This document shows positions 1 through 64,000 of a stretch of DNA of 64,000 nt, piece by piece. This DNA is from Amycolatopsis sp. WAC 01376. GTDB taxonomy: Bacteria; Actinomycetota; Actinomycetes; Mycobacteriales; Pseudonocardiaceae. The stretch is from contig NZ_QHKL01000013.1 of NCBI RefSeq assembly GCF_003947415.1, positions 1-64,000 on the forward strand. The letters run 5' to 3'. The position numbers were made by a program, and so were the translations under genes. Below the pieces are notes generated by a model. It had not been told where the DNA came from. It saw nothing but the letters and a program-made list of their open reading frames with translations, and searched no databases. The stretch's first letter is position 1; every line of letters starts with the position of its first letter.

Positions 1-4
1 CAGT

Positions 5-121
5 GTTTCGGTGGTCATAGCGTCAGGGAAACGCCCGGTCCCATTCCGAACCCGGAAGCTAAGCCTGACAGCGCCGATGGTACTGCAACCGAAGGGTTGT
101 GGGAGAGTAGGACACCGCCGG
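5..121 (+). rRNA. rrf: 5S ribosomal RNA
   Basis: The sequence has the standard actinobacterial 5S layout: a 5' arm reading TTTCGGTGGTCATAGCG, the conserved CCCATTCCGAACCCGGAAG stretch at about 40-58, and a 3' arm ending GACACCGCCGG that pairs with the 5' end. The length of about 117 nt is normal. It is the last gene of an rRNA operon whose 16S and 23S genes lie before the window. The ends are estimated to within a few bases. Confidence 0.95.
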
Positions 122-130
122 ACTAACTTC

Positions 131-197
131 AGGACAGGGTCCTGACCAGGGTTGAGAACCCCACAGGTTCTCCCCGGGTCAGGGCCCTGTCTCTTTT
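131..197 (+). terminator. rRNA operon terminator hairpin
   Basis: The arms GACAGGGTCCTGACC (133-147) and GGTCAGGGCCCTGTC (177-191) form a 15-bp stem with one G-T type mismatch, followed by TCTTTTC. The loop of about 29 nt contains a smaller stem (GAGAACC/GGTTCTC). This is a classic intrinsic terminator directly after 5S rRNA. Confidence 0.85.
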
Positions 198-286
198 CAT
201 GTCCATGGACCGACTAGAATGGTCCGTTGGCCCACCTGACGGGTGGGCGCAAGTGTCGAAACTTTTCAATAGTGGCAGGAGGCCAG

Positions 287-2353
287 GTGTCCGAGTTCGG
301 TCGACGTGACTCAGATGATGGCGCGTCCGGCCGGTCGGGTCGCCGGGACGACAGTCCCCGCGGAGGCCGGTCTGACGCGCAGCGAGGTGACCGGCGCGGT
401 TCCGCCGGCGGCGGGCAGGACCGGGGCGGCCGCGATGGTGGCTACCAGGGTCGCCCGCGTCGTGACGACCGCGGCGCACGCGGTACCGGCAGCAGCTATC
501 CCGGCAAGCCCGCACGCAGTGGCGACGGTCCCCGTGACCAGCGCCCCGGTGGCAGCCGGTTCGCAAGCCAGGGGCGTGACGAGAACCGCCCGCGTTACAA
601 CAACAGCAGCGACGACCGTCGTGGCCCCGGTGCCGGCGACCGGTCCGGTAGCCGCGACAGCGACCGTCGTGGCGGCTACCGCTCCGACGACCGGCGCGAC
701 AGCCGTGACAACAAGGGTGGCGACCGCGGCGGTTTCCGTTCGGACAATCGTGGCGGCGACAGCCGCGGCGGTTACCGCTCCGACAACCGGGGTAGCGACA
801 GCCGCGGCAGTGACCGCGGTGGCTTCCGCTCCGACAACCGGGGTGGCGACAGCCGGGGTGGCGACCGCGGTGGCTTCCGCTCCGACAACCGCGACAGCCG
901 GGACAACCGTGGCGGCGATCGCGGTGGATACCGCGGCGGCGACAACCGTGGCAGTGACAGTCGCGGCGGCGACAGCCGCGGGGGCTACCGCTCCGACAAC
1001 CGGGGTGGCGACCGCGGCGGTTACCGCTCGTCCGACAGCCGTCCCGAGCGTCGCTACGACAACCGCTCCGACAATCGTTCGGACACCCGTTCGGACAACC
1101 GCTCCGAGAACCGGTACGAGAAGCGCTCCGACAGCCGCCCGGCTCGTTCCGGTTACGGCTCGGACAATCGCGGCCGTTCCGACGACCGCCCGTCCGGCAA
1201 CCGTTACGAAGGACGCCCCCAGGGCAAGTCCTACGGTGACCGCGACAACCGCGGTGACGACAAGCGGAGTGACGACAAGCGCGGTGACGATCGGCGTCCG
1301 TCCTACCGCGACGACCGCGGTGGGTCCCGTTCCGGTGGCTACAGCGGCGGCGACCGTCGTGGTCCGTCCTCGAGCGATCGCCGTCCCAGCAGTGGTGGCT
1401 ACGAGCGCAAGAGCTTCGGCGACCGCGACAAGCGTGGCGACGACAACCGTGGTGCCGAGAAGCGCGGTGACGACAAGCGCGGTGCCTACCGGCCGTCCGG
1501 TGACCGTCCTGTCAGTCGCTCGTCCGACCGGCCGGAGAAGCGCTACGACGACAAGCGTGGCGGCTTCGAGCGCAAGCGTGACGACCGTCCCCAGCGCGAC
1601 CGTTCCGAAGGACGGAAGGATTTCCGTTCCTCGCCTCGCACCGAGGACAAGCCGGTCGACGACGAGACCTTGGCGCGTGAGCTGCTCTCGGCTCCGGAGC
1701 TGCCGGAAGGCATCGAGTTCTCCGATCTCGACGAGGAGGTCCGCCGGGAACTCCGCACGCTGCCCAAGGCACTCGCGGAAACCGTCGGCAAGCACCTGGT
1801 CGCGGCCGGTGGCCTCGTCGACGAAGACCCCGAAGCCGCGATGGAGCACGCCAAGTACGCGAAGGCCAAGGCGTCGCGGGTCCCGATCGTCCGTGAGGCG
1901 CTCGGCCTGGTCGCCTACCACGCGGGCAACTGGTCCGAGGCACTGTCCGAGCTGCGGGCCGTCCGCCGGATGACCCGGACCGACGAACACATCGCGATCA
2001 TCGCCGACGCGGAGCGCGCCATCGGCCGTCCGGAGCGGGCACTCGACCTCGCGAAGGAGGTCGACAAGGAGCGCCTGGCCAAGGCGACCCAGATCGAACT
2101 CGCGATCGTCGCCGCCGGCGCCCGGCGTGACCTCGGCCAGCTGGACGCCGCCGTCGTCTCCCTTCAGAGCGACGACCTCAAGGCGGAGAAGCGCGACCCG
2201 TGGAGCGCCCGGCTGTTCTACGCCTACGCCGACAACCTCGCCGCCGCAGACCGCAAGGACGAGGCGATCCGCTGGTTCCTGAACGCGGCAGAGGCCGACG
2301 AGGAGGACGAGACCGACGCCGACGGCCGCGCCGCGGAGCTCACGAATGGCTGA
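287..2353 (+). CDS. Arg/Gly/Asp-repeat TPR protein
   Basis: The protein (about 688 aa) has two parts. Residues about 10-450 are a low-complexity, highly charged stretch built from short units such as RGGDSRGG, RSDNRG and GDDKRG, with almost no hydrophobic residues, so probably disordered. Residues about 470-680 are an ordinary alpha-helical region with degenerate TPR-like helices. A TPR-type protein sits at the same place in mycobacteria (Rv1691 region). The GTG start at 287 is chosen because AGGAGG lies 4 nt upstream; the longer reading from 227 lacks such a site. It overlaps the next gene by 8 bp. RGG-like tails often bind RNA, and the gene follows an rRNA operon, but a role in RNA metabolism is inference. 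Confidence 0.85.
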   Translation: MSEFGRRDSDDGASGRSGRRDDSPRGGRSDAQRGDRRGSAGGGQDRGGRDGGYQGRPRRDDRGARGTGSSYPGKPARSGDGPRDQRPGGSRFASQGRDENRPRYNNSSDDRRGPGAGDRSGSRDSDRRGGYRSDDRRDSRDNKGGDRGGFRSDNRGGDSRGGYRSDNRGSDSRGSDRGGFRSDNRGGDSRGGDRGGFRSDNRDSRDNRGGDRGGYRGGDNRGSDSRGGDSRGGYRSDNRGGDRGGYRSSDSRPERRYDNRSDNRSDTRSDNRSENRYEKRSDSRPARSGYGSDNRGRSDDRPSGNRYEGRPQGKSYGDRDNRGDDKRSDDKRGDDRRPSYRDDRGGSRSGGYSGGDRRGPSSSDRRPSSGGYERKSFGDRDKRGDDNRGAEKRGDDKRGAYRPSGDRPVSRSSDRPEKRYDDKRGGFERKRDDRPQRDRSEGRKDFRSSPRTEDKPVDDETLARELLSAPELPEGIEFSDLDEEVRRELRTLPKALAETVGKHLVAAGGLVDEDPEAAMEHAKYAKAKASRVPIVREALGLVAYHAGNWSEALSELRAVRRMTRTDEHIAIIADAERAIGRPERALDLAKEVDKERLAKATQIELAIVAAGARRDLGQLDAAVVSLQSDDLKAEKRDPWSARLFYAYADNLAAADRKDEAIRWFLNAAEADEEDETDADGRAAELTNG

Positions 2354-3335
2354 CGCTCTGTCGGCCGGGTACGACGCGGTCCTGTTCGACCTCGACGGCA
2401 CGGTTTACCACGGCGGCATCGTGGTCCCGGGCGCACCGGAAGCACTCCGGGCGCTTCGGGACCACGGCACCGCCGTCCGGTGGGTGACCAACAACGCCTC
2501 CAAGGCGCCCGCGGAGGTCTCCGCACACCTGGAGGCACTCGGACTCCCGGCCACGCCCGAGGAAGTCCACACGAGCTCGCAGGCCGCCGCCACCCTGCTG
2601 GGTGAGCGGCTGCCTCAGGGCTCCGTGGTGCTCGTCGTGGGCACTGACTCGCTGGCCGCCCAGATCGAGTCGGCCGGGCTGCGGACGGTCCGGGAAGCCG
2701 GTCCGGACGTGGCCGCCGTCGTTCAGGGGCATTCCCCGGAGAACACCTGGGCCGCGCTCGCGGAGGCGTGCCTCGCCATCCGCGCGGGCGCGCTGTGGGT
2801 GGCGACCAACGTCGACGCGACCCTGCCGACCGAACGCGGGCTGCTGCCGGGCAACGGGTCGATGGTGGCCGCGTTGCGCACCGCCACCGGCGTCGAACCG
2901 CTGGTGGCAGGCAAGCCGGCGCCGCTGCTGTTCACCACGGCGGCGCGGGACGCGGGCGCGGAGCGGTCGCTCGTCGTCGGTGACCGGCTGGACACCGACA
3001 TCGAGGGCGCGGTCGCGGCCGGGATCGACGCGCTCTGCGTCCTGACCGGCGTCGCCGACGCGGCGTCCTTGATCAAGGCCAGGCCCGAGGAGCGTCCTCG
3101 CTACCTCTCGTGGGATCTGTCCGGGTTGAGCAGCCGCGCGGAGCTGCTCGAAATCGGGCCCAAGGACGGCTGGCGTGTCACCGCACAGGGTGACGTGCTC
3201 GAAGCCGACGGTGAAGGCGACTCCCTCGACCTGTTGCGCGCATTGTGCGCGGCGGCCTGGGAGTCGGGGATCACCGAGGTCCGTGGTGTGGGCGACACCG
3301 CCCGCGCCGCGCTCGGCGAGCTGCGCCTCGCCTGA
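2346..3335 (+). CDS. HAD-IIA family phosphatase (Rv1692-like)
   Basis: This is a haloacid-dehalogenase hydrolase of subfamily IIA. The nucleophile motif DLDGT (residues about 16-20), the WVTNN motif II and the GDRLDTDIEGA motif near residue 218 are all visible. Its position after the TPR gene and before tlyA matches Rv1692, described as a glycerol-3-phosphate phosphatase acting in glycerophospholipid recycling, so that substrate is a reasonable but unproven guess. At 329 aa it carries a C-terminal segment of about 80 aa beyond the catalytic core, also present in the actinobacterial homologues. It is translationally coupled to the upstream gene by an 8-bp overlap. Confidence 0.88.
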   Translation: MADALSAGYDAVLFDLDGTVYHGGIVVPGAPEALRALRDHGTAVRWVTNNASKAPAEVSAHLEALGLPATPEEVHTSSQAAATLLGERLPQGSVVLVVGTDSLAAQIESAGLRTVREAGPDVAAVVQGHSPENTWAALAEACLAIRAGALWVATNVDATLPTERGLLPGNGSMVAALRTATGVEPLVAGKPAPLLFTTAARDAGAERSLVVGDRLDTDIEGAVAAGIDALCVLTGVADAASLIKARPEERPRYLSWDLSGLSSRAELLEIGPKDGWRVTAQGDVLEADGEGDSLDLLRALCAAAWESGITEVRGVGDTARAALGELRLA

Positions 3336-3357
3336 CCAGCGCTGCTAACTTGGTGGG

Positions 3358-3600
3358 GTGCAAGACCACTTCCACCCCGTGCCGCGACCGCCGGTACCAG
3401 GCCCTCCGCCGGTGTCTGGCCCCCCGGCGGTCCAGGTTGACCAGTTCGAGCAGCAGGACACGGATCCCCGAGCCGGGATCGACGAAGCCGTGGCAGGTCT
3501 CGACGACCTCGCCGCCCTTCCGCTCTCGGAGCACGTCGACCGCTTCGAAGCCGTGCACACCGAGCTGACGGTGGCGCTGTCCACCATCGACAAGGTCTGA
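3358..3600 (+). CDS. small conserved hypothetical protein
   Basis: An 80-residue protein with a proline-rich N-terminus (residues 6-25) and an acidic helical C-terminus. It starts at GTG 3358; TAACTT about 12 nt upstream could be a -10 box, which would make the transcript nearly leaderless. It lies 22 bp after the phosphatase and 4 bp before tlyA, the slot held by the short Rv1693 in mycobacteria. I see no domain with a known function. Codon use resembles its neighbours, so I regard it as real. Confidence 0.7.
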   Translation: MQDHFHPVPRPPVPGPPPVSGPPAVQVDQFEQQDTDPRAGIDEAVAGLDDLAALPLSEHVDRFEAVHTELTVALSTIDKV

Positions 3601-3604
3601 CCGC

Positions 3605-4420
3605 GTGCCCAAACGCGCCCGCCTGGACGCGGAGCTCGTCCGGCGGGGTCTCGCCCGTTCCCGGGAGCAGGCGTCCGCGCTGATCGCCGATGGCAAGGTC
3701 AGCGTGCGCGGGATGGTGGCCACCAAACCCGCGACCGGGGTCGAATCCGGCGCGCCGATCGTGGTGCGCGACAGCGACGACCCCGGCTGGGCCTCCCGCG
3801 GCGCGCACAAACTGCTCGGCGCGCTCGAAGCCTTCACCCCGCAAGGCCTTTCCACCGAAGGAAAGCGCTGCCTCGACGCGGGCGCTTCGACCGGTGGCTT
3901 CACCGATGTCCTGCTGCGCAACGGCGCCGCCACGGTGATCGCCGCCGACGTCGGCCGCGGTCTGCTGGACTGGCGGCTGCGCACCGACGACCGCGTGGTC
4001 GTGCTCGACAAGACGAATGTCCGCAACCTGACCCCGGAAGATCTCGGCGGGCAGGTCGACCTCGTGGTCGGGGACCTTTCGTTCATCTCGCTCAAACTCG
4101 TGCTGCCCGCGCTGGCCGCGTGCGCGCGGGACGGCGCCGATCTGGTGCCGATGGTGAAACCGCAGTTCGAAGTGGGCAAGGACCGGCTCGGCAGCGGCGG
4201 CGTCGTCCGTGACCCGGAGCTCCGGGCCGAATCCGTGCTCGGCGTGCTCGCCGAGGCCGGGAAGCTGGACCTGCGTCTGCGCGGCGTCGTGGCGAGCCCG
4301 CTTCCCGGGCCGTCCGGGAACGTCGAATACTTCGTCTGGCTTACCCGCGGGGCGGGGGAGACCGTCGGCACCGATGCCGAGCGGCTCGTCCGCACCGCAG
4401 TCCTGGAGGGACCCCAATGA
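3605..4420 (+). CDS. tlyA: TlyA family 2'-O-methyltransferase
   Basis: TlyA methylates ribose 2'-OH groups of 16S and 23S rRNA cytidines and thereby sets capreomycin susceptibility in mycobacteria. The 271-aa protein has an N-terminal S4 RNA-binding domain (residues about 4-60) and a FtsJ/RrmJ-like methyltransferase domain with the SAM motif LDAGASTGGFTD (about 90-101) and the VVGDLSFIS motif (about 154-162). The length is typical. The stop overlaps the nadK start by 4 bp (ATGA), as in mycobacteria, so the two are co-translated. Hemolysin annotations of this family are historical. Confidence 0.93.
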   Translation: MPKRARLDAELVRRGLARSREQASALIADGKVSVRGMVATKPATGVESGAPIVVRDSDDPGWASRGAHKLLGALEAFTPQGLSTEGKRCLDAGASTGGFTDVLLRNGAATVIAADVGRGLLDWRLRTDDRVVVLDKTNVRNLTPEDLGGQVDLVVGDLSFISLKLVLPALAACARDGADLVPMVKPQFEVGKDRLGSGGVVRDPELRAESVLGVLAEAGKLDLRLRGVVASPLPGPSGNVEYFVWLTRGAGETVGTDAERLVRTAVLEGPQ

Positions 4421-5328
4421 GCGATCGCGAGGTGCTGCTCGTCGTGCACCCGGACCGGGACGCGACCCGGGACGCGGCACGTGAGGTGTCGGCCCGTTTC
4501 GCCAAGGCCGGTGTGCGGCTGCGGGTGCTCGACGAGGACGTGAAGGAGATGCTGGAGGCGGACGGCGGGATCGGCGGGCCCTGCACGGTCATGGCGCCGG
4601 AACAGGATCCGGCCGCCGGGACCGAGCTGGTGTTCGTGCTCGGCGGCGACGGCACGCTGTTGCGGGCCGCGGAACTGGCCAGGCCGAACGGCGTTCCGGT
4701 GCTGGGGGTGAACCTCGGCCGCGTCGGCTTCCTTGCCGAGGCCGATTCCGACAAGCTCGCCGACACCGTCCAGCGCGCCGTCGACGGTGACTACCAGGTC
4801 GAAGAGCGGATGACCGTCGACGTCGTCGTGACCGTCGACGGTGAGGAGACCGTCAACACGTGGGCGCTCAACGAAGCCAGTGTCGAGAAGAGCTCGCGTG
4901 AGCGCGTGCTGGACGCGCTCATCGAGGTCGACGGAAGGCCCGTGTCGTCCTTCGGCTGCGACGGCGTCCTGTGTGCCACACCGACCGGCTCGACGGCGTA
5001 CGCGTTCTCCGCGGGCGGGCCGATCATCTGGCCGGACGTCCAGGCCCTGCTGGTGGTCCCGAGCAACGCGCACGCGATGTTCTCGCGGCCGCTGGTCGTC
5101 TCGCGTGACTCGGAGATCACCGTCGCCATCGATCCGGACGGTTCACCCGCCGTCCTGACCTGCGACGGATCGCGGACCTTCGATCTTCCCGCCGGCGCGG
5201 CCGTACGGGTCACCTGCGGCCGGGTGCCGGTGCGCCTGATCCGGTTGTGGGAAGGCCCCTTCACCGACCGGCTGGTGCACAAGTTCTCGTTGCCGATCAA
5301 GGGCTGGCGGGAACGACACGCCCGCTGA
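4417..5328 (+). CDS. nadK: NAD kinase
   Basis: This enzyme phosphorylates NAD to NADP in the cytoplasm. The 303-aa protein shows the diagnostic GGDG motif (residues 76-79, in LGGDGTLLRAA), the NLGRVGFLAE motif (99-108) and the C-terminal beta-rich domain with TPTGSTAY. The length fits actinobacterial PpnK. It overlaps tlyA by 4 bp and is followed by a strong hairpin at 5340, so the operon that begins with the TPR gene probably ends here in part. Confidence 0.95.
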   Translation: MSDREVLLVVHPDRDATRDAAREVSARFAKAGVRLRVLDEDVKEMLEADGGIGGPCTVMAPEQDPAAGTELVFVLGGDGTLLRAAELARPNGVPVLGVNLGRVGFLAEADSDKLADTVQRAVDGDYQVEERMTVDVVVTVDGEETVNTWALNEASVEKSSRERVLDALIEVDGRPVSSFGCDGVLCATPTGSTAYAFSAGGPIIWPDVQALLVVPSNAHAMFSRPLVVSRDSEITVAIDPDGSPAVLTCDGSRTFDLPAGAAVRVTCGRVPVRLIRLWEGPFTDRLVHKFSLPIKGWRERHAR

Positions 5329-5339
5329 CGGATGTCAGG

Positions 5340-5380
5340 AAAGGGTCGTTCAGGACAAAAAACGTCTTGAACGACCCTTT
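5340..5380 (+). terminator. Hairpin between nadK and recN
   Basis: Arms AAAGGGTCGTTCAGGAC (5340-5356) and GTCTTGAACGACCCTTT (5364-5380) form a 17-bp stem with one G-T pair and an A-rich loop of 7 nt. There is no T-tract, as is usual for actinobacterial terminators. The arms contain CATGA/TCATG-like edges that generate false ORFs. Confidence 0.7.
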
Positions 5381-5432
5381 CATGACGTGCCGGGTGCGGG
5401 AATGGTCGGGGTGGGCCGCTACGGTGGGCGTC

Positions 5433-7229
5433 GTGCTGGCCGAGATGCGCATCCAGGGCCTCGGAGTCATCGAGGACGCCCTGCTGGAACTGCACGCGGG
5501 CTTCACCGTCGTCACCGGTGAGACGGGTGCGGGCAAGACCATGGTCGTCAGCGGGTTGCACCTGCTCTCCGGCGGCCGAGCCGAAGTGTCCAAGGTGCGG
5601 ACGGGAATGCTGAAGGCCTTCGTGGAAGGCCGATTCGACTTGGGCGGCGCGGAGGGCGCCACCCGGATCGTCACCGACGCCGGGGCGGAGGTCGACGAGG
5701 ACGGCAGCGTCATCGCGCTGCGCGCGGTCTCGGTCGACGGCCGGTCCCGCGCCCACCTCGGCGGCCGTTCGGTGCCGGTCGGCGTACTGGCCGATCTGTC
5801 CGAGCAGCTGATCGCGGTCCACGGGCAGAACGATCAGCTGCGGCTGCTGCGGCCCGCCGAGCAGCGCGCGGTGATCGACCGGTTCGCCGGTGAGGCCGTC
5901 ACCGCACCGCTCGAGCGCTATCGCGCGGTGCGGGACGAATGGCTCGCCGTCGTCGCCGAGCTGACCGAGCGGTCCACCCGGTCCCGTGAGATGGCCCAGC
6001 AGGCGGACCTGTTGCGGCATGGGCTCACCGAGATCGACGCCGTCGCGCCCGAACCGGGCGAGGACACCGAACTCACCGAACAGATCAAGCGGCTCGCCGC
6101 GGTCGACGAGCTGCGGGCGTCGGCCAGCGCTGCGCACGCCGCCGTCGCCGGTTCGGCGGACGGGGATCCGGACGCGCCCGGCGCGCTGGGGCTGATCGGG
6201 GAGGCGACCCGCCATCTGAACGGTTCCGAGGACGCCGTGCTGCGGGAACTCGGGCCCCGGCTGGACGAGGCTTCGGTACTGCTGTCCGAAGTGGGCACCG
6301 AGCTGGGCAGCTACCTCGAAACGCTCGACGCCGACCCGGCGTTGCTGGAGAAGGTGCTCGCGCGTCAGGCGGATCTGAAGCGGCTCACGCGCAAATACGC
6401 GGCCGACGTGGACGGCGTGCTCGCCTGGGCCGACGACGCCCGCCGCCGGATGTCCACGATGGACACCTCCGAGGAGGCGCTGGCCGAACTGGCCAAGCGC
6501 CGCGACGAACTCGCCGTCACGCTGGCGGAACACGCCCTGACCCTGTCGGAGGCGCGCGTCGAGGCCGCCGCCGAACTGGCCGAGGCGATCACGGCCGAGA
6601 TGTCCGGGCTCGCCATGGGGCAGGCCGAGATCGAGATCACCGTCGAGCGGCGCACCGTGGACGAGAGCGATCCGCACGCGGTGAAGGTCGAAGGCAGGCT
6701 CGTGCACGCCGGCCCCGACGGGGTCGACGACGTCGAGTTGCTGCTGCGCGCGCACAACGGCGCACCGCCGCTTCCGGTGCACAAGGCGGCTTCCGGCGGT
6801 GAGCTTTCCCGCGTGATGCTGGCGATCGAGGTCGTCCTCGCGCATGCGGACACTGTGCAGACGCTGGTGTTCGACGAGGTCGACGCCGGGGTCGGCGGCC
6901 GGGCCGCGGTCGAGATCGGCAGGCGGCTCGCGCGGCTGGCGCGTAGTCACCAGGTCCTGGTGGTCACCCACCTGCCGCAGGTGGCCGCGTTCGCCGATCA
7001 GCATCTGGTGGTGGACAAGGGGACCAGCGGCGGGGTGACCCGCAGTGGCGTGCGCGTGCTCGAACAATCGGAGCGCGTCGTCGAACTCGCCCGCATGCTC
7101 GCCGGAATGGAAAGCACCGAGACCGGCCGTGCGCACGCGGAGGAATTGCTCGCCGTCGCCGAGGCCGACAAGAGCGCGCCGGACAAGCCCAAGGCCCGCC
7201 GTGGCGGAAAGCGAAAGAAAGCGAAGTAG
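5433..7229 (+). CDS. recN: DNA repair protein RecN
   Basis: RecN is an SMC-like ATPase that acts at DNA double-strand breaks. The Walker A motif GETGAGKT lies about 30 residues from the N-terminus and the Walker B/D-loop region LVFDEVDAGVGG near residue 480, with long helical arms between them. The GTG at 5433 gives an N-terminus (VLAEMRIQGLG) that lines up with known RecN starts; the frame is open further upstream through a hairpin, which is not coding. The length is about 598 aa. The C-terminus is a lysine/arginine-rich tail. It is the Rv1696 counterpart. Confidence 0.93.
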   Translation: MLAEMRIQGLGVIEDALLELHAGFTVVTGETGAGKTMVVSGLHLLSGGRAEVSKVRTGMLKAFVEGRFDLGGAEGATRIVTDAGAEVDEDGSVIALRAVSVDGRSRAHLGGRSVPVGVLADLSEQLIAVHGQNDQLRLLRPAEQRAVIDRFAGEAVTAPLERYRAVRDEWLAVVAELTERSTRSREMAQQADLLRHGLTEIDAVAPEPGEDTELTEQIKRLAAVDELRASASAAHAAVAGSADGDPDAPGALGLIGEATRHLNGSEDAVLRELGPRLDEASVLLSEVGTELGSYLETLDADPALLEKVLARQADLKRLTRKYAADVDGVLAWADDARRRMSTMDTSEEALAELAKRRDELAVTLAEHALTLSEARVEAAAELAEAITAEMSGLAMGQAEIEITVERRTVDESDPHAVKVEGRLVHAGPDGVDDVELLLRAHNGAPPLPVHKAASGGELSRVMLAIEVVLAHADTVQTLVFDEVDAGVGGRAAVEIGRRLARLARSHQVLVVTHLPQVAAFADQHLVVDKGTSGGVTRSGVRVLEQSERVVELARMLAGMESTETGRAHAEELLAVAEADKSAPDKPKARRGGKRKKAK

Positions 7230-7332
7230 TGCCTGTCACGACCGGGTAGCCCGATCCGGTGTGGGTTAATCGGCGTGTTTCCATCGGCGTGGCGGACACG
7301 GAAGGCCGCGCGGATTTGTCACTATCGGTCGC

Positions 7333-8517
7333 ATGAAGCTCACCGGCTTGCTCTCGCGTAACCAAGAGACCCTCCCCGGGATCACCGGCGTCGCCAGGGT
7401 CGACAGGCGTACGCGTGAGCTGCTCCGCCGGCTGAGCCCTGGCGACATCGTCGTCCTCGACCAGCTCGATCTCGACCGGTCGACGGCGGATGCCTTGGTG
7501 GAGGCCGAAGTCGCGGCGGTGGTGAACGCCTCGCCGTCGATCTCCGGCCGATTCCCGAACCTGGGCCCGGAGATCCTGCTCGAGGCCGGGATCCCGCTGG
7601 TCGATTCGGTCGGCGGCGAACTGCTGCGCAAGGTGAAGGACGGCACGAAACTCCGCCTGCACGAGGGCGTCGTCTACATCGGTGAGCGGCAGCTCGGATC
7701 GGGGGTCCAGCAGACGCGTGAGAGCGTCGCGGACCAGATGATCGAGGCCAAGGCCGGGATGTCCACCCAGCTGGAGGCGTTCTCCGCGAACACGATCGAA
7801 TTCCTCCGCCGGGAACGCAGTCTCATCCTCGACGGTGTCGGCGTCCCGGAGATCCGGGTTCCCCTCAAGGACCGGCACGCCCTCGTGGTCGCGGGTGGCA
7901 ACGGGCACGCCGAAGACCTCAAGAAGCTGAAGAAGTACATCTCCGAGCACCGTCCGGTGCTGATCGGTGTCGACGCCGGGGCCGACACCCTGCGCGCGCA
8001 GGGTTATCAGCCGGACGTCATCGTCGGCGACCCGCACGGGATCGGTGCCGAGACGCTGCGCAGCGGTGGCGAGGTCGTGGTCCCGGCGCAGCCGGACGGG
8101 CACGCGCCGGGTGTCGAGCGCATCCAGGACCTCGGGATCGGCGCCGTCACCTTCCCCGCGACGGGCAACGCCGAGGACCTCGCGCTGCTGCTGGCCGACG
8201 CGCACGAGGCGAGTCTCGTGGTCACCGTCGGCTTCCAGGCGACGCTGCGGGAGTTCCTCGACCACGGCCGGTCCGGGTCGAATCCGTCCACGTTCCTCAC
8301 CAGGCTCAAACTCGGCACGAAACTGGTCGACGGCAAGGCGGTCGCGACCCTGCACCGCAGCCGGGTGTCCATCGGCGCCATCGTCCTGCTGGTGCTGGCG
8401 GCCCTGGTGGCCGCCGGCGTCGCGCTGCTGGTGTCGGACGTGGGTTCGGTCTACCTCGACTGGATCCGCGACACCTGGAACTCGTTCATCGCCTGGGGCA
8501 AGGGACTTTTCACGTGA
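7333..8517 (+). CDS. steA: SteA-like putative cytokinetic ring protein
   Basis: A 394-aa protein of the family found as Rv1697 in M. tuberculosis and as SteA in Corynebacterium, where SteA and SteB affect cell separation by way of peptidoglycan hydrolase control. The central part (residues about 180-300) resembles a thiamin-pyrophosphokinase-type nucleotide-binding fold, with GGNGHAEDL and GVDAGADTL. A single membrane helix lies at about 350-372, followed by a short outside tail. The ATG at 7333 gives the conserved MKLTGLLSR start. It overlaps the next gene by 4 bp. Confidence 0.85.
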   Translation: MKLTGLLSRNQETLPGITGVARVDRRTRELLRRLSPGDIVVLDQLDLDRSTADALVEAEVAAVVNASPSISGRFPNLGPEILLEAGIPLVDSVGGELLRKVKDGTKLRLHEGVVYIGERQLGSGVQQTRESVADQMIEAKAGMSTQLEAFSANTIEFLRRERSLILDGVGVPEIRVPLKDRHALVVAGGNGHAEDLKKLKKYISEHRPVLIGVDAGADTLRAQGYQPDVIVGDPHGIGAETLRSGGEVVVPAQPDGHAPGVERIQDLGIGAVTFPATGNAEDLALLLADAHEASLVVTVGFQATLREFLDHGRSGSNPSTFLTRLKLGTKLVDGKAVATLHRSRVSIGAIVLLVLAALVAAGVALLVSDVGSVYLDWIRDTWNSFIAWGKGLFT

Positions 8518-9461
8518 TTTCACTGCGGTACCACATCGTTTCCATCGCCGCCTGCTTCCTGGCGCTCGCCATCGGGGTGGTGCTCGGATCCACGGCGCTG
8601 AACGGTTCGCTGCTGGCCGGGCTGGCCGGGCAGAAGGAGGACCTGGGTTCCCAGGTCGCGGATCTGGAGGCGCAGCGCAACTCGCTCAACGCGAGGCTCG
8701 GTGACGCGGACGCGTTCGCCGGTGCGATGGGGCCGAAGGTCGTCGCCGGGCAGCTCGACAAGCGTTCGGTGGTGCTGGTGACCACTGAGGACGCGAAGCC
8801 CGCGGACCGCGACGCGCTCAAGCAACTCATCGGGCAGGCGGGGGCCGCCGTCACCGGCGAGATCCAGCTGACCGAGGCGTTCTCCGACCCGATGCGGTCG
8901 GATCAGCTGCGTGACGTCGTTTCGCGGTTGCAGCCCGCCGGTGTCCAGTTCCCGACCGCGGGCGACCCCGGCACCCTCGCCGGCGCTCTGCTCGGCTCGG
9001 TGGCGCTGCTGAACAAGGACAACGCTCAGCCGCAGTCCACGCCGGTGGAGCTGGCGGCCGCGCTCGGCGGGCTCACCGACGGCGGTTTCCTCAAGACCGG
9101 CGGGGAGGTGAAGCCGGCGCAGCTCGCGATCGTGCTCACCGGCTCCAAGTACACCGGGGACGGCGCCGGTGACCGTGCCTCGACCGTCGCGCGGTTCGCC
9201 GCGCAGCTCGACCGTTCCGGCGCGGGCACCGTCCTGGCGGGCGACGCGGGATCCGCCGACGGCACCGGCGCGATCGGCGTCGTCCGCGCCGACACCTCGT
9301 CGACGTCCATCCTGTCCACTGTGGACAACGCGGAGACCGCCGCGGGCCGGGTCACCACGATCATGGCGCTGCGCGAGCAGCTCGAAGGCGGCGCGGGGCG
9401 CTACGGCATCGCGGGTAACGCCCAGGCTCCCGCACCCGGTATCGCCGCCGCTGGCAACTAG
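8514..9461 (+). CDS. mctB: MctB/SteB-like envelope protein
   Basis: A 315-aa protein with an N-terminal membrane anchor (residues about 8-28, IVSIAACFLALAIGVVLG), a predicted coiled coil at about 40-62 and a large external domain. It corresponds to Rv1698, described in mycobacteria as the copper-export channel protein MctB, and to SteB in corynebacteria, partner of SteA. The 4-bp overlap with steA supports a joint function. Which description (copper transport or cell-division partner) fits here cannot be decided from sequence. The C-terminus is alanine/proline-rich. Confidence 0.82.
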   Translation: MISLRYHIVSIAACFLALAIGVVLGSTALNGSLLAGLAGQKEDLGSQVADLEAQRNSLNARLGDADAFAGAMGPKVVAGQLDKRSVVLVTTEDAKPADRDALKQLIGQAGAAVTGEIQLTEAFSDPMRSDQLRDVVSRLQPAGVQFPTAGDPGTLAGALLGSVALLNKDNAQPQSTPVELAAALGGLTDGGFLKTGGEVKPAQLAIVLTGSKYTGDGAGDRASTVARFAAQLDRSGAGTVLAGDAGSADGTGAIGVVRADTSSTSILSTVDNAETAAGRVTTIMALREQLEGGAGRYGIAGNAQAPAPGIAAAGN

Positions 9462-9476
9462 CCCCCTTCGCATTTC

Positions 9477-9524
9477 GTCCTCTGAACGCGGTACTTGCGT
9501 GTGCAACTACCGCATTCAGAGGAC
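9477..9524. terminator. Bidirectional hairpin between convergent genes
   Basis: Arms at 9477-9498 and 9503-9524 pair over 22 bp with two mismatches and a 4-nt loop (core TCCTCTGAA / TTCAGAGGA). It lies between mctB on the plus strand and the racemase on the minus strand; its right edge touches the racemase stop codon. A shared terminator is the simplest reading. Confidence 0.65.
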
Positions 9525-10234
9525 TAAACGCGGGGCCAGAGGCGGGTTTTCGGGAGCGGGCGGGCGTAGGAGCCTGCCCGGCTGGTCTTGAGGTTCAGCG
9601 CGACCAGGGATTCGGCGAGGCGGACGACGACGGCGACGCCGTCGATCACCGGGATGTCGAGCATCGCCGAAATCCGGCGATCGAGGCCCGTCATCCCGGC
9701 GCAGCCGAGGACGAGGACTTCCGCCCCTGCGTCGCGGGCGCGCCGTCCGGCGGTCAGCAGCGCGGATTCCGTCCGGCGTTCGTCGGTCAGTTCGAGCACG
9801 CCGAGCCCGGCACCGAGGACGCCGACGCAGTTCCGCGCGACGCCCGCGGCGTGCAGGCTGTCTTCGATGAGCCCGCACGTCCGGTCCAATGTGGTCACCA
9901 CGCCGTAGCGTCTTCCCAGCAGGCAGGCCAGATGCGCGGCCGCTTCGGTGATGTCGACGACCGGGACGTCCAGCAGTTCCCGCGCGCCTTCCCGCCCGTG
10001 CTCGCCGAAACCGGCCAGCACGAGCGCGTCGAACGGCTCGTCCAGCCCGTTGAGAAGGTCGAGGACGGCCGCGGCGCTCAGGAAGCTGTCCAGCCAGCCT
10101 TCCGCGGATTCCGGGCCCCACAACGGTGTTCTGGCCAGGATTTCGGTGCCGGGACTCGCCGCGGCGCGCGCGCCCGCCTCGATCTCCTTGGTCATCGCCT
10201 CGGTGGTGTTGCAGTTGGTGACCAGGATCCGCAT
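9524..10234 (-). CDS. Asp/Glu/hydantoin racemase family protein
   Basis: A 236-aa member of the Asp/Glu/hydantoin racemase fold, here probably acting on a hydantoin, allantoin or related amide because the gene is coupled to an NCS1 permease (1-bp TGATG overlap at 10234). These enzymes normally use two cysteines. The second is present in LVLGCAGM (Cys178), but the first is replaced: the strand expected to read ACFG reads LAGFG with Gly75. The frame is open far upstream, but the ATG at 10234 gives the conserved MRILVTNCNT start. The missing cysteine means racemase activity is uncertain; a lyase or decarboxylase-like role is possible. Confidence 0.8.
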   Translation of the reverse strand: MRILVTNCNTTEAMTKEIEAGARAAASPGTEILARTPLWGPESAEGWLDSFLSAAAVLDLLNGLDEPFDALVLAGFGEHGREGARELLDVPVVDITEAAAHLACLLGRRYGVVTTLDRTCGLIEDSLHAAGVARNCVGVLGAGLGVLELTDERRTESALLTAGRRARDAGAEVLVLGCAGMTGLDRRISAMLDIPVIDGVAVVVRLAESLVALNLKTSRAGSYARPLPKTRLWPRV

Positions 10235-11676
10235 CACGCGACCCGCTGTTTCCGCGACACGGCGAAGTACAGCGCCGCCGCGGAAGCGGTGCCGATGAAC
10301 CACGAATACGGTGCGGCCGGGGCGAAGAACGGCACGAGGGCGATGATCGCGGACAACGCCGCCGTGGGCAGGAAGGTGACCATCGCCCGCGGGTTGAACC
10401 CGCGTTTGTAGTGGTACGGCGAATCCGGTCCGGCCACGAACAGCTTGTCCACGTCGATCCCGCCGCGTTTCACCAGGTAGTAGTCCACGATCATGATGCC
10501 GAACAGCGGGCCGAGGAAGGCCCCGAGGCCGCCGAGGAAGTAGTTGACCACCGCGGGGGAGGAGTACAGCTTCCACGGCAGCACGCACAACGCGGCGACC
10601 GCGCTGATCATCCCGCCGATGGTGAAGGTGATCCGTTTCGGCCAGATGTTGGCCAGGTCGTAGGCGGGGGAGACGAAGTTCGCGACGATGTTCACGCCCA
10701 TGGTGGCGATCGCGAAGGTCAGCGCGCCGATGATCAGCACGGGTGTGTTGTCGATGCGGGCCAGCAGTTCGGCGGGGTCGGTGATGGCTTCGCCGAACAC
10801 TTGGAGGCTGCCCGCGGTCACCAGCACCGACAGCAGCGCGAACGCCGTCGAGTTGATCGGCAGACCCCAGAAGTTCCCGCGCCGCACAGTTTTCTGGTTC
10901 GGGGCGAATCGGGAGAAGTCGCAGAAGTTGAGCATCAGGGTGCCGTAGATGGACAGGATCAGGCCGACCGCGCCGAACCACTGCCGTACTTGCTCCCCTG
11001 TGGACAGTGCCTTCGGGTTGCTGGTCAAGGAGATGTTCCAGTCGGCGGCGGCGAGGATCCACACCGCGAGCGCGATCATCACGACCCAGATACCCGGACC
11101 GCACCAGTCCTGGAACTTGCGCACGGCCTCCATCCCGCGGGTGAGCACCAGCGCCTGCGCGAGCCACAACGCGATGAAACAGATCCAGCCGAGTGCGTGA
11201 AGGCCGAGGAAACCCACCTCTGTCAACGGTTTCAGCCCGGGATCGATCGCGAGCACCAGCAGCGTGATGGCCACGGAGGCGAGGTAGGTCTGGATGCCGT
11301 ACCAGAAGATGGCGATGATCGCGCGGATCAGCGCGGGAAGGTTCGCGCCGAAGGTGCCGAAACTGATGCGGGCGACCACGGGGAAGGGGACGCCGGTCTT
11401 CTGGCCGATCCGGCCCATCAGGTTCATGCCGAAGTAGATGAGCACGAACCCGGTCAGCAGTGCGGTGAACACCTGCCACGCTGAGAGCCCGAGGACGAAC
11501 AGGCCCGCCGCGAAGGTGTAGTTGCCGAGGTTGTGCACGTCCGACATCCACAACGCGAAGATGTCGTAGACCTTCCATCGGCGTTCTTTCGCCGGGGCGA
11601 GGTCTTCGTTCCAGAGCCGGGGATCGGCGTTCTCGGTGGTAGGCGCTTCGGACCGGGTTGCTGGGGCGGCGGTCAT
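10234..11676 (-). CDS. NCS1 family nucleobase/hydantoin symporter
   Basis: A 480-aa membrane protein of the nucleobase:cation symporter-1 family (Mhp1/PucI/FurE relatives) with about 12 hydrophobic helices. The N-terminal NxDLAP-like segment (WNEDLAPAKERRW, residues about 21-33) and the early helix with SAWQVFTALLTG fit the family. Substrates of relatives are hydantoins, allantoin, uracil or cytosine. It is coupled to the racemase downstream and is divergent from the GntR regulator at 11826, with twin operator sites between them, so it is likely repressed by that regulator until substrate is present. Confidence 0.88.
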   Translation of the reverse strand: MTAAPATRSEAPTTENADPRLWNEDLAPAKERRWKVYDIFALWMSDVHNLGNYTFAAGLFVLGLSAWQVFTALLTGFVLIYFGMNLMGRIGQKTGVPFPVVARISFGTFGANLPALIRAIIAIFWYGIQTYLASVAITLLVLAIDPGLKPLTEVGFLGLHALGWICFIALWLAQALVLTRGMEAVRKFQDWCGPGIWVVMIALAVWILAAADWNISLTSNPKALSTGEQVRQWFGAVGLILSIYGTLMLNFCDFSRFAPNQKTVRRGNFWGLPINSTAFALLSVLVTAGSLQVFGEAITDPAELLARIDNTPVLIIGALTFAIATMGVNIVANFVSPAYDLANIWPKRITFTIGGMISAVAALCVLPWKLYSSPAVVNYFLGGLGAFLGPLFGIMIVDYYLVKRGGIDVDKLFVAGPDSPYHYKRGFNPRAMVTFLPTAALSAIIALVPFFAPAAPYSWFIGTASAAALYFAVSRKQRVA

Positions 11677-11709
11677 GCGGGCCTCCGATCGACGGGGACG
11701 TCCGGTCGA

Positions 11710-11738
11710 TTTGGTATCCCAAAATTTGGCATCCCAAA
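11710..11738. promoter_or_regulatory. Twin GntR operator in divergent promoter
   Basis: Two dyads of the form TTTGG-N4-CCAAA lie side by side: TTTGGTATCCCAAA at 11710-11723 and TTTGGCATCCCAAA at 11725-11738, with centres 15 bp apart. They sit between the NCS1 permease and the FCD-type GntR gene. The TTGG...CCAA form is usual for FCD regulators. The binding protein is an inference from position. Confidence 0.75.
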
Positions 11739-11825
11739 TATCACCCCGCGGTGGCCCGTCGTCAAGGTTCCTGCCGATAAACTCGGGTTACGAGCTGTTA
11801 CGGCAGTGTTGAACGAGGGGGTCGG

Positions 11826-12503
11826 GTGGCCGAGGAAGGACCGCGTCAGCCGCTGGCCGCGACCCGGCAACGGGTCCGGGACGCGCTGCGTGAACGGATC
11901 CTCGACGGACGGCTGAAGCCGGGGGACAGGCTGGTCGAACGGGAACTCGCCGAGGGCCTCGGCGTCTCGCGGGTCCCGGTGCGCGAGGCCATCCGCAGCC
12001 TGGAGGCCGAAGGGTTCCTCGCCGTCCAGTCGCCGCGGCGCATCGTCGTGCGCCAGCTGGCCAAGGCCGACGTCGAGGAGCTGTTCGACGTCCGTGAAGC
12101 GCTCGAAGGGCTCGCCGCCGGGCTGGCCGCCGAACGGGCGGGCAAAGCGGAACTCCGCGCACTCGAACGGCTGCTCACCGACGCCGCCCGCGCGACCGAA
12201 AGCGGCGACGCGGCCCGGATCACCCTGCTCAACACCCGCTTCCACGACGAGATCGTGGCGCTGGCGGGCAACGGGCTCCTGCACGAGATCCTCCGCCCGC
12301 TCGAGGGCAGGCTGCGCTGGCTGACCAGTCAGAACGAGCACTGGGGCGAACTGCTCGACGAGCACCGCCGCCTCTACGACGCGATCGCTTCGGGCGACGC
12401 CGACCTAGCGCGGTCCCATGCCGTCGAACATGTGCGGGTGAACCGGGAGGTCACGCTGAAGGCGTTGTTCCCCGAAGATGACGGAGAACGCTCCGCCGGG
12501 TGA
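11826..12503 (+). CDS. GntR/FCD family transcriptional regulator
   Basis: A 225-aa regulator with an N-terminal winged helix (residues about 12-75, including LGVSRVPVREAIRSLEAEG) and an FCD ligand domain (about 85-215) with histidines that in this family often hold a metal next to the ligand. The GTG at 11826 follows GAGGGGG at a suitable distance. It probably controls the divergent permease/racemase pair through the twin sites at 11710-11738, and the effector may be the transported compound. Confidence 0.88.
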   Translation: MAEEGPRQPLAATRQRVRDALRERILDGRLKPGDRLVERELAEGLGVSRVPVREAIRSLEAEGFLAVQSPRRIVVRQLAKADVEELFDVREALEGLAAGLAAERAGKAELRALERLLTDAARATESGDAARITLLNTRFHDEIVALAGNGLLHEILRPLEGRLRWLTSQNEHWGELLDEHRRLYDAIASGDADLARSHAVEHVRVNREVTLKALFPEDDGERSAG

Positions 12504-12526
12504 ACCGGAGATGTCAGACTCGCGAC

Positions 12527-13462
12527 ATGATCACCGACGAACAACGGGCCGCCCGCACCGCGCGGGCGGTGGCCGCCGCGGTTTCCGCGGGCCGCGACCT
12601 CGGACTGACGGTCACCGAACCCGAGGTCCTGTACGACGTTTTCTCCGTCATCGTGCGGCTGGCGCCTTCGCCTGTCGTCGTGCGCGTGCCGACCGTGCTG
12701 CCGCGCACGACCACACTGGAGACGCAACTGACCGACCAGCGGCGTGAACTCGCCGTCACCGCCTGGCTCGCCGAGAAGGGGCTCCCGGTCGTCAAGCCGA
12801 GCCCGCTGGTCCCGGCGGAGCCCGTGCAGCGCGACGGTTTCTCGATGACCTTCTGGGAGCTCATCGAGTCCGTCGAGGACGCGAACCTCACCGCAGAGCA
12901 TTCGGCCGAGCTCGTCGCGACGCTGCACGCCGCGCTCCGCGACTATCCCGGCGACCTGGCGTTCCTGAACGGTCTCGACCCGTTCATCCCCGACGGCCTC
13001 GCCCAGCTCGAAGGCAAGCCGGAACTGCTCGCCCCCGCCGACCTCGACCGCGCCCGCCGCGAATGGGAGGTCTTCCGGCCGCTGCTGGCCTCGGAGGAGG
13101 CCTTCGCCAAGGCGTTCCCCGGGGCCACCGTCCAGCCGGTCCACGGTGACGCGCCGGGCTACAACCTGATCGTCACGACCGAAGGCGAGCTCTACTCCGA
13201 CTTCGAGCTCGTCAACCGCGGCCCGATCGAACGCGACCTCGCCTTCAACGGCCCCGAAGGCATCGAGGCCTACAACGCCGCCGCTAGGGAACTCGGGCTG
13301 CGCGAGGTCGACGAAGGCTTGCTGCGGACCTTCGAAGCGGTGGGCCTGCTTCAGGTGGTCGCGTGCCTGGCGATGGCGCCCGACCTGCCGATGCTCGTCG
13401 ACGGTCTCAAACCGATGATCGACCAGTGGCGGGAAACCCCGTTCGCGGGAGGGCTCGCCTAG
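12527..13462 (+). CDS. APH-like phosphotransferase family protein
   Basis: A protein kinase-like fold enzyme related to aminoglycoside phosphotransferases. The catalytic motif HGDAPGYN (His206, Asp208, Asn213 counted from the ATG at 12527) and the following DFE are present, and the N-terminal lobe has a lysine-poor but recognisable ATP site. Substrate is unknown; such genes are common in actinomycetes and are rarely resistance genes. The start could also be GTG 12500, overlapping the GntR stop by 4 bp; neither has a good ribosome site. It ends with TAG at a CTAG that forms one border of the element at 13459. Confidence 0.78.
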   Translation: MITDEQRAARTARAVAAAVSAGRDLGLTVTEPEVLYDVFSVIVRLAPSPVVVRVPTVLPRTTTLETQLTDQRRELAVTAWLAEKGLPVVKPSPLVPAEPVQRDGFSMTFWELIESVEDANLTAEHSAELVATLHAALRDYPGDLAFLNGLDPFIPDGLAQLEGKPELLAPADLDRARREWEVFRPLLASEEAFAKAFPGATVQPVHGDAPGYNLIVTTEGELYSDFELVNRGPIERDLAFNGPEGIEAYNAAARELGLREVDEGLLRTFEAVGLLQVVACLAMAPDLPMLVDGLKPMIDQWRETPFAGGLA

Positions 13463-13626
13463 GCGCTGTCCTGTAAGTCATGTTCGCGGGCTTCGCGCCC
13501 AGGCGGTCCCTGACGGCACGGGCGGACACGGCCGAGTACGACCCGGTACGAGGCCGATCCGCCCGCACCGCCAGGAACCGCCTGGATCACGAAGCCCATC
13601 GAACAGACTCACAGGACAGCGCCTAG
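13459..13626. mobile_element. MITE-like element with CTAG duplication
   Basis: A 168-bp segment bounded by CTAG at both ends (13459-13462 and 13623-13626). Perfect 14-bp terminal repeats AGGCGCTGTCCTGT (13461-13474) and ACAGGACAGCGCCT (13611-13624) are followed inward by a long imperfect inverted repeat, for example GGCTTCG / CGAAGCC and CCAGGCGGT / ACCGCCTGG. There is no ORF inside. The structure fits a miniature inverted-repeat element mobilised by an IS5-group transposase, which targets YTAR sites such as CTAG. The alternative is a complex bidirectional terminator between convergent genes. Confidence 0.6.
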
Positions 13627-14909
13627 CCGAGCATCGAGGTCCAGGCTTCGCCGAATCCGGGGAAGGTCTTCCCGACCGTCTCCGGGTTCTCCACCTCGAC
13701 CCCTTCGACCTTCAGGCCGAGCACCGCGGCCGCCATCACCAGCCGGTGGTCGTCGTAGGTGCGGAACTTCCCGCCGTGCAGCGGCGCCGGCGTGATCCGC
13801 AGCCCGTCCTCGGTCTCGCGGACGTCGGCGCCGAGCGACGACAGTTCGGTGGCGAGCGCGGTCAGCCGGTCGGTCTCGTGGCCGCGCAGATGCGCCACCC
13901 CGGAGATGACCGACGGTCCCTCGGCGAAGCACAGCAGCGCCGCGATCACCGGCGTCAGTTCGCCGACGTCGTGCAAGTCCAGCTCGACGCCGGGGATCGT
14001 GCCGCTTCCGGTGACCGTCAGGCCGCCCGCGTCGAGTTCGGCGGTGGCGCCCAGGACGGGCATCAGGCTGCGCAGCCAGTCGCCCGGCTGGGTCGTCCGC
14101 TGCGGCCAGCCCGCGATCCGCACCGTGCCGCCGGTCGCGACCGCAGCGGCGACGAACGGGGCGGCCGTCGAGAGATCCGGCTCGACGATGTACTCGGGGC
14201 AGGAAAGCCTTGTCGGCGCGACGTGGAACTCGTCGCCCTCGCGCTCCACAGTGGCCCCGAAGCGGCGGAGCATTTCGACGGTCATCGCGATATGCGGTTC
14301 GCTCGGCACCTCTCCGCCGACCAGGCGCACGGTGACACCCTGCTGGAACGACGGCCCCGCGAGCAGCAGCGCGGACAGGAACTGGCTCGACGCCGACGAA
14401 TCCAGGTCGACCTTGCCGCCACGCAGGCCGCCTTCGCCGTGGACGGTGAACGGCGGCGCGTCGCGGCGGTCGTCGTCGATGCGGGCGCCGAGGCCGCGCA
14501 GCGCCTTCAGCAGCGGCCCGATGGGACGGCGGCGGATCGCCTCGTCGCCGTCGAACAGCGCCGGGCCGGTGCCCAGCGCGGCGAGCGCGGGCGTGAACCT
14601 GGCGACCGTGCCCGCGTTGCCGAGTTCCACCCGGACGGTCTCTTCGGGATGGACACGGCCGGGGCCGAGCGGGTGCACGAGATAGCCGCCGATGCTGCCC
14701 TGCGAGTGCGCGCCGAGCGTGTAGAGGGCGCCGAGCATCAGCCGCGCGTCCCGGGAGTCGAGCGGGGTCCGCACCCGCGTCGGCGCGCTGGCGAGTGCGG
14801 CGAGGACGTAGGCCCGGTTGGTGATCGACTTCGAGCCGGGGACGCGGATGTCCGCGTCGAGCGGACCTTCCGCGACCGGTGCGGTCCAGGTGTCGTGCGC
14901 GTCTGTCAC
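13623..14909 (-). CDS. aroA: 3-phosphoshikimate 1-carboxyvinyltransferase (EPSP synthase)
   Basis: EPSP synthase joins shikimate-3-phosphate and phosphoenolpyruvate in aromatic amino acid synthesis. The protein (about 428 aa) has the N-terminal VPGSKSITNRA motif, the GNAGTVARF motif (PEP site) and the C-terminal KFRTYDDHRLVMAAA motif. The GTG at 14909 is chosen because TACCCT, a plausible -10 box, lies 7 nt upstream, suggesting a leaderless message; 14933 is the longer alternative. It is convergent with the APH-like gene across the MITE-like element. This is not the usual aroA place in actinobacteria, so it may be a relocated or a second copy. Confidence 0.92.
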   Translation of the reverse strand: MTDAHDTWTAPVAEGPLDADIRVPGSKSITNRAYVLAALASAPTRVRTPLDSRDARLMLGALYTLGAHSQGSIGGYLVHPLGPGRVHPEETVRVELGNAGTVARFTPALAALGTGPALFDGDEAIRRRPIGPLLKALRGLGARIDDDRRDAPPFTVHGEGGLRGGKVDLDSSASSQFLSALLLAGPSFQQGVTVRLVGGEVPSEPHIAMTVEMLRRFGATVEREGDEFHVAPTRLSCPEYIVEPDLSTAAPFVAAAVATGGTVRIAGWPQRTTQPGDWLRSLMPVLGATAELDAGGLTVTGSGTIPGVELDLHDVGELTPVIAALLCFAEGPSVISGVAHLRGHETDRLTALATELSSLGADVRETEDGLRITPAPLHGGKFRTYDDHRLVMAAAVLGLKVEGVEVENPETVGKTFPGFGEAWTSMLG

Positions 14910-14997
14910 GCCGCGAGGGTAGCGGTTTTCCACTCCATCGGACGCTTGCGGCGTGGCCGGTGAGCGCTCCGGCGGGCGTGCGATAAGGTGGAAGCCC

Positions 14998-16701
14998 GTG
15001 GGACTTCAGTCGCGGGCTACCAAGTATGTCTTTGTCACCGGAGGCGTTGCCTCCTCTCTGGGTAAGGGACTCACGGCTTCCAGCCTGGGTCAGCTCCTTA
15101 CCGCACGTGGGCTCCGGGTCACGATGCAGAAGCTGGATCCGTACCTCAACGTCGATCCAGGCACGATGAACCCGTTCCAGCACGGTGAGGTGTTCGTCAC
15201 CGACGACGGCGCCGAGACCGATCTGGACATCGGGCACTACGAGCGTTTTCTCGACCGGGCTCTCGACGGCAAGGCGAACGTCACCACCGGGCAGGTGTAC
15301 TCCGAGGTCATCGCCAAGGAGCGCCGCGGTGAGTACCTCGGCGACACCGTGCAGGTCATTCCGCACATCACCGACGAGATCAAGGCGAGGATCACCGCCG
15401 CGGCGGGCGCCGACGAGGACGGGAACAGCCCGGACGTCGTGATCACCGAGGTCGGCGGCACCGTCGGCGACATCGAGTCGCTGCCGTTCCTGGAGGCCTG
15501 CCGTCAGGTCCGCCACGACGTCGGCCGTGACCAGTGCTTCTTCCTCCACGTCTCGCTGGTCCCGTACCTCGCCCCGTCGGGCGAGCTGAAGACCAAGCCG
15601 ACCCAGCACTCGGTCGCCGCGCTGCGCAACATCGGTATCCAGCCCGACGCGCTCGTGTGCCGCGCCGACCGCGAGCTGCCGGAGGATCTCAAGCGCAAGA
15701 TCGGCCTGATGTGCGACGTCGACACCGAGGCCGTCATCGCCTGCCCCGACGCGCCGTCGATCTACGACATCCCGAAGGTGCTGCACCGTGAGGCGCTCGA
15801 CGCCTACGTGGTGCGCCGTCTCGGGCTGCCGTTCCGCGACGTCGACTGGACCGTGTGGGGCGACCTGCTCGACCGGGTGCACAACCCGTCGGAGACGGTG
15901 CGGGTCGCGGTCGTCGGCAAGTACATCGACCTGCCGGACGCGTACCTGTCGGTGACCGAAGCGCTGCGGGCGGGCGGATTCGCCCACCGCGCCAAGGTCC
16001 AGATCGCCTGGGTCCCCTCGGACTCCTGCGAGACCCCGGCCGGTGCCGCGGCCGCCCTGTCCGATGTGGACGGTGTGCTGATCCCCGGCGGGTTCGGCAT
16101 CCGCGGCATCGAGGGCAAGGTCGGCGCCATCGCCTACGCCCGCACCCAGGGACTGCCGCTGCTGGGCCTGTGCCTCGGCCTGCAGTGCATGGTGATCGAC
16201 GCGGCGCGGAACCTGGCCGGGATCAAGGACGCGAACTCGGCCGAATTCGACGACGAGGGCGCGAACCCGGTCATCTCCACGATGGCCGACCAGCGCGACG
16301 TCGTCGCCGGCGAGCGCGACATGGGCGGCACGATGCGGCTCGGCGCCTACGTCGCCAAGCTCAAGCCGGGTTCGCAGGTCGCGAAGGCGTACGGCAGCAC
16401 CGAGGTCTCCGAGCGGCACCGCCACCGCTACGAGGTCAACAACGCCTACCGCAAGCGCCTTTCCGAGGCCGGTCTGGTGTTCTCGGGCACCTCGCCCGAC
16501 GACCACCTTGTCGAGTTCGTGGAGCTGCCCGCCGACAAACACCCGTTCTTCGTCGGCACCCAGGCGCACCCGGAGCTCAAGAGCCGCCCGACCCGCCCGC
16601 ACCCGCTGTTCAGCGCGTTCGTGAAGGCCGTCGTGGACCGCAAGGTCGCCGAGCGGCTGCCGGTCGAGCTGCCCGAAGCCCCGCAGACGGTGGCCCGGTG
16701 A
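14998..16701 (+). CDS. pyrG: CTP synthase
   Basis: PyrG makes CTP from UTP, ATP and glutamine. The 567-aa protein has the synthetase domain with the N-terminal [11 protein letters not shown]-loop and HYERFLDR, and a C-terminal class I glutamine amidotransferase domain with the nucleophile in [11 protein letters not shown] and the HPE triad part near residue 520. The GTG at 14998 is favoured: GATAAG at 14982-14987 looks like a -10 box placed for a leaderless transcript. The stop overlaps the NUDIX start by 4 bp. Confidence 0.96.
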
Positions 16702-17324
16702 CCGAACCCGGCAAGCACGAGTTCACCGTCGCGTCCACAAGGGACGTCCACATCGGACGCGTCGTCGGGCTGCGGGTCGACGAGGTCGTGATGCCCGGCG
16801 GCGGCACCGCCCGCCGTGAGGTCGTCGAGCACCTCGGCGCGGTCGCCGTCGTCGCGCTGGACGACGACGGCGCGGTCACGCTGATCCACCAGTACCGGCA
16901 CCCGATCGGGCGACGGCTGTGGGAACTGCCCGCCGGGCTGATCGACAAGGCGGGGGAGGACCCCGTCGGCGCGGCCGAACGGGAACTGGTCGAGGAGGTC
17001 GGGCTCAGCGCCGAGCGCTGGGAGACCCTGGTCGACGTCGCGGCGTCGCCCGGCTTCACCGACGAGGTCGTCCGCGTCTATCTCGCCCGTGGACTGTCCG
17101 AAGTGGACAGGGAGGTCCTCGGCGACGAGGAGGCGGACCTCGTCATGCGGAAGTTCCCGCTCGACGAAGCGGTCCGGATGGCGCTGGCAGGTGAGCTGGT
17201 GAACGGGTCGACCGTCGGTGGTGTGCTCGCCGCGCACGCGGTGCTTTCGGGGGCGGCTTCGGCGCGGCCCGCGGACGCGCCTTGGGAGGACCGGCCGACG
17301 AAGTTCGCTTCGCGCGGTCACTAG
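16698..17324 (+). CDS. NUDIX hydrolase, ADP-ribose pyrophosphatase type
   Basis: A 208-aa enzyme that should split ADP-ribose or related nucleoside diphosphates. The Nudix box is clear (GLIDKAGE...RELVEEVGL, residues about 80-102); as in the mycobacterial Rv1700 enzyme it has one extra residue between the first Gly and Glu. The start GTG at 16698 overlaps the pyrG stop (GTGA). The gene order pyrG-NUDIX-xerD matches Rv1699-Rv1701. A palindrome 15 bp downstream may end transcription. Confidence 0.9.
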
Positions 17325-17338
17325 GCGCTTAGCGCGCT

Positions 17339-17385
17339 ATGAACGGTCCGTTACTTGCAAAATTTGCAAGTAACGGACCGTTCAT
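17339..17385. repeat. 47-bp perfect palindrome, family copy 1
   Basis: Left arm 17339-17361 begins ATGAACGGTCCGTTACTTGC; the right arm 17363-17385 is its exact reverse complement, with one central A. The 23-bp arms form a hairpin between the convergent NUDIX and DUF1707 genes. Two near-identical copies are at 24852 and 26444. They create false ORFs starting MNGP on both strands. A bidirectional terminator role is likely. Confidence 0.8.
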
Positions 17386-17407
17386 GGCATTCGGGAGAGG
17401 AGCGGGG

Positions 17408-17893
17408 TCAGTCCCGGAGGCGGCGGCCTTGAGCGTCGGTGCCGCCGTTCGCCAGCAGCACGATCCCGTCGACCATCGGCCAGACCACCCCGATGCCGCA
17501 GGTGACCACCACGACCGCCAGCTGTCCCAAGGCGAGTCCGACGTGCCCGGTGTAGAACCGCCCGGTCCCGAACGGCAGCACGAGCTGCAGCACCCCGGCG
17601 GCGATCTTCGACTTCGGTGAGTACGGCATGACCGCGGCAGGCTGCTGGTACACGGGCACGAACGGCGGCGGGTCGAACCGCGGCGCCAGGTACGTCGGAT
17701 GCGGCGCGGGCAGGTCCTGGAACAGCGGCCGGAGTTCGCCGAGCGTCACGGCCTCGTACGCGGCGAGGACCCGGCCCTCGTACTCGTCGGGCGTGATCCT
17801 GCCCTGGCTGTAGTGGTCGGCGAGCAGCCGCGCCGCCTCCTCGCGCTCGGCGGTGCCGGCGCGCATCTCGTCCGGGTCCGGTTGCTGGGACAT
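17408..17893 (-). CDS. DUF1707 and TM2 domain membrane protein
   Basis: A 161-aa protein. Residues about 8-55 match the DUF1707 (SHOCT-like) pattern: MRAGTAEREEAARLL ... GRITPDEYEGRV. A proline-rich linker follows (about 62-90) and then a TM2-type module with two membrane helices (about 95-140, including GTGRFYTGHVGLALGQ). The TM2 domain is common in small actinobacterial membrane proteins of unknown function. It stands alone between the pyrG operon and the divergent xerD. Confidence 0.85.
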   Translation of the reverse strand: MSQQPDPDEMRAGTAEREEAARLLADHYSQGRITPDEYEGRVLAAYEAVTLGELRPLFQDLPAPHPTYLAPRFDPPPFVPVYQQPAAVMPYSPKSKIAAGVLQLVLPFGTGRFYTGHVGLALGQLAVVVVTCGIGVVWPMVDGIVLLANGGTDAQGRRLRD

Positions 17894-17978
17894 GCTCCCA
17901 AGGTAGCCCGTTTCACACCCGCGACGCGGTACGCGCGGCGAACCCCCGAACGGGTCGTGATGGTCCTAGAGTGTCCGT

Positions 17979-18914
17979 GTGTCACAGGCCGGTGGTACCG
18001 GAGTCGCCCAGGTGGTCGCCGCATACCTCGACCATCTGGTGGTCGAACGCGGAACCGCGAGGAACACCCTCGACAGCTACTCCCGTGACCTGCGCCGGTA
18101 CACCGCGTACCTCGACGGCGCCGACGTCGAACGCTTCACCGACGTCACCTCGGCGCACATCACCTCGTTCGGCGCGGCGCTGCGCGAAGGCGACGAAGAG
18201 CATCAGCCGCTCGCCGCGTCCTCGGCCGCTCGCGCACTGGTCGCCGTGCGGGGGCTGCACAAGTTCGCGCACGCCGACGGCATCACCGAGAACGACCCTG
18301 CCCGCGAGGTCCGCCCGCCCGCCGCGGCCAAACGGCTGCCCAAGGCACTACCGGTGGACGCCGTGCTGAAGCTGCTCGAAACCCCGCCGCCCGAGGGCGA
18401 ACGGCCGCTGCGGGATCGGGCGCTGCTGGAACTGCTCTACTCGACCGGCGCGCGGATCTCCGAGGCCGTCGGGCTCGACGTCGACGACATCGACGACGCC
18501 GAACGCACCGTGCTGCTCGACGGGAAGGGCGGCAAACAGCGCATCGTGCCGATCGGCCGTCCCGCGCTGGAAGCGGTGCACGCGTACCTCGTCCGCGCGC
18601 GGCCGGCGCTCGCCACCCACGGCAGGGGGACACCGGCGATGTTCCTGAACGCCCGCGGCTCCAGGCTTTCCCGGCAGAGCGCGTGGCAGGTTCTCAAGGA
18701 CACCGCGGAATCCGCGGGGATCACGGCGGGCGTTTCCCCGCACACGTTGCGCCATTCCTTCGCGACCCATCTGCTCGAAGGCGGCGCCGACGTCCGCGTC
18801 GTGCAGGAACTGCTCGGCCACGCCTCGGTGACGACCACGCAGGTGTACACGCTGGTCACGGTGAACACACTCCGCGAGGTTTACGCGACAGCACATCCCC
18901 GCGCCCTCGGCTAA
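17979..18914 (+). CDS. xerD: Site-specific tyrosine recombinase XerD
   Basis: XerD resolves chromosome dimers at dif together with XerC. The 311-aa protein has the SAM-like N-terminal domain (residues about 8-100) and the catalytic domain with Arg159, Lys183, His255, Arg258, His281 and Tyr290; every one is offset by 11 from the E. coli XerD positions, so none is missing. The start is GTG 17979. Position before parA/scpAB matches mycobacteria. It is a housekeeping recombinase rather than a phage integrase: there is no att site or phage gene nearby. Confidence 0.93.
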
Positions 18915-19006
18915 ACGACCCGGTCGGTCCCGGCGTGCCTCGTTGGCTCGACTCGTGAATCGCGCATAGGCTGCCGAGGATCCTGCCGAAGAGGAGCTTT
19001 CGCGTT

Positions 19007-20023
19007 ATGTCGACACCGAACGAGCCGGCGAAGCCGTCCGCGTCCGCCGGTTCGGCCGCGGCGAGCCTCAGCCAGGTGACCATCGCAACCCCCGCCGAAC
19101 ACGACGGCGACGAACCGTCGGAGGACACGATCTCTTCCCGCGGCCGCAAGGCCAAGCGCGCCAAAGAAACCAAACAGCAAGAACTCGAGAGGGAAGGTAT
19201 CGGCCCCACCGGCCGTCCGTACCGCGAGATCCCCGATCCGCCGCCGCTGGAACGGCACGGCCCCGCACTCGTGATGGCCATGTGCAACCAGAAGGGCGGC
19301 GTCGGCAAGACCACCTCGACCATCAACCTGGGTGCGGCGCTCGCCGAATGCGGCCGCCGGGTACTGCTGGTCGACTTCGATCCGCAGGGCGCGCTCTCGG
19401 TCGGTCTCGGCATTCAGCCGCACGAGCTGGACCAGACGGTCTACAACGTCATCATGGAGCGCTCGGTCAGCATCACCGACACCATCCGGAAGACCCGGGT
19501 GGACGGCGTCGACCTGCTGCCGAGCAACATCGACCTGTCCGCGGCCGAGGTCCAGTTGGTCGCAGAGGTAGGGCGCGAACACACGTTGTTACGGGTCCTT
19601 CGTCCGGTCATGAACGACTACGACTATGTTCTTGTCGACTGCCAGCCCTCGCTAGGCCTGCTGACGGTGAACGCACTGACCGCCGCGGACGGTGTGATCA
19701 TCCCGCTGGAGTGCGAGTTCTTCAGTCTGCGAGGCGTAGCGCTCCTGATCGACACCATCGAGAAGGTGCAGGAACGCCTCAACCCCAAACTGGACATCAC
19801 CGGGATTCTCGCCACCATGTACGACCCGAGAACCCTGCACTCGAAGGAGGTCATGGCGAGAGTGGTGGAGGCATTCGGCGACATCGTGTTCGACACGGTG
19901 ATCAACCGCACCGTGCGGTTCCCCGAGACGACCGTCGCGGGCGAACCGATCACGACGTGGGCCCCCAAATCAGCCGGTGCGGCGGCCTATCGCGCGCTGG
20001 CACGCGAGGTGATCGCCCGGTGA
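19007..20023 (+). CDS. ParA/Soj family ATPase
   Basis: A 338-aa deviant-Walker ATPase. After a charged, probably disordered N-terminal extension of about 85 residues, the motif KGGVGKT lies at 96-102, followed by DFDPQG and the conserved Asp/Glu segments of the ParA fold. It corresponds to the Soj-like Rv1708, which sits before scpA and is distinct from the oriC-proximal ParA. No ParB is adjacent; instead a small gene overlaps by 4 bp. A role in chromosome organisation with ScpAB is inferred from context. Confidence 0.9.
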   Translation: MSTPNEPAKPSASAGSAAASLSQVTIATPAEHDGDEPSEDTISSRGRKAKRAKETKQQELEREGIGPTGRPYREIPDPPPLERHGPALVMAMCNQKGGVGKTTSTINLGAALAECGRRVLLVDFDPQGALSVGLGIQPHELDQTVYNVIMERSVSITDTIRKTRVDGVDLLPSNIDLSAAEVQLVAEVGREHTLLRVLRPVMNDYDYVLVDCQPSLGLLTVNALTAADGVIIPLECEFFSLRGVALLIDTIEKVQERLNPKLDITGILATMYDPRTLHSKEVMARVVEAFGDIVFDTVINRTVRFPETTVAGEPITTWAPKSAGAAAYRALAREVIAR

Positions 20024-20445
20024 GCAGGCGAGCTTCCCTGCCCGGAGCGTCCGAACTTTTCAGGATCACCTCCAGCCCCGCCCTCGATCTCCCGCCCGCG
20101 CCCGAACAGCCCGCCCCCTCGACGGGGAACGGCAACGGGAACGGATCCGGGAACGAGACGGGGCCCGCGCACAAGGAACAGCTGTCCCGTGCCGCGCGAA
20201 GCGGTTCCGGGCGGACCAAGCACGACGCGAAGATCACCGTCTACGTCTCCGGCGACGAACTGCTGGCGATGGAGCAGGCCAGGCTGAACTTGCGGGCGAA
20301 GCACGGGCTCGTGCTCGACCGCGGCAGGCTGGTCCGCGAGGCGGTGGCCGTCCTGTTGGCCGACTTCGACGCGGCGGGCGAGGAGTCGGTGCTCGTCCAG
20401 CGCTTGCGGGCGGGCAGCGAGGACGGGAAAGAGACCGAGAGCTGA
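20020..20445 (+). CDS. Small ParA-coupled protein, unknown function
   Basis: A 141-aa protein starting at GTG 20020, overlapping the parA stop (GTGA) and touching the scpA start (TGATG). Residues 1-60 are low-complexity (a Gly/Asn run NGNGNGSGN at about 37-45). Residues about 68-125 form an ordered region, with KITVYVSGDELLAMEQARL and DRGRLVREAVAVLLADF, resembling a beta-strand followed by two helices as in ribbon-helix-helix DNA-binding proteins. Tight coupling to a ParA without ParB suggests it could be the ATPase's DNA-binding partner. That is inference; no function is known to me. Confidence 0.75.
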   Translation: MSRRASLPGASELFRITSSPALDLPPAPEQPAPSTGNGNGNGSGNETGPAHKEQLSRAARSGSGRTKHDAKITVYVSGDELLAMEQARLNLRAKHGLVLDRGRLVREAVAVLLADFDAAGEESVLVQRLRAGSEDGKETES

Positions 20446-21380
20446 TGGACGACCCGGCCGCGGCTGCTCCCAGCGGCTCAGAGCCGGTCGAGCGGACAGA
20501 GGCAGACGAGACTCCCGCCGTGCACGAGACCGTGCACGGCGGGATGGTCCCCGAAGGGCTGGCCAGTGAAGAGCTGAGCACGTCCAAGTTCAAGGTGAAC
20601 CTGTCGAATTTCCAGGGCCCCTTCGATCTGCTGCTCCAGCTGATCTCGCAGCACCAGCTCGACGTCACCGAAGTCGCGTTGCACCAGGTCACGGACGATT
20701 TCATCGCCTACACCCGTGCGCTCGGCACGGAGTGGAACCTCGACGAGACGACCGAGTTCCTGGTCATCGCGGCGACCCTGCTCGACCTCAAGGCGGCACG
20801 CCTGCTGCCCGCCGCCGAGGTGGAGAGCGAAGACGACCTCGCCCTGCTCGAAGCGCGGGACCTGTTGTTCGCGCGCGTGCTGCAGTACCGGGCGTACAAG
20901 CAGGTCGCGGCGCTGTTCGGTGAGCTGGAGGCCGGTGCGCTGCGGCGGTATCCGCGGTCGGTCGCGCTCGAAGACCGGTTCATGGGGCTGCTGCCCGAGG
21001 TGATGCTCGGCGTCGACCCGGCGAAGTTCGCCGAGATCGCCGTCGCGGTCTTCAAACCGAAGCCGCCGCCGACGGTGTCGATCGCGCACATCCACATGGG
21101 CCGGGTCTCGGTGCGCGAACACGCCGCGCTGCTGCGGCTCAAGCTCGCGGAACGAGGCGAAGCGACCTTCAGCGAGCTGGTCGAGGACTGCGAACACACC
21201 GTCGAGATCGTGGCGCGGTTCCTCGCGCTGCTGGAGCTGTACCGGGAGGCCACGGTCCAGTTCGAGCAGCTGGAGGCGCTCGCCGAACTGCACGTGCGCT
21301 GGACCGGCGGGTCCGTGGCGCAGGCGTCGGTGGCGGCTGAACAGGACCTCGCCGCCGCGGAGGACGAGGAGTACGGGTGA
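20445..21380 (+). CDS. scpA: Segregation and condensation protein A
   Basis: ScpA is the kleisin that bridges SMC heads in the bacterial condensin complex. The 311-aa protein has an acidic N-terminal extension of about 45 residues, then the typical FQGPFDLLLQLIS motif (about 51-63) and a C-terminal winged-helix region. The ATG at 20445 overlaps the upstream stop by one base. The scpA-scpB-rluB order is standard in Gram-positive bacteria. Confidence 0.93.
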   Translation: MDDPAAAAPSGSEPVERTEADETPAVHETVHGGMVPEGLASEELSTSKFKVNLSNFQGPFDLLLQLISQHQLDVTEVALHQVTDDFIAYTRALGTEWNLDETTEFLVIAATLLDLKAARLLPAAEVESEDDLALLEARDLLFARVLQYRAYKQVAALFGELEAGALRRYPRSVALEDRFMGLLPEVMLGVDPAKFAEIAVAVFKPKPPPTVSIAHIHMGRVSVREHAALLRLKLAERGEATFSELVEDCEHTVEIVARFLALLELYREATVQFEQLEALAELHVRWTGGSVAQASVAAEQDLAAAEDEEYG

Positions 21381-22138
21381 GCCCCGAAGAGACCCAGAAG
21401 ACCGAAGAAACCCCCGAGACCGGTGATGGGCCGAAAGCTCCCATCACCGAGTCCGACGAGGCGAAGGACGCTTTCGTCGCGTCGGATGAGGTGAAGGACG
21501 CTTTCAGCCCGCCGGAGGCCGAGGTGCCTGCGGTCGAGGCGGAGCCGCCTGCCGACGAGGGGCTCGTGGCGGCAGGCGACGGCGACTATCCCGACCTCAC
21601 CTCCGACGAGGCCCTCGAAGCGTCGCTGGAGGCGTTGCTCCTGGTCGTCGACTCGCCGATCAACGAGGAATCGCTCGCCGACACCGTCGGGCAATCCGTG
21701 TCCCGGGTCACCGTGGCGCTGCGCACGATGGCGCAGAAGTTCACCGAGCGGACCAGCGGAATCGACCTGCGCCGAGTCGGCGAAGGGTGGCGGTTCTACA
21801 CTAGGGACGTCTATGCCCCGTTCGTGGAGAAGCTTCTGCTCGACGGCCAGCGTTCCAAGCTGACGCGAGCCGCACTGGAGAGCCTCGCCGTGATCGCCTA
21901 TCGGCAGCCGGTGACCAGGGCCAGGGTCGCCGCCGTCCGAGGGGTGAACGTGGACGGGGTGATCAGGACGCTGCTGGCACGCGGCCTGATCGAGGAGATG
22001 GGGACCGACCCCGAAACCACAGGCACGCTGTACGTGACGACCGAGCTGTTCCTGGAGCGACTGGGCCTCTCGTCCTTGGCCGACCTTCCGCCCATCGCTC
22101 CGTTGCTACCCGAAGTGGACACCATCGATGACATCTGA
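21377..22138 (+). CDS. scpB: Segregation and condensation protein B
   Basis: ScpB, the dimeric winged-helix partner of ScpA, 253 aa. The first 75 residues are acidic and repetitive (two copies of a VKDAF-like unit) and precede the conserved core starting near LEASLEALLLVVDSPI. The winged-helix signature LESLAVIAYRQPVTRA is present. The start overlaps scpA by 4 bp and the end overlaps rluB by 11 bp, so the three are one translational unit. Confidence 0.92.
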   Translation: MSPEETQKTEETPETGDGPKAPITESDEAKDAFVASDEVKDAFSPPEAEVPAVEAEPPADEGLVAAGDGDYPDLTSDEALEASLEALLLVVDSPINEESLADTVGQSVSRVTVALRTMAQKFTERTSGIDLRRVGEGWRFYTRDVYAPFVEKLLLDGQRSKLTRAALESLAVIAYRQPVTRARVAAVRGVNVDGVIRTLLARGLIEEMGTDPETTGTLYVTTELFLERLGLSSLADLPPIAPLLPEVDTIDDI

Positions 22139-22880
22139 CCCGCATCCCGACGGCATTCGGCTGCAGAAGGTCCTTTCGCAGGCCGGCGTCGCCTCGCGGC
22201 GCGCGGCCGAGGACCTGATCGTGCGCGGTCGCGTGAGCGTGGACGGCAAGGTGGTCACCGAACTCGGCCGCCGGGTCGATCCGGACAACTCCGTGATCCA
22301 CGTCGACGGCACCCGCGTGCAGGTCCGCGAGGACCTCGTCTACCTCCTGCTGAACAAGCCCAAGGGCGTGCACAGCACGATGAGCGACGACCGCGGCCGC
22401 CCGTGCGTCGGCGACTACCTGCGCGGCCGGTACGAGGAGACGCCCGGCATCGTGCACGTCGGCAGGCTCGACGAGAACACCGAAGGCCTTCTGCTGCTCA
22501 CCAACGACGGCGACCTCGGCCACCGGCTGATGCACCCGTCGTACCAGGTGCTCAAGACCTACTTCGCCGAGGTCGAGGGCATCGTCCCGCGCGGCCTCGG
22601 CAAGGAACTGCGGGCCGGTTTCGAACTGCCGGACGGCATCGTCAAGGTCGACCAGTTCCGGGTCAAGGACATGCTGGCCGGTCGCACCCAGATCGAACTG
22701 GTCATCCACGAGGGCCGCAAGCACATCGTGCGGCGGCTGATGGCGGCCACCGGGCACCCCGTGCGCAAACTGGTCCGGACCGCGCTCGGCGACGTCCAGC
22801 TCGGTGCCCAGCGGTCGGGCTCGATCCGGCGGCTGAACCGCGGCGAGGTCGGTTCGCTCTACCGCGCGGTCGATCTGTAA
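22128..22880 (+). CDS. rluB: 23S rRNA pseudouridine synthase, RluB type
   Basis: A 250-aa RsuA/RluB family pseudouridine synthase. It has an N-terminal S4 domain (residues about 11-58) and the catalytic motif GRLDENTEGLLLLTNDG with Asp115. It would modify a uridine of 23S rRNA. The 11-bp overlap with scpB fixes the start at ATG 22128. The Rv1711 counterpart has the same place. Confidence 0.92.
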   Translation: MTSDPHPDGIRLQKVLSQAGVASRRAAEDLIVRGRVSVDGKVVTELGRRVDPDNSVIHVDGTRVQVREDLVYLLLNKPKGVHSTMSDDRGRPCVGDYLRGRYEETPGIVHVGRLDENTEGLLLLTNDGDLGHRLMHPSYQVLKTYFAEVEGIVPRGLGKELRAGFELPDGIVKVDQFRVKDMLAGRTQIELVIHEGRKHIVRRLMAATGHPVRKLVRTALGDVQLGAQRSGSIRRLNRGEVGSLYRAVDL

Positions 22881-22961
22881 GACTTTCCGCTCTACTGCAC
22901 AGGTGATCATCGCGTTTAGCTCTCCCTGACGGGCTTTCAGCCGACGGGGAAGGGCTCAACC

Positions 22962-24842
22962 GTGAAAACAGTTGTGCTGGCAGGGATCTTGGCGGTCGCC
23001 GCGGCCGTGGTCGCGGCACCGCAGGCCGCGGCGAAACCGCGGGGCAGCGAACCGGTCTACGACTTCGCCCAGGCCGTCCGCGAGACGGCCTGGGTGGACA
23101 TCGGCCTCGATGGGGACGGCGACGGCCGTTCCGACCGGGTCGCCGCCGACATCATCCGCCCGAAGGAACCGGCGGCGCGGGCCGAAAAGGTCCCGGTCAT
23201 CATGGACGCGAGCCCGTACTACTCGTGCTGCGGGCGAGGGAACGAGAGCGAGCGCAAGACCTACGACGCGGCGGGCAGGCCGGTCGGGTTCCCGCTCTAC
23301 TACGACAACTTCTTCGTTCCGCGTGGCTACGCCGTGGTACTGGTGGATCTGGCCGGTACCAACAAATCCCGCGGCTGCACCGACATCGGCGGGCCCTCGG
23401 ACGTCAACTCGGCGCGCAAGGTCGTCGACTGGCTGAACGGCCGGGCGAACGGCTACACGACGGCGACCGGACCGGCCAGGACGAACGCGACCTGGTCGAC
23501 GGGCGCCGTCGGCATGATCGGGAAGTCCTACGACGGCACGGTCGCCAACGGCGTCGCCGCGACCGGTGTCGACGGGCTCAAGACCATCGTGCCGATCGGC
23601 GCCATCAGCTCCTGGTACGACTACTACCGCTCCGACGGCGCGAATCTGCGCCAGGGCAGCCCGGCGGGGCTCGCGCAGACCGTTTCCCAGCGCAACGGCG
23701 GGCAGAACTGCAGCGCGGCGAACCAAAAGCTCACCGCGGGCGCGACGGCGAACGGCGACTACAACGCCTTCTGGCTCGACCGGGATCACGTGCAGAGCGC
23801 GTCGAAGGTGAAGGCCAGCGTGCTCGCTTCGCACGGGCTGGGCGACCTCAACGTCAAGACGATCAACTTCGGGCAGTGGTGGGAAGCGCTGAACGTCGAG
23901 CGCAAGATCTGGCTGACGCAGGCCGGTCACGTCGACCCGTTCGACTACCGGCGGTCGGCGTGGGTCGACACCCTGCACAAGTGGTTCGACCACTACCTGC
24001 TCGGCGTGGACAACGGCATCGAGAAGACCCCGGGCGCGAGCGTGGAACGCGAGCCGGACGTCTGGGTGGACCAGGCGGCGTGGCCCGCGGGCAGTGCGGT
24101 CACCCTGCGTCCCGCGGCAGGCGGCACCCCGGGCGTCGGCACGCTCGGCACCACCGCGGGGACGGGTACGGCGTCGTTCACGGACTCCTCCGGTCAGTCC
24201 TCGAACAGCTGGGCCGCACGTCCGACGGAGACCTCGAACGGACGCTTGCTGTTCAGCACCGGCGCGCTGGCGAAGGATCTGCACGTGTCCGGGACGGCGA
24301 AGGTGACTGTGACCGCGACGCCGTCGACGTCCACAGCGCAGCTCTCGGCGATCCTCGTGGACTACGGCCCGGCGACGATCCGGAACTACACCGGGCCGAA
24401 GGAAGGCATCAAGAACGAGCTGACGCAGTCGTGCTGGGGCGCGAGCGCTTCCGGCAACGACGCCTGTTACCTGAACACGAGCACCGACGCGGTCTCGGTC
24501 GGGCTGAACATCATCAGCCGTGGCTGGGCCGACCTGGCCAACCACGGTTCGCTGACCCAGGAGTCGCCGCTGACGCCGGGGCAGCCGTACACGATGACGT
24601 TCCGGCTGGCGAGTACGGATCATGTTGTCCCGCAAGGACATCAGCTGGCGCTGATCATCGGCGGGACGGATGGTTCGTTCATCTCGGGTCCTTCGCAGTA
24701 TCCGAAGATCACCGTGGACCTGGGCAAGACTTCGCTGGCTCTGCCTGTCTCGGGTGCGGGACCGTCGGCGGTTCCGGCTCCGCTTCCGGCGGCTCCGGTG
24801 CAGATCGCGCCGGCGACCGTTTCGGGGCTTGAGCGCGGCTAG
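22962..24842 (+). CDS. Secreted S15/CocE-family X-prolyl peptidase
   Basis: A 626-aa secreted hydrolase. Residues 1-24 are a signal peptide (MKTVVLAG...AAPQAAA, cleavage near 24-26). An alpha/beta-hydrolase domain follows, with the nucleophile Ser189 in GKSYDG, a later Asp in HGLGDLN and His in AGHVDPF, and a C-terminal jelly-roll domain (about 380-600) typical of peptidase S15 and cocaine-esterase-like enzymes. Relatives are Xaa-Pro dipeptidyl-peptidases; the exact substrate is open. The C-terminus is Ala/Pro-rich. It interrupts the core order rluB-cmk. A palindrome follows 9 bp after the stop. Confidence 0.88.
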   Translation: MKTVVLAGILAVAAAVVAAPQAAAKPRGSEPVYDFAQAVRETAWVDIGLDGDGDGRSDRVAADIIRPKEPAARAEKVPVIMDASPYYSCCGRGNESERKTYDAAGRPVGFPLYYDNFFVPRGYAVVLVDLAGTNKSRGCTDIGGPSDVNSARKVVDWLNGRANGYTTATGPARTNATWSTGAVGMIGKSYDGTVANGVAATGVDGLKTIVPIGAISSWYDYYRSDGANLRQGSPAGLAQTVSQRNGGQNCSAANQKLTAGATANGDYNAFWLDRDHVQSASKVKASVLASHGLGDLNVKTINFGQWWEALNVERKIWLTQAGHVDPFDYRRSAWVDTLHKWFDHYLLGVDNGIEKTPGASVEREPDVWVDQAAWPAGSAVTLRPAAGGTPGVGTLGTTAGTGTASFTDSSGQSSNSWAARPTETSNGRLLFSTGALAKDLHVSGTAKVTVTATPSTSTAQLSAILVDYGPATIRNYTGPKEGIKNELTQSCWGASASGNDACYLNTSTDAVSVGLNIISRGWADLANHGSLTQESPLTPGQPYTMTFRLASTDHVVPQGHQLALIIGGTDGSFISGPSQYPKITVDLGKTSLALPVSGAGPSAVPAPLPAAPVQIAPATVSGLERG

Positions 24843-24851
24843 GCAAGTGCC

Positions 24852-24898
24852 ATGAACGGTCCGTTCCTTGCAAAATTTGCGAGGAACGGACCGTTCAT
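24852..24898. repeat. 47-bp palindrome, family copy 2
   Basis: Same family as the repeat at 17339; the left arm begins ATGAACGGTCCGTTCCTTGC and the right arm is complementary except at one position (GCGAGG against CTTGC). It lies between the convergent peptidase (stop at 24842) and methyltransferase (stop at 24903) genes, as expected of a shared terminator. Confidence 0.8.
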
Positions 24899-24902
24899 AG
24901 CG

Positions 24903-25736
24903 TCAACGTGCGGCGGTGACGATCCAGACCCCGCCTGGGATTCGTACCCCGTGCGGTGTCTCGAACTCGCCGAGCGCGTCCCGTACCCGGGCGCGGAGGC
25001 CGGTGATCGCGTCCGCGTCCACGGTCCGCAGGTTGTGCTGGATCGGGGCCATCGAGAAGACGAAGTCGGTCGCGTCGGAAGTGTCCGCGCCGAAGCCCAT
25101 GTCCGCGTCCACCGGGCTGATCTCGATGTCGCGGAAGCCCGCAGCCGTGAGCACCTCGGTGATCCGTTCGGAGGCCAGTAGCGAACCCATCCCGCGGGCG
25201 GCGGGCGATGGCTCACGAAGGTAGGGAGCGAGCGCCGCCGTCGCGCGGGCGTAGGCGCTGTCGACGTCACCCGACCGCGGCCCCAGGAAGGCCAGCCGGC
25301 CGCCGGGCGCGAGCGCGCCGTGGAGATGACCGAACGCCGCGACCAGATCGGCGAAGAACATCACGCCACCCCTGCTCATGATGACGTCGAAGCCAGGTCC
25401 TTCGAACGGGTATACCTGCGCGTCTCCCTGGACGAACTCGACATTGGTGAGGTTCTCGGCCGCCGCGTCCAAGCGGGCCCGCTCCACCAGCGGCGCCGAA
25501 ATGTCGATCCCCAGCGCGTGCCCGCTCCCGGCCTTTCTCGCGGCCAGCCGGGTGGTGAGCCCGGCGCCGCAGCCCACGTCCAGGACCGCGTGGCCGTCTT
25601 CGATGTTCGCGGCGGCGAAAAGCGGTGCGTCGAAGGCTTCCATCATTCCGTTGTAGCGCTCCGGGTGATCCGCCCAGAGCTTTCCCTCCCAGCCGTTCCA
25701 TGCTTCGGCCTGCTGCTGGTTGGCGATCGCCACCAT
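24903..25736 (-). CDS. Class I SAM-dependent methyltransferase
   Basis: A 277-aa methyltransferase of the UbiE/Methyltransf_11/25 type. The SAM motif VLDVGCGAGL is at residues 51-60, with GIDIS and QGDAQVYPF as later motifs. The acceptor is unknown. The ATG at 25736 is chosen over 25748 because GAGGTG lies 5 nt upstream of it. It is divergent from a TetR gene and shares a control region with three GACTCYAG half-sites, so it is probably the TetR target. Confidence 0.85.
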   Translation of the reverse strand: MVAIANQQQAEAWNGWEGKLWADHPERYNGMMEAFDAPLFAAANIEDGHAVLDVGCGAGLTTRLAARKAGSGHALGIDISAPLVERARLDAAAENLTNVEFVQGDAQVYPFEGPGFDVIMSRGGVMFFADLVAAFGHLHGALAPGGRLAFLGPRSGDVDSAYARATAALAPYLREPSPAARGMGSLLASERITEVLTAAGFRDIEISPVDADMGFGADTSDATDFVFSMAPIQHNLRTVDADAITGLRARVRDALGEFETPHGVRIPGGVWIVTAAR

Positions 25737-25758
25737 GGGACACCTCATCGTCGTCGTT

Positions 25759-25802
25759 ACTAGAGTTGGACTCTAGTGCTTGACTCTAGAGATAGACTCC
25801 AG
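25759..25802. promoter_or_regulatory. TetR operator with 13-bp periodic half-sites
   Basis: GACTCTAG at 25769, GACTCTAG at 25782 and GACTCCAG at 25795 repeat every 13 bp, and the first is also the right half of a perfect 19-bp dyad ACTAGAGT-TGG-ACTCTAGT (25759-25777). The array fills the gap between the methyltransferase and the TetR start. Binding by the adjacent TetR protein is inferred. Confidence 0.7.
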
Positions 25803-25804
25803 TC

Positions 25805-26434
25805 ATGAGTGGTGTCAAGGGTGCGCGGGCCGAGCGGGCGGCGGAAACGCGGCGGCGGATCATCGAGGCCGCCAGGGAACTCTTCCTCGCCGACGGGTAC
25901 GGGGCGACCACGCTTCAGCAGGTCGCCGACCGCGCGGGGGTGGCCGTCCAGACCATCTACTTCACGTTCCGCAACAAGCCGGCGTTGCTGAAGGAACTGG
26001 TCGACGTCGCGATCGCCGGCGACGACAGTCCGGTGGCGACGATGGAGCGGCCATGGTTCGCGCAAGTGCTGGACGCGCCGGACGCGCGCACGGCCGTCAC
26101 CGCCCTCGTCACGGGTAGCCGCGCCGTGCTCGAACGGGTCGCCGCCGTCAACGACATGGTGCGCACCGCGACCGCCGCCCACCCCGATTTGCGCGAGCTC
26201 TGGCCTGATCGCGAAGACCCGCGCCACACCGTGCACACGGCGGCGGCGAAGGCTTTGCTGGAGAAGCCCGGCGTCAGGACCGATCTCACGGTCGAGAAGG
26301 CGGCGGACATCCTCTATGCCGTGCTGAGTCCGGAGTTGTTCCTGATCCTGACCCGTGACCGCGCCTGGGCTCCCGGCGACTGGGAGCCTTGGGTGGAGGA
26401 ACTCTTGGCCGCACAGCTGCTCGAGAACGGCTGA
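25805..26434 (+). CDS. TetR family transcriptional regulator
   Basis: A 209-aa regulator. Residues about 12-58 form the TetR helix-turn-helix (GYGATTLQQVADRAGVAVQTIYFTFRNK); the rest is a helical ligand domain with no strong family signature. The ATG at 25805 lies directly after the half-site array, so it is probably autoregulated and represses the divergent methyltransferase. The inducer is unknown. Confidence 0.88.
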   Translation: MSGVKGARAERAAETRRRIIEAARELFLADGYGATTLQQVADRAGVAVQTIYFTFRNKPALLKELVDVAIAGDDSPVATMERPWFAQVLDAPDARTAVTALVTGSRAVLERVAAVNDMVRTATAAHPDLRELWPDREDPRHTVHTAAAKALLEKPGVRTDLTVEKAADILYAVLSPELFLILTRDRAWAPGDWEPWVEELLAAQLLENG

Positions 26435-26443
26435 TCCGATGCA

Positions 26444-26490
26444 ATGAACGGTCCGTTCCTTGCGAAATTTGCAAGGAACGGACCGTTCAT
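26444..26490. repeat. 47-bp palindrome, family copy 3
   Basis: Third copy of the family; arms begin ATGAACGGTCCGTTCCTTGC and pair with one mismatch (GCGAAA against TTTGC). It lies between the TetR gene (stop 26434) and the convergent antiporter gene (stop 26509). Position and symmetry are the same as for copies 1 and 2. Confidence 0.8.
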
Positions 26491-26508
26491 GGCGCGTGTG
26501 GGGCGGGG

Positions 26509-27705
26509 TCAGCCGGTCTGCGAGGCCGCACTCTTCGACCCGAAGGGCCTTCGCTGCAGAGCCCGCGCCACCGGTTCGACGATCCGCGCGGCCGTCGGGC
26601 CGAGGATCGCCATCAGGAGCACGTACGCCGTCGCGAGTGCCGCGAGTTCGCCGGCCACCGCGCCCGCCGCCACCGCCAGCCCGGCGATGACGATCGAGAA
26701 CTCGCCTCGCGCGACCAGCGCGGCTCCGGCACGAGCCCGGCCCATCTTCCCGATGCCTTGCCGTCGCGCGGCCCACCAGCCGGTGCCGACCTTCGTGAGC
26801 GTCGTCGCGACCGCCAGGATGACCGCCCAGCCGAGCACGGGCGGGATCGACGCGGGGTTCGTGTTGAGCCCGAACACGACGAAGAACACGGCCGCGAAGA
26901 GATCGCGCAGTGGTTCGAGCAGGTGCGTCGCGTTCTCCGCGGTCGAGCCCGAGATCGCGATGCCGAGCAGGAACGCGCCGACCGCGGCCGACACCTGCAT
27001 CGCCGAAGCCAGGCCGGCGACCAGCAGGGCCGCGCCGAGGACCTTGAGGAGGAACACCTCGCGGTCCGGGCTGTCCACCGCCGCGGAGACGTACCGGCCG
27101 AACTTCAGCGCGATCACCAGCACGACCGTGATCACCATCAGCGAGATCCCGACCGCCTTCATGCCGCCGAGGAAGCTGACGCCACCGAGGACCGCGGTGA
27201 GGATCGGCAGGTACAGCGCCATCACCAGGTCTTCGAACACCAGGATCGACAGCACCACCGGCGTTTCCCGGTTACCGAGCCGCCCGAGGTCGCCGAGCAC
27301 CTTCGCGATGATCCCGGAGGACGAGATGTAGGTGACGCCCGCCATCACGATCGCGCCGATCGGTCCCCAGCCGAGGATGAGCGCGACGATCGCACCCGGC
27401 GCGGCGTTGAGCACGATGTCGACGAGCCCCGCCATCCACGAGCGTTTCAGCCCGGTGAACAGTTCGGCCGCCGAGTACTCCAGGCCAAGCAGGAGCAACA
27501 GCAGGACGACGCCGATCTCGCTGGCGAGGTGGGTGAAGTCGCCGATGTCGCCGAGCGGGATCAGTCCGCCCTGGCCGAAGCACAGGCCGCCGATCAGGTA
27601 CAGGGGGATGGGGGACATCCCGATCTTCCCGGCGAGGCGGCCGAGCGCGCCCAGCCCGAAGAAGACCGCCCCGAGTTCGATCAAGGACAGTGCGGTGTGA
27701 TCCAT
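26509..27705 (-). CDS. CPA2-family cation:proton antiporter (KhtU-like)
   Basis: A 398-aa integral membrane protein with about 12 hydrophobic helices, of the Kef/KhtU branch of monovalent cation:proton antiporters. Family features include EIGVVLLLLLLGLEY in the third helix and the acidic VFEDLVMALYLP helix that carries the ion-binding Asp. It lies 6 bp after a gene for a TrkA-C type subunit, like the KhtTU potassium/proton antiporter of Bacillus. The ion (K+ or Na+) is not decidable here. Confidence 0.88.
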   Translation of the reverse strand: MDHTALSLIELGAVFFGLGALGRLAGKIGMSPIPLYLIGGLCFGQGGLIPLGDIGDFTHLASEIGVVLLLLLLGLEYSAAELFTGLKRSWMAGLVDIVLNAAPGAIVALILGWGPIGAIVMAGVTYISSSGIIAKVLGDLGRLGNRETPVVLSILVFEDLVMALYLPILTAVLGGVSFLGGMKAVGISLMVITVVLVIALKFGRYVSAAVDSPDREVFLLKVLGAALLVAGLASAMQVSAAVGAFLLGIAISGSTAENATHLLEPLRDLFAAVFFVVFGLNTNPASIPPVLGWAVILAVATTLTKVGTGWWAARRQGIGKMGRARAGAALVARGEFSIVIAGLAVAAGAVAGELAALATAYVLLMAILGPTAARIVEPVARALQRRPFGSKSAASQTG

Positions 27706-27711
27706 CCGCGA

Positions 27712-28194
27712 TCAGCCGTACTTCAAGATCTTGACGGCGGCCTCGAGACCTTCCGAGGTGCCGACCGCGACGAGCACGTCGCCCGCGGTGAGATTGAAAT
27801 CCGGAGTGGGGGAGGGGTGGACCTGCCCGGCCCGCATCACCGCGACGACCGAGACGCTCGTGCGGGTCCGCATGGCCGTGTCGCCCAGCGTCCGCCCGTC
27901 GAACGGCGACGACGCCTTGATCGGCAGCTGCTTGGTGTTGATGCCGGGCAGGTCCCGGTGCTCTTCGGTGAGCTGAGCGACCAGCTGGGGCGCGCCGAGC
28001 AGGTTCGCCAGCGCGCCCGCTTCGTCGGTGGTGAGCGGAAGTGAGGCCAGGCAGGCGTCGGGATCGTCCGTTTTGGACACGATCAGCTCGACGTGTCCAT
28101 CGCGATGGGTCACCACGCCGACGCGGCGGCCGTTGCGGGTGGCGAAGTCCTTGCGGACGCCTATTCCGGGGAGCGGGGTCACTTCGACGTTCAC
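27712..28194 (-). CDS. Antiporter regulatory subunit (KhtT-like, TrkA-C)
   Basis: A 160-aa soluble protein. The N-terminal part (residues 1-70) matches the KhtT regulatory fold and residues about 82-158 are a TrkA-C domain, with SVVAVMRAG and AGDVLVAVGTSEGL. In KhtT the TrkA-C domain senses cyclic di-AMP and controls the antiporter. It is directly upstream of, and transcribed with, the antiporter gene, so it is most likely its subunit. Confidence 0.87.
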   Translation of the reverse strand: MNVEVTPLPGIGVRKDFATRNGRRVGVVTHRDGHVELIVSKTDDPDACLASLPLTTDEAGALANLLGAPQLVAQLTEEHRDLPGINTKQLPIKASSPFDGRTLGDTAMRTRTSVSVVAVMRAGQVHPSPTPDFNLTAGDVLVAVGTSEGLEAAVKILKYG

Positions 28195-28209
28195 GACGTC
28201 AACAGTAAC

Positions 28210-28602
28210 TCACCGTCCGGTTCGCTTCGGGCGGATCAGGAACAGCGCCGAGATCACGACCATCAAGGCGCACGTCGCGCCGTGGATGCCGAGCGCGGCG
28301 CCCACGGAGCCGTTGTGGGTCAACACGATCAGCATGTCGCCGAACGGGATGAACGCCAGTGCGAGCATCGCCCAGCCCAGCGCGCGGGCGTTCCGGAACA
28401 GGATCAGCGCGAGCACCACGAGCGCCGTGCCGATGTCGCGGACCCCCTTGACCGCGAGGAACGGGTCGCCGACGGACGGCATCACCGGCAGTCCGAAACC
28501 GCCCGTCTGGGTCTGCGGGAAGAACACGTATCCGCTCCCGAAGTAGAGGACGAAGAGCACGAGGGCGGCGGACAGGATGTAAGCGATCTTGGTTCTGGTC
28601 AT
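28210..28602 (-). CDS. DUF4267 family membrane protein
   Basis: A 130-aa protein with four hydrophobic helices (residues about 5-25, 47-66, 71-90 and 98-120), matching the DUF4267 family, which is of unknown function. The ATG at 28602 follows GGAG at 5 nt and is preferred over 28617. It is divergent from a TetR gene with three CTAGC-N3-GCTAG sites between them, so it is probably the repressed gene. Confidence 0.82.
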   Translation of the reverse strand: MTRTKIAYILSAALVLFVLYFGSGYVFFPQTQTGGFGLPVMPSVGDPFLAVKGVRDIGTALVVLALILFRNARALGWAMLALAFIPFGDMLIVLTHNGSVGAALGIHGATCALMVVISALFLIRPKRTGR

Positions 28603-28620
28603 GATCTCCGACTCCAAAAG

Positions 28621-28684
28621 CTAGCAGTGCTAGGAACAGTGCAGACGTTAGCGCTAGCAGCGCTAGCTTGTCTAGCGATGCTAG
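28621..28684. promoter_or_regulatory. Triple TetR operator CTAGC-N3-GCTAG
   Basis: Three 13-bp dyads: CTAGCAGTGCTAG (28621-28633), CTAGCAGCGCTAG (28654-28666) and CTAGCGATGCTAG (28672-28684). They lie between the DUF4267 gene and the divergent TetR gene. CTAG is rare in GC-rich DNA, which makes three copies here very unlikely by chance. Confidence 0.8.
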
Positions 28685-28693
28685 GATATTCGT

Positions 28694-29272
28694 ATGGTCA
28701 CGAACCCCCGGCGCGAGCGGGACCGCTCGCAGCGCGAACAGCTGATCGTCACCACCGCCCGCGAGATCGCCGAAGAAGAAGGCTGGGACGCGGTCACGAC
28801 CCGGCGGCTGGCGGCGAAGATCGAGTACAGCCAGCCGGTCCTCTACAGCCACTTCTCCGGCAAGGGGGCGATCATGGCGGCCGCGGCTCTCGAGGGCTGC
28901 ACCGAAATGGCCGCCCATATGCGGAAGGGGGCCGGTGCGGCGGAGGACTCGCGTGGCGCCCTGCGGAGGTTGGCGGGGAACTACTTCGACTTCGCCGACC
29001 GCAAGCCCGCGCTCTACGACGCGATCTTCACCCTTGCCAGTGAACTGGACTTCGCCAGTCCGGACAGCCCCGAGCCGTTGAAGGACGCGTTCGGCGCCCT
29101 GCTCGAAATCGTGGGCCCGGTGGCGGGCGATTACGACCCCGGCCTCTACACCGAGACGTTTTGGGCCGCCTTGCACGGCCTCGTCACCCTCGAGCGCAGC
29201 CGACGGCTCCCGGCGGCCGCGCGCGCGGAACGGATCGGCATGCTCGTCGACCGGTTCGCCGTGGGCGGCTGA
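28694..29272 (+). CDS. TetR/AcrR family transcriptional regulator
   Basis: A 192-aa TetR regulator with a helix-turn-helix at about 15-60 (GWDAVTTRRLAAKIEYSQPVLYSHFSGK) and a C-terminal domain resembling TetR_C WHG-type domains. The start at ATG 28694 is 10 bp from the last operator dyad. It probably represses itself and the DUF4267 gene. Confidence 0.87.
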   Translation: MVTNPRRERDRSQREQLIVTTAREIAEEEGWDAVTTRRLAAKIEYSQPVLYSHFSGKGAIMAAAALEGCTEMAAHMRKGAGAAEDSRGALRRLAGNYFDFADRKPALYDAIFTLASELDFASPDSPEPLKDAFGALLEIVGPVAGDYDPGLYTETFWAALHGLVTLERSRRLPAAARAERIGMLVDRFAVGG

Positions 29273-29343
29273 GGCGTGTCGCGCGCCACCAGGCAGAATG
29301 GTCATCGATCAGATGAGCGACGAATGAGCTGAGGAGAGTTTCG

Positions 29344-30069
29344 GTGACGGGAGCCCTGCGTGGTGTGGTCGCGATGGACGGCCCGTCCGGAACCGGGAAA
29401 TCCACGGTTTCGCGGAAGCTCGCGACGAAACTCGGCGCCGGCTACCTCGACACGGGCGCGATGTACCGCGTGGTCACCCTCGCCGTCCTGCGCGCCGGGG
29501 TCGATCCGTCCGACGCGGACGCGGTCGCCGACGTCGCGCGGAAGGCCGAACTCGGCATCGGAACCAGCCCTGACGACGCGACGGTGACCCTCGCGGGTGA
29601 AAACGTCGCCGCCGAGATCCGCGGTGCGGACGTCACCACGGCGGTGTCACCCGTTTCGGCCGTCCCCGCGGTCCGCGAATTGCTCGTCGACCGGCAGCGC
29701 GAGATCATCGCCGAGGTGCTCGGCCGCGTCGGCGGCATCGTGGTCGAAGGCCGCGACATCGGCACGGTCGTCTCACCCGACGCCCCGCTCAAGATCTTCC
29801 TCACCGCTTCGGCCGAGGTCCGCGCCGCACGCCGCAGCGCACAGGATTCCGCCGCAGGCCGCGAATCCACGCACGACGTCGCGAAGGCGGCGGTGGAACG
29901 GCGTGACCGCCTGGACTCCACGCGGGCGGCTTCGCCCCTGCGCGCCGCGGAAGACGCCGTCGAGGTGGACACCTCGGCGCTCAACATCGACCAGGTGATC
30001 GTCGCGCTGGCGGAACTGGCGCTGCACCGCGGTCTCCTCGAAGGCTGCCCCGCCGAGGCCGCCAGGTGA
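29344..30069 (+). CDS. cmk: Cytidylate kinase
   Basis: Cmk phosphorylates CMP and dCMP. The 241-aa protein has the P-loop GPSGTGKS (residues 13-20), the DTGAMYR motif and the EGRDIGTVV motif. The GTG at 29344 follows GAGGAGAG. It overlaps the acyltransferase gene by 4 bp. It restores the core order after the accessory block from 22962. Confidence 0.95.
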
Positions 30070-30740
30070 GCGCGAAGGGACTGCCCGAAGGCGCGAGCGA
30101 CCCGTTTCACACCTTCGGCCGGGGGATCTCGAAGTTCATCGTCCGGCCCGCGTTCCGGGTCCGGGTCCACGGTGCCGAGCGGGTACCGGCGTCCGGGCCG
30201 GTGGTGTTCATGGCCAACCACAGCTCGATGGCGGAACCCGCACTGCTGTTCGGAATGTTCTCGCGGCGCACCGCGTTCCTGGTCAAGGCGGAACTCTTCA
30301 AGGGTTTCGTCGGCTGGTTCTTCCCGAAACTGGGTCAGATCCCGGTGAAACGGGGTGCGGTGGACCGCAAACCGCTGATGATGGCGGTCAAGGTGCTCGA
30401 GGACGGCGGTGCGGTGGGGATCTTCCCCGAAGGCACCCGCGGCCTCGGTGACGCCGAAAACTTCGAGCGCGGCGCGGCCTTCCTGGTCCGCGCCGGGAAC
30501 GCGACCGTGGTTCCGGTCGCCACTCGGGGAACGTACAAACCCGCCGGCGCCAAGAGGCGTTGGCGGCCACGCGTCGACATCATGGTCGGCGAACCTTTCA
30601 CTCCCGCGATCGGGAAGGGAAGGACAGGGCTGGAGGAGGGAACCGAGCGGCTTCGCCTCGCGCTCGCGGACCTCGTGAAGGCACTGGACGAATGGCGCTT
30701 GGAGCACGGGCTCCAAGACACGCGACAGAATGTGAAGTAG
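30066..30740 (+). CDS. PlsC-family 1-acylglycerol-phosphate acyltransferase
   Basis: A 224-aa membrane-associated acyltransferase of phospholipid synthesis. Motif [10 protein letters not shown] is at 120-126 and the catalytic histidine at 52, in NHSSMAEP. The usual HX4D motif reads HX4E here (Glu57), a conservative but uncommon change in the charge relay. It sits between cmk and der with a 4-bp overlap and a 3-bp gap, a common actinobacterial arrangement. Confidence 0.88.
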
Positions 30741-30743
30741 CGA

Positions 30744-32225
30744 ATGTCTGAGCTTGACGGAGTCGGCGAGATCGACGGCTCCTGGTCCGATGAGTCCGAA
30801 TTCACCACGCTGGACGCGCAGATCGCCGCGGGCGAGGCCGAGGAGGAGGCGCAGCTCGCGCAACCGGTCCTCGCCGTCGTCGGCAGGCCCAACGTAGGCA
30901 AGTCCACCCTGGTCAACCGCATCCTCGGCCGCCGGGAGGCGGTCGTGCAGGACGTTCCCGGCGTGACCCGGGACCGCGTCGCCTACGACGCCTTCTGGGC
31001 GGGCCGCCGGTTCACCCTCGTCGACACGGGCGGCTGGGAGCCGGACGCGACCGGGTTGCAGGCCTCCGTCGCCGCGCAGGCCGAGATCGCGATGGCCACC
31101 GCCGACGCGGTGCTGCTGGTCATCGACGCCAGTGTCGGCGCGACCGCGACCGACGAGGCCGCCTCGAAGGTGCTGCGCCGCTCGAAGAAGCCGGTGCTGC
31201 TCGTCGCCAACAAGGTCGACGACGACCGCCTGCTCGCCGACACCGCGTCGCTGTGGTCACTCGGCCTCGGCGAACCGCATCCGGTCAGCGCGCTGCACGG
31301 GCGTAGCTCGGGCGACCTGCTCGACGCGATCGTCAAGGCGCTGCCGGAGATGCCGCGCGACGGCGACCGCGCCACCACCGGCCCGCGCCGCGTCGCGCTG
31401 GTCGGCAAGCCGAACGTGGGCAAATCCAGCCTGCTGAACAAGATCTCCGGCGAGGAGCGGTCCGTGGTGGACTCGGTCGCCGGTACCACCGTCGACCCGG
31501 TCGACTCGCTGGTCGAACTGGACGGCGACATCTGGCGGTTCGTCGACACGGCGGGCCTGCGCAAGCGGGTCAACTCGGCCAACGGCGCCGAGTACTACGC
31601 GTCGCTGCGGACCAAGACCGCGATCGACGCGGCCGAGGTCGCGATCGTGCTGCTGGACGCCGCCGAACCGCTTTCGGAGCAGGACCTGCGGGTGCTGACC
31701 ATGGTCGTCGAAGCCGGTCGCGCCTGCGTGCTCGCCTTCAACAAGTGGGACCTCGTCGACGAGGACCGCCGCCACGCCATGGTCCGCGAACTGGACCGCG
31801 GCCTGGTGCGGGTGCCGTGGGCGGACAAGGTCAACATCTCCGCGCTCACCGGCCGGTCCGTGCGCAAGCTCGCGCCCGCGCTGCGGACCGCGTTGAAGTC
31901 CTGGGACCAGCGGGTTCCCACCGGTCAGCTGAACGGCTGGCTGGCCGACCTCATCGCCGCGACCCCGCCGCCGGTGCGCGGCGGCAAGCAGCCGAAGGTG
32001 CTGTTCGCGACCCAGGCGGGCATCCGGCCGCCGACGCTGGTCCTGTTCACCACCGGCTTCCTCGAGGCGGGCTACCGGCGGTTCATCGAACGGAAGTTCC
32101 GTGAGCGTTTCGGATTCGAAGGCACCCCCGTCCGGGTGAATATCCGAGTGCGGGAAAAGAAGCAAAGGCCCAAGGTCGGCGGAAAAGCGGCCGGAAAACC
32201 ACAGGGTAAACCGAAAGCGCGCTGA
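30744..32225 (+). CDS. der: Ribosome biogenesis GTPase Der
   Basis: Der (EngA) is a double-GTPase needed for 50S subunit maturation. The 493-aa protein has an acidic N-terminal extension of about 40 residues, two G domains (P-loops GRPNVGKS at 47-54 and GKPNVGKS near 218) and the KH-like C-terminal domain, ending in a Lys/Gly-rich tail. It is the last gene of the core block; a perfect hairpin follows 30 bp after the stop. Confidence 0.95.
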
Positions 32226-32255
32226 TTTCTCACGATGTAGGTGAATATTTCACTG

Positions 32256-32295
32256 GGTGGACACGCCGATGACCTCGGGTTTCGGCGTGTCCACC
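32256..32295 (+). terminator. Terminator after der
   Basis: GGTGGACACGCCGA (32256-32269) and TCGGCGTGTCCACC (32282-32295) make a perfect 14-bp stem with a 12-nt loop. There is no T-run, as is usual in actinobacteria. It separates the cmk-der operon from the Pls-like gene. Confidence 0.75.
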
Positions 32296-32469
32296 GGTGA
32301 GGTTCGACACTCTGCCGAGACCCTCCCGAGATATGTCGTACACCTGCGGTAAAGTCAACGGTCTGCTAGCGGGCGCCTCATTCGGAGAGCGAGCCCGAAT
32401 GACGCACTTCGTGAAAGGTGTGATGGGCTTGAGCGCCCATGGTTCCGTCTTGCCCGTGGTGACCGCCCG
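32296..32469 (+). promoter_or_regulatory. Upstream region/leader of the Pls-like gene
   Basis: These 174 bp must contain the promoter of the large synthetase gene. Two small inverted repeats are visible: TCATTCGG/CCGAATGA (32378-32385 and 32395-32402) and ATGGGC/GCCCAT (32423-32428 and 32435-32440). No clear ribosome site precedes the ATG at 32470. I see no recognisable riboswitch. Whether the hairpins act in a leader is unknown. Confidence 0.35.
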
Positions 32470-35400
32470 ATGACCCTGACCGCCGATTCCCGGCCGATCG
32501 CCTGCGTCGCCGATGTCACCGTCGCCCCGTCCGCCACGCCGATCGCCGACCGTGCCCTCTTCTGGTCCGGCCTCGGTGCCGGTGAGCGCACCCTGATCGA
32601 CATCCTCGCCGAGACCGCCGCCCGCCACCCCAACGCGGGCGCGATCGACGACGGCGAGACCACGCTGTCCTACCGCAAGCTCGTCGAAGAGATCGACGAC
32701 TACGGCCGCAAGCTGACCGCCAACGGGGTCGGCGTCGGCGACCGCGTCGGCGTCCGGATCTCCTCCGGCACCGCGGAGTTGTACGTCGCGATCCTCGCCA
32801 TCCTGTCCGTCGGCGCCGCCTATGTGCCGGTCGACGCGGACGACCCGGAAGAGCGCGCCGAGCTGGTCTTCGGTGAGGCCGACGTCGCCGCCGTCGTCAG
32901 CGATGGCGGCGCGATCACCGTCGTCGGCTCGCCCGGTGGCGTCGAAGGCGGCCCCGCGCCGGCCGACGACGCCTGGATCATCTTCACCTCCGGTTCGACC
33001 GGTAAGCCGAAGGGCGTCGCCGTCTCGCACGCGTCCGCCGCGGCTTTCGTCGATGCCGAGGCCCAGCTCTTCCTCACCGAGGAGCCGATCGGCCCCGGCG
33101 ACCGCGTGCTCGCCGGTCTTTCCGTCGCGTTCGACGCGTCCTGCGAAGAAATGTGGCTCGCCTGGCGTCACGGCGCCTGCCTGGTCCCGGCGCCGCGTTC
33201 GCTGGTGCGGACCGGTGTCGACCTCGGCCCGTGGCTGGTCGCGCAGGGCATCACCGTCGTGTCGACCGTGCCGACGCTGGCCGCGTTGTGGCCCGCCGAC
33301 GCGCTGGAAGACGTCCGCCTGCTGATCTTCGGCGGCGAAGCCTGCCCGCCGGAACTGGCCGAACGCGTCGCCGTCGAAGGCCGCGAAGTCTGGAACACCT
33401 ACGGCCCGACCGAGGCCACCGTCGTCGCCTGCGCCGCGCAGATGACCGGCGAGGGCCCGGTCCGCATCGGCCTGCCGCTCGCCGGCTGGCAGCTCGCCGT
33501 CGTCAACGAGGCGGGCGAGCCCGTCGCGATGGGGGAGACCGGCGAGCTGGTCATCGGCGGCGTCGGCCTGGCCCGCTACCTCGACCCGGAGAAGGACGCC
33601 GAGAAGTTCGCGCCGCTGCCCTCGCTGGGCTGGCGTCGCGCGTACCGCAGCGGTGACATGGTCCGCGCCGAAGCCGAGGGGCTGCTGTTCCTCGGACGGC
33701 TCGACGAGCAGGTCAAACTCGGCGGCCGCCGCATCGGACTCGGCGAGGTCGACGCCGCGCTCCAGGCGCTGCCCGGAGTGCAGGGCGCCGCGGCCGCGGT
33801 CCGCCGCACCAAGGCGGGCAATCAGGTGCTGGTCGGGTACGTCGTGCCCGCCGAAGGCACGAAGTTCGACCACGACGAGGCCGCGACCCGGCTGCGCGAG
33901 CAGCTGCCCGCCGCGCTCGTCCCGCTGCTGGCGCTGGTCGATGACCTGCCGACGCGGACCTCCGGCAAGGTCGACCGCAACGCGCTGCCCTGGCCGCTGT
34001 CCACTGTGGACGCCGCCAAATCCGGGCTGTCCCCGACGGAGAGCTGGCTCGCCGAAGGCTGGGCCGAGATCCTCGGCGTCTCGGTCGACAACCCGAAGGC
34101 CGACTTCTTCACCAACGGCGGCGGGAGCCTGACGGCCGCGCAGCTGATCGCGCGGATTCGCACCCGGCATCCGCAGGTGTCGGTGAACGACATCTACGCC
34201 AACCCGAAGCTCGGCGCGCTGGCCACGCTGCTGGACGCGCTGAGCGGCGAGAAGACCGAACGCCGCGACATCGCGCCGACCCCGCGCAAGGCCGGGATCA
34301 TACAGTCGCTGCTGATGATCCCGCTGATGGGACTGGTCGGCCTGCGCTGGACGACGATCGCCGCGACGCTGTCGAACGTGCTGTCGCTGGCCGGTTTCGC
34401 CTGGGCACCGACGCTGAGCTGGGCGTGGATCGCCGTCGCGTGGATCGCGCTGTTCAGCCCCGCGGGCCGCATCGCGATCTCGGCGACCGGCGCGCGGCTA
34501 CTGCTGCGCGGCGTCCGCCCCGGCAGCTATCCGCGTGGCGGGCGCGTCCACTTGCGACTGTGGACGGCCGAAAAGCTCGCCGAGTTCAGCGGCGCGGACA
34601 GTGTCGCGGGTGCTTCCTGGATGACGACGTACGCCAGGGCTCTCGGCGCGCGGATCGCCAAGGACGTCGACCTGCATTCGCCGCCGCCGGTCACCGGCAT
34701 GCTGAAACTCGGCCGCGGTGCCGCCATCGAACCTGAGGTCGACCTGACCGGGCACTGGGTGGACGGCGACCTCGTGCACATCGGCAAGATCCGGATCGGC
34801 GCCGACGCGCGGATCGGCGCGCGCAGCACGCTGTTCCCCGGCGCGAGGATCGGCAAGGGCGCGGAGATCGCGGCCGGGTCGACCGTGCGCGGCAACGTGC
34901 CCCCCGGACAGCGCTGGGCCGGTGCGCCCGCGGCGCGTGCCGCCAAGGATTCGCTCAAGTGGCCGTCGAGCCGCCCGCCGCGGTCGCGGTTCTGGTCTTC
35001 GGTCTACGGCGCGACCTCGGTCGCGCTGGGTCTGCTGCCCGCCGTCGCCGCCCTGCTCGCCGTCGCGGTGCTGGGTCACGCGATCGCCGGTGCTCCGTCG
35101 CTGGGTGCCGCGCTCGGCCAGGCGCTGCTGTTCACGCCGCTCGCGACCATCGCGTACTTCGTCACCTATGCCCTGCTCGTGCTCGCCGGCGTCCGTTCGC
35201 TGAGCATCGGCATGGTCGAGGGTTACCACCCCGTCCACGGCCGCGTCGCTTGGCAGGTCTGGGCGACCGAACGGCTGATGGGCATGGCGCGTGAAGGGCT
35301 GTTCCCCTTGTACGCCAGCCTGTTCACCCCGGTGTGGCTGCGGATGCTCGGGGCGAAGGTCGGCCGCAACGTCGAGGTGTCGACCGTCCTCGCGCTGCCG

Positions 35401-36372
35401 AAGATGACCCAGGTGGACAGTGGCGCGTTCCTCGCGGACGACACCATGGTCGCCACCTACGAACTCGGCCACGGCTGGCTGCACGTCGCGCCGGCGCGGA
35501 TCGGCAAACAGGCGTTCCTCGGCAACTCGGGGATGGCCGCGCCGGGACGTTCGGTGCCGAAGCGCGGCTTGGTCGGCGTGCTGTCGTCGGCCCCGCTCAA
35601 GGCGAAGAAGGGCTCCTCGTACCTCGGGATGCCGCCGTTGCCGGTCCGCCGGTCGGTCGGTGCGTCGGACACGAGCCGCACGTACACGCCGCCGCTGCGG
35701 CTGAAGGCGGCCCGCGCGCTCATCGAACTGTGCCGCATCGTGCCGGTGATGTGCGGTGTCGCGCTGACCGTGCTGGTGGCCGCGGGGATCTTCGCGCTGG
35801 CGTCGTCGTATGGCTTCCTGGTCGCGCTGCTGCTCGGCGGACCGCTGCTGCTCGCCGCCGGTGCCGTCGCCGCGCTGACCGCCACCGCGATGAAGTGGCT
35901 GCTCGTCGGCCGGTTCCGCGCGGTCGACCATCCCTTGTGGAGCTCGTTCGTCTGGCGCAACGAACTCGCCGACACCTTCGTCGAGGCGCTCGCCGTGCCG
36001 TGGCTGATCGGTTCACTCGGCGGCACGCCGCTGCTTCCGGCGTGGCTGCGGACCATGGGCGTCAAGATCGGCCGCGGCGTGTGGCTGGAGACGTACTGGC
36101 TGCCCGAATCGGACCTGGTGAGCCTTGGCGACGGCGCGACGATCAACCGCGGCTGCGTCGTGCAGACGCATCTGTTCCACGACCGGATCATGACGATGTC
36201 GCCGGTGACCCTGGACGAGGGAGCGACGCTCGGGCCGCACGGTATCGTGCTGCCTGGTGCGAGCATCGGCGCGCGGACGACCGTCGGACCGGGCTCTTTG
36301 GTGACCCGGGGCGACGAGGTTCCCGCCGACTCGCGCTGGCTGGGCAATCCCATCTCGGCCTGGACGAAGTAG
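32470..36372 (+). CDS. Pls/PosA-type poly-amino-acid NRPS, lysine-like code
   Basis: A 1300-aa single-module synthetase laid out like epsilon-poly-L-lysine synthetase (about 1319 aa): adenylation domain (residues about 40-505; core motif TSGSTGKPKG from 173), carrier domain with the phosphopantetheine Ser553 in GGGSLT, then membrane helices (first pair about 611-662) alternating with three soluble hexapeptide/beta-helix-like domains. Aligned by hand to GrsA, the specificity positions read D222 A223 E226 S265 I286 G288 T310 V318 V319 K500. The acidic residue at the third place fits a basic amino acid, and the string is close to the lysine code I recall (DAESIGSVAK). There is no condensation or thioesterase domain; in Pls the tandem C-terminal domains make the isopeptide bonds. 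A cationic homopolymer product is inferred. Confidence 0.88.
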   Translation: MTLTADSRPIACVADVTVAPSATPIADRALFWSGLGAGERTLIDILAETAARHPNAGAIDDGETTLSYRKLVEEIDDYGRKLTANGVGVGDRVGVRISSGTAELYVAILAILSVGAAYVPVDADDPEERAELVFGEADVAAVVSDGGAITVVGSPGGVEGGPAPADDAWIIFTSGSTGKPKGVAVSHASAAAFVDAEAQLFLTEEPIGPGDRVLAGLSVAFDASCEEMWLAWRHGACLVPAPRSLVRTGVDLGPWLVAQGITVVSTVPTLAALWPADALEDVRLLIFGGEACPPELAERVAVEGREVWNTYGPTEATVVACAAQMTGEGPVRIGLPLAGWQLAVVNEAGEPVAMGETGELVIGGVGLARYLDPEKDAEKFAPLPSLGWRRAYRSGDMVRAEAEGLLFLGRLDEQVKLGGRRIGLGEVDAALQALPGVQGAAAAVRRTKAGNQVLVGYVVPAEGTKFDHDEAATRLREQLPAALVPLLALVDDLPTRTSGKVDRNALPWPLSTVDAAKSGLSPTESWLAEGWAEILGVSVDNPKADFFTNGGGSLTAAQLIARIRTRHPQVSVNDIYANPKLGALATLLDALSGEKTERRDIAPTPRKAGIIQSLLMIPLMGLVGLRWTTIAATLSNVLSLAGFAWAPTLSWAWIAVAWIALFSPAGRIAISATGARLLLRGVRPGSYPRGGRVHLRLWTAEKLAEFSGADSVAGASWMTTYARALGARIAKDVDLHSPPPVTGMLKLGRGAAIEPEVDLTGHWVDGDLVHIGKIRIGADARIGARSTLFPGARIGKGAEIAAGSTVRGNVPPGQRWAGAPAARAAKDSLKWPSSRPPRSRFWSSVYGATSVALGLLPAVAALLAVAVLGHAIAGAPSLGAALGQALLFTPLATIAYFVTYALLVLAGVRSLSIGMVEGYHPVHGRVAWQVWATERLMGMAREGLFPLYASLFTPVWLRMLGAKVGRNVEVSTVLALPKMTQVDSGAFLADDTMVATYELGHGWLHVAPARIGKQAFLGNSGMAAPGRSVPKRGLVGVLSSAPLKAKKGSSYLGMPPLPVRRSVGASDTSRTYTPPLRLKAARALIELCRIVPVMCGVALTVLVAAGIFALASSYGFLVALLLGGPLLLAAGAVAALTATAMKWLLVGRFRAVDHPLWSSFVWRNELADTFVEALAVPWLIGSLGGTPLLPAWLRTMGVKIGRGVWLETYWLPESDLVSLGDGATINRGCVVQTHLFHDRIMTMSPVTLDEGATLGPHGIVLPGASIGARTTVGPGSLVTRGDEVPADSRWLGNPISAWTK

Positions 36373-36393
36373 GGAAGCGGGGTTCGTTCGCGG

Positions 36394-37800
36394 GTGATTT
36401 CGAAGGCCTCCGCGCAGCCATCGCCCGGCTCGGACACCTCCGGTGACTCCTATCTGCCCCGGCACGGCAACGGCGGTTACCGTGTCCGGCACTACGATCT
36501 GGAGCTGGACTACAAGATCGGTCCCAACCGGCTGTCGGCCTCCGCGGCCATCACCGCGGAGGCGACGCAGGCGCTGTCGCGGCTCACACTCGACTTCGGC
36601 GAATTCCGCATCAATCGCGTGCTGGTCAACGGGAAACCGGCCAAGTACACGCGGCGTGCGCACAAGCTCCAGGTGAAGCCGGCGAAGTCGCTGGCGGCCG
36701 GAAGTGAGTTCCGGGTCGAGATACATTACGTCGGCAACCCGCGGCCGCTTCCCGGGCTGTGGGGCGACATCGGCTGGGACGAACTGACCGACGGTTCGCT
36801 CGTCGCGAGCCAGCCGGTCGGGGCGCCGTCGTGGTTCCCGTGCAACGACCACCCGTCGGACAAGGCGACCTACCGCGTCGCGCTGACGACGTCGTCGCCG
36901 TATCTCGTGGCGATCACCGGGAACCTGGTAGCGCGACACGAGCGCGCGAGCACCACGAAGTGGGTCTTCGAACGGCCCGAGCCGACGGCGACGTATCTGA
37001 TGAGCGTCCAAATAGGACGGTACGACGACGTCGAACTCGTCTCCGGCCCCCAGCCCGGCTGGTTCTCGCAACCCTCCGTCGAGGCGTTCCGGATCAACCT
37101 CGACGGCGGCACCGTGGTCACCTCGGTCCCGCAACGGGCCGCCGTACCGCCGCGCCTGCGCCGGGCCTTCTCGCGCGATTTCGGGCGGCAGGGCCGGATC
37201 ATGGACTCGCTGCAACGACTGTTCGGGCCGTACCCCTTCGGCGAGTACGTCATCGTCGTCACCGACGACGACCTCGACGACCCGATCGAAGCGCAGGGCA
37301 TGTCGATCTTCGGCGCCAACCACGTCGACGGACGGCGCACCCACGAACGGCTCGTCGTGCACGAACTCGCGCACCAGTGGTTCGGCAACAGCCTGACCGT
37401 CGCCGACTGGCGGCACATCTGGCTGAACGAAGGCTTCGCGACCTACGCGGAATGGCTCTGGTCCGAGGAATCCGGCGAGCAGAGCGCCCACGAGTGGGCG
37501 AAGACCTGGCACGCGCGGATGAAGGCGAAACCCGCGGATCTGCGTCTCTCCGACCCCGGCGTGGCGCGGATGTTCGACGAGCGGGTGTACAAACGCGGCG
37601 GACTCCTGTTGCACGCCTTGCGTTGTACCGTCGGCGACGAGGTGTTCTTCCCGATGGTGAAGGCATGGGTGATGGAGAACCGGCACGGTCTGGTGACCAC
37701 GGCTGCTTTTGTGGCACTTGCTGAACGGTTTGCCGGGCGGTCGCTGGCTGGCTTCTTCGACGCCTGGCTGGACGCTCCGGCGCTGCCTCCGCTTCCCTGA
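36394..37800 (+). CDS. M1 family zinc aminopeptidase
   Basis: A 468-aa metallopeptidase of family M1 with HELAH (His323, Glu324, His327) and Glu346 in NEGFATY, exactly HEXXH-X18-E. The exopeptidase GAMEN motif appears as a variant (EAQGMSIFGAN, about 300-310). There is no signal peptide. It starts 22 bp after the Pls-like gene and is probably in its operon. Enzymes that degrade epsilon-poly-lysine in Streptomyces albulus are, to my knowledge, Zn aminopeptidases, so this may trim or detoxify the neighbouring synthetase's product; that link is inference. It is shorter than full-length PepN and lacks the C-terminal helical domain. Confidence 0.88.
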   Translation: MISKASAQPSPGSDTSGDSYLPRHGNGGYRVRHYDLELDYKIGPNRLSASAAITAEATQALSRLTLDFGEFRINRVLVNGKPAKYTRRAHKLQVKPAKSLAAGSEFRVEIHYVGNPRPLPGLWGDIGWDELTDGSLVASQPVGAPSWFPCNDHPSDKATYRVALTTSSPYLVAITGNLVARHERASTTKWVFERPEPTATYLMSVQIGRYDDVELVSGPQPGWFSQPSVEAFRINLDGGTVVTSVPQRAAVPPRLRRAFSRDFGRQGRIMDSLQRLFGPYPFGEYVIVVTDDDLDDPIEAQGMSIFGANHVDGRRTHERLVVHELAHQWFGNSLTVADWRHIWLNEGFATYAEWLWSEESGEQSAHEWAKTWHARMKAKPADLRLSDPGVARMFDERVYKRGGLLLHALRCTVGDEVFFPMVKAWVMENRHGLVTTAAFVALAERFAGRSLAGFFDAWLDAPALPPLP

Positions 37801-37833
37801 CGCTCTCGCTCGCTTGAGGGTTCCCACTTCGGT

Positions 37834-37886
37834 GCGCCCAATGTGGCATTGGGGACGTTGTGTGTCCCCAATGCCACATTGGGCGC
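37834..37886. terminator. Perfect 23-bp hairpin after the M1 peptidase
   Basis: Left arm 37834-37856 (begins GCGCCCAATGTGGCATTGGG) and right arm 37864-37886 are exact reverse complements, with the 7-nt loop GTTGTGT. It lies 33 bp after the peptidase stop. A terminator is likely; there is no T-tract. Confidence 0.65.
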
Positions 37887-37895
37887 AGGGCTGAG

Positions 37896-37932
37896 TTATC
37901 CACAGTGGGGCTGATGTGGCGAGTTGTCCACA
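37896..37932 (+). promoter_or_regulatory. Pair of DnaA-box-like sequences
   Basis: TTATCCACA at 37896-37904 and TTGTCCACA at 37924-37932 lie in the same orientation with starts 28 bp apart, each within a longer repeat GAGTT(A/G)TCCACAG. TTGTCCACA is the actinobacterial DnaA-box consensus and TTATCCACA the E. coli one. They precede the AbiEi-like gene. No replication gene is nearby, so this is not an origin. Confidence 0.55.
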
Positions 37933-37981
37933 GGGGGCGACATCGGTGCTGGTGTGACTGCTCCGGGCCGTCGATGATCTT

Positions 37982-38929
37982 GTGGTGCGATCCGGCGAAC
38001 GGGCTCGCGATCACGAGGCCCTTTACAAGTTGAGCCGCGACGGGGTGATCACCGTCGCGAGACTCGTGGAGTTCGGCGTCTCGAAGAGGACGTGCTACCG
38101 GCGTTGTCAGCCGGGCGGACGATGGCAGCGGTTGCTGCCCGGAGTGGTGCTACTCGGTTCTGGACGGCCGACTCGCCGGCAGGCGGTCGAAGGCGCCCTT
38201 GTCTACGGTGGACCGGAAGCGATCGTCACCGGTATCCAGGCCTGCCACCTCCAGGGCTTGCGAGAGCCGAAAGGCGACATCGGCCAGGTTCACCTCTTGG
38301 TGCCTTCGTCTTGCCAGGTCAGCAGCGCGGGATACGTGACCGTGGAGCGAACTACGCGTATGCCTCGGCCGGTCGTCGTGAAGGGTGTGCTCGTGGCGCC
38401 ACTCGTCCGGGCGGTTCTCGATCAATGCCGCCGCTTCACCACGCACGATCCGGTCCGGGCTTTGCTGACCGAAGCCGTTCAGCGAGGTCGGCTGAACCCC
38501 GAGGTCCTCACCAGGGAACTCGAAGCAGGCAGCGACCGGGGCAGCGCGTTGCCTCGCGAAGTGCTGCGCGATGTCCTGCGAGGAGCGCGGTCGGTGGCCG
38601 AGGTGGACGCGATGGCGGTCTGGCGGCGGACGGGACTCCCGGAGCCGTTGTGGAACCACGAATTGAGGGACGTCAGCGGCCGCTACCTCGGAACCCCCGA
38701 TGGCTACTTCAAGAAGGCCCGGCTCGTTTGGGAGATCGACTCGTACGACTTCCACTTCGCGAAGGAGGACTACGCCAGGACTTTGGACAGAAACGCCAGA
38801 TACGCCGCGGCGGGGATCGCCGTACTGCAGACCCTGCCCAGCCGTCTTCGATCAGAGCCCGAGGAGGTCGCCAAAGAGCTTCGAGCGGCGTACTGGGCAG
38901 CCGAGGCTCATCTGCGTCGCGCGGCATGA
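37982..38929 (+). CDS. AbiEi antitoxin-like/DUF559 endonuclease-fold protein
   Basis: A 315-aa protein. The N-terminal 55 residues look like the winged-helix domain of AbiEi-type antitoxins (DGVITVARLVEFGVSKRTCYRR). The C-terminal part (about 225-300) has the DUF559/Vsr-like pattern VWEIDSYDFHF ... RTLDRNARYAAAGI, a PD-(D/E)XK nuclease-type fold. No AbiEii toxin gene is adjacent. Such stand-alone genes are very frequent in actinobacterial genomes and their function is unknown. GTG 37982 follows no good ribosome site; GTG 37985 is possible. Confidence 0.75.
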   Translation: MVRSGERARDHEALYKLSRDGVITVARLVEFGVSKRTCYRRCQPGGRWQRLLPGVVLLGSGRPTRRQAVEGALVYGGPEAIVTGIQACHLQGLREPKGDIGQVHLLVPSSCQVSSAGYVTVERTTRMPRPVVVKGVLVAPLVRAVLDQCRRFTTHDPVRALLTEAVQRGRLNPEVLTRELEAGSDRGSALPREVLRDVLRGARSVAEVDAMAVWRRTGLPEPLWNHELRDVSGRYLGTPDGYFKKARLVWEIDSYDFHFAKEDYARTLDRNARYAAAGIAVLQTLPSRLRSEPEEVAKELRAAYWAAEAHLRRAA

Positions 38930-38932
38930 ACC

Positions 38933-40120
38933 CTAGAACCGCACCGGAGCGCCGGCGCAGTGCAGAGCCCCGACCTGCGTCCGGAAACGCAGCAGCGCGT
39001 CACCTCCCCGCCGGATGCTGGACAGCACCGCCACCTTTCCGGCGCCCGCGTTCTCCCGCAGTGCGTGGGCGAGCAGCGGGTGGGGTGAGATCTCGACGAA
39101 GGCGCGGTGTCCGTCGTCGAGGGCCGCCCGCACGGCGGCGCTGAAACGGACGGGACGGCGTAGGTTCGCGGTCCAGTAGGCGGCGTCGAAAGCGGCGGTG
39201 GATCTCGGGTCGGGGAGGACGGTGGAGTAGACGGGGACGCGTGCGGGTCGGGGGCGCAGGGCGGACAGTTCGGTGTTCAGGTCCGCCAGAATCGGTTCGA
39301 CCTGCGGTGAATGCGACGCGACCTCGACCGGGACGAGTTTCGCCATCAGGTCTCTCGCGGCCCAGCGGTCCACCAGGGTGCGCACCCGGTCCCGTCCGCC
39401 GGCGACGACGGTCGACGTCGGGCCCGAGTGCGCGGCGACGGTCACTTCGGGCACGTCGGCCAGTTCGGTTTCGACCGTGTCCCATGGCAGGGCGACCATC
39501 GCCATCGCGCCGGTGCCGGAGACGCGCCGCATCAGCCGGGAGCGGCGGCAGATCACGGCCACACCGTCCTCTGTGGACAGTGCGCCCGCGACCACCGCAG
39601 CGGCCGTCTCGCCCATGGAGTGGCCGATCGCGGCGGCCGGTGCGGCGCCGTGTGCCCGCCAGGCCGCCGCCAGTCCGAGCTGCATGGCGAACAGCGACGG
39701 CTGGACCTGTTCGATGCCTTCCGCTGACCCGGAAAGCGCGTCGTGCAAGGAAAAGCCGGCTTCGTCGGCGATCAGTGGTGCCAGGTGATCGATCTCCTCG
39801 GCGAAGGCGGGTTCCCCGTCGAGCAGTGCCTTGCCCATCCCGGTCCATTGTGAACCGTGGCCTGAGAACACCCAGACCGCGTTCCCGGCCGAGACCACCT
39901 CGCCGATGGCGGCGCCACTGGCGGGTTCCCCGGCGGCGACCGCGCGAAGGCGGCCGGTCACCGAGTCCCGGTCCTCACCCACGATGACGGAGCGCCAGGG
40001 GCCGTGCCGCCGTCCGGCGAGTTCGGTGGCGAGGGCGGGCAGGGGATCGACCCGGTCCGCGAGCGTGGCGGCTTCGGCCGCCAGCTGCTCGGGCGACTCG
40101 GCCGAGAACGGGAAGAACAT
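38933..40120 (-). CDS. Free-standing polyketide acyltransferase
   Basis: A 395-aa acyltransferase like the AT domains of modular polyketide synthases, acting in trans. Ser168 lies in GHSMGE and His270 in VASHS. The HAFH/YASH selectivity position reads VASH, closer to the methylmalonyl-type motif than to the malonyl-type HAFH, so the extender unit may be branched. The ATG at 40120 is chosen because GGAGG lies 5 nt upstream. It is the last gene of the nine-gene operon and should load the ACP encoded at 41762. Confidence 0.87.
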   Translation of the reverse strand: MFFPFSAESPEQLAAEAATLADRVDPLPALATELAGRRHGPWRSVIVGEDRDSVTGRLRAVAAGEPASGAAIGEVVSAGNAVWVFSGHGSQWTGMGKALLDGEPAFAEEIDHLAPLIADEAGFSLHDALSGSAEGIEQVQPSLFAMQLGLAAAWRAHGAAPAAAIGHSMGETAAAVVAGALSTEDGVAVICRRSRLMRRVSGTGAMAMVALPWDTVETELADVPEVTVAAHSGPTSTVVAGGRDRVRTLVDRWAARDLMAKLVPVEVASHSPQVEPILADLNTELSALRPRPARVPVYSTVLPDPRSTAAFDAAYWTANLRRPVRFSAAVRAALDDGHRAFVEISPHPLLAHALRENAGAGKVAVLSSIRRGGDALLRFRTQVGALHCAGAPVRF

Positions 40121-40138
40121 CGTTTCCTCCAACCGGAA

Positions 40139-41755
40139 TCAGCCGAGGTACCGGCGGGCGAGGGCCTTCTTGTCGATTTTGCCGACCGCGGTCGACGGCA
40201 GTTCGTCGACGACCGCGACCCGGTCCGGGACCTTGTACGCGGCGACACCGCGGTCACGGAAGAAGGCCTGGAGTGTGCTCGTGGACGGCGGTTCGCCCGA
40301 GCAGACCAGGAACGCCACCGATCGCTCGCCGAGCACGGTGTCCGTTTCGGGCAGCAAGGCCGCGGACAGCACTCCTGGGCAGGCGAGCAGATGGCCTTCG
40401 ACCTCGGTCGCGTCGATCTTCTGCCCGCCGCGGTTGATCTGGTCCTTCGCCCGGCCGACGACGTTGAGGTGACCGGTCGGGAGCCGCTGGACCAGGTCGC
40501 CGGTGCGGTAGAAACCGTCCGCGGTGAAGGCCCGCGCGTTGTGCTCGGCCGCGCGGAAGTAGCCGCGCAGCGTGTACGGCCCGCGGGTGAGCAGTTCGCC
40601 GGTCTCGCCGGGACCGACCTCGGCGTCGCCCTGGCCGACCACGCGGACCTCGTCGTCCGCGGAGATCGGCCTGCCCTGCGTGGTGTGCACGAGCTCGTCC
40701 GGATCGTCGAGCCTGGTCAGGCACAACAATCCCTCGGCCATGCCGAACACCTGCTGCAGACGGCAGTCGAAGGTCTTGGTGACCGCGGCCGCCAGGTCGT
40801 CGGCGAGCCGGGCGCTGCCGACCTGGAGAATACGAAGGCTCGAAAGATCCGTGTCACCGTGCTCGAACTCCGCGAGCCAGTGCGGCACCAGCGGAGGGTT
40901 GATGGCCGCGATCGTGACGCCCTCGCGGGCGATCAGATCGAACGACGTCCGTGCACCCGGCGAGGGAGCGAGCACGACCCGCCCGCCCGCCTGCAGGACA
41001 CCGAGCATCCCCGGGCAGCTCATCGTGTAGTTGAACGCGATGGGCAGCACGGCGAGGTACACCGAGTCCTCGGTCAGCTCGCAGAGTTCCGCGGCCCGCC
41101 GGGAGTTGTAGGCGAAGTCGTCGTGCGTCCGCGGTACCAGCTTCGGCATCCCCGTGGTGCCGCCGGAGAGCAGCAGCAGGGCGAGGTCGCTCGCCCGCGG
41201 CGGGTCGACGGGGTCGGGTCCGGGTTCGTTGTCCAGCAGATCCGCCAGCGCGAGGAAGCCCTCGTGCCCGCCGGTGTCCCCGGCGACGATCACGTGCCGG
41301 ATGCCGGCGTCGGCGCGGACGCGGGCGGCGAGTTCGCGGTAGTCGAACCGGGCGTGCCGGTCCGGGATGACGTATGCGACCGCCTCGGCCATCGCCGCCA
41401 GATGCGCGATCTCGTTGCGGCGATGGGCTGGCATCGCGTGGATCGGCACGATCCCGAGCCGCGTCAGCGCGAACCACAGCAGCACGAACTCGGCACGGTT
41501 CGGCAGTTGCACGATCACCTTGTCGCCGCGTTTCAGCCCGAGCCCGGTGAGCCCGGTCGTCAGGCGCCGTACGGCGGTGTCGAGCGCGGCGTAGGTCCAC
41601 CGGCGGTCGCCGTCCACCAACGCGACCCGGTCGGCGTACCGGACCGCCCAGCCGGAGAGCTGTTCACCGAAGGTCACGCCCTGCCAGTGGCCGACGGCGC
41701 GGTACCGGCGGGCGTCCTCGGCCGGCCACCCTGGCCAGTCCCCGTTGTGTGCCAT
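40139..41755 (-). CDS. Aryl-acid AMP ligase (DhbE/EntE family)
   Basis: A 538-aa stand-alone adenylating enzyme of the 2,3-dihydroxybenzoate/salicylate/3-hydroxypicolinate ligase group. The ATP loop SGGTTGMPK is at 197-205, QVGSARLA at 311-318 and the C-terminal catalytic lysine in GKIDKKAL near 530. The aryl-binding motif that reads HNYPLSSPG in DhbE reads FNYTMSCPG here (Phe241, Asn242), so the usual His is lost and the acid is probably not plain 2,3-dihydroxybenzoate. No isochorismate or salicylate synthase is in the window, while lysine-to-picolinate type enzymes are. It would transfer its acyl adenylate to the ACP 6 bp upstream. Confidence 0.9.
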   Translation of the reverse strand: MAHNGDWPGWPAEDARRYRAVGHWQGVTFGEQLSGWAVRYADRVALVDGDRRWTYAALDTAVRRLTTGLTGLGLKRGDKVIVQLPNRAEFVLLWFALTRLGIVPIHAMPAHRRNEIAHLAAMAEAVAYVIPDRHARFDYRELAARVRADAGIRHVIVAGDTGGHEGFLALADLLDNEPGPDPVDPPRASDLALLLLSGGTTGMPKLVPRTHDDFAYNSRRAAELCELTEDSVYLAVLPIAFNYTMSCPGMLGVLQAGGRVVLAPSPGARTSFDLIAREGVTIAAINPPLVPHWLAEFEHGDTDLSSLRILQVGSARLADDLAAAVTKTFDCRLQQVFGMAEGLLCLTRLDDPDELVHTTQGRPISADDEVRVVGQGDAEVGPGETGELLTRGPYTLRGYFRAAEHNARAFTADGFYRTGDLVQRLPTGHLNVVGRAKDQINRGGQKIDATEVEGHLLACPGVLSAALLPETDTVLGERSVAFLVCSGEPPSTSTLQAFFRDRGVAAYKVPDRVAVVDELPSTAVGKIDKKALARRYLG

Positions 41756-41761
41756 CCCCGC

Positions 41762-42019
41762 TCAGCCCTTCTGCCCGGCGAGGACCAGCTGGTGGATCTC
41801 GTCGAGCGTCTCCACCTCACTGATCGCCGCGTCGCCCACCCGGATGCCGTAGCGCTGCAGGATCCGCGCCGCGACTTCGAGCAGCAGCAGCGAATCGACA
41901 CCGAGGTCTTCGACGAGGTTCGCCTCGTCGGTGACCTCCGCGGACTCGACCTCCAGCACGCGGGCCACCAGTGTCCGCAGGTCTTCCAGTTCCGGCTCGA
42001 TCAGCTTGTTCCCGGTCAT
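41762..42019 (-). CDS. Acyl/aryl carrier protein
   Basis: An 85-aa carrier protein with the phosphopantetheine site Ser43 in DLGVDSLLLLE. The start ATG at 42019 follows a purine-rich AAAGAAGGGG stretch; the longer open frame upstream is not coding. It sits between the ketosynthase pair and the aryl-AMP ligase, as the carrier for the starter and probably the growing chain. There is only one ACP in the window. Confidence 0.9.
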   Translation of the reverse strand: MTGNKLIEPELEDLRTLVARVLEVESAEVTDEANLVEDLGVDSLLLLEVAARILQRYGIRVGDAAISEVETLDEIHQLVLAGQKG

Positions 42020-42060
42020 GAAGGCCCCTTCTTTCGTCTCTGTTCCCCGATTTCGGTTGT

Positions 42061-42987
42061 TCACGGCTGTTCGGCGCCCGGTCCGGCGAACGCCATCGCG
42101 GCCGCCGCCGCGCCCGGCAAGCCGCAGGACACGGCGAGCGCGCTGCCTTCGCCGCCGTCGATGCGCGCGCTCGCGGCGGCGCACTGCAGGACGCCGAGCG
42201 CCCCCGACTGACGTCCGGCCCAAGCCGAAAGGTCGAGCACCTCGCCTGGCCGGATCCCCGGTTCGGCCAGGGTCGCGACGGCTTCGCCGGTGACCGCCGA
42301 GGCCGCTGCCCGCGCGGTTCCGGCTCGCCGGTACTCGCCGAGCACGAGACGGACGCGGGCGCGGCGGCGCCGGGCCGTCCCGGCGGATTCGAGCACGACC
42401 GCGGCGGCCGCGTCGGGCCAGTGCGTCTCGCCGTTGTCGTCGAGAAGCTTTCGTACATAACGGTTGTCGGGTTCGACACCGGTGACGACGACGGCGTCCG
42501 CCCGGCCGTGCCGGATCAGCCGCCGCGCCCACTGCAAGGCGTCGAGGCCGCTGGTCGGCCCGTTCGACAGCGTCAGGTTCGGCGCGCGCAGTCCGTGGTC
42601 GATGGCGACCCAGCCCGCGGACACGTTGCTGGAGGTGTTCGGCAGCCCGGTCGGCGGCAGCAGGCTCGCGGACTCTTCGGCGATCGTGTCCAGGAACGAG
42701 CAGATGCTGTCGAGGTTCCCGGTGTTCGTGCTGACCACGGTCGCCGTCCGGAGCGATTCCCCGCGATACGAGCCATCCTCACCGAGCAGGCCCGAGTCAC
42801 GGAGGGCGGTGGTGGCCGCGCGGGAAGCCAGCCGCGAGGCCCGGTCGCGGTGCCGGAACTGCCTGCCGCGCAACCCGGTCTCCGGATCGAAGCCGTCCTC
42901 GTGGCGCCGGTACGGCTCCAGCAGGTCGGCCGGTCCGCGCAGACCGTCGACGGCGATCCCCGCCCCGGTCACGACGACGGCGGTCAC
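42061..42987 (-). CDS. Degenerate ketosynthase (chain-length-factor-like)
   Basis: A 308-aa protein with the thiolase fold of beta-ketoacyl synthases but without the active site. The nucleophile loop reads SNGPTSGLDAL, with Thr145 where the Cys belongs, and the C-terminal GH motif is replaced by WAGRQSGALG. It overlaps the active ketosynthase gene by 4 bp (GTGA), the arrangement of KS/CLF pairs in type II polyketide synthesis. It is about 70-100 residues shorter than classical CLFs. It probably pairs with the KS at 42984 and may set chain length. Confidence 0.85.
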   Translation of the reverse strand: MTAVVVTGAGIAVDGLRGPADLLEPYRRHEDGFDPETGLRGRQFRHRDRASRLASRAATTALRDSGLLGEDGSYRGESLRTATVVSTNTGNLDSICSFLDTIAEESASLLPPTGLPNTSSNVSAGWVAIDHGLRAPNLTLSNGPTSGLDALQWARRLIRHGRADAVVVTGVEPDNRYVRKLLDDNGETHWPDAAAAVVLESAGTARRRRARVRLVLGEYRRAGTARAAASAVTGEAVATLAEPGIRPGEVLDLSAWAGRQSGALGVLQCAAASARIDGGEGSALAVSCGLPGAAAAAMAFAGPGAEQP

Positions 42988-44111
42988 GACGCCGCCTCCA
43001 GGATCGCCACGGCGTTGATCCCGCTGAGCCCGAAGGCGTCGACCTGGGCGATCCGGAACTCGCCGTCCCGCGGTTCGTCGCGGACGAGGTCCAGGCCCTC
43101 GGCCTCGTCCATCGGCTCGGCCAGGCCGAGGATCGGTGGCGCCAGCCGTTTTCGCAGTGAGATCGCGGCGACGATCAGGCTCAGCAGCCCGGAGCCGCCG
43201 AGCGTATGCCCGGTCGACGCCTTGATCGCGGTGAGCGCCGGTTTCGCGCCGGCGAACACGTCGTGCAGCATCCCGGTCTCGACCAGGTCGTTGCGGACGG
43301 TTCCGGTGCCGTGCAACACGATCAGGTCGATCTGGTCCGGACCGATCCCGGCGCGGTCGTGCGCCTGCCGCACCACCCTCGCGACACTGCCTGGTTCGGG
43401 CACCGTCGGATGGTCGGCGTCGCAGTTGAGCGCGACCGACCGGAGCCGGGCCGCGACCGGCCCACCGTGGCCCGGCCTGCGGAGCACCACCGCCGAGGCG
43501 CCTTCGCCCATCATCATCCCGTGCCGTTCCTTCGCGAAGGGCCGTACTTCGCCCGGTACGCCGCTCTGGACCCGGTCGAAGATGCCGAAGGTGGCTTCGG
43601 TCAGACCGTCGGTTCCGGCCACGACGACGGTGTCGCATTCGCCGTCCGCGATCAGGTCGGCCGCCAGGCCGAGCACGGTCAGCGACGCCGCGCAGGCGTT
43701 CGCGAAGGTATGCGTTTCCACCGTGCCGAACCGTTCGCGGATCGCCGTGCCGAAATGCAGGTCGGCGAAATCCGCGTCCGCTTCGCCGCGCCACCACAGC
43801 TCCATCGAGCGTTGCTCTCGGTGTGTCGTGCCGACCAGCACCGGGCAGTTCTCCGGCAACTCGGTCAGCCCGGCGCCTTCGAGCGCCTGCGAGATCGCGT
43901 CGACCAGCCATTTCGTCGATCGGCCCGGTTCGTCCTTGCCGGGAGCGGCCCGGTCGTCGATCTCGTAGGCCGTCCGCGCCCGGAACTTCGTCGTGTCGTA
44001 GACCCGCAGCGGCCCCAGGCCGCTTCTCCCGACGCACAGTGCGTCGTGGATCGTTTCGGGGTCGCGGCCGATGCTCGAAACGGCGCCGAGTCCGCAGATG
44101 TCGAGGTCCAC
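42984..44111 (-). CDS. Beta-ketoacyl synthase, catalytic subunit
   Basis: A 375-aa ketosynthase with a full Cys-His-His triad: Cys140 in NACAAS, His267 in HGTGT and His302 in STGHTLGG. The GTG at 44111 is chosen for GGAGGG, 6 nt upstream. It forms a heterodimer candidate with the overlapping downstream gene. No ketoreductase, dehydratase, cyclase or aromatase is present, so a short unreduced beta-keto chain is the likely result, not a large aromatic polyketide. Confidence 0.9.
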   Translation of the reverse strand: MDLDICGLGAVSSIGRDPETIHDALCVGRSGLGPLRVYDTTKFRARTAYEIDDRAAPGKDEPGRSTKWLVDAISQALEGAGLTELPENCPVLVGTTHREQRSMELWWRGEADADFADLHFGTAIRERFGTVETHTFANACAASLTVLGLAADLIADGECDTVVVAGTDGLTEATFGIFDRVQSGVPGEVRPFAKERHGMMMGEGASAVVLRRPGHGGPVAARLRSVALNCDADHPTVPEPGSVARVVRQAHDRAGIGPDQIDLIVLHGTGTVRNDLVETGMLHDVFAGAKPALTAIKASTGHTLGGSGLLSLIVAAISLRKRLAPPILGLAEPMDEAEGLDLVRDEPRDGEFRIAQVDAFGLSGINAVAILEAAS

Positions 44112-44137
44112 GGCTTTCCCTCCAGAAGGTGCTCGCG

Positions 44138-45280
44138 TCAGCAGAATCGCTTGACGTCCATGAACGAGAAGTCGATCCGCGGTTCGTGGCCGGTGGCCAG
44201 ATCCGCGAGCAGTTCGCCGATCCCGGTGGCGTGTTTGAACCCGTGCGCGTTGTCGCCGCCCGCGACGATCACGTTCGGCGCTTCGGGCAGCGAGCCGAGC
44301 ACGAACTGCCCGTCCGGGGTGAGCGTCAGCATGCACACCGCCACCCGTGAGGGTTCCGGACGCAGACCGGGCAGATGACCGGCGAGCACTTCGCGCAACC
44401 CCGTCCAGTCGGCCGGGGTCACCGAACGGTCGGTGTCCAGCGGATCGAACGGGACCGCGGTGGCGCCGAACTGCTCCAGGCCGAGTTTGACGTCGTACGG
44501 CGGATCCGCGCCGCAGCCCCACAGCACCGTGCCGCCGTCGAGTTCCCGCATGAACACGGGGAACTCCGCCAGCCGGAAACGGTCGGCGTCGCCGTCGGGT
44601 TCGAACCAGGTGACCGGCATCCGCACCACTCGGAGCTCCGGCAAGGGGGTCATGGACGGCAGCCACGACCCGGTCGCCACCACCACGCGCCGCGCCAGCC
44701 AGGTCCGTCCCGGACTGTGCACGAGGACGCCGTCGTCGATGGAGTAGATCCCGGTGACCTCGGTCCCGGTCAAGACCTGTGCCCCAGCGGTTTCCGCCGC
44801 GTCGAGCGCGGCCCGGATCGACTCCTCCGGCCGCAGCAGCCCGGCGGACGGCTCCCAGACGCCGATGTCGTCCGCGGCCAGCGCGGTGTGCTGGGGGAAC
44901 CGTTCGGCGAGTTGCGCGCGGCCGAGCGGTTCGACCTCGATGCCGTGTTCGTTCGCGGCGGCCAGCGTTCCGCCCGCCACCGCCGAATCCGGCGCGCCGA
45001 TCAGGAGCCCGCCGTACCGGTGCAGCAACGGTTTCCCGGCCTGGCGCCCGAGCAGGTCCCACAGTTCGCCGGATCTGCGTGCCAACGGCACCAGCCCGGG
45101 GTGTTCCAGACAGGTGATCCGGAACATCCGGCTGCCGCCGTGCGACGCGCCGAGCGAGTGGCCGCGGCCGTGGCGTTCGACGCCGATCGCCCGGACACCC
45201 CGGCTCGCGAGCTGCCACAGGGCCATCGAGCCCCAAGCGCCCAGCCCGACCACGACGACGTCGGCGTCCGGCTCAGGCAT
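44138..45280 (-). CDS. Sarcosine oxidase/NikD-like FAD amine oxidase
   Basis: A 380-aa flavoenzyme of the monomeric sarcosine oxidase family. The FAD-binding GLGAWG is at residues 12-17, and Cys316, in VAVCMLTLTPDG, aligns with the cysteine that binds FAD covalently in MSOX and NikD. HGFKHATG near 346-353 is a family motif. NikD oxidises piperideine-2-carboxylate to picolinate in nikkomycin synthesis; with a DegT aminotransferase and an aryl-acid ligase in the same operon, a similar reaction is attractive here but unproven. It overlaps the monooxygenase gene by 8 bp. Confidence 0.87.
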   Translation of the reverse strand: MPEPDADVVVVGLGAWGSMALWQLASRGVRAIGVERHGRGHSLGASHGGSRMFRITCLEHPGLVPLARRSGELWDLLGRQAGKPLLHRYGGLLIGAPDSAVAGGTLAAANEHGIEVEPLGRAQLAERFPQHTALAADDIGVWEPSAGLLRPEESIRAALDAAETAGAQVLTGTEVTGIYSIDDGVLVHSPGRTWLARRVVVATGSWLPSMTPLPELRVVRMPVTWFEPDGDADRFRLAEFPVFMRELDGGTVLWGCGADPPYDVKLGLEQFGATAVPFDPLDTDRSVTPADWTGLREVLAGHLPGLRPEPSRVAVCMLTLTPDGQFVLGSLPEAPNVIVAGGDNAHGFKHATGIGELLADLATGHEPRIDFSFMDVKRFC

Positions 45281-46334
45281 CGAAGCGGGGGACCACGCCG
45301 GAGGTGAACAGGTCGAGCGCGCGGACGGCGTGCTCGTGCTCGAGATAGCCAGGGTTCAGCTGCACGCTGACCGAAAGGTCGCTGCCGAAGTTCGCCGCGA
45401 TCCAGCCGATCTGCCCGGCGACGTCGTCCGGCGTTCCGGCGAGAACCTTGTTCTCTGCCAAGGACTTCTCGAAGTCGTACGCGCGGACCTTCTCGATGAG
45501 CTTCTCGTAGCCCTGGTACGCGCCCGACGTGGTCGACGCCCACGAGGCGATCGCGCCGCTCATCTGCTCGATGTAGTTGTTCTCGAACTTCTCGCCCCAG
45601 GCCAGCGCGGTCGCCCGGTCCTCGGCGAGATAACAGGTGTACTTGATCTGGATCCGGCCGTCCTCGGGGCGCCGTCCCGAAGCCGCCCACGCGGTGCGGT
45701 AGCCCTCGATCATCTCGGTCAGCGTCTCCTGGCTGACGATCGACGGGACCACCTGGAGGTGGTGGCCGGCGGCGCCCGCCGCGGCGCACGACTCCGGATT
45801 CGAGGCGGAGGCGACGAAGAACGGCGGATACGGCTGCTGCACCGGCCGGGGCAACAGCGTCACCGGGCCGAAGCTGTGGAACTCGCCCTCGATCTTGACG
45901 TCCACTTCGGACAGAAGACGGCGGCAGGCATCGACGCCTTCGTCGAAGCGGCGACGGCTTTCGTCCATCGGGACGCCGAACCAGTCGAACTCGTCCGGCA
46001 GGAAGCCGCGGCCGAATCCGGCGTCCAGCCGTCCGCCGGAAAGGTTGTCCAGCATGGCGAGTTTGCCCGCCAGCTTGAGCGGGTGGAGGAACGCGGGGAT
46101 CACCGCGCCGGTCGTGATCCGGATCCGTTCGGTCCGCGCCGCGATCGCGGCGAGCAGCGTGATCGGGTCGGGACTGTAGCCACCGTAAGGGGATCCGTGG
46201 TGCTCGACGGTCTGGACGTGTTCGAGTCCCGCTCGATCGGCCCGTTCGGACAGATCGATGACTTCGCGGTAGTAGTCACCCGCCGTTTTGCGGTCGGGGG
46301 AGAAGACGGGGAAGAAGTTCAAGCCGAATTTCAC
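45273..46334 (-). CDS. Luciferase-like flavin monooxygenase
   Basis: A 353-aa LLM-class flavin-dependent oxidoreductase (bacterial luciferase fold). VEHHGSPYGGYSPDP near residues 43-57 and RLDAGFGRGF near 102-111 are the family hallmarks. It needs reduced flavin from a separate reductase, none of which is encoded here. In the operon it could hydroxylate the aryl acid or oxidise an acyl-ACP intermediate. Confidence 0.88.
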   Translation of the reverse strand: MKFGLNFFPVFSPDRKTAGDYYREVIDLSERADRAGLEHVQTVEHHGSPYGGYSPDPITLLAAIAARTERIRITTGAVIPAFLHPLKLAGKLAMLDNLSGGRLDAGFGRGFLPDEFDWFGVPMDESRRRFDEGVDACRRLLSEVDVKIEGEFHSFGPVTLLPRPVQQPYPPFFVASASNPESCAAAGAAGHHLQVVPSIVSQETLTEMIEGYRTAWAASGRRPEDGRIQIKYTCYLAEDRATALAWGEKFENNYIEQMSGAIASWASTTSGAYQGYEKLIEKVRAYDFEKSLAENKVLAGTPDDVAGQIGWIAANFGSDLSVSVQLNPGYLEHEHAVRALDLFTSGVVPRFDA

Positions 46335-46364
46335 CAGTACTCCAGCTGTTCGGAAGGGCGCCGG

Positions 46365-46562
46365 TCAGGAAGGCCTTGGTGCGGCGGGTTTTCCGCCGAG
46401 GCCCCAGCGGTGTGCGGGCACCGGGTCCAGTACCACCCACACGTGTTCACGGATGTCTTCGCCGTAGGTCCCGACCACCGCGTCGGTGATCGCGGCGATC
46501 AGTTTCGGCTCGGTCTCTTCGGTGAGGCGGTTTTCCAGGATCTGGACATGGATGTAGGGCAT
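46365..46562 (-). CDS. 4-oxalocrotonate tautomerase family protein
   Basis: A 65-aa small tautomerase with Pro directly after the initiator Met (MPYIHVQI), the catalytic amino-terminal proline of the family. Residues 20-45 carry the helix and strand pattern LIAAITDAVVGTYG. In pathways such a protein can isomerise imine/enamine or keto/enol forms; a cyclic imine would fit the picolinate-type hypothesis. It lies 30 bp upstream of the monooxygenase gene and 37 bp after the aminotransferase gene. Confidence 0.85.
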   Translation of the reverse strand: MPYIHVQILENRLTEETEPKLIAAITDAVVGTYGEDIREHVWVVLDPVPAHRWGLGGKPAAPRPS

Positions 46563-46599
46563 GACGGAACTCGCTCCGATCTTTTCGGGCGGGATCAGG

Positions 46600-47865
46600 T
46601 CAGCTGTGGCTGAGTACGGCTCGCCTGCCGAAGACCTCGTTGAGGCTGCTTCGGAGCGCGGAGCACAGGAGCGCGACCTGGGTGTCGGTCAGATTGGGGT
46701 GACACGGGAGGTTCATGTGCTCGGAGAACCAGAGCCGTTCCGCTGTCGGGCATTCTCCGGGGCCATGCCCGCGGGACTGCCATTCCGGCGTGAGGTGCAA
46801 GGGGAAGTACCGCAATTGGATCTCGACGCCGCGGCGATCGAGCGCGCGTACGAGCGCGTGGCGGACGTCATCGCCTTCGGTGACGAAGAATGTGTAGAGG
46901 TGGTACGAATGTTCGTCGCCCGGATCGACGAGCGGCAGCCGGATCTGCGGGTATCCGCCGAGCACCGCGTCGAGTTTGGCCGCGATCTCGCGCCGCCTTC
47001 GCACCAGTGACGGCAGCTTCCGCAGCTGTACGGTGCCGACGGCGCAGGCGACTTCGGAAAGCGTCGCGTTCGTTCCCGCGCCGTGGATCCCGGCGACCGA
47101 TTCCCGGTACACCGCTTCGGAGAATTTCATCCATGGCAGGGTTTCCGGCGGGGAACCGAGGATCCCGCTGACCGGGCCGGCGACCATGTCGACCTCGTTC
47201 GACCGGATCCGGTCCACCCGGACGGCCCAGTCGTCGCGGTCGAAGGTGATCATTCCGCCCTCACCGAGGGTGGTGATGTTCTTGGAGGAATGGAAACTGA
47301 ACGTGCCGATGTCGCCGAGGGAGCCGGGCCGCCGTCCGCGATAGGCCGATCCGAGCGCGTGCGCGCAGTCTTCGAGCACCAGTACGTCGTGCCGGGCCGC
47401 GATCGCGCAGATCTTCGCCATGTCGGCCGGATTACCGCCGTAGTGCACCAGGATGATCGCCCTGGTCCGCGGGGTGATCAGCGCCTCGAGCCTGCGGGGA
47501 TCGAGGTTGAGCGTTTCGGGATCGATGTCACAGAACCGGACGATCGCCGGTGAATCCAGCAGTGGCTGGATCGACGCCTGGAACGTCTGGGTGGTCGCGA
47601 TCACCTCGTCGCCTGGCCGCAGGTCGAGCAGCCGGATGGCGATCTCCAGCGCGACCGTGCCGCTGGTCACCGACAACGCGTAACGAGAGCCGGTGTAGGC
47701 GGCGAACTGGGCTTCGAACCGGTCTCGCCAGGGCCCCGCCGTCAACGCGAGGTCGTTCTGCAGAACCGTTCTGAGTACTGCGAAATCTTCTTCGTCGACA
47801 ACGGATCCCCGTCGTGCGGACGGAATCTGATATCGGGGCTTGGTACTTTCGGCGGCCTCGTTCAC
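46600..47865 (-). CDS. DegT/DnrJ/EryC1/StrS family aminotransferase
   Basis: A 421-aa PLP enzyme with the lysine in FSFHSSKN (Lys195 from the GTG at 47865), the EDCAHALGS motif (Asp166) and TSGTVALEIA (68-77). The family mostly aminates sugars, but relatives act on amino and keto acids. As first gene of the operon it may start the pathway, for example as a lysine 2-aminotransferase, in line with the NikD-like oxidase; a sugar role is less likely because no sugar nucleotide or glycosyltransferase gene is present. GTG 47865 has GGGGG 5 nt upstream; GTG 47871 and an upstream ATG at 48000 are alternatives. Confidence 0.85.
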   Translation of the reverse strand: MNEAAESTKPRYQIPSARRGSVVDEEDFAVLRTVLQNDLALTAGPWRDRFEAQFAAYTGSRYALSVTSGTVALEIAIRLLDLRPGDEVIATTQTFQASIQPLLDSPAIVRFCDIDPETLNLDPRRLEALITPRTRAIILVHYGGNPADMAKICAIAARHDVLVLEDCAHALGSAYRGRRPGSLGDIGTFSFHSSKNITTLGEGGMITFDRDDWAVRVDRIRSNEVDMVAGPVSGILGSPPETLPWMKFSEAVYRESVAGIHGAGTNATLSEVACAVGTVQLRKLPSLVRRRREIAAKLDAVLGGYPQIRLPLVDPGDEHSYHLYTFFVTEGDDVRHALVRALDRRGVEIQLRYFPLHLTPEWQSRGHGPGECPTAERLWFSEHMNLPCHPNLTDTQVALLCSALRSSLNEVFGRRAVLSHS

Positions 47866-48037
47866 TTGCACCCCCAAGTGCGTGGATGACGAACGTCGAA
47901 AACATGCAGCCGCCGAAGCCCGGAACCCGACCGTCGCTGCATCGGCTCGAACAGTGAGCCTTTCGCAAGGGAAGCACGCCCGATTGCGGGCAGGATTCAA
48001 CCTAACAGCAGACGTATGACTAGCGCAACAACCGATG

Positions 48038-48056
48038 TTTTGGCAGCCTTACCTAA
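48038..48056. promoter_or_regulatory. IdeR/DtxR-like iron box
   Basis: Read on the minus strand the 19-mer is TTAGGTAAGGCTGCCAAAA, which agrees with the IdeR/DtxR consensus TTAGGTTAGGCTAACCTAA at 14 of 19 positions (counted by hand). It lies between the divergent aminotransferase operon and the siderophore-binding lipoprotein gene and could repress either or both when iron is plentiful. Confidence 0.65.
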
Positions 48057-48143
48057 GTAGGTCGCGCCTACCCGTCGCCTCGGTGCCGCGTCGGTGTGAT
48101 CCGGGAAACTTCCGTTCGGTGTCCGACTTCGTGGAGTGCGCAG

Positions 48144-49139
48144 ATGCAGCTGATGGACCTATCCGGCAGGCCTGGCCGCCGTCTCTTCCTGGCGGGTGCG
48201 GCCGGTTTCGTGCTCGCCGGATGTACGCCCGGAAGGGCGGGGGACACCGCCCCAACGGGCGGGTTTTCGGTGACGCTGGACGGAAAACTCGGTCCCACGG
48301 TGCTGGATCGCTTGCCCTCCAGGGTGATCGCTCTCGGTTTCGGGCAGGACGCCGACGCCGCCGTGGCTCTCGGCGTCATCCCGGTGGCCATGCAGGAGGG
48401 AACGTCGACGCCGGACCGGATCCAGCCGTGGATCGCGCCGCTGCTCGGGCCTGCCCGTCCCGAACTGGTGCGAACGGGGCCGGACCGCCCACTGGAACAC
48501 TTCGCCGCCCTGCGGCCGGACCTGTTCCTCGCCGCCGGCGACTACTACCTCGAAACCGGTTACCGGCGGCTCGCCGAGATCGCGCCCGTGCTCGGCTACG
48601 TCGCCGGTCCGAACCTCGATCCGTGGCAGGAGACCACCCGGCGGATCGGCCGGGCGCTCGGCAAGGACTCCGCGGCGGAACAGCTGATCAGCGGCACGCT
48701 GGGCAAGATCGCGGCGGCGAGGGACACCGCGGGACTCGAGGGGAGGACGTTCAGCTGTAGCTCCGTGAGCGGCGGGGGACAGGTGTACACCAAGAACACA
48801 CCCGAGGACGTGCTGGCGGTTTCGTTGGCGCAGTTCGGTTTGCGCCTGTCGGAGACGGTCACCCAGTTGCGCTCCACGACGACGAAGGGCGTCGCGGCGG
48901 TCGGCCCGGAGCGGCTCGACCTGCTCGACGCGGACATCATGCTGGTCAGTTACGAATCGGCCCAGCAGCGGCAGACATTCGAAGCCGAGCCGCTTTTCGC
49001 GCGGCTCCCCGCCGTACGCCGGGGTTCCTATTTCGCGATCGATAAGGCCGAAGCGCAGGCGCTGGCGTTCCCGTCCGCGCTCGCCCTCGCGTACACCGCC
49101 GAGCGGATCGTGCCGCGGCTCGCCGCGGCGGCACGATGA
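48144..49139 (+). CDS. Iron-siderophore ABC transporter binding lipoprotein
   Basis: A 331-aa substrate-binding protein of the FecB/FepB type. The signal peptide ends in a lipobox (LAGCTPG; Cys about 31), preceded by RR, so it may use the Tat route. The periplasmic-binding fold follows, with PSRVIALGFGQDADAAVALGV near the start. The ATG at 48144 is chosen for GGAG 7 nt upstream. An IdeR-like box lies 88 bp upstream. No ABC permease or ATPase is nearby, so it would use transport proteins encoded elsewhere. It suggests the cluster's product, or its iron complex, is taken up again. Confidence 0.9.
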   Translation: MQLMDLSGRPGRRLFLAGAAGFVLAGCTPGRAGDTAPTGGFSVTLDGKLGPTVLDRLPSRVIALGFGQDADAAVALGVIPVAMQEGTSTPDRIQPWIAPLLGPARPELVRTGPDRPLEHFAALRPDLFLAAGDYYLETGYRRLAEIAPVLGYVAGPNLDPWQETTRRIGRALGKDSAAEQLISGTLGKIAAARDTAGLEGRTFSCSSVSGGGQVYTKNTPEDVLAVSLAQFGLRLSETVTQLRSTTTKGVAAVGPERLDLLDADIMLVSYESAQQRQTFEAEPLFARLPAVRRGSYFAIDKAEAQALAFPSALALAYTAERIVPRLAAAAR

Positions 49140-49147
49140 CGCGCGGT

Positions 49148-50812
49148 TCACGACCCCACCTGTCCGACGACGACGTCGTGCCGCACCGGCGTGTCGTCGG
49201 CCATGATCCGGCCGATCGACGGCTGATGGCTGGGCGCGGTACAGATGACCAGATGCGGGCCCGGAGCCGTCGGCGCCGCGTGATACCAGCCGGTCTCGTC
49301 GGTGACGGTGCGGACGACGCGGCCACCGTCCGGATTCACCAGCAGCGCCACCGCGCCGGGCACCGGGTCGCCGTCGAGTCCCCGGACCCGGCCGGTGGCG
49401 GCCGCGAGCCGTTCCGCGGTTCGCGGCGGCAGGACGAGCATGCCGGCCACCGCCGCGGCCGCCACACAGCCCGCCGAAACGGCGAACGCGAAGGCGTACC
49501 CGTGCGCGAGTCCTTCCTGCATCGAAGACCCGCTCGCGGCGGCCGCGGCGATCGTGGTCAGCACGGCCAAACCGATCGCGCCACTGGTCTGCCGCACGGT
49601 GTTGAGCACGGCGGCGGCCACCCCGCCCGAGGTGGCGGGCACGCCGCTGGTCGCCGCCACCGTCAACGGGGTGAACGCCGACGCGGTCCCGAAACCGAAC
49701 ACCACACTCGGCAGCACGATCATCGCCACGGACGAACCGCCGGTGCCGAGTGAGGCCGCCACCCCGGCGAGACCGGCCGCCCCGAGGACGCAGCCCAGCG
49801 CCGCCGCGCGACGGGCACCGAGCCGGATGGTGAGCGGACCGGCGGCCTTGGCGCCAGCGAACATCGCCAGGCCGGCCGGCAGGAAACCGAGCCCGGCGGC
49901 GAGCGGACCGGCGCCGTGCACGTACTGCAGGACGAACGAGATCAGCACCGGAGCACCGAAGAAACCCAGGCCCAGCAGGAACATCACCAGATTCGCGCCG
50001 CGGACCGCCCGATGCCGGAACAAGCTCAACGGCACCAGCGGGGCCGCCGCCCAGCGCCCCTGGTGCAGCAGGAACAGCCCGCACAGCACGATTCCCGCGA
50101 TCAGCGGACCGGAGACCTCCGGTGCGCTCCAGCCCACGGTCTCCGACTCCATCACCGCGTACACGACGCCGGTCAGCCCGGCCGTCGCCAGGACGGCGCC
50201 GACGACGTCCAGCCGGTACGCCGATCCGGACCGGGAACCGCCGGGCAGCAGGGCCAAAGTGCCGGCGACCGCGACTAAGCCCAAGGGCACGTTGACGAAG
50301 AACACCCAACGCCAGCCCGCGAACTCGGTCAGGAGGCCGCCGGTCAGCGGACCGGACGCGGCGCCGACGGCACCGATCGCGCTCCACGTGCTCAGCGCGC
50401 GGGCACGCCTCGGCCCCGCCGGGAAGGTGTCGGTCAGCAGGGACAACGTCGCGGGCATCAGCAGCGCGCCGCCGACGCCCTGCCCGGCGCGCGCGGCCAG
50501 CAGGAGCGCCGGATCCGCGGCCAGCCCGGCGAGAAGGCTCGCCCCCGCGAACAGGCCCATCCCGGCCAGCAGCACCCGGCGCCGTCCGAAGACGTCCGCG
50601 CATCGGCCGCCGAGCAGCAGGCAGCCCGCGAACGCGAGCGTGTACGCGTTGACCACCCACGGCAGCGTCGCGGCGGAGAAGCCGAGATCGGCGCGGATCC
50701 TTGGCAGGGCGACCGAGACGATCGTGGCGTCCAGCACCACCACGAACGACCCGAGACAGGCCAGCGCGAGCACCAGGTGGTCGCGGCGGCGGGCGGGAGA
50801 AGACGTGCTCAT
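49148..50812 (-). CDS. MFS exporter (DHA2) with C-terminal soluble domain
   Basis: A 554-aa transporter of the 14-helix EmrB/QacA (DHA2) group, with GxxxGPxxGG-like motif C (GAASGPLTGGLL). After the last helix (about residue 465) a soluble tail of about 75 residues resembles a carboxypeptidase-regulatory-like beta-sandwich (GDPVPGAVALLVNPDGG...TDETGWYH). Such tails are unusual on MFS proteins. Export of the cluster product is likely. Its ATG overlaps the stop of the AtzG-like gene by 4 bp, so it is co-translated with the amidase pair. Confidence 0.87.
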   Translation of the reverse strand: MSTSSPARRRDHLVLALACLGSFVVVLDATIVSVALPRIRADLGFSAATLPWVVNAYTLAFAGCLLLGGRCADVFGRRRVLLAGMGLFAGASLLAGLAADPALLLAARAGQGVGGALLMPATLSLLTDTFPAGPRRARALSTWSAIGAVGAASGPLTGGLLTEFAGWRWVFFVNVPLGLVAVAGTLALLPGGSRSGSAYRLDVVGAVLATAGLTGVVYAVMESETVGWSAPEVSGPLIAGIVLCGLFLLHQGRWAAAPLVPLSLFRHRAVRGANLVMFLLGLGFFGAPVLISFVLQYVHGAGPLAAGLGFLPAGLAMFAGAKAAGPLTIRLGARRAAALGCVLGAAGLAGVAASLGTGGSSVAMIVLPSVVFGFGTASAFTPLTVAATSGVPATSGGVAAAVLNTVRQTSGAIGLAVLTTIAAAAASGSSMQEGLAHGYAFAFAVSAGCVAAAAVAGMLVLPPRTAERLAAATGRVRGLDGDPVPGAVALLVNPDGGRVVRTVTDETGWYHAAPTAPGPHLVICTAPSHQPSIGRIMADDTPVRHDVVVGQVGS

Positions 50813-51015
50813 GAAACCTTTCCTGTTCCTACTGCTTCTTCATCACCCGTCCGGAAGCCGAGGACGGGCAGCGCGTGACGAGCCGCGGGGAGGTCGTACA
50901 GCGCGTCGATCGCCGCTCGCTGCCAGGAATAGCGCGCGGCCAGCCCGGCGATCTCGGGTTCGGTGGCGGGCAGGGTCGCGGCCGCGAGCAGTACGCGGAT
51001 CTCCGGTTCGCTCAT
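50809..51015 (-). CDS. AtzG-like amidase partner (DUF4089)
   Basis: A 68-aa protein that matches the small DUF4089/AtzG type: an all-helical partner that binds and stabilises AtzE-like amidases. It lies directly between the amidase gene (4-bp overlap) and the exporter gene (4-bp overlap). Visible landmarks are MSEPEIRVLL at the start and YSWQRAAIDALYDL in the middle. The gene is easily missed because a longer false frame covers it. Confidence 0.75.
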   Translation of the reverse strand: MSEPEIRVLLAAATLPATEPEIAGLAARYSWQRAAIDALYDLPAARHALPVLGFRTGDEEAVGTGKVS

Positions 51016-52331
51016 GACGGCTCCGGCGGGGTCCGCAGATGCCAGCCGGTGGCCGACTGGAACGCGTCGCCTGCCTCCAGCAGTTCCGTTTCGCCGCGCA
51101 CCGGCCCGGCCAACTGCAGCGAAAGCGGCAGCCCGTCGGCGGTGAACCCCATGGGCAGCGCCAAAACGGGATTGGCGAGCCCGTTCCAGTACGGCGTGTG
51201 GATGACGCCGAAGAGTTCTTCGTTCTCCGGTAGCCCGGCGGGGGAGAGCAGCGACTCGAACCGGGGCGCGCCGACGGACGCCGTCGGGCAGGCGACGAGG
51301 TCCACTTCGGTGAAGAGTCCGTCGACCGCCCGCTGCGCGACCCGCCGCACGCGCTGGGCCTGGACGTAGTCGGCGCCGGTGACGAGCGCGCCGGTGGCCA
51401 GGAGTCCGCGTGTCCCGCGGCTGAAGTCGAGCCACCGATGGCACAGCTCCGCGCGGTGGTGGGCCAGCGCTTCACTGGCGACGGTCACCTGAACGGCCGT
51501 CACCAGTTCCGCCGGATACGGCAGCGTGATCCGGCTCAGCCGCGCGCCGAGTCCGGCCAGCACCGCGAGCGCGTCGGCGAAGACGCCGTCCAACGCGGGA
51601 TCGCGGCCGGGCGGGAAGTGGTGGTCGCGGACGACGCCGATCCGCAGCCCGGTGAGATCGCCGCGGAATTCGGGGCGCCGCACCGGCCCGGTCGCGGAAT
51701 CGGGATCGGCCGGATCCGGCCCGGCGAGCATTTCGAGCACCGCCGCGCAATCCCGTACGGAACGGGCCAGCGGGCCGATCCGGTCGAGGCTGTAGCCCAG
51801 CGGCACACAGCCGGTTCTCGGCACCCGGCCGTATCCGGGCATCAGGCCGGTGACCCCGCAGAACGCCGCGGGCACCCGGATGCTGCCCGCGGTGTCCGAG
51901 CCGATCCCGGCGAGGAACATCCCGGTCGCGACGCCGATTCCGGCGCCGGAACTCGAACCTCCCGCCCAGCGTCCGGTCCGCCACGGATTGCGGGGGATCG
52001 GGAAGGGGTGCTCCTGTTCCGGCATCCCGCAGGCGAACTCCATCGTGGTCGTCTTGCCGGTGAGCACCGCGCCCGCCGCCTTGAGCCGGGTGGCGACCGT
52101 CGCGTCCGTTCCCGCCAGCCAGCCGCGGTCGTGCACGAGGCTCTGCGCCGTCGTCGCGGCTTCGGCGGTGGCGATGATGTCCTTGACGCCGATCGGGATC
52201 CCGTGCAGTGGCCCGCGGTCCAGTCCGGCGGCGAGTTCGGCGTCCGCCCGTCTCGCCGCCGCGAACGCGGTCTCGTCGAGGCGGGTCAAATAGGCGCCGT
52301 AGACCGCGTCACCGCGATCCGCGGCGGCCAT
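51012..52331 (-). CDS. AtzE-type amidase (amidase signature family)
   Basis: An amidase signature enzyme, 439 aa from the first canonical start. The Ser-cisSer-Lys triad is visible: Lys in PIGVKDI, and the serine loop GGSSSGAG and GSDTAGSIR. The coding sequence clearly continues upstream of 52331: the same frame adds residues such as LTATAAALRDGTLTSIGLTEAA, which match the usual amidase N-terminus. No ATG, GTG or TTG is in that stretch; an ATC at 52427 has GGAGG 5 nt upstream and may be the true start. With the AtzG-like partner it probably hydrolyses or forms an amide of the cluster product. It is transcribed from the composite promoter at 52449-52492. Confidence 0.87.
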   Translation of the reverse strand: MAAADRGDAVYGAYLTRLDETAFAAARRADAELAAGLDRGPLHGIPIGVKDIIATAEAATTAQSLVHDRGWLAGTDATVATRLKAAGAVLTGKTTTMEFACGMPEQEHPFPIPRNPWRTGRWAGGSSSGAGIGVATGMFLAGIGSDTAGSIRVPAAFCGVTGLMPGYGRVPRTGCVPLGYSLDRIGPLARSVRDCAAVLEMLAGPDPADPDSATGPVRRPEFRGDLTGLRIGVVRDHHFPPGRDPALDGVFADALAVLAGLGARLSRITLPYPAELVTAVQVTVASEALAHHRAELCHRWLDFSRGTRGLLATGALVTGADYVQAQRVRRVAQRAVDGLFTEVDLVACPTASVGAPRFESLLSPAGLPENEELFGVIHTPYWNGLANPVLALPMGFTADGLPLSLQLAGPVRGETELLEAGDAFQSATGWHLRTPPEPS

Positions 52332-52448
52332 CGCCGCCTCGGTCAGGCCGATGCTCGTGAGCGTGCCGTCCCGCAGGGCCGCCGCCGTGGCGGTGAGGGT
52401 GCGCGGGCGCAGGGACGTGGTGCCGATGTCCGCCTCCGATCCATCAGG

Positions 52449-52492
52449 TGTGGTTAGCCTAACCTTGGACCCTCAACCCGGGTTGAGGTCAA
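52449..52492 (-). promoter_or_regulatory. Composite MerR/IdeR promoter of the amidase operon
   Basis: Read on the minus strand: -35 TTGACC (52492-52487), a 19-bp spacer containing most of the perfect dyad CCTCAACCCGGGTTGAGG (52471-52488), then -10 CAAGGT (52467-52462). The long spacer with a central dyad is the mark of MerR-activated promoters. The iron box CAAGGTTAGGCTAACCACA (52467-52449; 15 of 19 matches to the IdeR consensus) begins exactly at the -10, so a DtxR/IdeR protein would block it. The same layout recurs at 59838. Confidence 0.8.
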
Positions 52493-52744
52493 CTCGGGCG
52501 AAGCGGACCACCCGTTAGTGCCGCCCATCGGGCAAGCGGATGACTGAACGTCTGATGTTCGACAGAGCAGGTGTTTACTTGCTAGCCTGAACCAGGTTCC
52601 GCGCGCGGCCCTATCCGCGCGGACCACCGGTACGAGCGTTTTTCCGCCACCGGAGAATCCGGATCCGCCGAGGGGGATCCGCACCCGAACACCACGCCGC
52701 GCTGATCGTCGCGCTGCTCGAGTGGCGCCTGGGGAAGGACTCGC
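52493..52744 (+). other. Non-coding region before the PLP enzyme gene
   Basis: Together with the composite promoter this is a gap of about 320-410 bp. No ORF with convincing codon use is present. A possible plus-strand promoter is TTCGAC near 52560 with TAGCCT 19 bp further on, but it is weak. The segment TTGCTAGCCTGAACC resembles half an iron box with one extra base. A GC-rich inverted motif (GGATCC...GGGGGATCCG) lies near 52670. The ATG at 52745 has AAGGA 7 nt upstream. Confidence 0.3.
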
Positions 52745-53770
52745 ATGACCGACACCGCTCAGCCAGAGATCGCTCTCACTGTGGAAGAACCACTCGCCGC
52801 GGCACCGGATCAGGCGGTCGCGCTGACCCGGCATCCCGGGTTGCGGGAGTTCGCCGGACGGCTCGGCGACACCCCGCTGGTCGAGGTCCCCGGCCTGCCG
52901 GGCGGGGCGAAAGTGCTGGCGAAGTACGAATTCGCCAATCCGTTCGGTTCGGTGAAGGACCGCACCGCGTTCGCGCTGGTCTGCCGGGCGATCGCCGCGC
53001 ACACCGGGCCGGAGCCGCTGAAACTGCTGGACGCCTCGGCCGGGAACATGGCCCGCGCGCTCGCCGGACTCGGTGAACTGGCGGGGATCCCGACCCGGCT
53101 CGTGGTCCCGTCCGTCATCCCGCCGAGCCTGCTGACCGCGATGGAGAAGACGGGCGCGGAGATCGAACTCGCCGACGCGGCGGGCGGTCTGCTCGGGATG
53201 ATCAAGGTGTGCGAGAAGATCGCCGCCGACGACCCCTCACTCACCCCGCTCGTGCAACACCGGAACATGGCCAACGTCGCGGCCCACGAATTCGGTACCG
53301 GCAAAGAGATCCTGGACCAGCTCGGGGAGCACCGGCCCGCCGCCTGGGTCAGTGCGATCGGGACCGGCGGCACCCTGGCCGGCGTCCACCGTGCGCTGCG
53401 CACGCGGTGGCCGGACATCGTGGTCGCCGGGGTCACGCCCTCGGAAATGCCGTACGGCACCGAGCGGGCACCGCATTCCGAGCCCCGCTTCGCCGGGGCG
53501 GGCGGGTTCGGCAACGGGCTGCGTCAGCCGTTCGTCGACACCCAGCTCCCCGAGGCGGAACAACTGCACGTCACCTACGCCGAATCCCTGCGGGGAATGG
53601 TGGACTACCGGAAACTCACCGGCACCTCGATCGGCGCCTCCGCCGCGGCCGCGTGGCTGAGCGCGAAGAAGGTCGCCGAACGGTTCGGGCCAGAACAGGT
53701 CGTCGTGACCCTGTTCGCCGACGCCGGTCCCGAGGAGGATTGGGTCAAGGCCGAGCAGACGGCCGGATGA
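52745..53770 (+). CDS. PLP-dependent cysteine synthase/SbnA-like enzyme
   Basis: A 341-aa fold-type II PLP enzyme. The PLP lysine is in NPFGSVKDR (near residue 71) and the phosphate-binding loop is GTGGTL. Relatives are O-acetylserine sulfhydrylases, cystathionine beta-synthase and SbnA, which makes a 2,3-diaminopropionate precursor for siderophores. The next gene, 1 bp downstream, is a serine acetyltransferase, which argues for a local O-acetylserine route to cysteine or another beta-substituted alanine. No SbnB-type dehydrogenase is present, so diaminopropionate is less likely. Confidence 0.85.
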
Positions 53771-53771
53771 C

Positions 53772-54365
53772 ATGCGGCGGTCCCTCATCCGGTTGCGTGA
53801 GGATCTCGCGACCACAATGGACAAAGACCCGTCGGTGACCTCCCGCCTGGAGGCGCTCTGTCATCCCGCGCTGCCCGCGGTCTGGAGTCACCGGATCGCG
53901 CACCGGCTGCATCGCGGCGGCCACCGGATCCTCGCCCGGCTGCTGTCGAACGCGGCGAAAGTCCTGACCGGGGTGGAAATCCATCCCGGTGCCCGGATCG
54001 GCAGGCGCTTCTTCATCGACCACGGGAACGGTGTCGTGATCGGCGAAACCGCCGTCATCGGCGACGACGTGACCCTCTATCAACAGGTGACGCTGGGCGC
54101 CATCGGCTTCTGGCGTGACAACGCCAGGGCCGAGGGCGAGGCCCGGCATCCGCGTATCGGCGACCGGGTGGTCGTCGGCGCCAAAGCGACGGTGCTCGGC
54201 CCCGTGACCATCGGGGACGGCGTCGTGGTTCCCGCACACAGCCTCGTGCTCACCACCATCGAATCCGGAAGCAACGGGAAAACCCCAGTGATCGACCGAC
54301 GTTCGAAGATCGGAGACGGGAATGTCCAGCGACCTCATGGCCAGTATCCGGTTCAGCGAGAATGA
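53772..54365 (+). CDS. Serine O-acetyltransferase (CysE-like)
   Basis: A 197-aa left-handed beta-helix acetyltransferase with the serine acetyltransferase signature [22 protein letters not shown] (from about residue 72) and the LYQQVTLG loop. It makes O-acetylserine for the PLP enzyme encoded directly upstream. The C-terminus runs 44 bp into the next gene, an unusually long overlap. As a second, cluster-linked copy it may supply building block rather than bulk cysteine. Confidence 0.88.
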
Positions 54366-54900
54366 CCTCCGCGCCCGGGTCGCCAGGTTCACCGACCTGG
54401 CCGGAACGGACGGCGGCGCCCCGGACACGGTGCTCGCGGGTTGTGCACGCGTGATGTTCAACGTGATCGGTTTCCGGCCGCCGGAGCGCAACGGCGCCGA
54501 CGACGACCAGGTGATCTCCCCGATCGGCGCGAAGAGTTCGGGGAACGCGCCGATCGACATCGCCGAGGGCTTCAACCTCGCCTACATCAAGGCAACGCCG
54601 GGAAACGGCACGATCCTGCACAACCACGACACGAACGAGACGTTCATCCCCTTGAGCGGCACCTGGCGGTTCCGCTGCAACGACGAGGACGACCTGTACG
54701 TCGACCTCGGTCCGTTCGACGTGATCTCCCTGCCCGCCGGGCTCCAGCGCCGGTTCACGAACCTGGCGGCCGCTCCCGGGACGGAAGAGAGCCTGATGAT
54801 CGTCATCGTGGCGGGAGACCGCCCGAAGTCGGTCATCTACCCGGAAGTACTGCAGGCCGCGCGGACCGAAGGCGCGTACACCCCGGCCACCTTCGCCTAG
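54322..54900 (+). CDS. Cupin domain protein
   Basis: A 192-aa single-domain cupin. Metal-binding residues of motif 1 are visible in [14 protein letters not shown] (about 93-106) and motif 2 around [14 protein letters not shown]. The ATG at 54322 follows GGAG 7 nt upstream and lies inside the serine acetyltransferase gene. The reaction is unknown; cupins in such clusters are often Fe- or Mn-dependent dioxygenases or isomerases. It has 20-30 residues of extra sequence before the barrel. Confidence 0.82.
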
Positions 54901-54939
54901 ACGACGGTGGCTCTCGCCGAACCCGTGGTCGAGGTGCGC

Positions 54940-55211
54940 GTCGCGAAAGCCACTTTGGCGGACCTGTATTTGCCTGCCCACTGGATACTGATGCGGGTGA
55001 GCGGGGAAGATTCCGGACGTTCAACGTCCGGAATCTTCCCCGCTCGGCGAACCCCCTTCGACGATGGAGGAATTGGGACACTCAACGTCCCGAATCCTCC
55101 ACACTCGAACGTGCCGCCGCTGACGCTTCACCTTCGCCCTGGTCAAGTATGGGCAAGCAAATACCGGTCCGCGTTCGCGACGCTTGGTGTCCCGAAAGTG
55201 GCTTTCGCGAC
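54940..55211. repeat. Nested inverted-repeat block without genes
   Basis: This fills most of the 410-bp gap between cupin and DsbA-like genes. The outer arms GTCGCGAAAGCCACTTT (54940-54956) and AAAGTGGCTTTCGCGAC (55195-55211) match perfectly over 17 bp. A second arm pair (54958-54980 with 55150-55172) matches at 21 of 23. Inside are two tandem hairpins: 55001-55043 (20-bp perfect stem, loop TCA) and 55066-55100 (14-bp stem, two mismatches), whose arms are related to each other (GGAAGATTCCGGAC and GGAGGATTCGGGAC on opposite strands). No ORF here looks real. Confidence 0.75.
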
Positions 55212-55310
55212 ACCGCCGCCCCACGGCCACGACCACCCCGGCCGGCACGTCCCGCCAGTCCGGTCTCCAAATCACGCGAACCCACCTTGTCTCCAGAAAC
55301 GAGGACAGCG

Positions 55311-55922
55311 ATGACCGAGTCCCCCGTCCGGGCCGACCTGTGGTTCGACCCGATCTGCCCGTGGGCGTGGCAGACCTCGCGGTGGCTGCTCGAAGCGGCC
55401 GAAGTACGCGAGATCGACCTGCGCTTCCACCTGATGAGCCTCGCCGTGCTGAACGAAGGCCACCAGTTGCCCGAAAAGTACGAAGTGATGATGCGCGAAG
55501 GCTGGTACCTCTCGCGGGTCATCGCGGCCGCCGCCCGTGACCACGGCGAGAAGGCCGTCGAACCCCTGTACACCGAGATGGGCACCCGCATCCATCCCGG
55601 CGGGAACGAGGACTACCGCGAGGTCACCGGTCTGGCCCTCGAAGCTGCCGGGCTCCCGGCCGGACTGGCAAGCGCCGGAACGGACACGACACTCGACGCC
55701 ACGATCCGCACGAGCCACGACGAGGCGATGACCGCGATCGGGCCCGACCTCGGCACGCCGGTCGTGCGGATCGACGGCGGCGCCTGTTTCGGCCCGGTGC
55801 TCGCCGAGGTCCCGCGTGGCGAGGCCGCGGGCCGGATCTTCGACGGCGTCCGGGCACTCACCGGATTCGAGTATTTCTTCGAGCTGAAGCGGACGCGGAC
55901 CGCGGAACCCGTTTTCGGCTGA
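55311..55922 (+). CDS. DsbA-family (mycothiol nitroreductase-like) protein
   Basis: A 203-aa thioredoxin-fold protein of the DsbA group, close to the mycothiol-dependent nitroreductase Rv2466c type by its opening WFDPICPWAWQTSRWL. The usual CPWC active site reads CPWA (Cys19 to Ala22), leaving a single cysteine, as in glutathione/mycothiol-transferase-like members. The start ATG 55311 has GAGGA 5 nt upstream; the longer open frame is false. The gene stands 23 bp before asnB. A role in thiol chemistry of the pathway is possible. Confidence 0.85.
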   Translation: MTESPVRADLWFDPICPWAWQTSRWLLEAAEVREIDLRFHLMSLAVLNEGHQLPEKYEVMMREGWYLSRVIAAAARDHGEKAVEPLYTEMGTRIHPGGNEDYREVTGLALEAAGLPAGLASAGTDTTLDATIRTSHDEAMTAIGPDLGTPVVRIDGGACFGPVLAEVPRGEAAGRIFDGVRALTGFEYFFELKRTRTAEPVFG

Positions 55923-55945
55923 CACCACGGTTACTGGGAGGCGAA

Positions 55946-57787
55946 ATGTGCGGAATCACCGGCTGGGTGTCGTTCGAGGACGACCTGCGGAGCCAGCGCC
56001 CGATCCTCGACGCGATGACGGCCACGATGTCCTGCCGCGGTCCGGACGCCGGAGGTGCCTGGCTGGACCGCCATGCCGCGCTCGGGCACCGCAGGCTCGC
56101 GGTGATCGACCTGCCCGGCGGTGTGCAGCCGATGTCGGCGGGCACCCCGGCCGGTGACGTGGCGCTGGTCTACAGCGGTGAGGTCTACAACTACACCGAG
56201 CTCCGGAAGGAACTGCGGGACAAGGGGCATCGGTTCCACACCGACAGCGACACCGAAGTGGTTCTGCGCGGTTACCTGGAATGGGAAGAGGGGGTCGCGG
56301 AACGGCTGAACGGCATGTACGCCTTCGCCGTCTGGGACTCCCGCACCGCGAAGCTGGTGCTGATCCGGGATCGCATGGGCGTGAAGCCCCTTTACTACCA
56401 GGCGACTTCCGGCGGCGTGCTGTTCGGTTCCGAGCCGAAGGCGATCCTGGCGAACCCGCGGGCGCCGCGTGTCGTGGACGCGGACGGTCTCCGCGAACTG
56501 GTCGCCTTCACGAAGAAACCCGGCTGGTCGCTGTGGAAGGACATGCACGAGGTCGAGCCGGGGACGATCGTCACCGTCGACGACCGCGGGATCCGTTCGC
56601 ACACCTACTGGCGGCTGCGGACGGTTCAGCACACCGACGATCAGGACGCGACGGTGGCGCGGGTCGGCGAGCTGATGACCGACATCGTGCACCGCCAGCT
56701 GGTCTCCGACGTGCCGAGGTGCGTCCTGCTCTCGGGCGGGCTGGATTCGAGCGCGGTCACCGGGATCGCGGCCTCGCGGCTCGCGGAGTCAGGGGAGCCG
56801 CTGCGCACGTTCTCGGTCGATTACGCCGGACAGGAGGAGAACTTCCGCCCGGACGAGATGCGCGACGCGCCGGATTCGCCGTTCATCCGCGACGTCGTCG
56901 ATCTCGTCGGCTCGGTGCACGAGAACGTCATGCTGGATCCCGCCGAGCTCACCGATCCCGACGTGCGCCGGGCCTGCGTCGCCGCGCGGGACATGCCGTC
57001 CGGGCTCGGCGACGTCGACCTCTCGCTCTATCTGTTGTTCAAGGCCATCCGGCAGCAGTCCACAGTGGCCTTGTCGGGGGAGGCGGCGGACGAGGTGTTC
57101 GGCGGCTACCGATGGTTCTTCGAAGAGGAGTCCCGGACCACCGACATGTTCCCGTGGCTGGTGTTCCGCAACGCGGTCACCAGTGATCGGGAGAACCTGC
57201 TCCGCCGTGACGTCCGCGAGGCGCTCGACGTGCCGGCCTACGCCGCCGACGAGTACGCCGCCGCGGTCGCGGAGGTCGAGCAACTGCCGGGGGACGACGC
57301 CCTCGAACAACGGATGCGCGTGATCTGCCACCAGAACCTGACCCGGTGGGTCCGGGTGCTGCTCGACCGGAAGGACCGGATGTCGATGGCGGTGGGGCTG
57401 GAGGTCCGGGTCCCGTTCTGCGATCACCGGCTCGTCGAGTACGTCTACAACACTCCGTGGGCGTTCAAGACCTTCGACGGCAGGGAGAAGAGCCTGTTGC
57501 GGCAGGCGACGAAGCATCTTCTGCCGACTTCGGTCGCCGAGCGGCTGAAGAGCCCGTATCCGTCCACACAGGACATCGGATACGCGGTCGCGCTTCAGTC
57601 ACAGGCGAAACAGGTGCTCGCGGACCTCGATTCACCGGTTTTCCAGCTGGTGAACCGGGATTGGGTGTACGACGCCGTCCAGGCCGACGCGGCGACGTTG
57701 TCCGGCCAGACGCGGCACGGTCTGGACCGCGTGCTGGATCTCTTCCACTGGTTCGATCTGTACCGGCCGGCCATCCGTCTCGGTTGA
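55946..57787 (+). CDS. asnB: Glutamine-hydrolysing asparagine synthetase
   Basis: A 613-aa enzyme with an N-terminal class II glutaminase domain (nucleophile Cys2 in MCGITGW) and a C-terminal ATP-pyrophosphatase synthetase domain with SGGLDSS at 263-269. Length and domains match AsnB. In antibiotic clusters such enzymes often make a carboxamide on the product instead of asparagine, which may apply here since an amidase is also in the cluster. It starts with AGGCGAA-type spacing after the DsbA-like gene and is convergent with a GntR gene (14 bp apart). Confidence 0.92.
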   Translation: MCGITGWVSFEDDLRSQRPILDAMTATMSCRGPDAGGAWLDRHAALGHRRLAVIDLPGGVQPMSAGTPAGDVALVYSGEVYNYTELRKELRDKGHRFHTDSDTEVVLRGYLEWEEGVAERLNGMYAFAVWDSRTAKLVLIRDRMGVKPLYYQATSGGVLFGSEPKAILANPRAPRVVDADGLRELVAFTKKPGWSLWKDMHEVEPGTIVTVDDRGIRSHTYWRLRTVQHTDDQDATVARVGELMTDIVHRQLVSDVPRCVLLSGGLDSSAVTGIAASRLAESGEPLRTFSVDYAGQEENFRPDEMRDAPDSPFIRDVVDLVGSVHENVMLDPAELTDPDVRRACVAARDMPSGLGDVDLSLYLLFKAIRQQSTVALSGEAADEVFGGYRWFFEEESRTTDMFPWLVFRNAVTSDRENLLRRDVREALDVPAYAADEYAAAVAEVEQLPGDDALEQRMRVICHQNLTRWVRVLLDRKDRMSMAVGLEVRVPFCDHRLVEYVYNTPWAFKTFDGREKSLLRQATKHLLPTSVAERLKSPYPSTQDIGYAVALQSQAKQVLADLDSPVFQLVNRDWVYDAVQADAATLSGQTRHGLDRVLDLFHWFDLYRPAIRLG

Positions 57788-57801
57788 CCGGCCCGGTTCG
57801 C

Positions 57802-58533
57802 TCAACGGCGCTTCGGCGTGCTTTTCCTTTTGCGGGAAGCGGTTTTGTTCTGTGCCTTGGTCAGCACCGCGACGGCGGCGTCGATGATCACCGCGACGGC
57901 CCGTTCGGCGCGGTCGGCGTCGCCGTCGGTGATGGCCTCGGCGAGGGTGTCGTGATCCGGGAAGTCGATGTGCTCGCGGCGCAGCTCGGCCATCACCGTC
58001 GCCACCCCGCTGCTCAGCGCGTAGCTGAGGCCCTCCCACAGTTCGATCAGGACCGCGTTGTGCGTGGCGGAGATGATCGCCGCGTGGAATTCGTTGTCCG
58101 CGGCGAGGAAAGCGTCCTCGTCCCCGGCGTCACGTGCTTCGTGCTGGGCGGCGAGTGCGGCGGTGATCCGGGCGAGGTCTTCGGCGTTCCTGCGTTCCGC
58201 CGCCGTCCTGGCGGCCTGGCGCTCGATGCTGTTGCGGACTTCGAGTACTTCGAGGACGTTCGCGGCGCGGGTTCGCCGCAGCAGGGCCGCGGACAGCCCG
58301 TGCCGTGCTCTGACGTAGGTGCCGTCGCCGCGGCGCGGCTCCAACAGCCCGGCGTGCTCAAGGGCGCGGACGGCTTCGCGGACCGTGCTGCGCCCGACCC
58401 CGAGTTGCTCGACCAGCTCCTGTTCCGGCGGGATACGGGAGCCGACCGGCCATTCGCCGGTCTCGATCAGTTCCTCGAACTGGTCGACCACAGTGGACGA
58501 GAGTCTCGCTGTACTGGCCGCTCGAAGTGGCAT
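57802..58533 (-). CDS. FadR/GntR family (FCD) transcriptional regulator
   Basis: A 243-aa regulator with a winged helix at about 20-78 (LGVGRSTVREAVRALEHAG) and an FCD domain (about 90-230). The C-terminus is lysine-rich. The ATG at 58533 follows GGAGGG. Upstream at 58580-58590 lies GATCATATGAC, with the palindrome TCATATGA in it, a candidate operator. Its targets are not clear; it is not coupled to any pathway gene. Confidence 0.87.
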   Translation of the reverse strand: MPLRAASTARLSSTVVDQFEELIETGEWPVGSRIPPEQELVEQLGVGRSTVREAVRALEHAGLLEPRRGDGTYVRARHGLSAALLRRTRAANVLEVLEVRNSIERQAARTAAERRNAEDLARITAALAAQHEARDAGDEDAFLAADNEFHAAIISATHNAVLIELWEGLSYALSSGVATVMAELRREHIDFPDHDTLAEAITDGDADRAERAVAVIIDAAVAVLTKAQNKTASRKRKSTPKRR

Positions 58534-58663
58534 GGCGGTCTCCCTCCTTCGGCCCCCGGATGTGGACATCAGATCGGCAGATCATATGACATCTTACTGC
58601 CTTGCCCCGGCGGAACACGCACGCCTGTTCGAAAAACGAGAGGCAAGGCGCGAAAGAACAATG

Positions 58664-59404
58664 TCAGCGACCGGCAACGCAGCGGATGCGTGCCGGAACC
58701 GCGGAATTCGGCGCGGCGGGATCGCAGACGATCATCCTCGACGCCTGATTTCGTTCGAGGATCACGGTCGCGGTGGCCGTCCGCGCTTCGAACCGCCGCC
58801 CGTCGGCCGGGGTGAGCGTCATTCGCGCTCCCGGGGTGAGGCCCGCGGCCAGAAGCGTTCCGAGGAACGCGGAATCGTCCTGGATCCGTTCACTGATCCG
58901 GTGCAGCCGGACCTCTTGCCGTCCGGCGTGGGTGGCCGGCCGCATTCCCGGCGGCGCCGGCACCGGGGGAAGGCCGGACAGGCCGAGAAAGGCCAAGCCG
59001 GGAATCGGCCCGCCGTACGGGCTGAACCGCGGCCCGCCGCAGAGTTCGAAGATCCGGCGCGCGGCGGCGTCGGACATCACGTGTTCCCAGCGGCAGGCCT
59101 CGTCGTGCAGCCGGACCCAGTCCAGCCCGATCACCCGATAGAGGAGTGTTTCCGCGAGGCGGTGCTTGCACATCACCCGCACCGCGATCCGCCGTCCCTC
59201 CGGCGAAAGCTCCAGCCGCCGGTCCTCGGCGACCAGGAGGAGGCCGTCGCGCTGGAGGCGGGCCACGGTCTGGCTGACCGTCGGCGGGCTCTGCTCGAGC
59301 CGGTCCGCGATCCGGGCGCGCAACGGGACGACACCGTCCTCTTCCAGCTCGTAGGCTGCTTTGAGGTACATCTCGGTGGTGTCGATCAGGCCACGGGCGG
59401 TCAT
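58664..59404 (-). CDS. IdeR/DtxR paralogue, iron-dependent regulator
   Basis: A 246-aa member of the DtxR/IdeR family: winged helix (residues about 5-70, SPPTVSQTVARLQRDGLL), dimerisation domain and C-terminal SH3-like domain (about 165-240). All seven metal ligands known in IdeR are kept with an offset of two: Met12, His81, Glu85, His100, Cys104, Glu107, His108. The recognition helix is nearly that of IdeR, so it should bind the same iron boxes seen at 48038, 52449 and 59863. Because IdeR is usually a core gene elsewhere, this is probably a cluster-specific second copy. Its promoter has a MerR-type site but no iron box. Confidence 0.9.
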   Translation of the reverse strand: MTARGLIDTTEMYLKAAYELEEDGVVPLRARIADRLEQSPPTVSQTVARLQRDGLLLVAEDRRLELSPEGRRIAVRVMCKHRLAETLLYRVIGLDWVRLHDEACRWEHVMSDAAARRIFELCGGPRFSPYGGPIPGLAFLGLSGLPPVPAPPGMRPATHAGRQEVRLHRISERIQDDSAFLGTLLAAGLTPGARMTLTPADGRRFEARTATATVILERNQASRMIVCDPAAPNSAVPARIRCVAGR

Positions 59405-59412
59405 ACTCCGGA

Positions 59413-59443
59413 AGCCTGCCCCCTCAACCCGGCTTGAGGTCAA
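59413..59443 (-). promoter_or_regulatory. MerR-type promoter of the IdeR paralogue
   Basis: On the minus strand: -35 TTGACC (59443-59438), a 19-bp spacer, -10 CAGGCT (59418-59413). The dyad CCTCAACCCGGCTTGAGG (59422-59439, one mismatch) fills the spacer. The -35 overlaps the stop of the merR gene and the -10 lies about 9 nt before the ATG, so the message is nearly leaderless. No iron box is present. Confidence 0.75.
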
Positions 59444-59829
59444 GCGCCCGGCAGCTCCACTGTGGACCGGAACTCCGGACAGCGTTCCAGCGTGTTTTCG
59501 GGGCAGCGAAGCAGATGGTGCAGATAGGTCCGCGCGGTGGCGAGCTTTTCCAGCTGGGACTCCAAAGCTTCGATACGGGCCGAGACGGTGTCCCGCCAGT
59601 CGTGCGTGGCGGTGCGCCCGGCGAGCACGGTCGCGATCTCGTCGAGGCTGAGCTGGCCGGTGTCCCGCCACAGCCGGATCAGGGCGATCCGGTAGAGCTG
59701 GTCGGTGTCGTAGTAACGCCAGCCGGATCGCCGGTGCGGCTTGATCAGTCCGCGGCGTTCCCAGTAGTGCAGGGTCGAAACCGGAAGGTCGAACCGGTCG
59801 GCGACTTCTCTGATCGATGCGGATTCCAT
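59440..59829 (-). CDS. MerR family transcriptional regulator
   Basis: A 129-aa MerR protein: helix-turn-helix at residues 4-40 (ADRFDLPVSTLHYWERRGLI, with RYY at 38-40), a dimerisation coiled coil (about 80-105) and a short C-terminus with His104, His105, Cys109 and Cys117, possible metal or redox ligands. The ATG at 59829 gives the normal MerR start; 59880 is too long. It is divergent from the Rph/PigC-like gene, and its likely binding dyad CTCAACC-N2-GGTTGAG lies between them (59843-59858), with further copies at 52471 and 59422. Confidence 0.88.
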   Translation of the reverse strand: MESASIREVADRFDLPVSTLHYWERRGLIKPHRRSGWRYYDTDQLYRIALIRLWRDTGQLSLDEIATVLAGRTATHDWRDTVSARIEALESQLEKLATARTYLHHLLRCPENTLERCPEFRSTVELPGA

Positions 59830-59837
59830 GACATCAT

Positions 59838-59881
59838 TTGAACTCAACCCAGGTTGAGGATGCAAGCTTAGGCTAAGCAAA
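59838..59881 (+). promoter_or_regulatory. Composite MerR/IdeR promoter of the PEP-synthase-like gene
   Basis: On the plus strand: -35 TTGAAC (59838-59843), a 19-bp spacer with the dyad CTCAACCCAGGTTGAG (59843-59858), -10 CAAGCT (59863-59868). The iron box CAAGCTTAGGCTAAGCAAA (59863-59881; 14 of 19 matches to the IdeR consensus) starts exactly at the -10, as at 52467. The distances from -35 to dyad to -10 to iron box are the same in both composite promoters. Confidence 0.8.
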
Positions 59882-59897
59882 CACCCTCTGGGAGGTA

Positions 59898-62459
59898 ATG
59901 AAAGTGATTCTCGAGCTCGCCGAAGCGGGAGGAAGCCCGCGCGACCTCGTCGGTGGCAAGGCGGCGAACCTCGCGGAAATGACTTCGGCGGGTTTTCCCG
60001 TGCCGGAGGGTTTCTGCGTCACGACCGCCGCGTACCGGCACGTGCTCTCCGACGGCGAGGGGCCGCGGTTGCTCGGCGAGCTGACGAGGGTGCCGTCCGG
60101 CGACGAGGGACGGCTGGCCGAACTGGCGGACCGGTTGCGGTCCCACGTCCTGACCGTCCCGATCCCGGCCCGGCTCGAAAGCGGGATCGTCGAGGCGTAC
60201 GAACGGCTTTCGCGAGGCGAGCCGGCGGCGGTCGCGGTGCGGTCTTCGTCGACGGCCGAGGATCTGCCGGACGCCAGTTTCGCCGGGCAGTACGACACCT
60301 TCCTCGACATCCAGGGCTCCGGCGAGGTGCTCGCGGCGGTGCGCCGATGCTGGGCCTCGCTCTGGTCGGAGCGGGCGACCAGGTATCGGGCGGCACACGG
60401 CACCGATCGCGGACCCGCCATCGCGGTGATCGTGCAGCGCCTCGTCGACGCCGAATGCGCCGGCGTGCTGTACACGGCGAATCCGGTGTCGGGCAAACGT
60501 TCCGAGATCATCGTCGACGCCGCTCCCGGCCTGGGTGAAGCGGTGGTCTCCGGCGCGGTGACCCCGGATCACTACCGGCTGACCGTCGACGGCGAATCCC
60601 TCGAAGGCCCGGACGACGGTTGCCTGACGCCGTCACGGCTCAGTGAACTCGCGGCCGTCGGCAGGCATCTGGAGAAGCACTTCGGCGCCCCGCAGGACGT
60701 CGAGTGGGCGTTCAACGGCGAGGGTGAGCTGTGGCTGACCCAGTCGCGGCACATCACCACGCTGTTCCCCGTCCCGGAGAGCGACGAACCGCGCGCGTAC
60801 TGGTCGGTCAACGTCTACCAGGGGATCAGCCGGCCCTTCACGCCGATGGGCGCGTCCATGATCCGCGAACGTCAGCGCGGGATGGCGGCGTACATGAGCG
60901 CGCTCGGCTTCTCCGACGAGATCACCGACGTGGACGGGTGGCTGTACTGGGACATCACCGACGGCGTGCGGAGCCCGGCGAAGCGGCCGAAGATGGCGGC
61001 GTTCGTGGACAGTCTCGCCGCGCCTTCGGGTCGGCTCGTAGAGCAGCTCGGCCGTGATCGCCGGTTCCCCTCGGTGGCGTCCGGTTCGGAGGAGGACGTC
61101 CCGCCGAAGAAACGGCGTCGCCGCTGGGAACGGATGATCCCCGCGTGGCTGTGGCCGGATCAGGCCCGTGCCAAGGTCGTCCGCGACGCCGAACGGCGGA
61201 TCGCCGCCTTCACCGGGCCCGCCGAGGCGACGGCGGAAGAACGGCTGTCCTTTGTGGAATCCGTGCGGCGTGACGTTTGCCGGATCGAGGCGAACCTCCC
61301 TCGCGACGCCAACACCGCGGGCGGGACGGGCGGGCAGCTGGCCGGGCAGTTGCTGCGCGGTCACGTGAGCGACGCCGAGGTGGCCACCGTTTTCCGGGGT
61401 ATCCCGCACAATCCGACCACCGAGATGGATCTGGCGTTGTGGCGGGCGGCGGCCGCGATCCGGCGCGACGACGAGGCCTTCCGGCTGTTGCTGGAGACCG
61501 CGCCCGACGAACTGGCCGCCAAACACCTCGCCGGGACCCTGCCGGAGGCGATCCAGCACGGCGTCGCCGCGTTCCTGGCCGAATACGGCTGCCGCGCGAC
61601 CTCGGAGATCGACTTCGGCGTGCCTCGCTGGACCGATGACCCCGAGCCGGTTTTCGCGATGCTCTCGAACCTGCTTCGCGCGGAAGGGGAGGAGCAGGAT
61701 CCGGAAACCCGCTTCGAGCAGGCGGCCGCGGCGGCCGAAGCGCGGATCGTCGAGCTCACCCGGCGGCTTCCGGTGACCAAGCTGCACCGGGCGCTGCTCG
61801 CGCGGTTCCTGCTCCGGCGGTCGCGGCGGTTGCGCGGCCTGCGTGAGTTCCCCAAGTTCTGCCTCATGCGCGGTTTCGCCGCCCTCCGGACACAACTGCT
61901 CCTCGTCGGCGAGGAGATCGTGCGGGCGGAGCGGCTGGAGCGGGCCGGCGACGTGATGTTCCTCGACCTCGCCGAAGTCCGCGAAGCCTTGGACAGCAGG
62001 GACTTCCGCGCGACCGCCGCACGGCGCAGGGAGATCTGGGAGCGGGAATCGCGGCGGCCCCGCGTTCCGTCGGTCGTGCTTTCCGACGGCACCGCGCCCG
62101 CCCTCGAATCCACTTCGGACGGTGGCGACCTCGCCGGGCTGGCGGCGGCGGCAGGGGTGGCGACCGGCCGGGCGCGGGTGATCCACGATCCGGACGGGGC
62201 CCGGATCGAACCGGGCGAGATCCTCGTCGCCGCGACGACGGATCCCGGGTGGACGCCGCTGTTCCTGACGGCCGCCGCGCTGGTGACCGAAACGGGCGGG
62301 ATGATCTCCCACGGCACCACCGTGGCCAGGGAACACGGGATCCCGGCTGTGGTCGGCGTTCCGGGCGCAACGACGCGGATCGTCACCGGTCAGGTGATCA
62401 CCGTCGACGGTTCCGCCGGGACCATCACCTTCGGCGAGACGGCGGAGGATTCCCGGTGA
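59898..62459 (+). CDS. Rph/PigC-like PEP-synthase-family enzyme
   Basis: An 853-aa enzyme with the PEP synthase/PPDK domain order of rifampin phosphotransferase: ATP-grasp domain (residues about 1-290, GGKAANLAEM, RSSSTAEDLPDASFAGQ), a central substrate domain and a C-terminal swivelling domain with the phospho-carrier His805 in GGMISHGT. Rph phosphorylates rifamycins; the relatives PigC/RedH join two pyrrole units in prodigiosin synthesis. The rifamycin-associated 19-bp element typical of rph genes is not upstream; instead the composite MerR/IdeR promoter is. So a pathway role (condensation, or phosphorylation of the product) seems likelier than rifamycin resistance. GGAGG is only 2 nt from ATG 59898 but 8 nt from GTG 59904, which may be the true start. 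Confidence 0.87.
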   Translation: MKVILELAEAGGSPRDLVGGKAANLAEMTSAGFPVPEGFCVTTAAYRHVLSDGEGPRLLGELTRVPSGDEGRLAELADRLRSHVLTVPIPARLESGIVEAYERLSRGEPAAVAVRSSSTAEDLPDASFAGQYDTFLDIQGSGEVLAAVRRCWASLWSERATRYRAAHGTDRGPAIAVIVQRLVDAECAGVLYTANPVSGKRSEIIVDAAPGLGEAVVSGAVTPDHYRLTVDGESLEGPDDGCLTPSRLSELAAVGRHLEKHFGAPQDVEWAFNGEGELWLTQSRHITTLFPVPESDEPRAYWSVNVYQGISRPFTPMGASMIRERQRGMAAYMSALGFSDEITDVDGWLYWDITDGVRSPAKRPKMAAFVDSLAAPSGRLVEQLGRDRRFPSVASGSEEDVPPKKRRRRWERMIPAWLWPDQARAKVVRDAERRIAAFTGPAEATAEERLSFVESVRRDVCRIEANLPRDANTAGGTGGQLAGQLLRGHVSDAEVATVFRGIPHNPTTEMDLALWRAAAAIRRDDEAFRLLLETAPDELAAKHLAGTLPEAIQHGVAAFLAEYGCRATSEIDFGVPRWTDDPEPVFAMLSNLLRAEGEEQDPETRFEQAAAAAEARIVELTRRLPVTKLHRALLARFLLRRSRRLRGLREFPKFCLMRGFAALRTQLLLVGEEIVRAERLERAGDVMFLDLAEVREALDSRDFRATAARRREIWERESRRPRVPSVVLSDGTAPALESTSDGGDLAGLAAAAGVATGRARVIHDPDGARIEPGEILVAATTDPGWTPLFLTAAALVTETGGMISHGTTVAREHGIPAVVGVPGATTRIVTGQVITVDGSAGTITFGETAEDSR

Positions 62460-63127
62460 CCGCGGTGGCATCCGCGCTCACCGGCGCGTTCAACTTCCGC
62501 GACACCGGTGGCGGGCCGATCCGGCGGGGGAGACTGTTCCGCAGCGACACCTTGCAGGCGCTGACCGGAACCGACAAGGAACTCCTGCTCGGCCGGTTCG
62601 GTATCGAGGGCGTCCTCGATCTCCGCTCCAGTGCCGAGACGGTCAGCGAGGGCCGGGCGGAGTTACCCGGTGTCCGCTATGTGAACGTGCCGTTGAAGAC
62701 CGTCCAAAGCGGACGGTCGAGCGCGCTGGAGGAGATTTACGTCGATCATCTCCGGCACGACGAGAACCTGCCGATCGCCATGGAGATCCTGGCGGTCCTG
62801 CTGGCCCGTCCCGTCGTGGTGCACTGCGCGTCGGGCAAGGACAGGACCGGCGTCGTCACGGCCCTCGCGCTCGGGCTCGCCGGGGCGCCGCGCGAGCTGA
62901 TCGTCCAGGACTACCTGCGCAGCGCGTACAGCCTTCCCCGCGTGATCGAGCGGTTCCGCCCGCTCGGCTTGCCGGAGGAACTGTTCCGGTGCACGGAGAG
63001 CACGATCAACGCCTTGCTGGACAGCGTCGAGGACGACTTCGGCGGGTTCGCCTGCTGGGCCCGGCAGCGTGGCGTGTCCGACGCGGCCGTCCGGACACTG
63101 AAGGCTCGCTTGCTCAACAACGGGTGA
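62456..63127 (+). CDS. Tyrosine-protein phosphatase-like enzyme
   Basis: A 223-aa phosphatase of the Y_phosphatase3 type (PtpB/IphP relatives) with the P-loop HCASGKDRTG (Cys124, Arg130) and the N-terminal FNFRDTGG motif. The GTG at 62456 overlaps the upstream stop by 4 bp, so it is co-translated with the PEP-synthase-like enzyme. If that enzyme phosphorylates a metabolite, this one could remove the group, a kinase/phosphatase self-protection pair; that is inference. Lipid or protein phosphates are other possible substrates. Confidence 0.88.
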   Translation: MTAVASALTGAFNFRDTGGGPIRRGRLFRSDTLQALTGTDKELLLGRFGIEGVLDLRSSAETVSEGRAELPGVRYVNVPLKTVQSGRSSALEEIYVDHLRHDENLPIAMEILAVLLARPVVVHCASGKDRTGVVTALALGLAGAPRELIVQDYLRSAYSLPRVIERFRPLGLPEELFRCTESTINALLDSVEDDFGGFACWARQRGVSDAAVRTLKARLLNNG

Positions 63128-63139
63128 ATTGTCCGACGA

Positions 63140-63152
63140 GACATCGGATGTC
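63140..63152. promoter_or_regulatory. Candidate operator before the glycoside hydrolase
   Basis: GACATCGGATGTC is a perfect 13-bp dyad (GACATC-G-GATGTC), 110 bp before the start of the glycoside hydrolase gene. ACATC...GATGT dyads are common operators of GntR/LacI-type sugar regulators in actinomycetes. The regulator is not in the window. Confidence 0.45.
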
Positions 63153-63262
63153 TGTACGGCTACGTGAGTGAAGGGGATGGCCAAACCCCCACTATTTCTG
63201 GAAACATGCCGGTCGCCAGGACCTGATCTGCGGTAAACGTAGTATGAATCTGGAGGCGACCC

Positions 63263-64000
63263 ATGGCCGAGCTGTCCAGGCGATCGATGCTGAGGGTCGC
63301 GGCGGGAGCGGCGGCGCTCGGTGGGCTTTGGGCCCAAGGGGCGCACCCGGCACTCGCCGGGCAGGACGTCCATCGCCGGATCGTCGACGACGCACGCATG
63401 GTCTGGAAGCGCATGCCGCGGAACTGGCAGGAGGGTCCGTTCCTCGCCAACGGCTTCCTCGGCGTGCAGTTCTACGCGGGGGCGCAGCCGAACGTCCTCA
63501 AGGTGATGCTCAGCCACTCCCAGGTCCAGGACCAGCGCGGACAGTGGGAAGCGGGCATCGGGTACTCGCGGCTGCCGATCGGCTACCTCACCCTCGCCTT
63601 CGAGGGCGCGATCACGGCGGTGGACTGGCATCTCGACCTGTACAACGCCGAACTCGGCGGCACGATCACCACCACCAGGGGTTCGGTGCGGTTCTCCGCG
63701 CTGGTCCACAACGACCAGGACCTCCTCCTCGTCTCGCTCACCGGGGAGGCGGCCGCGGACTGGGGGTTCACGCCGCTGAAGTCGGCGACGACCAGGACGA
63801 TCCGCAAACCACCCGATTACACGGCCAATCCCGATCCGAAGCTCGCCACCGCGGGCGCGGTCCGGTACTGCGAGCAGCCACTCCACGCGGGCGGCGGGTA
63901 CACGACAGCGTGGTGTGAGCGGACCGTCGGCACGCGGCGGCTCCTGGCGGCGACGATCGCGTACGGGTTCCCCGAGCCGACCCACACCGCCGAGGCGATC
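63263..64000 (+). CDS. Tat-exported glycoside hydrolase, GH95-like (partial)
   Basis: The reading frame is open from ATG 63263 to the end of the window (246 codons seen). GGAGG lies 6 nt upstream. The N-terminus is a twin-arginine signal (RRSMLRVAAGAAALGG, cleavage after about residue 32). The mature part opens with WKRMPRNWQEGPFLANGFLG, resembling the N-terminal beta-sandwich of GH95-type alpha-L-fucosidases/galactosidases. The catalytic domain would be beyond the window. It looks unrelated to the biosynthetic cluster and probably begins a carbohydrate region. Confidence 0.8.
   Translation, partial: MAELSRRSMLRVAAGAAALGGLWAQGAHPALAGQDVHRRIVDDARMVWKRMPRNWQEGPFLANGFLGVQFYAGAQPNVLKVMLSHSQVQDQRGQWEAGIGYSRLPIGYLTLAFEGAITAVDWHLDLYNAELGGTITTTRGSVRFSALVHNDQDLLLVSLTGEAAADWGFTPLKSATTRTIRKPPDYTANPDPKLATAGAVRYCEQPLHAGGGYTTAWCERTVGTRRLLAATIAYGFPEPTHTAEAI

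Follow-up and report, generated by a model that had tools for sequence, protein, structure and literature searches.

We find that in Amycolatopsis sp. WAC 01376 two 44-bp promoter elements combine a MerR-type activator dyad with an IdeR/DtxR-like iron box, and that the gene for a DtxR-family paralogue beside one of them has a MerR-type promoter of its own. All three lie in the 64,000-nucleotide stretch of DNA that we analyzed (the window). We propose, with a probability of roughly 0.6, that a MerR regulator of the SidR1 type would act through dyads within 19-bp spacers to activate three promoters, namely those of an amidase/AtzG/MFS operon, an Rph-like/phosphatase operon and sidR2, while a repressor loaded with iron (SidR2, ordinary IdeR or the two together) would keep RNA polymerase off the two composite promoters even with SidR1 active. 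The output of these promoters would then need both the SidR1 signal and low iron. Since the sidR2 promoter carries no box, SidR1 would also make its own brake, giving an incoherent feed-forward loop whose brake is loaded by iron. The dyads, their spacing, the boxes, their conservation and the promoter-to-start-codon geometry are directly observed.

Composite promoter 1 (52449 to 52492, minus strand) consists of a -35 TTGACC at 52492-52487, a 19-bp spacer with the dyad CTCAACCCGGGTTGAG at 52487-52472, a -10 CAAGGT at 52467-52462 and a box at 52467-52449 on the same strand (CAAGGTTAGGCTAACCACA) that matches 15 of 19 positions of TTAGGTTAGGCTAACCTAA, which we take to be the IdeR/DtxR consensus. 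It faces an AtzE/GatA-type amidase gene (51012 to 52331, minus), whose true start probably lies upstream of the listed ATG, followed by a small AtzG-like ORF (50809 to 51015, minus; the name is that of the sequence-only reading, and there is no Pfam match) and an EmrB-type MFS exporter gene (49148 to 50812, minus). Composite promoter 2 (59838 to 59881, plus strand) has a -35 TTGAAC at 59838-59843, a 19-bp spacer with the dyad CTCAACCCAGGTTGAG at 59843-59858, a -10 CAAGCT at 59863-59868 and a box at 59863-59881, also plus (CAAGCTTAGGCTAAGCAAA, 14/19). It sits between a divergent merR, whose start codon is 8 nt from the -35, and the gene for an Rph/RedH-PigC-like PEP-synthase-family enzyme (59898 to 62459, plus), which it faces together with a second gene encoding a tyrosine-phosphatase-family protein (62456 to 63127, plus). 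The sequence-only reading had given these coordinates, parts and downstream genes correctly, and had rightly placed the MerR and IdeR-paralogue genes beside the second promoter; its phrase "same design to the base" is true of the spacing, which is identical, and not of the sequence, as only 37 of 44 positions agree. The adjacent flanks show little match.

Classical MerR-family promoters (CueR, SoxR, MerR) have a 19-20 bp spacer with a central dyad, are switched on when the bound regulator untwists that spacer, and are often divergent from the regulator gene. By inspection the spacer is 19 bp in all three window promoters, in composite promoters 1 and 2 it contains an inverted repeat that is a perfect 7+7 dyad, and a SidR1-type gene with the MerR helix-turn-helix lies nearby; what sets the composite promoters apart from the classical ones is an additional IdeR box covering the -10 and the start region. 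In promoters of the IdeR, DtxR and DmdR1 regulons, a 19-bp box with an inverted repeat, bound in an iron-dependent way, overlaps the -10 or the start; the promoters described here have a near-consensus box of this kind but would also require a MerR activator. Each box begins with the first base of its -10, so that an iron-loaded repressor would be expected to block RNA polymerase there. Because the -10 (CAAGST) is part of the box, the score is inflated; among 15-mers drawn from the window with the CAAG start given, a draw that includes both boxes, at least 14/19 was reached at a frequency of 4e-5. Box scores were taken on a single strand in some tallies, including those of the window boxes, and on the better strand in others (the 30 dyad loci, the 42 merR loci, the other MerR genes of this genome and the box-arm table discussed below), and some differ by one. 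A further IdeR-like box, with no MerR dyad (48038 to 48056, 14/19), lies between genes for a sidH-type aminotransferase and a siderophore-binding protein and is not kept at the same place in Nocardia crassostreae (best 10/19) or Goodfellowiella (best 11/19).

The SidR1-type MerR gene (59440 to 59829, minus) encodes 129 amino acids with a Pfam MerR_1 score of 66.2 bits, and the C-terminal C109 and C117 are invariant in seven aligned proteins. Downstream lie a SidR2-type DtxR/IdeR paralogue (58664 to 59404, minus) and a SidR3-type GntR-family regulator (57802 to 58569, minus). Conserved in 4/4 aligned SidR2-type proteins are M10, H79, E83, H98, C102, E105 and H106 together with P39 and Q43, presumably the metal-ligand and base-contact positions by DtxR numbering. 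The protein scores 256.6 bits against a cut-off of 290 in the NCBIfam actinobacterial DtxR model, which points to a paralogue rather than an ordinary DtxR equivalog. The third MerR-type promoter, absent from the sequence-only reading, precedes this gene (59413 to 59443, minus): a -35 TTGACC at 59443-59438, a dyad with one mismatch at 59438-59423 in a 19-bp spacer and a -10 CAGGCT at 59418-59413, with no IdeR box and with the paralogue's start codon 8 nt past the -10. A dyad promoter stands 6-8 nt before the start codon in all five SidR2-type genes examined (one with a mismatch) and before none of 27 ordinary IdeR genes; the comparison of 30 IdeR-type loci comprised three of the SidR2 type and these 27. 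Given this pattern, the MerR regulator probably drives the repressor gene too, which would make the circuit a feed-forward loop.

Judged by the available part of its published description, the siderochelin cluster of Amycolatopsis WAC04611 matches that of the window (PMC11481915). Both have MerR, DtxR and GntR/FadR-like regulators, 3-hydroxypicolinate genes (aminotransferase, FAD-dependent dehydrogenase and FMN-dependent monooxygenase), discrete PKS parts, an AMP ligase, O-acetylserine and PLP-enzyme genes, and transporters (PMC11481915); by gene family, the window holds the sidR1R2R3, 3HPA, KS/ligase and O-acetylserine/PLP genes of such a cluster. Its authors drew attention to three DtxR-like sites and to a single perfect dyad upstream of sidR1-R3; the available portions of their account mention neither a second nor a third dyad, report no dyad overlapping a box, and ascribe no such control to the Rph-like gene, which falls beyond the proposed cluster boundary at sidR1 (PMC11481915). 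According to the same portions, SidR3 was demonstrated to act as a repressor, iron limitation by itself does not turn on siderochelin production, and no role was assigned to SidR1 or SidR2 (PMC11481915). When SidR1 or SidR2 was overexpressed singly in a regulator-less host, the siderochelin titre stayed the same with or without iron; the host itself encodes two DtxR homologues, and the readout was biosynthesis (PMC11481915, as available). The unchanged titre counts against our main reading (PMC11481915, same portions). The composite promoters face amidase/exporter and Rph-like genes, not biosynthetic operons, and targets made up of export and accessory operons plus sidR2 suggest why the biosynthesis titre may not respond. 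A gate requiring low iron plus a MerR signal, as first claimed for the metabolite cluster, is supported as a prediction from the DNA, with export and accessory genes rather than biosynthetic operons as its likely output.

We searched for the composite pattern across the family and found 18 sites in 16 of 390 genomes (reversed-pattern control, 0), while a stricter scan of the order gave 4 sites in 3 of 397 genomes. These matches rule out that the element is unique to its own cluster, to which the sequence-only reading had considered it might be limited. It is not spread at unrelated genes either, as 14 of the 18 sites are divergent from merR, 12 of these SidR1-like (at least 47% identity) and 2 other MerR. 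One match, L283, has no adjoining MerR gene and may be chance. The spacing is kept in relatives: the box starts at the first -10 base at two promoters of N. crassostreae (13/19 each), at the Goodfellowiella Rph-like gene (14/19), at the amidase promoter in four genomes of another genus (14-15/19) and, with 18/19, in L273. With the register fixed by script, 16 of 17 tabulated elements have a CARNNT -10 (G375 has TCTGGT), and in 5 of 13 elements the two 5-nt arms at the core of the box are perfectly complementary despite differing letters (GGTTA/TAACC, GCTTA/TAAGC, GCTTG/CAAGC twice and GGTAA/TTACC). Among 30 loci with similar MerR dyads, six have a box of at least 12/19 at the same offset, all at an Rph-like or amidase gene, and the other 24 reach at most 10/19. 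Against the main reading, the exporter promoter of Goodfellowiella carries the dyad but lacks a box (6/19), and the Rph-like gene of G231, G054 and A. keratiniphila has a dyad with a box of only 9-12/19. More distant Rph-like genes, in A. anabasis (L008, best 10/19) and Nonomuraea typhae (L009, best 8/19), likewise have the dyad and no box.

Also against the main reading, the four genomes with a composite amidase promoter each contain a single IdeR-like gene (E <= 1e-20) and no SidR2-type gene, as do G124, G231 and G054, so the paralogue proposed at first as the repressor may act as such and need not. It is possible, though we consider it doubtful, that the composite promoters are real and ordinary IdeR is their repressor, with SidR2 acting elsewhere or redundantly, which would leave an AND gate and no feed-forward loop. 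Consistent with this, the presumed base-contact residues do not set SidR2 apart from IdeR, and SidR2 overexpression was without effect in the part of the WAC04611 account available (PMC11481915). However, the SidR1-type promoter before every SidR2-type gene examined (5/5) argues against this reading, and the window boxes might perhaps suit a dedicated paralogue, as they score below the three-mismatch cut that gave nine canonical IdeR boxes elsewhere in this genome, six of which adjoin iron or siderophore genes as read from translations.

A different possibility, speculated on in the available portion of the published account, is that SidR1 chiefly controls its own gene and those of the downstream regulators (PMC11481915), the second dyad being incidental. 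The single perfect dyad reported upstream of sidR1-R3 and the lack of a titre effect of SidR1 would fit (PMC11481915, same portion), but we consider it improbable, as three dyads in 19-bp spacers face three genes here, in Goodfellowiella and in N. crassostreae (two of the Nocardia dyads with one mismatch), and the genome holds no other perfect dyads. Scanning its 30 contigs (9,071,542 bases) with the pattern CTCAACCNNGGTTGAG returned two perfect sites, composite promoters 1 and 2 only, one one-mismatch site (59423-59438) and 16 two-mismatch sites, with 5 for the reversed-pattern control. Confinement to the cluster, the outcome looked for in a genome scan, holds for perfect dyads in this genome, while the element also occurs in other genomes of the family.

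A box of at least 13/19 lies within 131 nt upstream of 35 of 42 SidR1-profile merR genes and in none of 168 control segments; when the boxed stretches were dinucleotide-shuffled, 23 of 4200 shuffles scored 13 or more and 1 scored 14 or more. The 42 loci were pooled from several searches with close relatives kept separately, so these counts, coming from related loci, are not independent events. One such search listed 41 matches, 30 of them with a locus; G171 was examined via L151, and the other 10 are outside the 42, including G989 8227246, found beside L273. Among other MerR genes of this genome only 1 of 29 examined has an upstream box (30 of 40 MerR_1 matches were examined). In 23 of the 35 boxed loci nothing matches the dyad template with at most one mismatch, L151 and L203 keeping a degenerate dyad, and against the main reading 7 of the 42 have no box, among them L207, which adjoins an amidase gene. 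That the box is a mere extended -10/start region of MerR promoters resembling an IdeR box is very improbable: the -10 itself (CAAGST) does form part of the box and raises its score, but 24/30 dyad loci and 4/4 tabulated sidR2 promoters have no box, 23/35 boxed loci have no dyad at the one-mismatch limit, and L273 matches at 18/19 at the same offset.

Our main reading, in which we infer the binding, the direction of effect, the SidR1 signal and the acting DtxR protein, has relatives in known siderophore systems. Activator plus iron-repressor AND logic is known from YbtA/Fur (yersiniabactin) and PchR/Fur (pyochelin), which likewise combine a pathway activator and an iron repressor as separable inputs, according to the available part of PMC8725597. 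Those activators are AraC-type and act with Fur in Gram-negative bacteria, whereas the system here belongs to the MerR and DtxR families, places its box on the -10 with a constant spacing, and has an activator that apparently drives the cluster's repressor gene (PMC8725597, same part). The claim that such a gate is not described is therefore too broad as to logic (PMC8725597, same part), and stands for the joining of a MerR dyad to a DtxR/IdeR box, of which we found no instance in titles and abstract openings of the open-licence PMC literature among the matches listed.

More broadly, we see about even odds that these loci represent a class of actinobacterial iron-gated MerR regulators of the SidR1 type. 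Iron control would be parallel where an IdeR box covers the -10 of a promoter activated by MerR, or serial where the box lies on merR itself and the target carries the dyad alone; siderochelin-type clusters would add a dedicated DtxR brake, placing siderophore export and accessory genes under an iron-loaded incoherent feed-forward loop. The composite promoters point to likely SidR1/SidR2 targets in the exporter/amidase and Rph-like operons and sidR2, and the family-wide pattern provides a signature in the sequence by which siderophore-linked amidase and transporter genes can be recognized in the genomes of actinomycetes. A single fixed geometry for all MerR/IdeR pairs is ruled out by varying box offsets: in five loci of a second MerR group, with about 40% identity (L152-L155, L182), the box sits at offset 32-37, and two SidR1-profile loci have theirs at 33 (L210) and 20 (L206).

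Two promoters in the window, at 52492-52449 (minus, facing the amidase/AtzG/MFS genes) and 59838-59881 (plus, facing the Rph-like and phosphatase genes), carry both elements that the sequence-only reading had assigned to them. They have -35 hexamers TTGACC and TTGAAC, a 19-bp spacer and -10 hexamers CAAGGT and CAAGCT, respectively, and the dyad CTCAACC-N2-GGTTGAG lies inside both spacers, a layout that we judged by the general rules for MerR promoters. An IdeR-like 19-mer begins at the first -10 base of each, agreeing with the consensus at 15/19 and 14/19 positions, although these scores are partly raised by the -10 bases, which belong to the box. The consensus used differs only at the central base from the DtxR consensus printed in PMC11481915. 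The two composite promoters are identical at 37 of 44 positions and are the only perfect dyad matches in the genome; the same scan gave 1 one-mismatch match, inside the window, and 16 with two mismatches, while a reversed-pattern control gave 5. DtxR-like boxes of at least 14/19 occur in the window at 52449, 59863 and 48038. The last (48038-48056, 14/19) has no MerR dyad, lies between the sidH-type and siderophore-binding-protein genes, and has no counterpart kept in two relatives compared.

A third MerR-type promoter, TTGACC-N19-CAGGCT with a one-mismatch dyad at 59423-59438 (minus), overlaps the end of the merR gene sidR1 (59440-59829, minus), and its -10 ends 8 nt upstream of the ATG of the DtxR paralogue gene sidR2 (58664-59404, minus). 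Box scoring found no IdeR box here. The same dyad promoter precedes SidR2-type genes in N. crassostreae (one mismatch), Goodfellowiella and two further genomes, G273 and G971; in these the -10 lies 6-8 nt ahead of the start codon, a distance that fits a leaderless message. None of 27 ordinary IdeR genes examined has such a promoter (best match at least 6 mismatches). Across the 80 genomes of the genus, SidR2-type genes (profile score >300 bits) are confined to 3: the window's, G273 and G971. By alignment, SidR2 retains the iron-site and base-contact residues. The two C-terminal cysteines of SidR1 are invariant in seven aligned proteins, and metal-sensing MerR proteins likewise have C-terminal cysteines. 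Most likely, SidR1 on the dyad would activate the promoter by bringing its long spacer into register; transcription would be prevented when a DtxR-family dimer loaded with iron occupies the box and covers the -10 and start. SidR1 would also raise its own brake, SidR2, because the sidR2 promoter is of SidR1 type without a box.

Matches to the SidR1 profile were found in 34/80 genomes of the genus and 6/394 of the class sample, own genome counted in both; these and the following family-wide counts span related genomes and are not independent events. The 42 SidR1-profile merR loci examined comprise 35 with an IdeR box of at least 13/19 within 131 nt upstream (33 with at least 14) and 7 without one. 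No control segment from these loci reached the threshold (0/168), dinucleotide shuffles reached 13 in 23 of 4200 cases and 14 in 1, and 1 of 29 other MerR genes examined in the own genome reached 13. The element is not limited to this cluster: among 390 genomes of the family, 16 contain a match to a composite pattern, 18 sites in all, and the reversed pattern gave 0 sites. At fourteen of the sites a merR gene lies divergently alongside; its product is SidR1-like in 12 cases (at least 47% identity) and of another MerR kind in two (L282, L285). The genes downstream are amidase (8), Rph-like (4), ABC exporter (1) and others (5), the exporter and the others being named by reading translations. One of these sites, L273 (G989:C1:8227152-8227195), has a near-perfect 18/19 box at the composite offset, flanked by a MerR gene and a gene resembling ABC exporters; beyond the window it is the locus best suited as a test case.

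Most of the cluster is present in N. crassostreae and Goodfellowiella, with no amidase adjoining the exporter. With the spacer register set by script rather than found freely, the box at the same offset scores 13/19 in both the exporter and Rph-like promoters of N. crassostreae, and in Goodfellowiella 14/19 in the Rph-like promoter and only 6/19, that is no box, in the exporter promoter; Rph-like promoters score 12/19 in A. keratiniphila, 9/19 in genome G231 and 10/19 in G054. The Rph-like genes of A. anabasis and Nonomuraea typhae have the dyad and no box. In four genomes of another genus, a merR (57-65% identity) and an amidase/MFS unit are divergently arranged, and the promoter of the unit is composite (14-15/19); the other cluster genes are absent from the 15-20 kb examined there, and these genomes have no SidR2. 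L178, from a genome in another family of the order, also carries a box at this offset (15/19). In three genomes (G231, G054 and G124), a dyad with a poor box precedes the Rph-like gene, and directly upstream of a distant merR (53-55% identity) lies an IdeR box of 14-15/19. A two-mismatch dyad without a box precedes an MFS gene adjoining this merR in G054 (L174) and G124 (L175), but not at the G231 locus (L173). From this we infer that the same iron control may have shifted up to merR. In a second MerR group from other genomes (~40% identity to SidR1; L152-L155, L182), the dyad promoter is accompanied by an IdeR box lying 32-37 nt past the start of the -35; at L152 this promoter faces a gene that reads as an ABC transporter. 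The arrangement appears to be another dual-control layout.

Judged from Pfam/NCBIfam matches, the composition of the cluster is that of the siderochelin cluster (PMC11481915): MerR, DtxR-type and GntR regulators; an EmrB-type MFS exporter and an iron-siderophore-type binding protein; and Rph/RedH-like, amidase, CysK-type, asparagine-synthase-type, DegT aminotransferase, FAD oxidoreductase, luciferase-like monooxygenase, ketosynthase, AMP ligase and hexapeptide acyltransferase enzymes (the last CysE-like by our own reading). In the published cluster, SidR3, whose GntR-family counterpart in the window lies at 57802-58569 (minus), is a repressor, overexpression of SidR1 or SidR2 leaves the siderochelin titre unchanged, SidR1 autoregulation is a speculation, and three DtxR-like sites and one dyad are described; the sections consulted do not join dyad and box (PMC11481915). 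Siderophore systems under an activator and an iron repressor are already known, with YbtA/Fur and PchR/Fur (PMC8725597) sharing the logic proposed here, but the window pair would be MerR/DtxR instead. The titles and abstract openings of the open-licence literature searched did not show a MerR/DtxR form in which the spacing is fixed and the activator drives a DtxR paralogue.

The siderochelin-type cluster also holds a mycothiol-dependent nitroreductase gene (Rv2466c-like) at 55311-55922 (plus). The amidase frame (minus) is open upstream of the ATG at 52331, through 52331-52470, and there resembles, by eye, the N-terminus of relatives. After the promoter this region has no in-frame ATG, GTG or TTG, only CTG or ATC, and the ATC at 52427 directly follows GGAGG.
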